The notes under the pieces: generated by a model
Database searches by the model: none
Seen by the model: only the letters and a program-made list of their open reading frames with translations
What the model was told of the DNA's origin: nothing
Made by a program: the position numbers and the translations under genes
In this document: positions 1 to 41,729 of the stretch, piece by piece
Layout: each line of letters begins with the position of its first letter
How positions within the stretch are numbered: position 1 is the first letter of the stretch
NCBI GenBank assembly: GCA_902603925.1
Contig: CACKWQ010000007.1
Location: 1-41,729 of the forward strand
Direction of reading: 5' to 3'
Origin: an uncultured Pelagibacteraceae bacterium
Lineage (GTDB): Bacteria; Pseudomonadota; Alphaproteobacteria; Pelagibacterales; Pelagibacteraceae
Length of the DNA stretch: 41,729 bases

Positions 1-1725
1 GAAGTAATTATTTCAGGCTGGATTAACAAAAAAAGAGATCATGGCAATCTTTTATTTGTTGATTTAAGAGATAATTTTGGAATAACTCAATGCGTTATTG
101 AAAAAAAAAGTGAATATTTTAAAAATTTAGAAAAAATTCAATTAGAGAGCGTTATAAAAATTTTAGGAATTGTAAAAGAAAGAACAAAAGAAACTATAAA
201 TAAAGATATTTCTACAGGAGAAGTAGAGGTTAAAATTTCCTCATTTGAAATTCTTGGTTCTTGTAAAGAACTACCGATGCCTGTATTTAGTGATCAAGAA
301 TATTCAGAGGAGATAAGATTAAAATATCGTTTTTTAGATTTAAGAAGAAAAAAAATTCACGAAAATATAATTTTAAGATCAAAAGTAATATCATTTATAA
401 GAACTAAAATGAATAAGTTGGGTTTCTTGGAATATCAAACACCAATTTTAACATCGTCTAGTCCTGAAGGCGCAAGAGATTTTTTGGTACCTAGCAGACT
501 TAACCCGGGAAAATTTTATGCTTTACCTCAAGCGCCACAACAATTCAAACAATTGATAATGGTATCAGGTTTCGACAAGTACTTTCAAATAGCACCTTGC
601 TTCAGGGACGAGGATGCTCGATCAGATAGAAGTCCAGGAGAGTTCTATCAATTAGATTTAGAAATGTCATTCGTAGAGCAGGAAGATATTTTTAATACTG
701 TTGAAGAGTTAATGACTGATTTATTTAAAAAATTTTCTAGTAAAAAACTGATGTTTAATAAATTTCCTAGAATAACATATGAGAAATCAATGTTACATTA
801 TGGTACAGATAAACCTGATTTAAGAAATCCATTAATTATTCACGATGTTACAAAAATTTTTGAAAGACAAGATGTTAATTTTGATATTTTTAAAAAGTTA
901 GTTAAAAAGGGTCAAATTGTTAGATGTATTGTAACAAATGATACAAAAAATAAACCAAGAAGTTTTTTTGATGGAATTGACAAATGGGCAAAAGGTGAGG
1001 GATCATCAGGTCTGGCCTATTTTACTTTAGAAAAAGATAAAACTCTCTCTGCAAAAGGGCCAATTGGAAAGTTTTTTTCTGAGGATTCCCTTAAAGAAAT
1101 TTCCAAAATCACCGACCTCAAAATAGGTGACAGTATATTTTTTGCATGTGGCAAAAAAGAAGATGTAGAGAAAATTTTATCAGAGGCAAGAAATATAATA
1201 GGAAACCAACTTGAATTAATAGATCAAAATACATTCGCTTTTTGTTGGATCGTTGATTATCCTATGTTTGAGTATGATGATAATGCTAAGAAAATACAAT
1301 TTAGTCACAACCCTTTTTCAATGCCCCAAGGGAACCTAAAAGAACTGAATTTCGATAAACCTCTCGATATATTAGCATATCAGTATGACATAGTATGCAA
1401 CGGGATTGAGTTGTCCTCCGGGGCAATTCGAAATCATATACCAGATTTAATGTATAAACTGTTTGCAATTGCAGGTTATGATAAAGACACTGTTGAAAAA
1501 AAATTTAGTGGAATGATAAATGCTTTAAATTTTGGTGCTCCTCCACATGGCGGTATAGCACCAGGTATTGATAGAATTGTTATGTTGCTAGCAAATGAGA
1601 AGAATATTAGAGAAATAACGATGTTTCCCATGAATCAAAACGCTCAAGACCTAATGATGAAAGCACCTTCAGAGGTTAGCGATATTCAATTAAGGGAGTT
1701 AGGAATATCTATTAAAAAGAAATAA
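1..1725 (+). CDS. aspS: Aspartyl-tRNA synthetase, 5' end cut by window
   Basis: Class II synthetase charging tRNA-Asp with aspartate in the cytoplasm. The frame is open from base 1, and the translation upstream of the first internal ATG (277) still reads as the N-terminal OB-fold anticodon-binding domain (for example the run SGWINKKRDHGNLLFVDLRD). The gene therefore begins before the window, probably by 15-25 codons judging from the usual ~590 aa. The catalytic core, the bacterial GAD insertion and class II motif 3 (GGIAPGIDRIVMLLA near the end) are all visible. It ends 2 bp from the convergent stop of the next gene. Whether it also charges tRNA-Asn cannot be decided from the sequence alone. 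Confidence 0.97.
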   Translation, partial: EVIISGWINKKRDHGNLLFVDLRDNFGITQCVIEKKSEYFKNLEKIQLESVIKILGIVKERTKETINKDISTGEVEVKISSFEILGSCKELPMPVFSDQEYSEEIRLKYRFLDLRRKKIHENIILRSKVISFIRTKMNKLGFLEYQTPILTSSSPEGARDFLVPSRLNPGKFYALPQAPQQFKQLIMVSGFDKYFQIAPCFRDEDARSDRSPGEFYQLDLEMSFVEQEDIFNTVEELMTDLFKKFSSKKLMFNKFPRITYEKSMLHYGTDKPDLRNPLIIHDVTKIFERQDVNFDIFKKLVKKGQIVRCIVTNDTKNKPRSFFDGIDKWAKGEGSSGLAYFTLEKDKTLSAKGPIGKFFSEDSLKEISKITDLKIGDSIFFACGKKEDVEKILSEARNIIGNQLELIDQNTFAFCWIVDYPMFEYDDNAKKIQFSHNPFSMPQGNLKELNFDKPLDILAYQYDIVCNGIELSSGAIRNHIPDLMYKLFAIAGYDKDTVEKKFSGMINALNFGAPPHGGIAPGIDRIVMLLANEKNIREITMFPMNQNAQDLMMKAPSEVSDIQLRELGISIKKK

Positions 1726-1727
1726 CT

Positions 1728-2570
1728 CTATTTTTTACCTTTTAAACTAATTCTTATATCTGAAAGATCAACGAGCTTCTTTTTATAGTTATTTCTCACA
1801 AAACCTTTACTTGTTATATCTTTAACTATTTTCAAGATTTGCTTTTGATCTTCTGACTCTTCTTCCTGGTTTTTCTCTAAACTACCTTCATTATTTCCTA
1901 TAGAGGGTGTATGAGCTAAGTCTTCACGATTTTGATATGATATTGCAAGCTCTCGAAAAATATAATCTAATATGGACGTTGCACTTAATATTCTGTCATT
2001 TCCATATACTTTACCCGATGGTTCAAATTTTGTGTCAACATAAGCGTTAATATACTCATCAAGAGGAACTCCGTATTGAAGACCCAAAGATATTGCAATT
2101 GCGAAATTGTTCATTAAAGCTTTAACCAATTCTCCTTCCTTGCTTGTATCAATAAATATCTCTCCAATTTTTCCGTCTTCATATTCCCCTGTGTGTAAAT
2201 AGACTTTATGATCTCCTATACTTGCTTTTTGAATGTATCCTTTTCTTCTATCTGGCATACTAAACCTTTTATGGATACCATCTGTGACCTTGTTTACAAG
2301 ATTGTGATTCTTTAAATTAATATTTTTTTTAGCAATTTGATTTTTATTCGAAATAAATTCATCAGAAATATTATTGTTTTTTTCTAAGGATTTATCTGAA
2401 ACTTTGTCCAAATTTTTAGTCTTCCTATTATCTAATTTAACATCTAAAATCTCAAATTTTCCATCTTCTCTTTGCTCAAGTTTTGAAAGCTCATTCTCGC
2501 TAAGACTGTCTAGGTAGTGATTTACCTTAAAAGTACACGTATAAAACGTTTCAACCAAATATTTTGCCAT
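1728..2570 (-). CDS. Free-standing NrdJ C-terminal (TSCPD-type) domain protein
   Basis: A 280 aa protein. Residues 105-225 closely resemble the C-terminal domain of alphaproteobacterial vitamin B12-dependent (class II) ribonucleotide reductase: [20 protein letters not shown], then [29 protein letters not shown], and [12 protein letters not shown]. No catalytic barrel is present, and no C-terminal Cys pair: the only cysteine is C12. Residues 1-50 form a distinct conserved-looking head ([20 protein letters not shown]). Residues 55-100 and 225-250 are low-complexity linkers. A good ribosome site (AAGGA) precedes the ATG. The resemblance to NrdJ is what I recognise; the function is unknown. It could be a regulatory or nucleotide-binding relic rather than a reductase. 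Confidence 0.75.
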
Positions 2571-2682
2571 AATTTTTCCTTAATATTAATTTTGAATCAA
2601 TGTAAAATAACTTATATACAAATAGAAAATTTAGTCTAATTTTATTTTTACAATTTAAAATTGAAAAAATATAAAAAATTGC

Positions 2683-3042
2683 ATGTTGACATTTATAAAA
2701 GAAATATTCACTTGGTGGAATAATCAAACTTTAGGGACTAGAATCAGTACATTATTATTTGGAAAGTTTGTAGGAAAAGATCATTTAGGAAATAAATATT
2801 ATCAGGACAAAAAGAATCGGAGATGGGTAATTTATTCTGGTGAAATTGAGGCTACAAAGATTCCACAAGAATGGTTTTCCTGGATACATCATATAAACAA
2901 TAAAATTGAAAAAACTCATACTTTAGAAAAGTACGATTGGCAAAAAAAACACGTACCTAATCAAACTGGAACTAATAAAGCCTACAATCCGAATAAAAAT
3001 AAAAATGCAACTAAAAAAAAATACTCTACTTGGAAACATTAG
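2683..3042 (+). CDS. NDUFA12-family NADH:ubiquinone oxidoreductase accessory subunit
   Basis: A 119 aa protein of the NDUFA12 (B17.2, 17.2 kDa subunit) family, an accessory subunit of respiratory complex I shared by mitochondria and Alphaproteobacteria. The family signature is clear: FTWWNNQTLGTR at the start, GKDHLGNKYYQDKKNRRWVIY (residues about 31-51), then PQEWFSWIHH. The C-terminal 30 residues are a basic Lys/Asn tail. There is no obvious Shine-Dalgarno before the ATG. The 3' end overlaps the next gene by 38 bp in another frame, so the two are probably co-transcribed. Confidence 0.9.
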   Translation: MLTFIKEIFTWWNNQTLGTRISTLLFGKFVGKDHLGNKYYQDKKNRRWVIYSGEIEATKIPQEWFSWIHHINNKIEKTHTLEKYDWQKKHVPNQTGTNKAYNPNKNKNATKKKYSTWKH

Positions 3043-3412
3043 GTTTTATATAATTTTAAATATTATTATTCTAATCGGATTTGTTTTTAATGCCACATCT
3101 GATGAAAATATAATAAATCAGTATGTTGAAATCCAATTACTTGATAAAGTTAACTCTCAAAACACTACTTTAAGACTTAAAATAGGAGAAGAAAAAAATT
3201 TTCAAAACCTTTTAATAAAGGCACTAAGATGTAGTAATTCAGAGTTTGATGATAATCCTGAAATAGTAGCTTATCTTCAGGTAAAGGATATAACTTTAAA
3301 AGATAAAGATAAGGTTTTTATCTTTAATGATTGGACTTTTTCCTCTAGTCCCTCTCTAAAAACCTTTGATCACCCAATTTATGATATTTGGTTAACTAAA
3401 TGTGAAGATTAA
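3005..3412 (+). CDS. DUF2155 family secreted or membrane-anchored protein
   Basis: A 135 aa protein with an N-terminal hydrophobic signal or anchor segment (about residues 13-32) followed by a domain matching DUF2155: an acidic, two-cysteine fold with LRLKIGEEKNFQNLLIKALRC and the C-terminal motif FSSSPSLKTFDHPIYDIWL followed by TKC. Its role is unknown; in Alphaproteobacteria it commonly sits beside the NDUFA12 gene and accC, as here. It starts inside NDUFA12 and its 3' end overlaps the convergent accC stop by 4 bp. Likely exported to the periplasm. Confidence 0.8.
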   Translation: MQLKKNTLLGNIRFYIILNIIILIGFVFNATSDENIINQYVEIQLLDKVNSQNTTLRLKIGEEKNFQNLLIKALRCSNSEFDDNPEIVAYLQVKDITLKDKDKVFIFNDWTFSSSPSLKTFDHPIYDIWLTKCED

Positions 3413-4746
3413 ATAATTTTATCATTGTCAAGCCAATTTACATTAAAATCAGAATTAATAAATTTTTCGTGTTTTAATAATTTTTTGTGCAAATCAATAG
3501 TAGTTGTAATTCCATCAATTACAAATTCATCTAGTGATCTTTTTGTTCTTTGAATTGCCTCATATCTGTCCCGACCGTGACAAATTAATTTACAAATCAT
3601 GCTGTCATAGTATGGAGTTACTTTATATCCTTGATATATTGAGCTATCGACTCTTGTTCTAAAACCAGATGGTTGGTGGCACATATTTATTCTACCTGGT
3701 GATGGTTGAAAGTTTTTGCTTGCATCCTCTGCATTTATTCTACATTCAATTGCATGACCTCTAGGCACTATATCATTTTGTTTCAAAGATGTTTCCCCAT
3801 AAAAGGCGATTCTAATTTGTTCCTTAATAATATCAATACCAGTAACAACCTCGGTTACAGGATGCTCTACTTGAACTCGGGTATTCATTTCTAAAAAATA
3901 ATATTTTCCATCTTCATAAATAAATTCTACAGTTCCAGCTCCCTCATAATCGATCTTTTCTACCATTTTGACTGTTCTTTCTAATAAATCTTTTCTTACT
4001 TCATCGCTTAAAACAGGACTTGGTGTTTCTTCTATAAGTTTTTGATGTCGCCTTTGAACCGAACAGTCTCTTTCAAATAAATGAACAGTTCTATTCTTGC
4101 CTGATAAAATCTGCACTTCTATATGTCTAGGATTTTGAAAAAATTTTTCTATATAAACTTCATCATTTGCAAAATATTTTTTTGCTTCTAGTTTCGCTGC
4201 TGTAAAACTATTCTCGAATTCATTTTCATTATTTACAATTTTAATACCTCTTCCCCCACCACCTCCAGCTGCTTTTATTAAGACTGGGAAACCTATGCGA
4301 TTACAAATTTCTTTTGCTGTTGATATATCAGAAATACCTCCATCTGAACCCTCAATAACTGGCAATCCATGTTTTTTTGCAATTTTTTTTGCTTGAATTT
4401 TATCCCCCATCATATTGATTACTTTAGATGAAGGTCCAATAAATTTAATTTTATAATCCTCTAAGATTTTTGCAAATTTAGAGTTTTCAGATAAAAATCC
4501 ATATCCAGGATGTACAGCATCTGAATTTGTTAATTCAACGGCAGATAAAATTGATGGAATATTTAAATAACTATTAATTGGTTTATGAGAACCTATACAG
4601 ACGCTTTCGTCAGCTAATTTTACGTGCATACTTTCTTTATCAACATCAGAATGAACTGCTACGGTCGATATACCCCATTCTTTGCAAGCTCTTATAACTC
4701 GAACAGCGATTTCTCCACGATTCGCTATTAAAATTTTTTTAAACAT
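3409..4746 (-). CDS. accC: Biotin carboxylase subunit of acetyl-CoA carboxylase
   Basis: ATP-dependent carboxylation of biotin on AccB, the first half-reaction of malonyl-CoA formation for fatty acid synthesis. At 445 aa it has the usual length. Visible hallmarks: N-terminal FKKILIANRGEIAVRVIRAC, the ATP-grasp glycine loop AAGGGGGRGIKIV (about residues 159-171), FLEMNTRVQVEHPVTE and RGHAIECRINAED. It is the last gene of aroQ-accB-accC; its ATG shares one base with the accB stop (TAATG), which implies translational coupling. Confidence 0.98.
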   Translation of the reverse strand: MFKKILIANRGEIAVRVIRACKEWGISTVAVHSDVDKESMHVKLADESVCIGSHKPINSYLNIPSILSAVELTNSDAVHPGYGFLSENSKFAKILEDYKIKFIGPSSKVINMMGDKIQAKKIAKKHGLPVIEGSDGGISDISTAKEICNRIGFPVLIKAAGGGGGRGIKIVNNENEFENSFTAAKLEAKKYFANDEVYIEKFFQNPRHIEVQILSGKNRTVHLFERDCSVQRRHQKLIEETPSPVLSDEVRKDLLERTVKMVEKIDYEGAGTVEFIYEDGKYYFLEMNTRVQVEHPVTEVVTGIDIIKEQIRIAFYGETSLKQNDIVPRGHAIECRINAEDASKNFQPSPGRINMCHQPSGFRTRVDSSIYQGYKVTPYYDSMICKLICHGRDRYEAIQRTKRSLDEFVIDGITTTIDLHKKLLKHEKFINSDFNVNWLDNDKII

Positions 4747-5102
4747 TATTCTAGAATTATTAATTTTTGACCAAACTCCACAGGCTCTCCGTCATTAACG
4801 CAAACTTTTTTTACAACTCCATTTTGTGATGAAGGTACATGATTCATTGTTTTCATTGCTTCAATTATCATTACAGTGTCCCCTTTTTTAATTTTTGATC
4901 CTACTTCAACAAACTTTTTTGCACCTGGTTCTGGTGCTAGATAAGCTGTGCCAACAATAGGACTATTGATTGACTCATCAGCGGAAAAGTCTTCTTGAAT
5001 ACTTTTTTCCTCCAAATTTACATCTTTAATATCTTTTATTGAACCTTTTAGCTCTTCTAAAGATTTTAAAAGTTTAAGAATAATTTTTTTATCTATTTCC
5101 AT
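4746..5102 (-). CDS. accB: Biotin carboxyl carrier protein
   Basis: Carries the biotin that AccC carboxylates and the carboxyltransferase uses. At 118 aa it is shorter than the E. coli protein. It has a charged, Lys/Glu-rich head and linker (1-45) and a biotinyl-lipoyl domain (46-118). The biotinylation site is K84 in EAMKTMN (usual form EAMKMMN), flanked by the expected SPIVGTAY and NGVVKKV turns. It overlaps the end of aroQ by 14 bp and abuts accC. Confidence 0.97.
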   Translation of the reverse strand: MEIDKKIILKLLKSLEELKGSIKDIKDVNLEEKSIQEDFSADESINSPIVGTAYLAPEPGAKKFVEVGSKIKKGDTVMIIEAMKTMNHVPSSQNGVVKKVCVNDGEPVEFGQKLIILE

Positions 5103-5538
5103 TTTTTATCAATTCATGAATTGCATTTATGGCTAAAATATATCCATTATCGCCAAATCCATAAATACCTCCTTTTACAACACCACTTATCAAAGATTTA
5201 TGTCTAAATTCCTCTCTTTTATAAATGTTTGAAATATGAAGTTCTATTGTTGGAATCTTAAGTATATTTAACGCATCGCGTATCGAAACAGAGGTATGAG
5301 TAAAACCTGCGGCATTTATTATTAATCCAGCGCAATCTTTTCTAGCATCTTGAATAAAATTAACAACCTCACCCTCAATATTTGACTGTTTAAAGTCTAA
5401 AACCAAACCTAATTCTTGTGTTTTTTTTAGGCAGTTTTCTTTTATTTTATCGAGTGTAATAGTTCCATACTGGGATTGTTCTCTTTCGCCTAATAGATTA
5501 AGATTAGGACCATTTATTATTAATATTTTTTTACTCAC
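5089..5538 (-). CDS. aroQ: 3-dehydroquinate dehydratase, type II
   Basis: Dehydrates 3-dehydroquinate to 3-dehydroshikimate in aromatic amino acid synthesis. A 149 aa type II enzyme, usual length. Catalytic motifs are present: INGPNLNLLGEREQSQYG (with the active Tyr and Arg lid), NAAGFTHTSVSIRDAL, and HISNIYKREEFRHKS with the catalytic His. The start is GTG (complement of 5536-5538), preceded by only 16 bp before the divergent thiS start. First gene of the aroQ-accB-accC operon, a common alphaproteobacterial arrangement. Confidence 0.97.
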   Translation of the reverse strand: MSKKILIINGPNLNLLGEREQSQYGTITLDKIKENCLKKTQELGLVLDFKQSNIEGEVVNFIQDARKDCAGLIINAAGFTHTSVSIRDALNILKIPTIELHISNIYKREEFRHKSLISGVVKGGIYGFGDNGYILAINAIHELIKNGNR

Positions 5539-5554
5539 AACAAAATTATATTAT

Positions 5555-5773
5555 ATGACAAAAAAAAATAAAATAAAAATCAAAGCAAACGGTAAGTATT
5601 TACTTGTTAATAGAGGTTTCACAGTGAAAAAATTACTAACCACATTAAAAATCCCATCCAAAAAAGTCGCTATTGAACTTAACGAAGAAATAATAGATAA
5701 ATCAAAAATACATAAAACTTTGTTAAAAAATAAAGATAAAATAGAGATTGTTCATTTTATCGGTGGAGGCTAA
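5555..5773 (+). CDS. thiS: Thiamine biosynthesis sulfur carrier protein
   Basis: A 72 aa ubiquitin-fold protein whose C-terminal glycine is adenylylated and thiocarboxylated to deliver sulfur for the thiazole ring. It ends in VHFIGGG, the expected Gly-Gly tail, and contains [17 protein letters not shown] typical of ThiS. Its stop overlaps the thiG ATG by one base (TAATG). No Shine-Dalgarno can be seen in the 16 bp before its ATG. Partner of ThiG; ThiF is not in this window. Confidence 0.93.
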
Positions 5774-6549
5774 TGCTGAATAACGATCCTTTTATTATTG
5801 ATAAAACAAAATATAGATCTAGGCTAATAGTAGGCACTGGGAAATATAAAAGTTTTTCAGAATGCGCAAAGGCTGTAAAGATTTCAGGAGCTGAAATTGT
5901 AACGGTAGCTGTTAGGAGAGTAAATATAACTGATAAATCAAAACCACTATTGATGGATTATTTAAATCCAAAAAAAATAAAATATTTACCAAATACTGCT
6001 GGTTGCTTTACTTCCTCTGAGGCTCTAAGAACTTTAAGATTAGCAAGGGAGATTGGTGGTTGGAAATTAGTTAAACTAGAGGTTCTTGGAGATAAAAAGA
6101 CACTTTTTCCTGATATGATTGAAACAATAAAATCTACTAAAGTTTTAGTAAAGGAAGGTTTTAAGGTTATGGTTTACTGTAGTGATGACCCTTTGATAGC
6201 AAAAAAACTGGAGGATGTTGGAGCCTCCGCAATTATGCCATTAGCCTCTCCAATTGGATCGGGACTAGGTATCATCAATAAAGTAAATATTAAAATTATT
6301 AAAAATAAAATTAAAATACCGCTTATTATAGATGCAGGAATTGGCGATGCAGTAGATGCTGCAGAGGCCATGCAACTAGGCTGTGATGGTGTACTTATAA
6401 ATACGGCTATAGCTAAAGCAAAAAAACCGCTTATTATGGCTGAAGCCATGAAACTTGCAGTAATGTCTGGTAGAAAATCTTATCTTTCAGGCAGGATAAA
6501 GAAAAATACTTTTGGAAGTGCATCTTCTCCTAAATCAGGAATTATTTAA
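5773..6549 (+). CDS. thiG: Thiazole synthase
   Basis: Condenses deoxyxylulose phosphate, dehydroglycine and ThiS-thiocarboxylate into thiazole phosphate. 258 aa, usual length, TIM barrel. Recognised by [65 protein letters not shown] and [28 protein letters not shown] (seen as separate conserved blocks). Translationally coupled to thiS. It overlaps the convergent RNase gene by 15 bp. SAR11 bacteria are known to lack thiC and need a pyrimidine precursor, so keeping the thiazole branch here fits that lifestyle. Confidence 0.97.
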
Positions 6550-8283
6550 TTTTTTTTTATAAAACTTCTTTTTATAGAACTTTTTTTTTTTAAATTTAAT
6601 TACTTTATTTTCTTCTTTCTTTTCTTGATCAATCTTTATTTTTTTTAAATCTGAAACATTTTCTATTTTGTCTAATAACTTTTTTGTTTTAGATCTAAAT
6701 TCAATTTGATATTCAGTAACATCTAGTTCATTGTTAACTTCTATCATCAATTCAACTTTATTTTTTTTCTTAAAATAATTGATATTCTCAATATAGTTAT
6801 CAACCATAAATTTTTTTATATTGTCATTTACTTTTAAAACAATAATTTTAGATTTATTTTCAATAGTTTTGAGCTCAAGTAATTTGAGGGTTTTTAATGC
6901 TAAAGAGTCTTTTGTTAGCTTCATTTGCCATTTTACATTACTTTCTCTTAATCTTTGTCTCGACATTTCTAACAAACCAAAATTACTGATTCTCCCAATT
7001 TGTATTCTTGCTCTATCTTTTCTGCATCTTTCTTTAATTCTTCTTTCGACTAGTTTTTTGTTATTAAAACTTAACATATCAATAAAATCAATTATTATTA
7101 GACCCGACAAATCTCTTATTTTAAGTTGACGAGCAATTTCCTCCGCCGCTTCTAAATTTGTATCTAAAGCGGTATTTTCTACATTTTTTTGTTTTATTGA
7201 TTTTCCAGAGTTAACATCAATAGATACTAATGCTTCAGTTGGATTAATAACAAGATATCCACCAGAAGAAAGTTTCACTTCAGTTTTAAAAATCTCATAA
7301 AGCTTACTTTCAATTTTTTCCTTAAAAAAAAGCGGAGTTTTTTCTCTGTACTTTTTTACTTTTTTTAATTGTGAAGGTAACATTGATTTTACATAGTTTT
7401 TAGTTTTCTGATAGGCCTCATTACCCTCAACAACAATACTCATTGTTTCGTCGTCAAACATATCTCTTAAACTTCTTTTTATAACATCGCTTTCTTGATG
7501 AATAAGCGAAGGTGCAATCGAATTTAAGGCATTTTCTTTTATTTTCTCCCATGAGCTAATTAAATTTTTTAAATCATTACTAATTTCATTTTTTGTTTTA
7601 TTTGATCCAGCAGTTCTTACAATTATTCCCATCTCTTTAGGTATTGTTATCTCATTTAGGATAACTCTTATTTTTTTTCTTTCTGTTGGATTAAAAATTT
7701 TTCTAGAGATACCTCCACCTTTAGGTGTATTAGGCATTAAAACAATATATTTCCCTGCAATTGATATAAAAGTTGATAAAGCAGCACCTTTAAGTCCTCT
7801 TTCGTCTTTTAAAACCTGAACTAAGATTACCTGATTTGGTTTTATGACTTCCTGAATTTTGTATCTTTTTGATGGGTATCTTTTTTCTAATTTGTTTTCT
7901 TGGTTTTCTTTTTCGTTAACTTTAAGATCTAAATCATTTTGTTGAAACTCATCGTTATTTTCTTTTTCTTTACTTTCTTTTAGTAGTTCCTCTCTTGCTT
8001 TTTCCTCTTCCTTTTTAATTTTTTCCAAATCATCCTTTGGAAGTTGGTAGTAGTCACTTTGTATGTCATTGAAAGATAAGAAACCGTGTCTTTCTCTCCC
8101 GAAATCTACAAAAGCAGCTTGAAGTGATGGTTCAATTCTACTAACTTTACCGAGGTAAATATTGTTTTTAATTAGAGTATTATTTAAGCTTTCGTACTCG
8201 TAGTCTTCAATATTATTATCAGATTTAAGTACAACTCTCGTTTCATTAGGATGCGATGCATCAATGTATAAATTTTTTGGCAT
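6535..8283 (-). CDS. Ribonuclease E/G family endoribonuclease lacking the Zn-link
   Basis: Endonuclease for mRNA decay and rRNA/tRNA maturation, 582 aa. Order: short head; S1 RNA-binding domain from about residue 35, interrupted by a charged Glu/Lys coil insertion (84-135) as in alphaproteobacterial RNase E; 5'-sensor/RNase H-like region; catalytic domain with metal-binding D356 ([10 protein letters not shown]) and D399 (LIIIDFIDM); MSRQRLR at 440-446. The CPxC zinc-link expected just after MSRQRLR is absent, and the whole protein has a single Cys (C420). The long degradosome scaffold of RNase E is also missing; instead there is a Lys-rich tail with repeated FYKKK. Position next to mrcA-prfB suggests the rne lineage rather than rng. 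Possible symbol rne or rng, left open. Confidence 0.9.
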
Positions 8284-8369
8284 ATTAGATTTTTTATATT
8301 GATTAATTTCATTTTTTTTAAAATACTGTGCCTTAACATTAACAAATTCAATAAGTAAATAAAACTAAA

Positions 8370-10712
8370 ATGAATCAATTTCTTAAAAAAACAATTCTAA
8401 CGTTTATTTTATTGGCCGTATTATCATTAATTTCTGTAATATTTGTTTTGTGGATTTACTCAAATAAACTTCCTGATTACAAATTTCTAAAGAATTATAA
8501 GCCACCAGTTTCAAGCAAGCTATATTCGGGAAGTGGGGAGCTCGTTATTGATTTTTCCTCTGAAAAGAGAATTTTTATTCCCTATTCTGCAATTCCAAAT
8601 AAAATAATAAATTCTTTTTTGTCAGCTGAAGACAAAAATTTTTTTCAACATCCTGGAGTAGATGCGAAAGGAGTTTTAAGAGCAGTTTATAACAATTTTT
8701 TTAATATATTATATGATAAAAGATTAGAGGGCGCCTCTACGATTACCCAGCAAGTCGCAAAAAATTTTTTACTAACGAATGAGGTTAGTTTAGACAGGAA
8801 AATAAAAGAGGCAATTTTAGCATTTAGAATTGAAAGGGCATTATCTAAACAAAGAATTTTAGAACTCTATCTGAACCAAATATATTTAGGTGAAGGTAGT
8901 TATGGAATTGCTTCAGCTAGCCTTAAATATTTCGATAAACCAATCGATGCACTCAATTATAACGAGGCTTCTTTATTGGCAGCCTTGCCTAAAGCTCCAA
9001 GCAAATATAATCCTTATAAAAATGTTGAGCTAGCTAAATTTAGAAGAAATTTAGTTTTAAAAAATCTTTATGACAATTCATTTATAAATTATACAGAATA
9101 CAATAAATTTATAAAATCTGATATAGTTCTTAATAAAAGAAAAAGAATATACCTAGAGGATGCAAGATATTACGTTGAGGATGTGAGAAAGTCTATTGTT
9201 GATAAGTATGGCTTCGATAAAGTTTATAAACAAGGTTTTAATATTAAAACACCAATCAACTTAAATTTACAAAAAATTGCAACGAATTCACTTAGGAAAG
9301 GTTTAATAGATTTTGATAAAAGAAAAGGTTGGCGTGGTCCTATAAAAAATATTAATTATAAAAAAAATTGGATGAATGAATTTGACCAATTTAAACTTGA
9401 AAGTTCAATTGGATGGGAAATAGCAATAATTAAAAAAGTAAATAAGTTTTCAGCAGAAATAGAAACCTATAATAGGGCCAAGGGGGTAATAAAATATCAA
9501 GATATTATATGGACAAAAAAAGAATTAAACGAAATCTTTTTGGTTGGTGACGTTATTTATGTCAAAAAAAATTTAAATAATTCTTATTCTTTAAAGCAAT
9601 TACCAAAGGCAAATGGTGGTATTGTGGTTTTGGATCCTTATACAGGTAGACTTCTTGCAATGTCTGGTGGATTTAGTTTTAAAAAAAGTGAATTTAACAG
9701 AGCGTCACAGGCCAAAAGACAGCCCGGATCCGCTTTTAAACCATTTATCTACGCTTTAGCCTTAGAAAATAATTTCCGGCCGTCTACTTTAGTTTTAGAT
9801 GCGCCAATAGTTTTAGATCAAGGTCAGGATTTAAAGATGTGGAAACCTGAAAATTATGGAAAAAAATTTTATGGACTGTCTACTCTAAGAACAGGAATTG
9901 AAAAATCAAGAAATTTAATGACTGTAAGAATTGCTCAGGAGTTAGGTCTCAGTAAAATTACAAATTTAACTAAAAAATTAAACATTTACAAAAATCCTGA
10001 AGAACTAATGTCTATTTCTCTCGGGTCTGCAGAGACAACATTATTAAAACTTACTTCTGCATACTGCTCTTTTGTAAATGGTGGAAAGTTAATTAAACCA
10101 ATATTAATAGACAGGATACAAGACAGTGAAGGTAATACAATATTTAATTCAGAAACTAGATCATGTGGAGATTGCGAAAAAATATCTTACTTAAGTAAAA
10201 AATTGCCAAAGATTGAAGATAATTTTATAAAAGTATTTAGTCCACAAACCGCATATCAAATAACTTCAATGCTAGAGGGCGTTGTTCAAAGAGGAACAGG
10301 AAAGAAACTCAGTAATCTAAATTTGGACTTAGCTGGAAAAACTGGAACCACTAATAAAAATACAGACACATGGTTTATTGGTTATACCTCAAACCTAGTA
10401 GTTGGTGTTTATATAGGCTATGACGATCCTAAAAGCTTAGGAAGGTATGAAACAGGCTCTAAAACCGCCATGCCTGTATTTAGAACATTCATTGAAGATG
10501 CTATAAATAAGGAAAATGCGCGCCCATTCAAGGTATCAAAAGGAATTAAAATGATGGTGGTAGATGCCAAAACAGGGAAAAAAGCAAGCTATGGATCTAC
10601 GGACACCATAATAGAAGCATTTAAGACAAAGAACTTAAGTAAAAACTCTTTTGAAGAAAATGAATTTTTAAATTATAAGATAAAAGAAAATAATATATTT
10701 AACTTTTATTAA
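8370..10712 (+). CDS. mrcA: Penicillin-binding protein 1A, bifunctional peptidoglycan synthase
   Basis: Polymerises glycan strands and cross-links peptides; inner-membrane anchored with the catalytic domains in the periplasm. 780 aa. One N-terminal membrane helix (about 8-30). GT51 glycosyltransferase: E87 in SAEDKNFFQHPGVD, GASTITQQVAKNFLL, QRILELYLNQIYLG. An OB-type/linker region follows (about 265-415). Transpeptidase: S454 in QPGSAFKPF (SxxK), SRN at 513-515 and KTGT from 657. Divergent from the RNase gene and translationally coupled to prfB (TAATG). Confidence 0.97.
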   Translation: MNQFLKKTILTFILLAVLSLISVIFVLWIYSNKLPDYKFLKNYKPPVSSKLYSGSGELVIDFSSEKRIFIPYSAIPNKIINSFLSAEDKNFFQHPGVDAKGVLRAVYNNFFNILYDKRLEGASTITQQVAKNFLLTNEVSLDRKIKEAILAFRIERALSKQRILELYLNQIYLGEGSYGIASASLKYFDKPIDALNYNEASLLAALPKAPSKYNPYKNVELAKFRRNLVLKNLYDNSFINYTEYNKFIKSDIVLNKRKRIYLEDARYYVEDVRKSIVDKYGFDKVYKQGFNIKTPINLNLQKIATNSLRKGLIDFDKRKGWRGPIKNINYKKNWMNEFDQFKLESSIGWEIAIIKKVNKFSAEIETYNRAKGVIKYQDIIWTKKELNEIFLVGDVIYVKKNLNNSYSLKQLPKANGGIVVLDPYTGRLLAMSGGFSFKKSEFNRASQAKRQPGSAFKPFIYALALENNFRPSTLVLDAPIVLDQGQDLKMWKPENYGKKFYGLSTLRTGIEKSRNLMTVRIAQELGLSKITNLTKKLNIYKNPEELMSISLGSAETTLLKLTSAYCSFVNGGKLIKPILIDRIQDSEGNTIFNSETRSCGDCEKISYLSKKLPKIEDNFIKVFSPQTAYQITSMLEGVVQRGTGKKLSNLNLDLAGKTGTTNKNTDTWFIGYTSNLVVGVYIGYDDPKSLGRYETGSKTAMPVFRTFIEDAINKENARPFKVSKGIKMMVVDAKTGKKASYGSTDTIIEAFKTKNLSKNSFEENEFLNYKIKENNIFNFY

Positions 10713-11810
10713 TGGACGAAATATTTATCACTAAAGTAAAAAAAATAGATAGAATAAATCAGAGAATAAAGGAGTATCTTTGACCAAAGTGATATTTTTA
10801 ATAAACTTAAATTAATAAATCAAAAAATCGAAGACCCAAATTTTTGGCGAAACAAAGATCAAGCTGAAAAATTACTTAAAGAAAAAAAAAGTTATGATGA
10901 TTTAATAAATGTTTATGATTCATCCAAAAAAGAAAATAAAGATATTTTGGAGCTTCATAAACTCGCGGTAGATGAAAATAATAAGTCAATTATTTTTGAA
11001 ACTTTAAAAAATATATCTCTTCTTGAAGAGTTGGTAAAAAAAAACGAAATAAAATGTTTTTTGTCAAAAGAAAGTGATGTTTTGGATGCATATCTCGAAA
11101 TTCATGCAGGAGCTGGAGGAACAGAAAGCCAAGATTGGGCTGAGATGCTTAGACGAATGTACATGAAATGGTCAAACAACAAAAATTATAAATTTGATTT
11201 AATTAGTGAACATAGAGGAGACGAGGCTGGGGTCAAATCTACAATAATAAAAATTAAAGGAGAGTTTGTTTATGGAGTTCTTAAGTCAGAGTCAGGTATA
11301 CACAGATTAGTAAGAGTTTCACCCTTCGACTCTGGAGCTAGAAGGCATACGAGTTTCGCAAGTGTGTGGGTATATCCTGTAATTAATGAAAATATTGACA
11401 TTAAAATAGAAGAAAAAGATTTGCGTATTGACACTTATAGGTCAAGTGGAGCAGGAGGACAGCATGTTAATACAACAGATAGTGCAGTAAGAGTCACACA
11501 TTTACCAACAAAGATTGTTGTCCAATGTCAAAATGATAGATCTCAACATAAAAACAAAGAAACTTGCATGAATATGCTAAAAGCTAGACTGTATGAATTC
11601 GAATTACAAAAAAAAGAAAAAGAAAATCAAAGTATTCAAAAATCAAAATCCGAAATAGGATGGGGTCATCAAATTAGATCGTATGTCTTACATCCTTATA
11701 GGCTTGTTAAAGACAACAGGACAAATTTCGAATCTACAGATCCAGATAAAGTCCTAAATGGAGAAATTGATAATTTTTTAGAAAGTTTTTTGTATAAAAT
11801 TAATGATTAA
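10712..11810 (+). CDS. prfB: Peptide chain release factor 2, programmed +1 frameshift
   Basis: Terminates translation at UGA and UAA. The gene is two joined segments: 10712-10780 (23 codons from the ATG overlapping the mrcA stop) and 10782-11810 in the +1 frame, with an in-frame TGA at 10781-10783. The joined protein is 365 aa, the same as E. coli RF2. The codon-recognition tripeptide SPF falls at about 203-205 and the catalytic GGQ at 248-250, both within two residues of E. coli. The leader ends EYL before D, like GYLD in E. coli. It overlaps the next gene by 8 bp. No other disruption is seen, so this is recoding and not a pseudogene. Confidence 0.97.
10769..10784 (+). promoter_or_regulatory. 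prfB +1 programmed frameshift site
   Basis: The sequence reads AAGGAGTATCTTTGAC: a Shine-Dalgarno-like AAGGAG, three bases (TAT), the slippery CTT, then the stop TGA followed by C. Spacing and slippery codon are those of the known bacterial RF2 autoregulatory site (CUU UGA C). Low RF2 stalls the ribosome at UGA and promotes slipping to the +1 frame; ample RF2 terminates after 23 codons. Confidence 0.96.
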
Positions 11811-14016
11811 AATATTCTATAAAACATTATTTTCAATTTTAATAATTATTTTATTGATAATTTTTTATCTAACGATATTTGGATTAGAAACAAAAAAATT
11901 TAATCATTTAATTTCTAATAATCTCGAAAAAAAACATGAAAATTTGTCGATAGAATTGAATAGAGTTTATTTAAAACTATTTCCGTTTGACTTATCTTTT
12001 ATACTTAAAACAAAAAACCCAATAATAATTTATAAAAATAAAAATATTAAGATAAAATCATTAACATCTCAAATAAACATAAGCTCTATCCTGAGAGGAT
12101 CGTCAGGCATAAAGAAAATTAAAGTTGATAGTGGAAAATTAATTTTAAAAGATATTATTGATATTATGAAGCTGTATAAAAATAACTTTCAACTAGTTCT
12201 CGCTAGTAAGTTTGTTAAATCTGGAATAGTAAATTTATATCTTGATATTAATTTTGATAAGAATGGAAATATTAAAGATGATTATAAAATTGAAGCTCAG
12301 ATAAATAATTCAAAAATAGATCTATTTGATAAAAATATAGAAATTTCAAAATTGTTATTTCTTATAAATAAAAATAATTATTTAATAAACGATGTTGAAT
12401 TAAGTTACAAAGGGGTTTCATTTCTATCTAACAATATTCGATTAAATAAAAATGGCAAAAGTTTTGAAATAAAAGGAGACTTTAGAAACCCAAAAACTAA
12501 TGTAAATCTTAAAAATTACTCGTTTATAAATAAAAATATTTTCAACCTTCTAGTCAATAGAAACATTGAGATAGAAACAAAAAATATTTTTTCTTTAAAT
12601 ATTAATAATCAGTATAGAATTAATAATTTAAGTTTAGTCTCAGATTTGAAAATTAAAGACATTGAATTAAAAGTTGAAAATGAAAAATTTAAAAAGATAT
12701 TTAATCTTGCAGAAACAGTAAATTTTGAAAATAATCAAATTAATATTGAATTTTCAGGCGATCCATTAAGGAAAAATAAAAAAAATATAATTTCTTTAAA
12801 TGGCGAAGGGACTATTAATAACAAAAAAAATATTGATAAGATCCTGTATTCATTAAATCGAAAAAATAATAATACCGATGTCAAATCACAAATTTTTCTT
12901 ATAAATAATTCTATAAATATAGATTTATTAAAATTTCAAAAAGATAAAGGTATTAACTCTTTAATTAATTTTGATATATTACATAAAAATAATAATAAAT
13001 TTATTCTAAAAAAACTTTCTTACTCAGATGAAAAAAATAAATTAAATTTAAGAAACTTAATATTTTCAGAAAAATTAAAAATATTTTCATTAGATTCCCT
13101 TGAATTAGAATTTGAAAATACAAGTAAATTATTTAATAGAATTAAACTTACAAAGGGCAAGGATTACAGTCTAAATGGTGCATTATTTGATGCATCAAAC
13201 ATTATTAATCATGTTTTAAAAAGCAATAAAAAAAACATAAGAATTTTTAAAAATTTAAATACTAAAATAATTGTAGATTTAGATAAATTATATATTGATA
13301 ATTTGAGTTTTGTGAATAAGCTCAATGGATCAGTTAATATTCATAATGGAAAAATAATAGATTTAAATTTTAAATCATATTTTTCAAATAAAGAAATTTT
13401 AAGTTTAAACTTAAGAACTACGCAAAATAATGAGAAAGTCACAACCCTTTCAACAAAATATCCAAAACCATTAATAAATCGTTATAAATTTATTAAAGGT
13501 TTCGAAGAAGGTATCTTTGATTTTCAATCGATTAAAAAAGACGGCAAATCAAAATCTTTACTCATAATTGACAATTTCAAGGTTAAAGAAGTTCCTGTTC
13601 TTGCGAAGATACTAACCTTGGCTTCTTTGCAAGGTATTGCTGATTTATTGACAGGTGAAGGAATAAGATTTTCTGACTTTGAGATGAAATTTTCAAATGA
13701 AAATAACCTTATGACGATTGAAGAGATTTATGCAATAGGTCCGTCAATCTCAATTCTTATGAGTGGTTATGTAGAAATGAATAAAATTGTTAGTCTGCGT
13801 GGTACATTAGTGCCGGCAACAACTATCAATCGTACAATTTCATCAATTCCAGTTCTTGGTGATATACTGGTTGGTAAAAAAGTTGGAGAAGGAGTTTTTG
13901 GTGTAAGTTTTAAGATTAAAGGTCCACCAAAAAACCTAAAAACCACAGTTAATCCAATAAAAACTTTAACCCCAAGATTCATAACAAGGACATTGGAAAA
14001 AATTAGGAGTAAGTGA
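11803..14016 (+). CDS. AsmA/YhdP-like envelope protein
   Basis: A 737 aa protein with one N-terminal membrane helix (about 5-27) and a long Asn/Lys/Ile-rich, beta-strand-like periplasmic body. The C-terminal 150 residues match the AsmA-like C-terminal domain of YhdP/DUF3971-type proteins: VPVLAKILTLASLQGIADLL, GEGIRFSDFEMKF, SLRGTLVPATTINRTIS and IPVLGDILVG as successive blocks. Relatives act in outer-membrane lipid homeostasis as bridge-like lipid carriers; that role here is inferred. It starts within prfB (8 bp overlap) and overlaps the convergent tyrS by 14 bp. The middle is too diverged to assign. Confidence 0.8.
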   Translation: MIKIFYKTLFSILIIILLIIFYLTIFGLETKKFNHLISNNLEKKHENLSIELNRVYLKLFPFDLSFILKTKNPIIIYKNKNIKIKSLTSQINISSILRGSSGIKKIKVDSGKLILKDIIDIMKLYKNNFQLVLASKFVKSGIVNLYLDINFDKNGNIKDDYKIEAQINNSKIDLFDKNIEISKLLFLINKNNYLINDVELSYKGVSFLSNNIRLNKNGKSFEIKGDFRNPKTNVNLKNYSFINKNIFNLLVNRNIEIETKNIFSLNINNQYRINNLSLVSDLKIKDIELKVENEKFKKIFNLAETVNFENNQINIEFSGDPLRKNKKNIISLNGEGTINNKKNIDKILYSLNRKNNNTDVKSQIFLINNSINIDLLKFQKDKGINSLINFDILHKNNNKFILKKLSYSDEKNKLNLRNLIFSEKLKIFSLDSLELEFENTSKLFNRIKLTKGKDYSLNGALFDASNIINHVLKSNKKNIRIFKNLNTKIIVDLDKLYIDNLSFVNKLNGSVNIHNGKIIDLNFKSYFSNKEILSLNLRTTQNNEKVTTLSTKYPKPLINRYKFIKGFEEGIFDFQSIKKDGKSKSLLIIDNFKVKEVPVLAKILTLASLQGIADLLTGEGIRFSDFEMKFSNENNLMTIEEIYAIGPSISILMSGYVEMNKIVSLRGTLVPATTINRTISSIPVLGDILVGKKVGEGVFGVSFKIKGPPKNLKTTVNPIKTLTPRFITRTLEKIRSK

Positions 14017-15235
14017 CCTTAATATGTTTTTTTTTTCCAATTGAAAGTTTTAACGTTTTATCTTTATTGAACAAATCTTTTTCAATTAAAAATTTTTCAT
14101 CATTTATTACTTTATTATTAATTTTAATAGCATTACCTTTGACAAGTCTTCTTATTTCACTTTTTGAATTCTCTAATTTCGAATTAAATAATAAATCAAT
14201 AATAGAATGGTTTTTTCCTTCATTATTTATATCAATATTTATTGAAGGTAAGTTTTCACCTAAGGAGTCTTCTTCAAATGTTTTCTTAGCTGTATCTTTT
14301 GCAAACTTAGCCTCTTGCTTTCCATGAAGCATCGTTGTTGTTTCATTTGCAAGTATGATTTTTAATTCATTAATATTGTTGTTTTCAATTTTTTTAATCT
14401 CATCTAGACTTAAGTCAGTAAACATTTTTAAAAACCTAACTACATCATTATCGTTAATATTTCTCCAGAACTGCCAATAATCATATGGAGACAACAGATT
14501 TTTATCTAACCATATGGCTCCAGTTTCAGTTTTTCCCATTTTTGCTCCTGACGACAAAGTGATAAGGGGTGTTGTTAATCCATACACTTGTTTACCTGAA
14601 TATCTTTTAATAAGTTCGGTACCATTAACTATATTGCCCCATTGATCAGAGCCTCCAATTTGCAATGAACAATTCTCTTTATTATTTAGCTCTAAAAAAT
14701 CGTAAGCTTGTAAAATCATATAATTAAATTCCATATAACTTAGCGACTGTTCTCTTTCTAATCTTGATTTTACACTTTCAAAGGTGAGCATCTTATTAAT
14801 CGTAAAGTGCTTTCCAATATCTCTTAAAAAAGGAATATAATTTAAATTTTTTAACCAAGAGTAATTGTTAACAAATATAGGTTTAGTTTTTAAATTATTA
14901 TTGTCTAAATATTTTATCAATATTTTTTTAATACTTTTTATATTGTTTTCAATCTCTGTCTCATCTAAAATTTTTCTTGTTTTATCTTTTCCTGATGGAT
15001 CACCTATTCTAGTTGTGCCACCTCCAATCAATACGATCGGTCTATGTCCATGTTTTTGGAGCAATCTTAAACACATTATTTGAAGAAGACTACCAACGTG
15101 TAAGCTTTCAGCAGTACAATCAAAACCTATGTAGCCTTTGATATTTTGTTTATTTAATAACTGTGAAAGCTCCATTTCATTAGTACATTGATAAAAGTAC
15201 CCTCTGTCTTTAAATTCTTTTAAAAATTTATTCAT
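14003..15235 (-). CDS. tyrS: Tyrosyl-tRNA synthetase
   Basis: Class I synthetase charging tRNA-Tyr. 410 aa. HIGH-type motif HVGS at 46-49 within GYIGFDCTAESLHVGSL; KMSKS-type motif KMGKT at 232-236; tyrosine-pocket segment QIGGSDQWGN (192-201); S4 RNA-binding domain in the last 70 residues (SKSEIRRLVKGNAIKINNK). Divergent from anmK with 47 bp between starts. Confidence 0.98.
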   Translation of the reverse strand: MNKFLKEFKDRGYFYQCTNEMELSQLLNKQNIKGYIGFDCTAESLHVGSLLQIMCLRLLQKHGHRPIVLIGGGTTRIGDPSGKDKTRKILDETEIENNIKSIKKILIKYLDNNNLKTKPIFVNNYSWLKNLNYIPFLRDIGKHFTINKMLTFESVKSRLEREQSLSYMEFNYMILQAYDFLELNNKENCSLQIGGSDQWGNIVNGTELIKRYSGKQVYGLTTPLITLSSGAKMGKTETGAIWLDKNLLSPYDYWQFWRNINDNDVVRFLKMFTDLSLDEIKKIENNNINELKIILANETTTMLHGKQEAKFAKDTAKKTFEEDSLGENLPSINIDINNEGKNHSIIDLLFNSKLENSKSEIRRLVKGNAIKINNKVINDEKFLIEKDLFNKDKTLKLSIGKKKHIKVTYS

Positions 15236-15282
15236 AGTTAAACAGTTCTACAATATACATTATTTAATAAAAAAAAATAAGA

Positions 15283-16428
15283 ATGGGTAAAATTTATACA
15301 GTATTAGGTTTAATGAGTGGGACCTCAATGGATGGGGTAGATGCTTCAATCATAAAATCTGATGGTAATACCGAATATTCTTCGGAATTGGATAAATACT
15401 TTGAATATGACAAAGATCTAATAAAAAAACTATCAAACATCAGATTTAAGATCACAATAGCTGATGACTTGAAAAGGATCTCTGAAGAGATTAAAGAGCT
15501 GGAGAGAGAAATTACTTTATTTCATGTTAAAGTGGTAAATGAAATTCTTAATAAATCAGGAGTAGATATTGATTTAATAGGTTTTCATGGACATACGATT
15601 TTCCATGATAGTAATAGAAAAATTTCAATACAACTAGGTGATGGAAAATTAATGTCTCAATTGACTAAAAAAAAAGTTGTCTACAATTTTAGACAAAATG
15701 ATTTACAAAATGGTGGGCAAGGAGCACCTTTAACTCCAATATTTCACAATATGATATCAAATAAAATAGTGGAAAAATTTAAATTAAAATTTCCTATTAA
15801 TTTTTTAAATATAGGAGGAATTGCAAATATCACTTTAATATTAAAAAATGAAAATTTATCAGAACTTAATAAAATTTTTGCACATGATATCGGACCAGGT
15901 AATTGTCTAATTGATGAATGGATGAGAAAAAACTCAAAAGAAAATTTTGATAGTAACGGGCAGTATGCAAAATCAGGAAAAACAGATAACTTAATTTTGA
16001 ATCAGGCTTTCGAAAATTTAAGTGCTAATTTAAATTATGGGAAATCTTTAGATATTAAAGATTTCGATATATTTTTTGCCAAGGGTTTATCATTAGAAGA
16101 TGGGGCATCTACTATTACGGATCTTAGTGCAAAAATTATCGCTGATGGAATTGATTATATTAATAGTAAGAATAATTCTGCACCACTTAGATGTCTAGTG
16201 TGTGGAGGGGGAAGAAAAAATAAATATTTATTAGATAAATTAAAAAATTATTTTAACAAAATGTATATTGAACCAATAGACAACTACGATATTGATGGTG
16301 ATTTTATCGAGTCGCAAGCTTTTGCTTATTTAGCTATTAGATCAATAGAAAATATGCCAATTTCTTTCCCGAGCACGACTAGATGTAATCAGATTTCTAC
16401 GGGCGGGGTCCTAATTGAAAACTTCTAA
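15283..16428 (+). CDS. anmK: Anhydro-N-acetylmuramic acid kinase
   Basis: Phosphorylates and opens 1,6-anhydro-MurNAc released by lytic transglycosylases, recycling cell-wall sugar. 381 aa. Family blocks: GLMSGTSMDGVDASII at the N terminus, GFHGHTIFHD, PINFLNIGGIANITLI, FAHDIGPGNCLIDEW and LVCGGGRKNKYL near the C terminus. Next to tyrS, a pairing seen in other Alphaproteobacteria. Its end overlaps the convergent hydrolase stop by 4 bp. Confidence 0.96.
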   Translation: MGKIYTVLGLMSGTSMDGVDASIIKSDGNTEYSSELDKYFEYDKDLIKKLSNIRFKITIADDLKRISEEIKELEREITLFHVKVVNEILNKSGVDIDLIGFHGHTIFHDSNRKISIQLGDGKLMSQLTKKKVVYNFRQNDLQNGGQGAPLTPIFHNMISNKIVEKFKLKFPINFLNIGGIANITLILKNENLSELNKIFAHDIGPGNCLIDEWMRKNSKENFDSNGQYAKSGKTDNLILNQAFENLSANLNYGKSLDIKDFDIFFAKGLSLEDGASTITDLSAKIIADGIDYINSKNNSAPLRCLVCGGGRKNKYLLDKLKNYFNKMYIEPIDNYDIDGDFIESQAFAYLAIRSIENMPISFPSTTRCNQISTGGVLIENF

Positions 16429-17081
16429 TATAAAGCAGTTTCTTTTTCAATATATCTATTAATTACTTTTGTTAAACTATGATGTGAGTTTGAAAAAAAA
16501 TGATTGGCTTCATTCACTGAGTTAAAGTCCACATTAATTCCTTTTTGTGAACTTAATCTTTTATTTAATTCATTGACATTTTCAAAAGGCACTAATTCAT
16601 CTTTTTTTCCGTGAACTATAATTCCTGAAGTTGGACATGGTGAAAGGAAGGAAAAGTCATAAACATTGGGCTGAGGTGAAATTGCAATGAATCTGTTAAT
16701 TTCGGGTCTACGCATTAGAAGCTGCATAGCAATTAATGATCCAAATGAAAATCCAGCTATCCAACATTGTGAATTGTCAAAATTTTCTCTTTCTACCCAA
16801 TCTAATGCAGCCGCAGCATCAGCCAATTCTCCTTGACCGTTGTCAAATTCTCCATCACTTTTTCCAACACCCCTGAAGTTTACCCTACAAACTGAAAAGT
16901 TATTATCCATAAAGGTGTTAAAAGTTTCAACAACAACTTTATTATTCATTGTTCCCCCGTATTGAGGATGTGGATGCAAAACTAATGCTATTGGAGATGT
17001 ATTCCTTTTACTTTTATAATATTTAGCTTCAAGACGTCCAGCTGGTCCTGGAATAAAAACTTCTGATATTTTTTTGTCCAT
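16425..17081 (-). CDS. Alpha/beta hydrolase, substrate unknown
   Basis: A 218 aa cytoplasmic alpha/beta hydrolase of the small dienelactone-hydrolase-like type often annotated only as alpha/beta hydrolase. The catalytic triad can be placed: S112 in GFSFGS, D161 in HGKKDELVP, H194 in NEANHFF. The oxyanion-loop segment LHPHPQYGGTMNNKV and VNFRGVGKSDGEFD are typical of this subfamily. No signal peptide. The gene stands alone, divergent from the iscR-suf operon. Substrate cannot be told from sequence. Confidence 0.9.
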   Translation of the reverse strand: MDKKISEVFIPGPAGRLEAKYYKSKRNTSPIALVLHPHPQYGGTMNNKVVVETFNTFMDNNFSVCRVNFRGVGKSDGEFDNGQGELADAAAALDWVERENFDNSQCWIAGFSFGSLIAMQLLMRRPEINRFIAISPQPNVYDFSFLSPCPTSGIIVHGKKDELVPFENVNELNKRLSSQKGINVDFNSVNEANHFFSNSHHSLTKVINRYIEKETALY

Positions 17082-17165
17082 AATTGAAATTGATTATCAC
17101 TCTCAAAAAATTAGTTATATTTTTCTATCAAAATAGAGTGACAAAATGCAAGTTTAAAAATTGAT

Positions 17166-17190
17166 AATGTTGACTAAATCAGTCGGGAAT
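17166..17190 (+). promoter_or_regulatory. IscR-type (type 1) operator
   Basis: A 25 bp site centred on an inverted repeat, GACT (17172-17175) and AGTC (17181-17184) separated by 5 bp. It has TTGACT on the left and AGTCGGG on the right, matching the E. coli IscR type 1 consensus at nearly every position of its core and deviating mainly in the outer ATA/TAT ends. It covers the -35 hexamer of the suf promoter, as expected for repression by the Rrf2 regulator encoded directly downstream. Confidence 0.8.
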
Positions 17191-17197
17191 ATATAAA
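17170..17197 (+). promoter_or_regulatory. Sigma-70-type promoter of the iscR-suf operon
   Basis: A -35 element TTGACT (17170-17175), 16 bp spacer, and -10 element TATAAA (17192-17197). Predicted start around 17204, about 17 bp before the regulator's ATG at 17221. The -35 lies inside the IscR-type box. No clear Shine-Dalgarno is seen between -10 and the ATG. Confidence 0.65.
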
Positions 17198-17220
17198 TTA
17201 ACCGCTAAAAACTTTAACTT

Positions 17221-17652
17221 ATGAAGCTTACAACAAAAGGAAGATATGCTGTTATGGCTCTAACAGACCTTGCAAATTATGACTTAAAAGGTCCTGTTTC
17301 GCTTAGAGACATATCTTTAAGACAGAATATTTCTTTAATGTACTTAGAGCAAATATTTTTAAAATTAAAGAAAAATAAAATTGTTATCAGTTCAAGAGGA
17401 ATTAAAGGTGGTTATAAACTTTCTAGGGCCCCATCAAATATTAAATTATCAGAAATATTGTTTGCTGTTGATGAAAAAATTAAAACTGTGAAATGCAATA
17501 AGTTTCTTAAAAAGGGATGTAATGGTAAATCGATAAAATGTAATACACATCATCTTTGGGATGAATTGGAGATTTATATAAACTCTTTCTTTGAGAATAA
17601 ATATTTGAGTGATTTAAATAGAAATAGAAAATTTGAGGTAGTTACAAAATGA
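17221..17652 (+). CDS. iscR: Rrf2-family Fe-S-sensing regulator, IscR-like
   Basis: A 143 aa transcription factor with an N-terminal winged helix ([18 protein letters not shown]; recognition region around [17 protein letters not shown]; wing [13 protein letters not shown]). Candidate [2Fe-2S] ligands are C92, C100, C107 and H110; E. coli IscR uses C92, C98, C104 and H107, so the order is kept with slightly longer loops. Given the operator on its own promoter and the suf genes behind it, it very likely represses the operon when Fe-S clusters are sufficient. It overlaps sufB by ATGA (coupling). The symbol is by orthology of role and ligands. Confidence 0.88.
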
Positions 17653-19085
17653 GAGAAAAAGAAATTGATAAGCTTAAAGATTATAAGTATGGTTTTACTA
17701 CCGATATAGAAAATATTAAATCACCTAAAGGTCTTTCTGAAAATACGATTAAATTTATATCAAAAGCAAAAAATGAACCGGAATGGATGTTGAAATGGAG
17801 ATTAAGTGCTTTTGAAAGATTACAAAAAATACAAGAACCAAATTGGCAAAAACCAAAATATCCTAAAATAAATTATCAAGATCTTTACTACTATTCTGCG
17901 CCTAAAACAACACAATCAAAAGTTAAGAATTTAAGTGATCTAGATCCAAAAATTTTAGATACATACAAAAAGTTGGGCATACCTTTAGACGAACAAAAGA
18001 AATTAAATGGAATAGCTGTAGATGCAGTATTTGACTCCGTTTCTGTCGCTACAACTTTTAAAGATACTTTATCAAAAGTTGGGGTAATTTTTTGTTCAAT
18101 ATCAGAAGCTATTCAGAAACACCCAGAGCTAGTTAAAAAGTATTTAGGATCAGTAATACCCATTAGTGATCATTTTTTTGCAACTTTAAACTCAGCTGTA
18201 TTCACGGATGGCTCATTTGTTTATATACCCGAGGGTGTAAAATGTCCGATGGAGTTATCAACTTATTTTAGAATAAATGCATCACAAACTGGTCAATTTG
18301 AAAGAACATTGATTATTGCTGATAAAAATAGTTATGTAAGTTATTTGGAGGGTTGTACAGCCCCGATGAGAGATGAAAATCAATTACATGCTGCAAATGT
18401 CGAATTAGTTGCTCTAGAAGGAGCTGAAATTAAATATTCAACAGTCCAAAATTGGTATCCAGGAGATGAAAATGGTAAAGGAGGAATATACAATTTTGTT
18501 ACTAAGAGGGGTTTATGCAAAGGTGACAACTCTAAGATATCTTGGACACAGGTAGAGACAGGATCCTCTATAACTTGGAAATACCCAAGCTGTATTTTAA
18601 AAGGTGACAATTCAGTCGGGGAATTTTATTCAATAGCAATAACTAATAATCATCAAAAAGCCGATACTGGAACTAAAATGATTCATATTGGTAAAAATAC
18701 GAAAAGTAAAATAATATCAAAAGGTATCTCAGCTGGTAAAGCTGACAATACTTATCGAGGGCTTGTCGATATATTTCCTAATGCAAAAAATTCGCAAAAT
18801 TATACTCAGTGTGACTCCTTACTTATGGGCAACAGATGTGGAGCACATACAATTCCATATATTAAAAATAGAAACTCAGATTCTAATATCGCACATGAAG
18901 CAACAACTTCAAAAATTAGTGAAGACCAATTATTTTATTGTCAACAAAGAGGATTAAATTCCGAAGAAGCAGTTAGTTTAATAGTTAACGGTTTCTGCAA
19001 GGAAGTCCTACAACAACTCCCCATGGAGTTTGCTGTTGAAGCTCAAAAACTTGTAGGAATTAGTTTAGAGGGAAGTGTGGGCTAA
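17649..19085 (+). CDS. sufB: Fe-S cluster assembly scaffold SufB
   Basis: Core scaffold of the SufBC2D complex on which new Fe-S clusters are built. 478 aa, usual length. Recognised by the N-terminal [30 protein letters not shown], the beta-helix core ([49 protein letters not shown]) and C-terminal [20 protein letters not shown]. Coupled at both ends: ATGA with the regulator and TAATG with sufC. Confidence 0.98.
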
Positions 19086-19816
19086 TGTTAGAAATTAGTG
19101 ATTTAAAAGCAAGCATTGATGATAAATTCATTTTAAACGGATTGAATTTATCGATTAATCAAGGAGAGGTTCATGCTTTAATGGGACCAAATGGGTCTGG
19201 AAAGAGCACTTTATCAAATATATTATCTGGAAAAAAGGGTTACGAGGTATCAGGAAAAATATCCTATGAGAAAGAAAATTTATTTGACCTTGAAATAGAA
19301 GAGAGAGCCCATAAAGGACTATTTCTTGCTTTTCAATATCCACTAGAAATTCCTGGAGTAAATAATAACAATTTTTTAAAAACTTCACTTAACGCTATTA
19401 AAAAAGCAAAAGGAGAAAAAGAACTTGATGCGCTTGAGTTTTTAAAACTAATAAAACAAAAAGCAAAAGATTTAAAATTTGACGAAAAAAATTTAAATAG
19501 ACAACTCAATGTAGGTTTTTCAGGTGGTGAAAAGAAAAAGAATGAAATTTTGCAAATGTCAGTTTTAAAACCAAAACTATCTATACTTGACGAAACAGAC
19601 TCAGGACTAGATATAGATGCACTAAAAATAGTTTCTGATGGTGTAAACTCTTTAAGAGATAAAAATAATTCATTTTTAATCATAACTCACTACCAAAGAC
19701 TTTTACAATATATAAAACCTGATTTTGTACACGTTTTAATGAATGGTAAAATTGTAAAATCAGGAAAGGCGGAATTAGCTCTTGAACTTGAGGAGAAAGG
19801 TTACGAAAATATTTAG
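19085..19816 (+). CDS. sufC: Fe-S assembly ATPase SufC
   Basis: ABC-type soluble ATPase of the SufBC2D complex. 243 aa. Walker A GPNGSGKSTL (about 34-43), the SufC-typical signature GFSGGEKKKNEILQM, Walker B LSILDETDSGLDIDAL, and switch His in ITHYQRLL. No membrane segments, so not a transporter ATPase. Start shares one base with the sufB stop. Confidence 0.98.
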   Translation: MLEISDLKASIDDKFILNGLNLSINQGEVHALMGPNGSGKSTLSNILSGKKGYEVSGKISYEKENLFDLEIEERAHKGLFLAFQYPLEIPGVNNNNFLKTSLNAIKKAKGEKELDALEFLKLIKQKAKDLKFDEKNLNRQLNVGFSGGEKKKNEILQMSVLKPKLSILDETDSGLDIDALKIVSDGVNSLRDKNNSFLIITHYQRLLQYIKPDFVHVLMNGKIVKSGKAELALELEEKGYENI

Positions 19817-21072
19817 TGATGCAAAATTTAAAAAATATAAAAATTGAGGATGTAAGTTATTTAGGTAATTTGACTAATGAAGAAAAGACTTTTAGAAAAA
19901 AAAATCTTTCAGATTTTCAAACTCATGGTTTTCCATCCAAAAAAAATGAAGAATGGAGATTTATTGACCTAAATAGTCTATTATTAAAAAACTCCTCAAA
20001 ACTAGAATTAATTTCAAAAAATTTAGTTAATGACAAAATAATAGATAATATCCTTAGAACTTTTCCGATTGATCTGTCTGATAAAAATTATATTTTAAGT
20101 GTTGACGGATTTATAAAAAAGATCGAAATTAAACACGAAGAAAAAAATTGTTATAAAATTGAAAGATCCGTTGATATAAATAAGCTTTCCTCAAAAGACC
20201 CACTAGAATGTTTAAACAATGCTCTAAACACCGATTACATAAAATTAATTATTAATGAGAATTATTCATTTAATAAGCCCTTGGTTATTCTAAATTACTC
20301 AAATGAGTTAATGAATTCTGTAAGTCTAAACCAAAAATTTGATATTAGTATAAATAAAAATTCAAAATTGAGTTTAATAAATTTTTATAATTATAAATCA
20401 AAAAAAAGTTTTTATAATTTTCATCAATATTATTTTCTGCATGAAGGATCAATTCTTAAAAATTATAGTATAGATTTGTCAGATAATTCAAACTTAAACT
20501 ATATTAAAACTAATATTGACTTGTCCAAAAACAGCATATCAGAAAATTTTATAATTACTCAAGGAAGTGAATATTCAAAAAACGAGATAAGTTGTAATTT
20601 AATTGAACCGTATAGTTCGGCATTCGTAAATGGAATTATAAACTTAAATAATCAAAAAAAGCACGAAATTAGAAGTAAAATAAATCATATCGCACCTAAC
20701 ACTAAAAGTTACCAATTAATTAAGTGCATTTTAAGTGAAAACTCGAAGGCTGTTTATCAGGGTAAAATTTTTGTAGATAAAGAAGCTCAAAAAACGGACG
20801 GTTATCAGTTAAGTAAAGCAATCTTATTAAATCAAAATACCGAATTTAATGCAAAGCCCGAACTAGAAATTTATGCGGATGACGTGAAATGCTCTCATGG
20901 TTCATCATCTGGCAGTTTAGATGATAATAAAATATTTTATTTAATGACAAGAGGGCTTAATAAAAATCAATCTAAAAAATTGTTAATTGATGGTTTTATA
21001 TTGGATGTATTAGACAAAATCACAGATATATCTGTTAAAAAAATTGTAAAGAATATTTTAGGAATTAATTAA
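19816..21072 (+). CDS. sufD: Fe-S assembly scaffold SufD
   Basis: Partner of SufB in the SufBC2D complex. 418 aa from a GTG overlapping the sufC stop, or 417 aa from the ATG at 19819; the sequence does not decide between them. Divergent N-terminal half; the C-terminal beta-helix is conserved: GKIFVDKEAQKTDGYQLSKA, LEIYADDVKCSHGSSSGSLD with the conserved Cys and His, then FYLMTRGLNKNQSKKLLIDGF. The Lys/Asn-rich N-terminal half fits the base composition of the window. Confidence 0.95.
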   Translation: MMQNLKNIKIEDVSYLGNLTNEEKTFRKKNLSDFQTHGFPSKKNEEWRFIDLNSLLLKNSSKLELISKNLVNDKIIDNILRTFPIDLSDKNYILSVDGFIKKIEIKHEEKNCYKIERSVDINKLSSKDPLECLNNALNTDYIKLIINENYSFNKPLVILNYSNELMNSVSLNQKFDISINKNSKLSLINFYNYKSKKSFYNFHQYYFLHEGSILKNYSIDLSDNSNLNYIKTNIDLSKNSISENFIITQGSEYSKNEISCNLIEPYSSAFVNGIINLNNQKKHEIRSKINHIAPNTKSYQLIKCILSENSKAVYQGKIFVDKEAQKTDGYQLSKAILLNQNTEFNAKPELEIYADDVKCSHGSSSGSLDDNKIFYLMTRGLNKNQSKKLLIDGFILDVLDKITDISVKKIVKNILGIN

Positions 21073-21073
21073 T

Positions 21074-22291
21074 ATGGATATAGAAAATATAAAAAAAGAA
21101 TTTCCCATATTTAACAACAAGGTACAGAATAATGATTTAGTTTATCTAGATAGTGCCAACTCGTCACAAAAACCGTTGGTAGTCATTGATAGAATTTATG
21201 ATTTTTATACCAAAGAATTTTCAAATGTTGGTAGAAGTGTACATTACTTGGCTGTAGCAGCAACCAACTTATATGAGAATACTAGAACTTCTGTACAAAA
21301 ATATATTAATGCAAAGGAAAAAAATGAGATAGTTTTTACTAAAGGAGCTACAGAGGCAATTAATTTAGTTGCAAATACATTTGGCCAAAAATATTTAAGC
21401 AAAGGTGATGAAGTATTATTAACAGAGCTTGAACATCATTCTAACTATGTACCATGGCACTATCTTAGAAAATCTAAAGGAGTTAATATCATATTTGCCG
21501 AAACAAATGAGGATGGAGATATTTCAATAGAAAGTATAGAAAAAAAAATTACGGAAAAAACTAAAATAATTGCTCTTACACATCTATCAAATGTGACAGG
21601 CGCTATATTGCCAATTAAGGAAATAACAAAATTAGCTCACTCAAAGAATATTCCAGTATTAATAGATGGATGTCAAAGCGCCCCTCATATGAAACTTGAT
21701 ATGCAAGATCTTGACTGTGATTTCTACGCAATTTCTTGTCACAAAATGTATGGACCTACAGGACTTGGCATACTATATGCAAAAAAAAAATGGTTAGAGG
21801 ATCTACCTCCCTACCAAGGCGGCGGAGGAATGATTAATGAAGTTAAAAAGGAAGATATAAGTTACGGTAATTTACCAAATAAATTTGAGGCAGGGACTAT
21901 GGCTACAGCACAAGTAATTGCATTCGATGAGTCAATTAAGTTTCTTAATAAAATAGGAATAGAAAGCTTGATTAAACACGAAAATGAATTGTTGCAGTAC
22001 GGTGAAGAAATTTTGAGAAAGAATAACTCTGTAAAATTAATCGGGAATCCAAAAAATAAAGGTGCCGTTTTATCATTTACAATTGATGGAATTCATCCAC
22101 ATGACATTGCTACAATTTTAGATGAGGATGGAGTTGCAATCAGGGCCGGACATCATTGTTGTCAAATACTTCACGATAAATTGGGATTGTCTGCTTCAGC
22201 AAGAGCATCATTAGGGGTATATAATACTAAAGATGATCTAGATAAGTTAAACGCATCAATTAATAATTGTAAAAAAATATTTAGTAGATAA
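21074..22291 (+). CDS. sufS: Cysteine desulfurase SufS
   Basis: PLP enzyme (group II NifS/CsdB type) that extracts sulfur from cysteine for cluster assembly. 405 aa. PLP lysine K224 in SCHKMYGPTGLG; catalytic cysteine C362 in RAGHHC, followed by an extra Cys where most homologues have Ala; ELEHHSNYVPW and IDGCQSAPHM are typical. Starts 1 bp after sufD and shares one base with sufU. Confidence 0.97.
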   Translation: MDIENIKKEFPIFNNKVQNNDLVYLDSANSSQKPLVVIDRIYDFYTKEFSNVGRSVHYLAVAATNLYENTRTSVQKYINAKEKNEIVFTKGATEAINLVANTFGQKYLSKGDEVLLTELEHHSNYVPWHYLRKSKGVNIIFAETNEDGDISIESIEKKITEKTKIIALTHLSNVTGAILPIKEITKLAHSKNIPVLIDGCQSAPHMKLDMQDLDCDFYAISCHKMYGPTGLGILYAKKKWLEDLPPYQGGGGMINEVKKEDISYGNLPNKFEAGTMATAQVIAFDESIKFLNKIGIESLIKHENELLQYGEEILRKNNSVKLIGNPKNKGAVLSFTIDGIHPHDIATILDEDGVAIRAGHHCCQILHDKLGLSASARASLGVYNTKDDLDKLNASINNCKKIFSR

Positions 22292-22752
22292 TGAATTTAA
22301 AGGAATTATATCAAGAAATCATATTAGATCATGGAAAAAATCCAAGGAATATTGGAAAATTTGAAAATTTTAATAAAGATGCAAAAGGACATAATCCATT
22401 ATGTGGGGATAAAGTTCATTTATTTTTAAAACTAGATGAAAATAAGCAAATAAGCGATATATCATTTGAAGGAGAAGGATGTGCTATTTCTATGGCGTCT
22501 GCCTCAATAATGACTGATTTAATGAAAGGAAAAAAGGAGGAGGAAGTTAAAGAAATTGCTTCAAAGTTTTTAGATATGATTAAAGAAAAGGATGATATAA
22601 AAACTAATTTAGTTAGTGATGATCAAAAAACAAAATTAATGAGCTTAGGTGGTGTGAAAAATTACCCAATGAGAGTAAAATGTGCTACATTATCATGGCA
22701 TGCTTTGTTATCTGCTTTAGATGATTTTCAAAAAGAAGTAAGTACAGAGTGA
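22291..22752 (+). CDS. sufU: SufU-type sulfur acceptor / Fe-S assembly protein
   Basis: A 153 aa IscU-fold protein. It carries the SufU ligand set C38 and D40 (HNPLCGDKV), C64 (GEGCAIS) and C131 (RVKCATLSWHAL), and the SufU-typical insertion between the second and third cysteines. In Gram-positive bacteria SufU is a zinc protein that takes sulfur from SufS. It lacks the LPPVK chaperone-binding motif of IscU, supporting SufU over IscU. No sufE is present in the operon, so it likely fills that role. Confidence 0.88.
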   Translation: MNLKELYQEIILDHGKNPRNIGKFENFNKDAKGHNPLCGDKVHLFLKLDENKQISDISFEGEGCAISMASASIMTDLMKGKKEEEVKEIASKFLDMIKEKDDIKTNLVSDDQKTKLMSLGGVKNYPMRVKCATLSWHALLSALDDFQKEVSTE

Positions 22753-22759
22753 TTTTTAA

Positions 22760-23056
22760 ATGGAACTAAAAGAGAAAATTATTGGAGAGATTAAAAAAAT
22801 ATATGATCCTGAAATCCCGGTGAACATCTATGAGTTAGGATTGATATATGACATAAATGTTAATAAAAAATCTGTTAACATTAAAATGACATTGACAACC
22901 CCAAATTGTCCTGTAGCAGAAAGTTTACCAAAAGAGGTTAAAGATAGTGTGATGCAATTGGATGAAATTGAAAAAGTTGAACTAGATCTTGTTTGGGATC
23001 CTCCATGGAATAAATCTATGATGTCAGAAGCAGCAAAATTGGAGTTAAATTTGTGA
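22760..23056 (+). CDS. DUF59 (MIP18/SufT-like) Fe-S maturation protein
   Basis: A 98 aa single-domain DUF59 protein with IYDPEIPVNIYELGLIYDI near the N terminus, the conserved Cys in TTPNCPVAESLP, and VWDPPWNKSMMSEAAK at the end. Relatives (SufT, the MIP18 family) help deliver Fe-S clusters to target proteins. Embedded in the suf operon; its TGA overlaps the GTG start of the next gene (GTGA). Confidence 0.92.
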   Translation: MELKEKIIGEIKKIYDPEIPVNIYELGLIYDINVNKKSVNIKMTLTTPNCPVAESLPKEVKDSVMQLDEIEKVELDLVWDPPWNKSMMSEAAKLELNL

Positions 23057-23388
23057 GTAATCAAGTTATTAAATTAAGCGAAAATGCAGCTTTAAGAATT
23101 AAGGAAATCATGTCCAAAGCTGAAAAAGATTCAATAGGCGTAAGAGTTGGAGTTAAATCTGGTGGTTGCGCAGGTATGTCATATATAATGGAATATGCCA
23201 AAACCTCAAAGCCTGAAGACGAAGTTATAGAAGACAAAGGAGTTAAACTATTTATAGATCCATCCGCAATAATTTATTTAATTGGGACAGTAATGGATTA
23301 CAAAAAAGATGAATTCTCTTCATCGTTTATTTTTAAAAACCCAAACGAAACAGAAAGATGTGGTTGCGGTGAATCTTTTAAGATCTAA
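23053..23388 (+). CDS. sufA: A-type Fe-S carrier protein (SufA/IscA/HesB family)
   Basis: A 111 aa A-type carrier that passes clusters from the scaffold to apoproteins. The three ligand cysteines are visible: VKSGGCAGMSY and the C-terminal RCGCGESF. GTG start overlapping the preceding TGA. Last gene of the operon, ending 3 bp from the convergent glnA stop. Whether it is functionally SufA or ErpA-like cannot be settled; the symbol follows operon position. Confidence 0.93.
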   Translation: MSNQVIKLSENAALRIKEIMSKAEKDSIGVRVGVKSGGCAGMSYIMEYAKTSKPEDEVIEDKGVKLFIDPSAIIYLIGTVMDYKKDEFSSSFIFKNPNETERCGCGESFKI

Positions 23389-23391
23389 AAA

Positions 23392-24798
23392 TTAACAACT
23401 GTAATACATATCAAACTCTATTGGATGTGGAGTATGTTCAAAGTTATGAATTTCTTCCATTTTTAGTTCTATATATGCATCAATTTGATCGTCAGTAAAT
23501 ACACCGCCTTGAGTTAAAAATTTTCTATCCTTATCTAGACTTTCCATGGCTTCTCTTAAGGAACCGCAGACAGTTGGAATTTTTTTAACTTCTTTTTCAC
23601 TCAATGCATAAAGGTCTTTATCAAATGATTTACCTGGATCTATTTTATTTTTAATCCCATCAAGTCCTGCCATTAACATGGATGCAAAAGTTAAATATGG
23701 ATTACCTGATGCATCTGGAAATCGAATTTCACATCTTGCAGCCTTTTTACTTAATGTAATCGGGATTCTGCATGAAGCAGATCTATTTCTAGCTGAATAT
23801 GCCAACAATACAGGTGCTTCAAAACCTGGAATTAATCTTTTATAACTGTTGGTTGTTGCGTTCGCAAAAGCGTTAATTGCTCTAGCATGCTTAAGTATTC
23901 CACCTATATAATGAAGTGCAGTTGTCGATAGACCTGCATATTTGTTACCCATAAATAAAGGAGTATTCCCTTTCCATATAGATTGGTGAACATGCATTCC
24001 AGAACCGTTATCACCTTTTACTGGTTTAGGCATAAAAGTTGCAGTCTTTCCAAATGAGTGAGTCACCATGTGTACTGCGTATTTATATAATTGTATATTG
24101 TCTGCTTGATTTACTAATGTACCAAAATACATACCAAGCTCATGTTGACTTGGAGCCACTTCATGGTGATGTTTTTCGACTTTTATCCCCATATCCTTCA
24201 TGGCCTTTAAATATTCACTCCTCATGTCCTGAGCACTATCAACTGGAGGCACGGGAAAATAGCCACCTTTTACGCCAGGTCTGTGACCCATGTTTCCGTT
24301 ATCATATTTCTTACCAGTGTTGTATGGTCCTTCAGTACTATCAATACTAAAACCAGTCTCGTTCATATCATTCTTATATCTGACATCATCAAACACAAAA
24401 AACTCAGGTTCAGGCCCAAAAAATGCTTTATCTCCAATATTTGTTTTTTTAAGGTAATCTTCTGCTTTTTTTGCAGTACCTCTTGGATCTCTTTCATATG
24501 GATCTTTTTTAATTGCATCTAAAACATCGCAAAAAATATTTAGTGTATTATGTGAAGTAAATGGATCAACTACAGGTCTAGATAAATCAGGTTTTAAAAT
24601 CATATCAGACTCATTTATTGCCTTCCAGCCTGCTATTGAAGATCCGTCAAAAAATATTCCTTCCTCAAGCATTTCATCATCAACAACTTTTGCATCCATA
24701 GTTACGTGCTGAAGTTTACCTCTTGGATCAGTGAACCTTAGATCTACATAATCAATTTGTTTATCTTTAATAATTTTTTGAATGTTTTTTGCGCTCAT
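23392..24798 (-). CDS. glnA: Glutamine synthetase type I
   Basis: ATP-dependent synthesis of glutamine from glutamate and ammonium, the main entry of nitrogen. 468 aa, GSI-beta length. Hallmarks: [17 protein letters not shown] (49-65), [12 protein letters not shown], the [10 protein letters not shown] block (264-273), [14 protein letters not shown] (317-330) and the adenylylation site Tyr397 in DKDLYALS, the same number as in E. coli, so GlnE control is possible. Shine-Dalgarno AGGAG precedes the ATG. Divergent from the YbaK-like gene. Confidence 0.98.
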
Positions 24799-24858
24799 AT
24801 ATCTCCTATTAAAAGTGGCTTATTAACAAAAAAAAGTATATTAATATCGCCTATTAAA
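24799..24858 (-). repeat. Direct repeat in the glnA leader, one copy over the ribosome site
   Basis: Two 15 bp copies differing at one base lie at 24799-24813 and 24844-24858 (plus-strand ATATCTCCTATTAAA and ATATCGCCTATTAAA). Read on the glnA strand, the first copy contains the AGGAG ribosome site directly before the ATG; the second lies 45 bp upstream with AGGCG instead. It may be a chance duplication or a standby or regulatory element. Confidence 0.5.
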
Positions 24859-24869
24859 TTGATAACTAA

Positions 24870-24886
24870 TATGCATTTAACGCATA
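24870..24886. promoter_or_regulatory. Palindrome in the glnA / ybaK-like divergent region
   Basis: TATGC (24870-24874) and GCATA (24882-24886) form an inverted repeat with a 7 bp spacer, placed between the two divergent genes. The TGC-spacer-GCA arrangement loosely recalls NtrC-class sites, but the match is partial. A candidate operator only. Confidence 0.35.
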
Positions 24887-24901
24887 CATTAAAACTTAAA
24901 T

Positions 24902-24907
24902 TATAAT
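24902..24907 (+). promoter_or_regulatory. Putative -10 element for the YbaK-like gene
   Basis: A perfect TATAAT hexamer 24 bp before the ATG at 24932. No good -35 lies 16-18 bp upstream; the inverted repeat at 24870-24886 overlaps that position. Such hexamers are frequent in AT-rich DNA, so support is modest. Confidence 0.4.
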
Positions 24908-24931
24908 TAATGGCAATCAATTATTAGTTGT

Positions 24932-25414
24932 ATGGATGACTTATTAAATAAAGAGCCAGTTCAAAGAGTGCAGAATGCTTTAAAATCATATAGTAGCGAG
25001 ATTAAAGTACAAATATTAGACCAATCTGCAAGGACTGCGAATGAAGCCTCAAATGCTTTAAACTGCGATGTAGGAGCTATAGTAAAAAGTTTATTATTAA
25101 AGACGGAAAATGACTTTATTTTATGCCTCATTTCAGGAGACAAAAGATGTTCATTAAACAAAATAAAAAAAATGCTTAACCAAAAAGACGTTTCGATGGC
25201 TAATGCCGAAAGTGTAAAAGAGATTACAGGTTTCACAATTGGTGGAGTGTCACCAATTGGCCTAATTACAAATTTAACAATACTAATTGATATAAATCTA
25301 AGTAGATTTGAGGATATTTATGCAGCAGCGGGTCATCCGAATGCTATATTTAAAATAAAATCTAAGGATCTCCAAAAAATTACATCAAGCAAAACCTTAG
25401 ATATAAGTGAATGA
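24932..25414 (+). CDS. YbaK/ProX-type aminoacyl-tRNA deacylase
   Basis: A 160 aa stand-alone editing-domain protein. Relatives (YbaK, ProXp-ala, EbsC) hydrolyse mischarged tRNA such as Cys-tRNA-Pro or Ala-tRNA-Pro. The family core is clear: TANEASNALNCDVGAIVKSLLL with the conserved Lys, ISGDKRCSLNKIKKML, TGFTIGGVSPIG and the C-terminal YAAAGHPNAIFKI. Its exact substrate is not readable. ATGA overlap with the following transporter gene. Confidence 0.9.
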   Translation: MDDLLNKEPVQRVQNALKSYSSEIKVQILDQSARTANEASNALNCDVGAIVKSLLLKTENDFILCLISGDKRCSLNKIKKMLNQKDVSMANAESVKEITGFTIGGVSPIGLITNLTILIDINLSRFEDIYAAAGHPNAIFKIKSKDLQKITSSKTLDISE

Positions 25415-26304
25415 CAACTCCAAAAACTATAGATTATATTCTTCTTACCATTTTATCTTTAATATGGGCATCAGCTTTCTTTAATATAAAAATCGCTACT
25501 TACTCATACGGACCACTTACTATTGCTTTTTTAAGAATATTTTTAGGCGCACTTTTAATTGTATTGATATGTTTTTTTAAAAAAATTAAAATTGAGGCAT
25601 TCTCAGGGGATTGGTACTGGTTTGCATTAATTGGTTTTGTTAATTTGGTAATACCGTTTTTCTTAATTGCATACGGTGTCCAAAAAATACAAAGTAATTT
25701 AGCAGCAATTTTAATGTCAACTACTCCATTGAGTTCGGCAATTTTAGCTCATTTTTTTACAAAAACAGAAAAAATAAATTCCACAAAAATAGCAGGCGTA
25801 ATAATTGGTTTTGCAGGAATTTTAATTTTATTCTCTGACAATATTCTTATCAACAACGAAAATTTTTTTTATGCTTTAATGATACTAGTAGGTTCGACTT
25901 TTTATGTAATTGGTGGAATTTTAACATTAAAAATAAGTTCTAAAAAAAACGAAAACTTAACAAGTTCTATATTAATATGGGGAGCAATAATTATTTTCCC
26001 AATTATGATATATTACGAACAACCTTGGAATTATTTACCAAGATTAGATTCTACTATTTCATTATTGTATCTTGGCATCTTTCCAACTGGCATCGCATGG
26101 TTAATAAGATTTCATATTTTAAAAAAAAATGGGTTAGTTTTTCATTCACAAGTAGCTTATTTAATTCCTATTTTTGGAGTAATTTTAGGATACATATTTT
26201 TAAAAGAGGTTATTACATTTAAAGTTATAATCGCTTTATTTGCTGTTGTTTTAGGTTTTTATTTTGTTAGGAGATCAATTAAACAAAATCTTGCTTCAAA
26301 CTAG
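25411..26304 (+). CDS. EamA/DMT-family transporter (first of three)
   Basis: A 297 aa inner-membrane protein with about ten hydrophobic helices in two EamA repeats (drug/metabolite transporter superfamily). Recognised by IWASAFFNIKIATYSYGPLTIAFLR in the first repeat and PIFGVILGYIFLKEVIT in the second. Substrate unknown; relatives export amino acids or metabolites. Coupled to the YbaK-like gene; its 3' end overlaps the convergent methyltransferase by 26 bp, the longest such overlap here. Confidence 0.9.
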   Translation: MTTPKTIDYILLTILSLIWASAFFNIKIATYSYGPLTIAFLRIFLGALLIVLICFFKKIKIEAFSGDWYWFALIGFVNLVIPFFLIAYGVQKIQSNLAAILMSTTPLSSAILAHFFTKTEKINSTKIAGVIIGFAGILILFSDNILINNENFFYALMILVGSTFYVIGGILTLKISSKKNENLTSSILIWGAIIIFPIMIYYEQPWNYLPRLDSTISLLYLGIFPTGIAWLIRFHILKKNGLVFHSQVAYLIPIFGVILGYIFLKEVITFKVIIALFAVVLGFYFVRRSIKQNLASN

Positions 26305-27205
26305 ATAAAATTGAAATATGACTTGGATTTGTTTCGCAACAACCACCAATAATTGTAGCCCCATTATCGACAAATTTTTTTCCTAAATTTTTAAAAGTTT
26401 CATAAGCTACCTCTTTTTTACCCATAACAGTATTAAGGTTAACTGCATCTTCATTATATTTAGCTTTATTTATTTTTCTTACTGGCGACGGCTCGTCATC
26501 TCCCCATAAGTTCACTTTATATCCAAATGGTAAACCCTGTTTTTTTAACTCTGAAATAGAATTTTTTGCAATTTCCATTGATACACAAGAAGCTATTAAT
26601 CCAATCCAGCTTGAATGTTTATATTTTTTTATAACCTCTGTTATTGTCTCTCCAGATGGTAATTTGCCTTTTTTATTTAAATGAATACCAACTAAAATAG
26701 GTTTTTTATATTCAGTTATTATTTCTGATGCAATACCAATTTCCCTTCCACTTGATATAACATCTAAATAAAAAAAATCTACGTAATCCTTAATACAATT
26801 AACTTGTTCATTAAATGCTTTATGTATAACTTCTTTATCTCGTATATCCTCCTTATAAGTATCATGTTGCGCAGGTATACTGCCTCCAATCATGATTTCT
26901 TTTTTTGATTTTTCTCTTGCTTTTAAAGCAAGTTCGCAAGCTTTTTTATTTGCAAATTCGAAAAGATGATTGACTTTATTTTGTTCCATTCTTATTCTTC
27001 TACTAGAAAAGTTATTTGTAATTATAACTTCTGCACCTGCTGAAATATATTCTAAATGACAATCAATAATTAAATCGTGATATTTCTCATCAATAACCGC
27101 ACTTGTTGACCAAAGTGTTCCTTTAGAAATTAAACCTTTAGCATGGAGTTCTTGACCCATTCCACCATCTAATATTCTTAATTTTTTAAAAAAATTTTTT
27201 TCCAT
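26279..27205 (-). CDS. Homocysteine S-methyltransferase-family protein, divergent
   Basis: A 308 aa TIM-barrel protein of the Hcy-methyltransferase family (as in MmuM, BHMT and the N-terminal domain of MetH). Start LRILDGGMGQEL is typical, and the zinc cysteines are present: C207 (LIASCVS) and C289-C290 (GGCCETNPSHI). Two usual blocks are altered: the central ETI.D segment reads LDVISSGRE (about 147-154) and the GxNC block reads LIASC. The methyl donor (S-methylmethionine, betaine or another) cannot be inferred. Single gene, divergent from the aldehyde dehydrogenase. Confidence 0.82.
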   Translation of the reverse strand: MEKNFFKKLRILDGGMGQELHAKGLISKGTLWSTSAVIDEKYHDLIIDCHLEYISAGAEVIITNNFSSRRIRMEQNKVNHLFEFANKKACELALKAREKSKKEIMIGGSIPAQHDTYKEDIRDKEVIHKAFNEQVNCIKDYVDFFYLDVISSGREIGIASEIITEYKKPILVGIHLNKKGKLPSGETITEVIKKYKHSSWIGLIASCVSMEIAKNSISELKKQGLPFGYKVNLWGDDEPSPVRKINKAKYNEDAVNLNTVMGKKEVAYETFKNLGKKFVDNGATIIGGCCETNPSHISILSSLKQDFV

Positions 27206-27219
27206 AAATTAGTGTTGAT

Positions 27220-27225
27220 TATAAT
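27220..27225 (+). promoter_or_regulatory. Putative -10 element for the aldehyde dehydrogenase
   Basis: TATAAT at 27220-27225, with no convincing -35. It would start transcription near 27232, just upstream of the folded leader and about 90 nt before the ATG. Confidence 0.45.
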
Positions 27226-27237
27226 GATCAATTTTGC

Positions 27238-27298
27238 AAGCTCAAGTTGAGTTTGAATTTTGTCCCATTTACATTCAACTCAAAAGAGTTTTAAATGT
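27238..27298 (+). promoter_or_regulatory. Structured 5' leader with two exclusive hairpins
   Basis: Fold A: 27247-27258 pairs with 27273-27283 (11 pairs, T27252 bulged), extended by 27238-27243 with 27286-27291 (6 pairs including one G-U); 14 nt loop. Fold B: 27271-27275 with 27294-27298, and 27277-27281 with 27286-27290, loop AAAA. The two share 27273-27283 and 27286-27290 and cannot coexist. The ribosome site GGAGG is at 27314-27318. This is a candidate attenuator or riboswitch-like leader; pairings were made by eye. Confidence 0.45.
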
Positions 27299-27322
27299 AG
27301 GTTAAAAAACTATGGAGGAAAA

Positions 27323-28867
27323 ATGAGCGCAGAAGCATTGAAAGTGTCCTCAGTATTAGATACCTCTCACCTTAAGGTTAAATTTCCATTCAAAGCAAAG
27401 TATGGAAACTACATAAACGGAAAATTTGTAGAACCTAAGTCTGGCAAATACTTTGATAATAGTAGCCCGATTTCTAATGAGAAAATCTGTTCTGTTGCAC
27501 GATCAAACGAAAAAGACGTAGAAGCTGCATTAGATGCAGCACACGCAGCTTTTCCTGAATGGGGAAAGACAGACATCACAACAAGATCAAATATATTGAA
27601 CAAAATTGCTGATGTTTTAGAAAAAAACTTAAATTTGCTTGCAGTCGCTGAATGTTTAGACAACGGTAAACCTATCAGAGAATGCATGGCAGCAGACTTA
27701 CCATTGGTTATTGATCATTGGAGATATTTTGCAGGAGTAATAAGAGCAGAGGAAGGTTCTATTGCAGAGATCGCAAATAACCAATATTCATATAACTTTC
27801 ACGAACCATTAGGTGTAGTAGGTCAAATAGTTCCGTGGAACTTTCCATTATTAATGGCAACATGGAAACTGGCACCAGCTCTTGCTGCAGGAAACTGTTC
27901 AGTTTTAAAACCAGCTGAGCAAACTCCAGCATCTATTATGGTAATGATGGAACTTATTGGGGACTTATTACCTCCAGGGGTTGTTAACATAGTTAGTGGT
28001 TTTGGATTAGAAGCGGGTAAACCTTTGGCTTCATCTAAAAGAGTTGCAAAAGTTGCATTCACTGGTGAAACAACAACTGGTAGATTGATTATGCAGTATG
28101 CAGCACAAAACATAATACCAATAACATTGGAACTTGGTGGTAAATCTCCAAACATTTTCTTTGAAGATATAATGGACAAAGATGATGACTTCTTTGATAA
28201 ATGTATTGAAGGTTTTGTGATGTTCAATCTTAATCAAGGAGAAGTTTGTACATGTCCGAGCAGGGCTTTAGTACAGGAGTCTATTTATGACAAGTTCATG
28301 GAGAGAGCTATTGCTAGAACAAAAGCGGTTGTGCAAGACAATCCTTTAAAAATGGAAACAATGATTGGAGCTCAAGCGTCAGTTGAGCAGATGGAGAAGA
28401 TTAAATCTTATCTTGAGCTTGGTAAAAAAGAGGGCGCTAAAGTTCTTACAGGTGGAAGTGTAGCAAAATTAAACAGTGGATTGGAAAAAGGTAATTACAT
28501 ACAACCAACTGTTTTTGAAGCTAAAAACGATATGAGAATCTCTCAAGAGGAGATTTTCGGACCTGTAGTATCTGTGATTAAATTTAAAGACGAAGCAGAA
28601 GCGTTGAAAATTGCTAATGATACTCTTTATGGTTTAGGAGCAGCTGTATGGACTAGAAATGGCAATATAGCTCATAGAATGGGTAGAGCGATACAGGCAG
28701 GAATAGTATGGACTAATTGTTATCATGCATATCCAGCTCACTCTCCATTTGGTGGATACAAACAATCAGGAGTTGGAAGAGAAACTCATAAAATGATGCT
28801 TGATCATTATAGACAGAATAAGAACCTTCATGTTTCTTATGCTGAAAAGAAATTAGGCTTCTTTTAA
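27323..28867 (+). CDS. NAD-dependent aldehyde dehydrogenase, AldB/ExaC type
   Basis: Oxidises an aldehyde (acetaldehyde-like in characterised relatives) to the acid. The start chosen is the ATG at 27323, 5 bp after GGAGG, giving 514 aa; the frame is open further up but only from a TTG with an unfamily-like extension. [17 protein letters not shown] (171-187), FTGETTTG cofactor turn, general base E270 ([11 protein letters not shown]) and nucleophile C309 in [13 protein letters not shown], the AldB/ExaC version of this motif. Followed by a DUF779 gene, a partnership typical of this dehydrogenase type. The codon choice looks slightly richer in GC than its neighbours, perhaps reflecting high expression. 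Confidence 0.94.
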
Positions 28868-28880
28868 ACAATAATATATA

Positions 28881-28909
28881 CTGGCCCATGATTCTAAATC
28901 ATGGGCCGG
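28881..28909 (+). other. GC-rich hairpin between aldehyde dehydrogenase and DUF779
   Basis: Perfect 11 bp stem: GGCCCATGATT (28883-28893) and its complement (28897-28907) with a 3 nt loop (CTA), extendable by a T-G and a C-G pair to 28881-28909. Only a weak T run follows (TTT at 28912-28914), so it is not a classical rho-independent terminator. It ends about 10 nt before the DUF779 ATG. It may set the 3' end or stability of the upstream message, or limit readthrough or translation of DUF779. Confidence 0.8.
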
Positions 28910-28918
28910 ACTTTAAAA

Positions 28919-29269
28919 ATGAAAGTATCTGCAACTAACTCAGCATTAGATCTGCTATCAGAGCTTAAAGGTAAATATGGTGAAAAATTAATGTTTCATC
29001 AATCAGGCGGATGTTGCGATGGAAGTGCACCAATGTGTTTTCAGGAAGGAGAATTTCCTCTTGGGGATAATGACGTGAAATTAGGTGAAATTGGTGGTGT
29101 TCCTTTTTATATGAATGGTGACCAATATGAAAAGTGGAAGCATACCGACTTAACAATTGATGCAGTGAATGGAATAGGCGGAATGTTTTCGTTAGATAAC
29201 GGAACAGGTCGCAGATTTCTGACAAAATCAGAAATCTGCTTAGTCGTAGATAACGACGAAAAAAAATAA
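28919..29269 (+). CDS. DUF779 protein, aldehyde dehydrogenase partner
   Basis: A 116 aa protein from the ATG at 28919. The alternative ATG at 28901 lies inside the hairpin arm and adds six residues of poor quality. DUF779 signature: FHQSGGCCDGSAPMCFQEGEF, then GGVPFYMNGDQYEKW and NGIGGMFSLDNGTGRRFLT. The three closely set cysteines suggest metal or redox chemistry, but no biochemical function is established to my knowledge. Family members usually sit beside aldehyde or alcohol dehydrogenases, as here. Confidence 0.88.
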   Translation: MKVSATNSALDLLSELKGKYGEKLMFHQSGGCCDGSAPMCFQEGEFPLGDNDVKLGEIGGVPFYMNGDQYEKWKHTDLTIDAVNGIGGMFSLDNGTGRRFLTKSEICLVVDNDEKK

Positions 29270-29273
29270 TTTT

Positions 29274-29591
29274 TTACTGACCAGGCGCTTTGTAACCAAT
29301 TTTACTGGCTTTAGTTGTTGCCTTTGTAAAATCAATAGCTTCTAAGATAGTTAAATTTTTAACAGCCCCAGTAGACTCTGTTACTAGTTTAATCGCAGCA
29401 AAGTCATCAAATGACCCAAACTCTGCTACAACAATAAAATCATATGAACCTCTAACAATATCCATACTGTGTATTGTTCCGCCCACAGCTTTAGTTAATT
29501 GTTCTACTACAGCTTTCCTATCACTAGTGGGATCTTTCATAAATCCCTGAAAAGCTTTATCAGTATAATTACCCATTACGTATGCTTTCAT
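29274..29591 (-). CDS. GYD-domain protein
   Basis: A 105 aa cytoplasmic protein of the GYD family (ferredoxin-like, alpha/beta barrel dimer type). MKAYVMGNYTDKAFQGFM, VRGSYDFIVVAEFGSFDDFAAIKLV and the C-terminal TKASKIGYKAPGQ are family-like; the GSYD segment is the name-giving type of motif. Function unknown. Strong ribosome site (AGGAGA) before the ATG. Convergent with DUF779 (4 bp gap). Confidence 0.8.
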   Translation of the reverse strand: MKAYVMGNYTDKAFQGFMKDPTSDRKAVVEQLTKAVGGTIHSMDIVRGSYDFIVVAEFGSFDDFAAIKLVTESTGAVKNLTILEAIDFTKATTKASKIGYKAPGQ

Positions 29592-29611
29592 AATATCTCC
29601 TTTTTTTAAAA

Positions 29612-29623
29612 GTTAAGCTTAAC
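29612..29623. promoter_or_regulatory. 12 bp perfect palindrome before the GYD gene
   Basis: GTTAAGCTTAAC is fully symmetric and lies 21 bp upstream of the GYD start codon, between its ribosome site and any upstream promoter. Position suits a repressor site; no matching regulator is in the window. Confidence 0.4.
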
Positions 29624-29683
29624 AAAAATTCTATATTTATAAAAACTTAAATTGTCTCAATCAAATTACTAAAATTAAAGGAT

Positions 29684-30535
29684 TTATTTTCTTGTAGCAA
29701 TAAATACACCAATAGATGCCAGTATAAACCCAATTAAATCAATGGTAGTTAAATCTTCATTTAAAAATATCCAGGCCATAGAAGCAGTTACAATAGGAAT
29801 TAAAAAGAAAAGTGATATTGTTTTGCTGGCCGAGTTTTCTTTTATCAAAAACATTAAAATTGAAAATGCACCCAAAGAAACTAAAAATACTTGATGACCC
29901 ATTGCCAATAAAAATTGTGTATTTATGTCTATAAATGGTTTTTCAAAAATAAAAAAAATTATTATTAGATGAAATAATACTGCACTTACTGCTTGATACA
30001 TATTGTTCACAGCTAAAGGAATATTATTGCTTACTTTCTTTTGCCAAACAGTCGAAATTGTAATAGCTAACAAAGCAATTAATGTAGAAAAAATTCCTTC
30101 CAAAGGTAATGACTTCCCAACATCAAAACCAATAACTAAAACAGCTCCTAGAAAACCCATAAGAACCCCAACCCATTGATTAAATGATACATTTTCATTT
30201 AATATATATCCTGCAAAAATATTCGTAAGGATTGGCTGCAGAGTAACAATTAAGGCGACTATTCCAGTTGGAAGGCCAATGAAAATTGCGTAAAAAACCC
30301 CGCCAAGGTAAAATCCATGAAATAAAATTCCAGTACTTAAAGAGTTAAGTAAATTATTTATACTAACTTTTAATTGAAGTTTTTTAAAAATACAAAATAC
30401 AAAAAAACACAAAGTTACAAAAGAAAATCGAAAAGCTAATGCAGAAAAAGGGTCACTGTTTAAAACAATAGGCAATGTTGTGATAAAAGCTGAAGACCAT
30501 AGCAGAACGAATATTAAAGGGAAAAACTTTGACAC
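29684..30535 (-). CDS. EamA/DMT-family transporter (second of three)
   Basis: A 283 aa, about ten-helix inner-membrane protein with two EamA repeats (LIFVLLWSSAFITTLPIVL; IVALIVTLQPILTNIFAGYIL; IPIVTASMAWIFLNEDLTTIDL). The start is GTG at 30535; an in-frame stop just upstream excludes a longer form. Substrate unknown. Divergent from the second aldehyde dehydrogenase with a 68 bp shared upstream region. Confidence 0.9.
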   Translation of the reverse strand: MSKFFPLIFVLLWSSAFITTLPIVLNSDPFSALAFRFSFVTLCFFVFCIFKKLQLKVSINNLLNSLSTGILFHGFYLGGVFYAIFIGLPTGIVALIVTLQPILTNIFAGYILNENVSFNQWVGVLMGFLGAVLVIGFDVGKSLPLEGIFSTLIALLAITISTVWQKKVSNNIPLAVNNMYQAVSAVLFHLIIIFFIFEKPFIDINTQFLLAMGHQVFLVSLGAFSILMFLIKENSASKTISLFFLIPIVTASMAWIFLNEDLTTIDLIGFILASIGVFIATRK

Positions 30536-30603
30536 TTTATTTTTGTTAATTTAACTATATATTTAGGTTAATTTATCATTAAATAGATCATAAAAAAAAA
30601 ACT

Positions 30604-32046
30604 ATGTATAGCAAATTTGGACAGTTTATAGATGGAAAATGGTTAGAGGCCGAAAAAAAAGAAACTTACGAGGTAATTAATCCAGCAACAGAAGAGATAA
30701 TTGGAAATGCCTCAAAGGCATCAAGTGTAGATGTGCAAAAAGCGCTGAAATCAGCACAGCAAGGATTAGAGATATGGAAAAATACTGATCCTTGGACAAG
30801 ATCCAATATAATACGAAAAATTGCTGACCTTATAAGAGAAAAAAAAGAAGTTTTAGCAAAGTGGATGACAATGGAAAATGGCAAACCTTTATTAGAGGGT
30901 TTAGCTGAAGCAAACGGTTCTGCAGATATATTTGAGTGGAATTCTGAGGAAACTAAAAGAATATTTGGTCAAACTGTAGAAAGTAGAAATAAAAATACAC
31001 GTATCCATGTTTATTACCAGCCAGTTGGTGTTGTTGCCGCTTTAGTGCCATGGAACTTTCCACTAATTTTAGCATCAAGAAAAATTTCAACCGCTTTAGC
31101 AGCAGGTTGTTCAGTTATTTGTAAGCCAGACGTAATAACTCCTGGGACTGTGATGGAATTAGTGGATATATGCAGACAAGCTGGTGTGCCCCCTGGAGTA
31201 GTGTGTCTTCTTTCTGGAGATCCACCATCTATATCAAATGAGCTTCTTGAATCTGATATTGTTAAAAAAGTATCTATCACAGGCTCTACAAGAGTAGGAA
31301 AATTAATCTTAAAAAAAGCTGCAGATAAAGTACAGAGAGTTACAATGGAACTTAGTGGCCACTCTCCATTTATAGTTTTTGACGATGTTGATATTAATAA
31401 AGTAGCAGATATGGCAATCAGTGCAAAATTTAGAAATAATGGACAAGTATGTATTTCTCCTAACCGTTTTTATATCCAAGAAAATAAAAAAGATGAGTTT
31501 ATAACTGCGTTTATTTCTAGAACAAAAAAACTAAAAATTGGAAACGGTATGGATGAAAGTACTCAATTGGGACCTTTGACTACTGCAAAAAGGTTAGCAG
31601 AAATTGAGGATTTAGTTGAAATTACTAAAAAAGAGGGAGCAAAAGTATTATTAGGTGGAAGGAGACCTCCTGATTTTAATAAAGGCTATTATTACGAACC
31701 TACAGTTTTTGATGAGGTAAAAGATAATTTTACAATTATGAGTCAAGAGCCCTTCGGACCTTTGGTGCCAATTCTATCATTTAAAAGCTTTGATGAAGTG
31801 ATTGAGAGAGCTAATAATAACGACCTTGGATTGTGCAGTTATATTTATACAAACTCTATGGATCAAGCCAATAGAGCATCAGAGCTTATGGAGACAGGCA
31901 CAGTAGCAGTTAACACACATCAAGTTCCACTTGCTGAAGCACCATTTGGGGGAATTAAACAAACGGGATATGGACGTGAAGGAGGATCAATGACCATTAA
32001 AGATTATCTTAATGTTAAATATACTCATTTAGGATTAAAGGTTTAA
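30604..32046 (+). CDS. Aldehyde dehydrogenase, succinate-semialdehyde-like
   Basis: 480 aa NAD(P)-dependent aldehyde dehydrogenase. General base E249 (MELSGHSPFIVFDD, where the usual form is ELGG) and nucleophile C283 in NNGQVCISPNRFYIQ; the C.SPNR setting resembles succinate- or ketoglutarate-semialdehyde dehydrogenases. The cofactor loop is ITGSTRVGK. The KPDVITPGT segment departs from the usual KPAEETP. First gene of a run with an FAH-family gene 9 bp downstream, then ppc and ccdA. Substrate inferred only as a small semialdehyde. Confidence 0.9.
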   Translation: MYSKFGQFIDGKWLEAEKKETYEVINPATEEIIGNASKASSVDVQKALKSAQQGLEIWKNTDPWTRSNIIRKIADLIREKKEVLAKWMTMENGKPLLEGLAEANGSADIFEWNSEETKRIFGQTVESRNKNTRIHVYYQPVGVVAALVPWNFPLILASRKISTALAAGCSVICKPDVITPGTVMELVDICRQAGVPPGVVCLLSGDPPSISNELLESDIVKKVSITGSTRVGKLILKKAADKVQRVTMELSGHSPFIVFDDVDINKVADMAISAKFRNNGQVCISPNRFYIQENKKDEFITAFISRTKKLKIGNGMDESTQLGPLTTAKRLAEIEDLVEITKKEGAKVLLGGRRPPDFNKGYYYEPTVFDEVKDNFTIMSQEPFGPLVPILSFKSFDEVIERANNNDLGLCSYIYTNSMDQANRASELMETGTVAVNTHQVPLAEAPFGGIKQTGYGREGGSMTIKDYLNVKYTHLGLKV

Positions 32047-32055
32047 AATTTCAAA

Positions 32056-32895
32056 ATGAAGTTGTCAAGAATTGGAAATATTGGAGAGGAAAAACCCGTC
32101 ATAATAGACAAAGATGATAATTATAGAGACTTATCATTGGTAATTAAAGATTTTGATCAATCAACATTAAATTTCGATACATTAAAGAAAATATCTGAAA
32201 TTGACATAAATTCATTATTAGTACTTCCAAAAGATAGTAGAATAGGCGCATGTGTAAAAAATCCATCAAAATTTATTGGGATTGGACTAAATTTTAAAGA
32301 CCATGCATTAGAGCAAAATCTCCCAATACCTAAAGAACCAATTATTTTTTCAAAATTTACAAATTGTGTATGTGGTCCTAATGATGATATTGAAATTCCT
32401 AGAGGTTCTAATCATACTGATTGGGAGGTTGAACTAGGTTTTATTATGGGAAAAAGAGCAAAGTATGTTTCGGAGGAAGAGGCAATGGACTATGTTTTGG
32501 GTTTTACTTTAGTAAATGATGTTAGCGAAAGAAATTTACAAAAAAATAGAGGATTAACTTGGGATAAAGGAAAAGGATTTGATACATTTGGACCTGTAGG
32601 TCCTTATATATTGACTAAAGATGAGATTGGTGATTTTCAAAACCTAGATATGTTTTTAGATGTAGATGGAGAGAGAATGCAAACCGGCAATTCTCAACAA
32701 ATGATCTTTGATGTAAAAAAGCTTGTGTCATATATGAGTCATTGTATGACTCTACTCCCAGGGGACATCTGCTGTACAGGAACTCCTCCAGGAGTAGGGG
32801 AAAATATGAAACCACCAAGATTTTTAAAAGGTGGTGAAAAAATTGTTTTGGGTATCGATAAATTAGGAATCCAAACACATAAAGTGGTTAAATAA
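32056..32895 (+). CDS. Fumarylacetoacetate hydrolase (FAH) family enzyme
   Basis: 279 aa. C-terminal FAH fold from about residue 65: FIGIGLNFKDHALE, metal ligands E124 and E126 in DWEVELGFIMGK and D155 in NDVSERN, and CTGTPPGVGENMKPP near the end. Family members split or dehydrate 2-keto acids (fumarylpyruvate, diketo-deoxy sugar acids, 2-keto-3-deoxypentonate). Pairing with a semialdehyde dehydrogenase points to sugar-acid or ring-fission product degradation, but the substrate is not readable. Confidence 0.9.
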   Translation: MKLSRIGNIGEEKPVIIDKDDNYRDLSLVIKDFDQSTLNFDTLKKISEIDINSLLVLPKDSRIGACVKNPSKFIGIGLNFKDHALEQNLPIPKEPIIFSKFTNCVCGPNDDIEIPRGSNHTDWEVELGFIMGKRAKYVSEEEAMDYVLGFTLVNDVSERNLQKNRGLTWDKGKGFDTFGPVGPYILTKDEIGDFQNLDMFLDVDGERMQTGNSQQMIFDVKKLVSYMSHCMTLLPGDICCTGTPPGVGENMKPPRFLKGGEKIVLGIDKLGIQTHKVVK

Positions 32896-32900
32896 ATACA

Positions 32901-35588
32901 ATGATTAAAAGAGATTTATATTACGAGAGAATTCCAACAAAAACTTTAAGAGAAGATGTTAGATATCTTGGAAATATACTTGGTAGAGTAATTAAAGAAC
33001 AAGAAGGAAATAAATTTTTTACTATTGTTGAAAATACCAGATTATTATCAAAAGCTAATATAGCAAATAAAAATCATAAAGAACCATTTAAAAAACTATC
33101 TCAACAAATTAAAAAATTAAGTCCATCGAATATATATAAATTAACTAGAGCATATAATCATTTTATGAATCTTTATAATATAGCTGAGTCAATTGATGCA
33201 TCTAGAACGCTTGATCAATATGAGAATACAAAAACATCAAAAAAAAGAATTAATATATTTATAGAGGAAATTTTTGAAAGTTTTTTCAAAAATAAAAAAA
33301 TTTCTAATAATAAAATTTATAATATTGCTAAAAATATGAATATTGGAATTGTATTAACTGCGCACCCCACCGAAGTGAAAAGAAGAACGCTAATACAAAA
33401 ATATCACACATTGATTGAAATTTTAGAACAAAGAAATTTACTTAGAAATTATCCTTCTAAAATTAAAATTTTAGATAAAAAAATGTTCGATGAAATTTCA
33501 ATTATTTGGAATACGGACGAATTAAAAAGATCTAAGCCCTCACCATTTGATGAGGCAAGGTGGGGGTTAGCAATTATTGAAGATAGTTTATGGGAGACTA
33601 TCCCAAAAGTATATCGAAGATTAAATGAAATTTTTGTAAAAAATATGAAAAAAGGACTTCCTAAAAACTTTAATCCTATTGAATTTGGATCTTGGATGGG
33701 TGGAGATAGAGATGGAAATCCATTTGTAACATCCAAAGTAACCGAAGAAGTAATACTTTTATCTAGATGGGAGGCAGCAAAATTATATGAAAAATCACTT
33801 ACAAAATTAATTAGATCATTTTCAATGCAAAAGTGCTCCAAAAAAATTTTAAAAGTCACAGGAAAAACTTATGAACCATACAGAGTTTACCTGCGTCCTT
33901 TGAGGGATAAAATAAGAAGGACTCATAGATTAATCGAGCAATATTTAGTTCAAAAAATTTCATTAGACGAAAAAAAACTTATATCTTCTAGGGAAGAAAT
34001 CTTAAAGCCCTTAAGAGTTGTGAGAGAGTCACTAGAACAAAACCAATGCGAAAATATTGCTAGTGGCGAATTGTTAGATTTAATGAGAAGAGCAAAATGT
34101 TTTGGTATAAATCTTGCTAGATTAGATATTAGACAAGAGTCATCCAGGCATTCACAGCTAATTTCAGAAATAATTAAAAAAAAATATAAAAAAAATTATT
34201 CTAAATGGAGTGAAAATGAGAAGATTAAATTTTTATCAAAAAAACTGAAGGGTAAAAATTTTATTAATAATTTTAATTTTAAAAATAAAGAAAATAAAGA
34301 AGTTTGGTCAACTTTTAAAAATTTAGCTAAACAGCCTGAAGAATGTTTAGGTGCTTATGTTATTTCTATGACATCATCCGCCTCTGATATTCTTTCGGTT
34401 ATGCTTTTACAAAAAGAAGCAAATATACAAAAAAAATTAAGAGTTGTTCCATTGTTCGAAACTTTAGACGATTTAATTAATGCAAGATCAATTATGAAAG
34501 GTCTATTTGGCCTTCATTGGTATAAAAAAATGATAAAAAGCAAACAAGAAATAATGATAGGGTATTCAGATTCAAGCAAGGATGCTGGGAAATTATCTGC
34601 AAGCTGGCATCAATATAAACTACAAGAGGATGTTGTTAATCTTGCAAAAAATTTTAAAATCGATGTAACTTTTTTTCATGGAAGAGGTGGTTCTGCAGGA
34701 AGAGGGGGAGGTCCAATACAAGCAACTTTAAGATCACAACCTCCAGGATCTGTAAATGGTAAAATCAGGATTACTGATCAGGGTGAAGTCATACAGCAGA
34801 AATATGGTTATGAACCAATGGCAAAATATAACCTTTGTAGTTATATAGGATCAGTCATGCAAGCAACTTTAAATCCACCTCCGAAGCCTAAAGATAAATG
34901 GAGAGACTTAATTCAAAAAATGTCAGAGATCTCTACAAGTTCATACAGAAAAAATATAACACCAAATTCAGAATTTATAAGATATTTTAAAACTGTTACT
35001 CCACACATGGCTTTAGGTAAACTATCAATTGGTTCTAGACCTTCTAAAAGAAAAAATATTGACAGCATTAAAGGATTAAGAGCAATCCCTTGGGTATTTG
35101 CATGGACTCAGATTAGATTGATGTTACCTGCCTGGCTTGGAACTGCTGAGGCACTTAGATATTCGTCTATAAAAACATTTAAAAAAACATTAATAGATAT
35201 GGAGAGGAATTGGCCATATTTCAATTCTACTATGGACTTGTTAGATATGGTTTTATCTAAAGTAGATCCAGAGATATCAAAAGTTTATGAGCAAAATTTA
35301 GCAGATCCACAATTAAAAAGAGTAGGTAAAAAACTAAGATTTCAGTTTGATGCTGTTAAAAAACTTAATCACGAAATTACTCCTAAAGAAATATTACAGC
35401 AAAGAAAAGCTTTTAGAGGACCAGCTATAATAAGAAATATTTATGCGGAGGTACTAAATGTACTGCAAGCGGTTGTTATGAATAAATTAACTAATAAAAA
35501 ACTCAGTAAACTAAGCAAAAAAAACCTTGATGATGCGTTAATGACAAGTATTGCGGGAATATCTGCTGCCATTAAAAATACTGGCTAA
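32901..35588 (+). CDS. ppc: Phosphoenolpyruvate carboxylase
   Basis: Anaplerotic fixation of bicarbonate onto PEP to give oxaloacetate. 895 aa, usual length. Catalytic H155 in VLTAHPTEVKRRTL; GSWMGGDRDGNPFVT; MIGYSDSSKDAG; the mobile loop FHGRGGSAGRGGGP; IPWVFAWTQIRLMLPAWLG; and the conserved C-terminal AGISAAIKNTG. Five bp after the FAH-family gene and 1 bp before ccdA, so part of the same operon. Confidence 0.98.
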   Translation: MIKRDLYYERIPTKTLREDVRYLGNILGRVIKEQEGNKFFTIVENTRLLSKANIANKNHKEPFKKLSQQIKKLSPSNIYKLTRAYNHFMNLYNIAESIDASRTLDQYENTKTSKKRINIFIEEIFESFFKNKKISNNKIYNIAKNMNIGIVLTAHPTEVKRRTLIQKYHTLIEILEQRNLLRNYPSKIKILDKKMFDEISIIWNTDELKRSKPSPFDEARWGLAIIEDSLWETIPKVYRRLNEIFVKNMKKGLPKNFNPIEFGSWMGGDRDGNPFVTSKVTEEVILLSRWEAAKLYEKSLTKLIRSFSMQKCSKKILKVTGKTYEPYRVYLRPLRDKIRRTHRLIEQYLVQKISLDEKKLISSREEILKPLRVVRESLEQNQCENIASGELLDLMRRAKCFGINLARLDIRQESSRHSQLISEIIKKKYKKNYSKWSENEKIKFLSKKLKGKNFINNFNFKNKENKEVWSTFKNLAKQPEECLGAYVISMTSSASDILSVMLLQKEANIQKKLRVVPLFETLDDLINARSIMKGLFGLHWYKKMIKSKQEIMIGYSDSSKDAGKLSASWHQYKLQEDVVNLAKNFKIDVTFFHGRGGSAGRGGGPIQATLRSQPPGSVNGKIRITDQGEVIQQKYGYEPMAKYNLCSYIGSVMQATLNPPPKPKDKWRDLIQKMSEISTSSYRKNITPNSEFIRYFKTVTPHMALGKLSIGSRPSKRKNIDSIKGLRAIPWVFAWTQIRLMLPAWLGTAEALRYSSIKTFKKTLIDMERNWPYFNSTMDLLDMVLSKVDPEISKVYEQNLADPQLKRVGKKLRFQFDAVKKLNHEITPKEILQQRKAFRGPAIIRNIYAEVLNVLQAVVMNKLTNKKLSKLSKKNLDDALMTSIAGISAAIKNTG

Positions 35589-35589
35589 T

Positions 35590-36297
35590 ATGATTGAAAT
35601 ATTCTTCGCTTTAAGTGCTGGTGTTATAAGTTTTTTATCTCCGTGTGTATTACCTCTTATACCAGGTTATATAGCTTATATCACAGGTAGTACTCTTGAT
35701 GAAATACTTGAAAAAAAAAATATTAATTTATTGCCGATAATTCTTTTCACATTAGGATTTTCGATAGTGTTTATAATATTTGGTGCAGCAGCATCCTTCA
35801 TTGGTCAATTGTTACTAAAAAATTCAATGGTATTAAGAATTTTTGCGGGCGTAGTAATAATTATTTTTTCATTACACATAATTGGAATTGTAAATATTAA
35901 ATTCTTAAATTATGAAAAAAGAATTCAGTCAACTGATAATAAAGGTATATTTGCTCCTATTCTTATAGGTATGGCGTTCGCTTTTGGATGGACACCTTGT
36001 ATAGGACCTATACTAGGTTCAATTTTAATATATGCATCAACCACTGACAGTCTTCCTAAGGGCATAATACTTTTAAGTTTTTACTCTTTAGGTTTAGCAT
36101 TTCCATTTATTCTTTCAGGTTATTTGATTCAAAAATTCATGCTTATCTCAAGAAATCTTAAACAAAAAATGATTATAATTAACAGAATAGGAGGTAGCCT
36201 TTTATTAATCACAGGGATATTAATTATTACAAATCAGTTCCAAGTTTTAGGGTACTATCTTTTAGAAATATTACCTTTTTTACAAAACTTTGGTTAA
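35590..36297 (+). CDS. ccdA: Cytochrome c biogenesis protein CcdA
   Basis: Inner-membrane thiol transporter passing electrons from cytoplasmic thioredoxin to the periplasm for cytochrome c maturation. 235 aa from the ATG at 35590, one base after the ppc stop; a longer frame reaching into ppc is unlikely. Redox cysteines C19 (SFLSPCVLPLIPGYIAY) and C137 (FGWTPCIGPILGS), about six membrane helices, as in short CcdA. Overlaps the convergent EamA gene by 4 bp. Confidence 0.95.
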   Translation: MIEIFFALSAGVISFLSPCVLPLIPGYIAYITGSTLDEILEKKNINLLPIILFTLGFSIVFIIFGAAASFIGQLLLKNSMVLRIFAGVVIIIFSLHIIGIVNIKFLNYEKRIQSTDNKGIFAPILIGMAFAFGWTPCIGPILGSILIYASTTDSLPKGIILLSFYSLGLAFPFILSGYLIQKFMLISRNLKQKMIIINRIGGSLLLITGILIITNQFQVLGYYLLEILPFLQNFG

Positions 36298-37160
36298 TTA
36301 AAATTTTTTCCTTTTTTCGTATAAATAATTAAAACAACTCCTAATAAAATTATAACACCTCCTAAGTATAATTCATTAGTCGGGCTTTCTCCTAGTAGAA
36401 GTATTGCAGCAAGTAAACCAGTGAGTGGAATACCCATAGTTACAATTGGTAAAACTTTATAAAGAGGATTATTTTTAAGCACATAATAAAAACACCCATA
36501 AGTAACTGGCTGCATAAAAAAGCCCAAATAAATAGCTATCAACCAAGAATTTGTGCTTGCAGATTTGATATAGTCGATAGAATTTCCATCTAAAATATTT
36601 GATAATAAAATTAGAATCGGTCCCGAAAACAAAGCTAACCATGCAACTAGAGCTAATGGTTTTAATTCTTTACTAAGTGGCTTTACCAAAACTTGACCCA
36701 AGGCCCATATACCAGACCCTAAAATTGTAAGAAAAATTCCTAAAAACTTACCTTCTAAACTAGGTGAACCAGTTAAAATATATACTCCCACAAAAGCTAC
36801 CAATATTCCAAATAAGCTCCTAATATTTGGTTTTTCCTTAAGCATAAAATAAGCAAATAAAACACCAAATGGAACTTCTGTTTGAACCAATAAAACTGCC
36901 GCTGAGGCATCAATTAAATTTAACCCACTGTATGTAACACTATATTGAATTGTATTTGCAACAAGAGATGCAATAAAAATTCTTAATAAGTATCCTTTTG
37001 GTATCGGAAACCACCAAATCAGAATAGATGCTGCAAATGTAAATCTTAGACCCATTAAAAGAATTGGTGGAAAATCAATCATTGCTGGCTTTGCAATTAC
37101 AAAACCAAAACCTAAAAAAATTGGTACTAAGGATGCAATTAGTGTATCTTTAATTGTCAA
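36294..37160 (-). CDS. EamA/DMT-family transporter (third of three)
   Basis: 288 aa, about ten membrane helices, two EamA repeats (PPILLMGLRFTFAASIL; YFMLKEKPNIRSLFGILVAF; MGIPLTGLLAAILLLGESP). Apparent TTG start at 37160 overlapping the TGA of the upstream dioxygenase gene (TTGA); this start matches the usual family N terminus. Co-transcribed with the dioxygenase, so it may move that enzyme's substrate or product. Substrate unknown. Confidence 0.88.
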   Translation of the reverse strand: MTIKDTLIASLVPIFLGFGFVIAKPAMIDFPPILLMGLRFTFAASILIWWFPIPKGYLLRIFIASLVANTIQYSVTYSGLNLIDASAAVLLVQTEVPFGVLFAYFMLKEKPNIRSLFGILVAFVGVYILTGSPSLEGKFLGIFLTILGSGIWALGQVLVKPLSKELKPLALVAWLALFSGPILILLSNILDGNSIDYIKSASTNSWLIAIYLGFFMQPVTYGCFYYVLKNNPLYKVLPIVTMGIPLTGLLAAILLLGESPTNELYLGGVIILLGVVLIIYTKKGKNFN

Positions 37161-38260
37161 AAGTTAAATTTTCTTTTTAAGTGACGCAGTTTTCCTTCGG
37201 TGCTATCAAAATCTATATATGCACCTTGTAAAAACCTATTACCTTCGTTTGCATCAAATTCTGTTCTTCCATGTAATAATCTGTAGTTATCCATCATCAA
37301 AAGATCGCCAGACATTAATTTGAATTCAATTTTATATTTATCAGAATTATACATTGAGGAAATTTTATTTCTTGCCTTATAGTATAAATCTAGTTGATCT
37401 TTATTTAATATTGGAACAAAATCTAATCTCGGACTAAATTTAACTTGTTTAAATTTTTTATTTTCATCTAATTTAATCAGCTCAGACCAACCCTCTAATA
37501 CTACATCTTTATCAATAAATTTAAATTTCACTTTCACTTTTGTTAGAATATCATAATATTCTTTAAAATCTTTTTTAAGATCCTCGGTTACTGTGTATCC
37601 ATCAACTAAAGTTGAAAATCCACCACTTACTTCATTAGTAATGCAATGCAAAAGCTGAATGCATGGTACAGGGTTTCTATAAGGATTATCAGTATGGGGT
37701 GCTAAAGGCAAAGATGTATATGCGAGATCATTTGGATTTGGAACTGATTTTACATTAAAATGTTCCCCAAAATTTGTTCTTCTCACACTCCCTATTGAAT
37801 TTGCAAACTTAACTATAAAATTATCATTTGTAGGTACATTTTTAAAAATCACAAAACCATATTTGTAAAATTCAGTAAGTAAATTATACATTTCTTTACT
37901 CTCATAAATTTCATCATAGAAATTATATTTATTAATATTGCCTAAAGTTGAATCCCACTTTTCTTTGCTTATTGATTGTATTAAAAAATCGTCTTTTGAA
38001 AATTCTTGTATTATCTTATTAATTTCTAATTTAAAATTTACACCATCATTAAAATTAACTTCAAGTAGATCATTACTAATTCTAGCGCTCTTGATAGATA
38101 TGTCGGTATTTAAAAAAGTTGGATCAAATTTTCTTTGCTGGGTATTATTGTCAAAATATTTCTCATTACTTACCCTTTCCCTTAGCCAAAAGGGGTGTAT
38201 TTCTTGAGATGAAGATCCATTATTAAATAGGACCTTGTTATCGTTCAATTCTATCTTCAT
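37157..38260 (-). CDS. Gamma-butyrobetaine hydroxylase-like Fe(II)/2-oxoglutarate dioxygenase
   Basis: 367 aa. N-terminal GBBH-like domain (1-90; HPFWLRERV..NNTQQRKFDPTF) and a C-terminal TauD/CsaB-type jelly roll. Iron ligands H189 and D191 (APHTDNPYRNPVPCIQLLHC) and H330 (MDNYRLLHGRTEF); 2-oxoglutarate-binding R342 (NRFLQGAY). The closest well-known activities are gamma-butyrobetaine to carnitine and trimethyllysine hydroxylation. The Cys-rich zinc site of the N-terminal domain in animal enzymes is not present. Likely acts on a quaternary amine or related osmolyte; not proven. Confidence 0.85.
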   Translation of the reverse strand: MKIELNDNKVLFNNGSSSQEIHPFWLRERVSNEKYFDNNTQQRKFDPTFLNTDISIKSARISNDLLEVNFNDGVNFKLEINKIIQEFSKDDFLIQSISKEKWDSTLGNINKYNFYDEIYESKEMYNLLTEFYKYGFVIFKNVPTNDNFIVKFANSIGSVRRTNFGEHFNVKSVPNPNDLAYTSLPLAPHTDNPYRNPVPCIQLLHCITNEVSGGFSTLVDGYTVTEDLKKDFKEYYDILTKVKVKFKFIDKDVVLEGWSELIKLDENKKFKQVKFSPRLDFVPILNKDQLDLYYKARNKISSMYNSDKYKIEFKLMSGDLLMMDNYRLLHGRTEFDANEGNRFLQGAYIDFDSTEGKLRHLKRKFNF

Positions 38261-38316
38261 TATTTGTAGGATTATTTAAAATTTCACTTTTATCAAGATA
38301 AATTAAATAGTATTAC

Positions 38317-39132
38317 ATGCTAAAGATGAAGCAAATAAGTGAAATTAATTACAAGGTTTATTACAGGTTCTTAAACTCTTTAGCCCTAGATTTGACAAGA
38401 TTTTATAGACAAAAGTTAAGCAAGTCTTTTAAAGTTTCAAATAAACTAAAGGGAAGGGGCTACGATCCTGTAACCACATCAGACAAACTATTTGAAAAGT
38501 TTATTAGGTCAAAGATATCTAAAAAATTCCCCTCCCATCAAATTATAGGAGAAGAGTTAGGTAAAAAATCCTCCAAAAGTAATTTTTCTTGGGTAATTGA
38601 TCCAATTGATGGAACAAGATCCTACGTTATAGGTAATCCATCATGGAGTAACCTTATTGCTTTAAACTATAAAGGAAAACCAATTTTCGGTTTAGCAAAT
38701 TTTCCTGAATTAAATAAATTTTATATAAATTATAATTCTAAAATTGCTTATTTGGTAAAAGATGGTGTAAGAAAAAGAATCAAAGTAAATAAAAACGTTA
38801 AATTTTTAAATGCAAGAATAGCTGGAGCTTTCCATGGAGCCTTAAGCCTCAAAAAACAGTCAAAAATCACAAAAGTTATAAAACTTTTAGAATTTCCATG
38901 TTTCGATGCATTAAGCTACGCACATTTAGCAGAAGGTAAAATAGATATAGTGCTTCAATGTCAGAATAAAATTTGGGACATCCATCCTTTGATACCAATT
39001 ATCGAAGCTGCAGGAGGTTTTATTAAAACTTGGTCGAATAATGATGCTGTAAAAGCTGGAAATATAGCGGTATCAGGAAATAAAAATAATCTTAATCAAA
39101 TACTAAAGTTATTAAGACCTGCTTTGAAATAA
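38317..39132 (+). CDS. Inositol monophosphatase-family phosphatase, possibly HisN-type
   Basis: 271 aa (268 if the ATG at 38326 is used). Metal-site motifs: GEE at 78-80, DPIDGTRSYVIGNPSW with D95 and D98, and D221 in IWDIHPLIPIIEAAGG. The TRSYVIGNPSW form resembles the histidinol-phosphatase HisN branch common in Alphaproteobacteria more than true inositol phosphatases (GTTNF). It is 5 bp ahead of a glycosyltransferase fusion gene, so a sugar-phosphate substrate is also possible. Confidence 0.85.
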   Translation: MLKMKQISEINYKVYYRFLNSLALDLTRFYRQKLSKSFKVSNKLKGRGYDPVTTSDKLFEKFIRSKISKKFPSHQIIGEELGKKSSKSNFSWVIDPIDGTRSYVIGNPSWSNLIALNYKGKPIFGLANFPELNKFYINYNSKIAYLVKDGVRKRIKVNKNVKFLNARIAGAFHGALSLKKQSKITKVIKLLEFPCFDALSYAHLAEGKIDIVLQCQNKIWDIHPLIPIIEAAGGFIKTWSNNDAVKAGNIAVSGNKNNLNQILKLLRPALK

Positions 39133-39137
39133 ATAAA

Positions 39138-40625
39138 ATGGAAAAACTTTTAATATATATTGTTGCATTTAATCACGAGAAATTTATTGAAAAAGTTCTT
39201 GAAAGAATAGACAAAAAAATTTTTGATAAATTCGATACAGAAATTTTAGTTAATGATGACTCCTCTGAGGATAATACACTCCGGATATTAAAAAACTACG
39301 AACAAAAAATAAGTAGTGAAAAATGTAGGTTTAAAATTTTGTCTAATCCACAAAATTTAGGTTATGGTGGCAATCAAAAAATTGGGTATCATTACGCTAT
39401 CAAATATAATTTTGACTACGTGGCACTTTTACATGGAGATGGCCAATATGCACCTGAATTGCTAGAAGAATTAATTGATGAAATGAAAACTAAAAAAGCT
39501 ACGGCAGTATTTGGTTCGAGGATGATTAATAAGGGCGGTGCCTTAAAAGGGGGTATGCCTTTATATAAGTTTATAGGGAACAAAATACTCACATTTATAC
39601 AAAATAAAATTTTGTCTTCAAATTTATCAGAGTTTCATTCTGGCTATAGAATATATAGTGTTCAAACATTAAAGGAAATTCCTTTTAATATGAATTCAAA
39701 CGATTACTCTTTTGATACAGAAATAATTATTCAATTATTGTTATCAAAAAAGAAAATTGTAGAGTATCCAATTCCAACTTATTATGGGGAAGAAATATCA
39801 TATGTAAACGGCTTATATTATGCATATCAAATCTTAATAGAAACTCTTAAGGCAAAGGTTCAAAAATACAACATATTCTATGATAAAAAATATGATTTAG
39901 AAAATGGCGAATTTAATTATCAAATTAAAGAAAAGTTTGAAAGTCCACATTCAAAAGCAATTGAATTAATTAATAACAACTCGAATATTTTAGATCTTGG
40001 TTGTAATGATGGAAGTCTAGGAAATATATTAAAAGAAAAGAAAAATTGCAAAGTAGTTGGAGTTGATAATTTTATTGATAAACCTAAATATGTTTTAGAT
40101 CAGTTTATTAAATGTGATCTAGACAAAGAATTACCTGAAGTTGATTATAATAAATTTGATTATATTATAATGCTTGATGTTATAGAGCACTTAAAATATC
40201 CAGAAGAATTCTTGGATAATTTTTATAAAAAAATTTCTGCAAATGAAAAAGTTGAAATATTAATTTCGACAGCAAATATTTCCTTTTTTCCAATGAGAAT
40301 TATGCATTTATTTGGTTCATTTAATTATGGAAAACGAGGCATACTTGACAAAACACATACTAGACTTTTTACTTTCTCCTCTTTTGAAAATCTCATTCTT
40401 GGTTCAAATTTTTTTATAAAGTCAAAAAGTGGTATTCCTGCTCCATACCCGCTGGCATTTGGTAATAATATATTAAGCAATTTTATGTTAAAAATTAATA
40501 ATTTTTTTATATTAATATTTAAATCACTTTTTTCTTATCAAATTTTTATGAAAATAAAACCCAATCCCTCACTAGAAAATTTGCTTAAGAAATCTTTAGA
40601 TAAAAGTGCGTCTTTCAAAAATTAA
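39138..40625 (+). CDS. Glycosyltransferase family 2 - SAM methyltransferase fusion
   Basis: 495 aa. Residues 1-235: GT2 (GT-A) domain with LIYIVAFNHEKFI, VNDDSSEDNT (D40-D41), NLGYGGNQKIGYHYAI, LLHGDGQYAP (D101) and FHSGYRIYS. Residues 275-430: class I methyltransferase with ILDLGCNDGSLG (284-295), acidic D310 ending strand 2, and MLDVIEHLKYPEEF (345-358). No clear membrane span except a hydrophobic stretch near 460-475. Probably modifies a surface polysaccharide or lipid-linked sugar; substrate unknown. Its 3' end overlaps the convergent membrane-protein gene by 11 bp. Confidence 0.88.
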   Translation: MEKLLIYIVAFNHEKFIEKVLERIDKKIFDKFDTEILVNDDSSEDNTLRILKNYEQKISSEKCRFKILSNPQNLGYGGNQKIGYHYAIKYNFDYVALLHGDGQYAPELLEELIDEMKTKKATAVFGSRMINKGGALKGGMPLYKFIGNKILTFIQNKILSSNLSEFHSGYRIYSVQTLKEIPFNMNSNDYSFDTEIIIQLLLSKKKIVEYPIPTYYGEEISYVNGLYYAYQILIETLKAKVQKYNIFYDKKYDLENGEFNYQIKEKFESPHSKAIELINNNSNILDLGCNDGSLGNILKEKKNCKVVGVDNFIDKPKYVLDQFIKCDLDKELPEVDYNKFDYIIMLDVIEHLKYPEEFLDNFYKKISANEKVEILISTANISFFPMRIMHLFGSFNYGKRGILDKTHTRLFTFSSFENLILGSNFFIKSKSGIPAPYPLAFGNNILSNFMLKINNFFILIFKSLFSYQIFMKIKPNPSLENLLKKSLDKSASFKN

Positions 40626-41729
40626 TTTTCCAAGGATTATAGTTGAATATTATAGTTGACTGACCACTTTTAACCTTAACAGATTTATAAGTGTTTAAAA
40701 ATTTTATTATATTATTTTTTTTTCCATTTATCTTTATTTCCCAATTAGGATCCCAATTATCTACATAAGTAATATATCCATCTACATCTGTATTTATAAG
40801 TAATTTTAAAATATTACCCGAATAAAAAGTTTTTTGTATTTTCAATGTTTTCATTTGACTAGTAATATTTTCGTAATCATCAATAAATTCAATAATGGAT
40901 TTATGATTAATATCTTTTGTAAAAAAAACTCTTTTTACCAGATTTTTGTCTGTTCCATAGAAAAGGTTAACTTTTCTTAAATCGTCTTTACTTAAATCAT
41001 CTAATGGCTGTCCAGTTCTATCAAAATACAAATCATATATACGAGAATGTAAGTCATAACCAAAATTATCAATATAGTTTAGACTAAAAGTTTTGTTATG
41101 TTTATAAAAAGTATTACCCTTCACTCTAGTATTAATACTAGATTCCTCAAAAGATCTGTTAAGTGTTTTTAGAATATTATCGTCGCTTTTATAATTTTTT
41201 GACCATTGTTTGCCTTCTAAGGACCATTGTATATTAGCAAGAAAAAACAATTCTATAAATGCAAAGCCAATTAAAATGGCTGAAATAGCCGAGGGTTTAT
41301 TCTGCAATATGAGTTTTTTTTCTAAAAATAAGAAAACAAAGATTGAAGAAAGAAAACCAAATATAAAAAAAATTGGTCCTTGATATAATTTAGCAAAACT
41401 ACTTAATAATAAGTTTGTTCTAGATAGATAATCTACTGCAAAATTTATCCTGGCTCCTTGCCACTGATCCCAGTATGGGTTTCCATTATATTTAATAAGA
41501 AAGAATTGTACTATTAAAATTGTAAATATAAGAAAATATATTAAAAACTTAAATAATTTATTAATTTTAAAAGAGGTATTTAAAAATTTTTCATAGTATT
41601 GCAAAGCATAACTAAGCAATAATGCCATAATAGGAATTAAAATAATATTTATTCGCGCCCATTGTCTTAAATTTTGCAGATAATCAACTTTTTGAAGAAT
41701 AAAGCTGAAGATAAAAGAGTCACCAGCTT
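40615..41729 (-). CDS. Large membrane protein, C-terminal part (YfhO-like); 5' end beyond window
   Basis: The frame is open from the window edge to the stop at 40615, so the visible 371 codons are only the C-terminal part. Upstream of the first internal ATG it reads on as LRQWARINIILIPI. About four membrane helices are visible, followed by a soluble, probably periplasmic domain ending GYITYVDNWDPNWEIKINGK and VKVKSGQSTIIFNYNPW. That pattern is the C-terminal signature of YfhO-like and related GT-C membrane glycosyltransferases. Role in surface glycan assembly inferred, supported by the neighbouring GT2 fusion. Confidence 0.7.
   Translation of the reverse strand, partial: AGDSFIFSFILQKVDYLQNLRQWARINIILIPIMALLLSYALQYYEKFLNTSFKINKLFKFLIYFLIFTILIVQFFLIKYNGNPYWDQWQGARINFAVDYLSRTNLLLSSFAKLYQGPIFFIFGFLSSIFVFLFLEKKLILQNKPSAISAILIGFAFIELFFLANIQWSLEGKQWSKNYKSDDNILKTLNRSFEESSINTRVKGNTFYKHNKTFSLNYIDNFGYDLHSRIYDLYFDRTGQPLDDLSKDDLRKVNLFYGTDKNLVKRVFFTKDINHKSIIEFIDDYENITSQMKTLKIQKTFYSGNILKLLINTDVDGYITYVDNWDPNWEIKINGKKNNIIKFLNTYKSVKVKSGQSTIIFNYNPWKINF

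Follow-up and report, generated by a model that had tools for sequence, protein, structure and literature searches.

How do SAR11 bacteria, which are among the most abundant bacteria of the ocean, live at very low iron and carry few regulators, control the building of their Fe-S clusters? The question is raised by a 41,729-base stretch of DNA (hereafter the window) from an uncultured Pelagibacteraceae bacterium, in which a palindrome overlaps the predicted -35 element of the Fe-S biogenesis operon iscR-suf. Behind this promoter the genes run iscR-sufBCDS-sufU-sufT-like-sufA (Table 1). Judged from sequence, the best explanation of the palindrome, and in our view a highly probable one, is that it is the IscR operator of the iscR-suf operon, through which holo-IscR would repress its own transcription. 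The locus would then be a well-supported SAR11 instance of Fe-S feedback of the E. coli type, a circuit that is already known.

Table 1. Features of the iscR-suf locus, in window coordinates
Feature	Position	Strand	Basis or remark
Divergent alpha/beta hydrolase	16425-17081	-	kept beside the operon in both families
Pair of overlapping Fur-box-like palindromes (7-1-7), close before the hydrolase start	17085-17105	.	pattern and conservation
IscR type 1-like operator (putative), 25-bp frame	17166-17190	+	3 mismatches to E. coli type 1 consensus; family conservation at about -50
Core palindrome GACTAAATCAGTC of the operator	17172-17184	+	read from sequence
-35 element TTGACT, inside the operator	17170-17175	+	sequence; TTGAC 100% in 76 sites (preset by their selection)
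-10 element TATAAA, spacer 16	17192-17197	+	sequence; columns 22-27 conserved in 76 sites
iscR-like Rrf2 regulator, 143 aa, Cys3His1	17221-17652	+	ATG at 17221; profile and alignment
sufB, 4-nt overlap with iscR	17649-19085	+	ORF and profile
sufC	19085-19816	+	ORF and profile
sufD	19816-21072	+	212.7 bits, cut-off 222
sufS	21074-22291	+	ORF and profile
sufU / NifU-like	22291-22752	+	ORF and profile
SUF-associated, sufT-like, 'paaD'	22760-23056	+	ORF and profile
sufA-like A-type carrier, 'hesB'	23053-23388	+	ORF and profile

A type 1-like palindrome over the iscR-suf promoter

Read directly, positions 17170-17187 are TTGACT-AAATC-AGTCGGG, in which the half-sites GACT (17172-17175) and AGTC (17181-17184) enclose the five-base spacer AAATC (17176-17180) and are followed by GGG (17185-17187). 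A preliminary description of this DNA had taken GACT-N5-AGTC, with TTGACT on the left and GGG on the right, for a type 1 IscR box, and comparison with E. coli bears this out. The operator matches 22 of the 25 positions of the E. coli type 1 consensus, which reportedly goes back to Giel et al. 2006, and it has the palindromic form GACT-RWWWY-AGTC with YY/RR flanks. When the genome of E. coli MG1655 was compared, its iscR gene proved to have two upstream boxes, CCGACTAAATCAGTCAAG and GTTGACCAATTTACTCGGGAAT. The inner 13 bases of the first are those of the window, and the second has the window's flanks.

This likeness is specific within the window. The type 1 consensus has a single match in the 41,729 bases, which is the operator itself with its 3 mismatches, and none of 100 dinucleotide shuffles of the window contained any match. 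In the whole 843-kb assembly there is one copy of the 18-base core TTGACYNNNNNRGTCRRG and none of the reversed control pattern. With 2 mismatches allowed, the core was found 6 times in the window against 4.15 expected, which is not significant, so the specificity rests on the exact core together with its conservation. The type 2 IscR box AWARCCCYTSnGTTTGMnGKKKTKWA, taken from the available text of PMC11475020, is not matched anywhere in the window, even with 3 mismatches allowed.

Because the operator covers the -35 element and the spacer, an IscR dimer sitting there would shut out RNA polymerase. The predicted cycle has two states. With Fe-S clusters in ample supply, IscR carrying [2Fe-2S] would bind the box as a dimer and block the access of polymerase. 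Under iron shortage or cluster damage, apo-IscR would leave the box, and the freed promoter would transcribe the whole operon, iscR included, at a higher rate. Such a circuit would be a negative feedback loop, apparently with a single type 1 target.

The 76 best family sites, which have 1 mismatch or none, were selected by a pattern that contains TTGAC, which presets the full conservation of that motif. The -10 columns (22-27) lie outside the selecting pattern and are 67-100% conserved in these sites, at the 16-base spacing. The sigma-70 scan lists a 9-of-12 version of the promoter with an 18-nt spacer; cross-species conservation supports the predicted version with TATAAA and a 16-base spacer. 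The box had earlier been described as lying on the -35 of a good promoter. The overlap stands, but taken alone the promoter is unremarkable: the 7 sigma-70-like matches found in 801 bases are near chance, as shuffles average 4.0 (sd 1.8).

These figures bear on a different account of the site, in which only a promoter is present, conserved for its -35 TTGACT and its -10, and the palindrome is a by-product. The near-consensus TTGACT and the near-chance level of sigma-70-like matches in the region favour this account, to which we nonetheless assign a very low probability. AGTCRGG, which includes the right half-site, is conserved within the spacer, and there promoter function by itself calls for no sequence. 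Moreover, in a sister family the box has shifted along with the start of the operon, and genomes without IscR lack the box, yet their sufB needs transcription.

Conservation and joint absence of box and regulator

The regulator proposed to bind the operator is an IscR-like protein. Its Rrf2 winged-helix domain scores 109.7 bits with PF02082 (cut-off 30), and a PDB sequence search matched it to the E. coli IscR structure 4hf1 (E 1.1e-26). The best Rrf2 subfamily model is IscR (TIGR02010) at 152.2 bits, under that model's cut-off of 207.55; a second IscR model, NF008110, gives 125.6 bits of the 275 required, and the CymR, RirA and NsrR models give 79.2, 34.8 and 21.8 bits. The three Cys and one His previously noted in IscR order do align with the E. 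coli ligands, in 156 of 156 proteins, with a C-x7-C-x6-C-x2-H spacing that is longer than in E. coli. In E. coli numbers, Cys92, Cys98, Cys104, His107, Glu43 and Leu42 are matched in all 156 (138 distinct), Gln44 in 155, and Arg59 in 139, with Lys in 17. The window protein has Glu43 and Gln44 of the recognition helix. For binding to type 2 sites, the available text of PMC11475020 gives position 40, Tyr41, Glu43, Gln44 and Arg59 as critical. One Rrf2 gene is present in the window's own 843-kb assembly, whose completeness is only 63%.

Position 40, a DNA contact, is Ser in E. coli and Met in the window, and varies across the family. This residue and the operator base after AGT co-vary in 134 of 136 distinct proteins. 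We treat the covariation as no more than a lead: on the tree the two traits change just 2 and 3 times, with 2 independent pairs and a median p of 0.5, which is not significant. E. coli, with Ser40 and C, is a counter-example to the pairing.

Most relatives in the family carry the box within a narrow range of positions. Of the 171 loci analysed, 162 matched iscR and 160 gave a start that could be used; 19 of the 160 belong to the sister family (f2), and the other 141 have upstream stretches of 130 bases or more, which amount to 132 distinct regions. With the family pattern TTGACYNNNNNRGTMRGG, which was set after the relatives had been seen, the box is found at 2 or fewer mismatches in 100 of the 132 distinct regions (0 in 61, 1 in 15, 2 in 24; a further 10 have 3, 18 have 4 and 4 have 5). 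The reversed pattern and shuffled sequence each give 0 of 132 at this threshold, and 14 and 9 at 3 mismatches. The 110 family sites within 3 mismatches all fall between -41 and -55 relative to iscR. In other genera the site is degenerate: 22 regions have 4-5 mismatches, a count no better than in the controls, though with a degenerate half-palindrome at -52/-53. Conservation before iscR in SAR11 relatives, the check that the preliminary description had proposed for its reading, was thus observed, and not the lack of conservation that it had named as refuting.

An alignment of 51 distinct upstream regions from the window's genus, picked independently of the box, gives the same picture: mean identity is 0.90 over 17168-17187 versus 0.73 outside 17166-17200. 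The right half-site reads AGTC mainly in the window's genus, and AGTA or AGTG in other genera and in the sister family.

The sister family has a different operon start. At all 19 of its loci (L026-L044) the gene row is hydrolase, cysE (serine acetyltransferase), iscR; the cysE product of L028 scores 214.1 bits with NF041874 and 209.1 with TIGR01172, just under the cut-off of 210.65. The box lies about 84 bases upstream of cysE in 19 of 19, with 1 mismatch to TTGACTNNNNNAGTCRGGT in 1 locus, 2 in 17 and 3 in 1, compared with 3-5 for the reversed pattern. These loci are close relatives, so the 19 are not independent. The box appears to track the start of the operon rather than iscR itself. Divergent linkage of the alpha/beta hydrolase to the suf operon is kept in both families of the order.

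Where the regulator is missing, the box is missing too. A whole-genome search of two genera (g5 and g7) gave no Rrf2 match in 6 of 6 genomes that are 95-100% complete. There, sufB adjoins the same divergent hydrolase. At their best match to the box within 900 bases upstream of sufB, four of these genomes have 4 mismatches and two have 3; the 3-mismatch matches fall within the hydrolase gene and at the start of sufB. The 80 named loci comprise 71 with iscR, 8 without, and 1 on a contig that ends too early. In eight loci (L146-L153), the isolate HIMB114 among them, hydrolase and sufB are neighbours without iscR in 8 of 8, and over the 300 bases upstream of sufB none has a match to the box with fewer than 4 mismatches. 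The group that lacks both iscR and box, with the hydrolase beside sufB, consists of L104, L105, L135-L138 and L146-L153. At four Fonsibacter-type loci, two bearing that name and two from single-cell genomes with similar sequence, iscR is retained together with a box of 1 mismatch. HIMB114 belongs to SAR11 clade IIIa, and Fonsibacter is its freshwater relative. The loss of iscR and box together may be one evolutionary event. The earlier claim that the feedback is conserved in SAR11 thus holds for most genomes of the family, which have the box, but not universally, since the group that includes HIMB114 lost it.

An iscR match is missing from other genomes as well. A search of 248 genomes left 27 without an iscR match, 20 of which are listed. 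In 18 listed genomes of the window's genus sufB is also missing or partial, and we therefore read the absent iscR as an assembly gap. Genome G253 is likewise without sufB, and two genomes of the sister family (G050 and G054) have no iscR match. A search of 61 genomes left 18 without a match, mostly genomes of low completeness.

One further element was seen in the hydrolase-suf intergenic region of L146-L157. A CTTATAnCA block is conserved in HIMB114-type and Fonsibacter-type loci alike, and is perhaps the promoter of the hydrolase on the opposite strand.

Fur-like palindromes and the search for other targets

Apart from the IscR box, the intergenic region has a second conservation peak. The best 20-nt window of the whole region, at 17093-17112 (0.92), overlaps a pair of Fur-like palindromes, one at 17085-17099 with 2 mismatches and the other at 17091-17105 with 3; the latter is the place aligned with the relatives' Fur-like site. 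Among 134 distinct family regions, 102 are within 2 mismatches of the 7-1-7 box TGATAATNATTATCA; with the pattern reversed, none of the 134 comes that close.

Could the palindrome over the promoter then be the operator of another iron regulator, Fur or Irr? Both are reported in Ca. P. ubique (PMC2864753, available text), and the Fur-like palindrome stands in the same intergenic region. We find this most improbable even so: the box resembles the E. coli type 1 IscR sites and not the 7-1-7 Fur box, it precedes the iscR operon itself, and it is missing where IscR is missing.

An extension of the IscR reading, in which suf output depends on IscR at the box and also on Fur at about 17085-17105, is possible, though we lean against it. 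The overlap of the top conservation window with the Fur-like site and the 102 of 134 against 0 of 134 speak for it, as do exact Fur-type boxes in the hydrolase-iscR region of two genomes, G062 and, twice in tandem, G069 (L277, L278, L279). On the other side, the site abuts the hydrolase start, about 70 bases from the suf -35, and so may serve the hydrolase alone. It is also absent from the sister family, where all 19 loci show 5-6 mismatches in the hydrolase-cysE intergenic stretch, and is lacking at HIMB114-type and Fonsibacter-type loci too (at least 4 mismatches).

Some exact boxes, moreover, fall within genes (L267, L268, L273). The exact pattern TGATAATNATTMTCA, searched in 10 genomes including the window's own, has matches in 7, at 14 loci, and its reversed control has 2 matches in 1 genome. 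Other exact boxes lie near gene starts (L274, L276) and, in 4 genomes, before ABC-binding-protein-like genes (1 of 4 proteins tested). In the available text of PMC4771312, SAR11 Fur boxes are reported in front of genes for Fe3+ transporter and FTR1, and IscR is not mentioned. In the window's own genome an exact box (G000:C26:1119-1133, L272) lies between a gene that looks hemB-like by eye and a divergent gene, and in a relative (L280) an exact box again lies beside a gene that is hemB-like by eye.

Returning to IscR, scans for further type 1 sites recover mainly the one before iscR. With the strict pattern, most of the matches listed in 61 and in 248 genomes sit, by eye, about 50 bases from iscR. 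A sister-family match, TTGACTTTTAGAGTC or TTGACTTTTTGAGTC (L045-L052), was rejected as a target: it lies inside a long open frame, metK-like by eye, in all 5 loci examined out of the 8. A relaxed 21-mer found the iscR site in 8 of 8 genomes; one further match (L236) is one of these eight sites read on the other strand. Two extras were rejected, one straddling a gene end (L234) and one within a gene (L235), and the control gave 4. Among the matches listed, the strict and relaxed scans support no second type 1 target in SAR11. Within the stringency of these scans, this suggests a one-target autoregulator and not a global regulator.

Outside SAR11 the box is rare in the small sample compared. E. 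coli IscR has a match in 252 of 289 class-level alphaproteobacterial genomes, and the box was sought in the 250 bases before iscR at the best 30 of the 252 loci, a sample that is mostly GC-rich. One distant alphaproteobacterium (L266) has a 1-mismatch type 1-like box at -158 from iscR, and another locus (L250) a 2-mismatch box at the edge of its stretch. The other 28 of the best 30 have 3-5 mismatches, as does the reversed control in 30 of 30.

We tentatively propose a minimal Fe-S thermostat for SAR11, a model that we advance with more doubt than conviction: IscR, formerly a global regulator, would have been reduced to an autorepressor of one operon, this autorepressor and a Fur box in the same intergenic region would read cluster demand and iron supply at one locus, and HIMB114-type bacteria would have dropped the cluster-sensing arm together with its operator.

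Iron limitation in Ca. P. ubique and comparison with known systems

Published expression data describe an operon of the same kind. In the available text of PMC2864753, the Ca. P. ubique genes SAR11_0738-0745, eight genes that we liken to the window operon by gene order and gene kinds, rise 1.76- to 2.44-fold under siderophore-imposed iron limitation, with a P of 0.062 for the first gene. That text labels this first gene a transcriptional regulator, the term 'IscR' is absent from its main text as available, and sufA-E mRNA is reported up in iron-limited cells, suf protein not. The operator would offer a mechanism for the suf rise. We found no literature pairing IscR with HIMB114. HIMB114-like strains amount to a natural mutant without regulator and site, and this lineage-specific loss and the possible Fur partner are the parts worth following.

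The closest parallel is the E. coli iscR promoter. There, according to the available text of PMC8262890, type I sites are the ones that holo-IscR favours, and it is through them that it represses iscR. E. coli and SAR11 share the GACT-N5-AGTC palindrome, with the 13-mer identical in one E. coli box and the GTTGAC...TCGGGAAT flanks in the other, and in both the regulator heads the operon that the palindrome precedes. They differ in that E. coli has two boxes and isc genes, whereas SAR11 has one box and suf genes, and in that the SAR11 scans found no other type 1 target among the matches listed.

A second parallel comes from the Enterobacteriaceae, where cysE is a candidate of type I IscR control (PMC8262890, available text). 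As there, cysE and iscR stand under a type 1-like box in the SAR11 sister family; the difference is that cysE lies within the iscR-suf row, behind a single box.

Other Alphaproteobacteria share the operon more than the site. Caulobacter likewise has iscR in a single Fe-S operon, isc-suf, induced by iron starvation, and its IscR ligands are given as Cys95-Cys105-Cys112-His115; unlike SAR11, it has its own reported motifs, and the site at its isc promoter bears little resemblance to its type II motif (PMC11475020, available text). Rhodobacter IscR also heads an isc-suf operon and represses when cluster-bound, but with a single Cys ligation and through a 19-bp palindrome, the Iron-Rhodo-box, that serves many iron genes (PMC4618611, available text).
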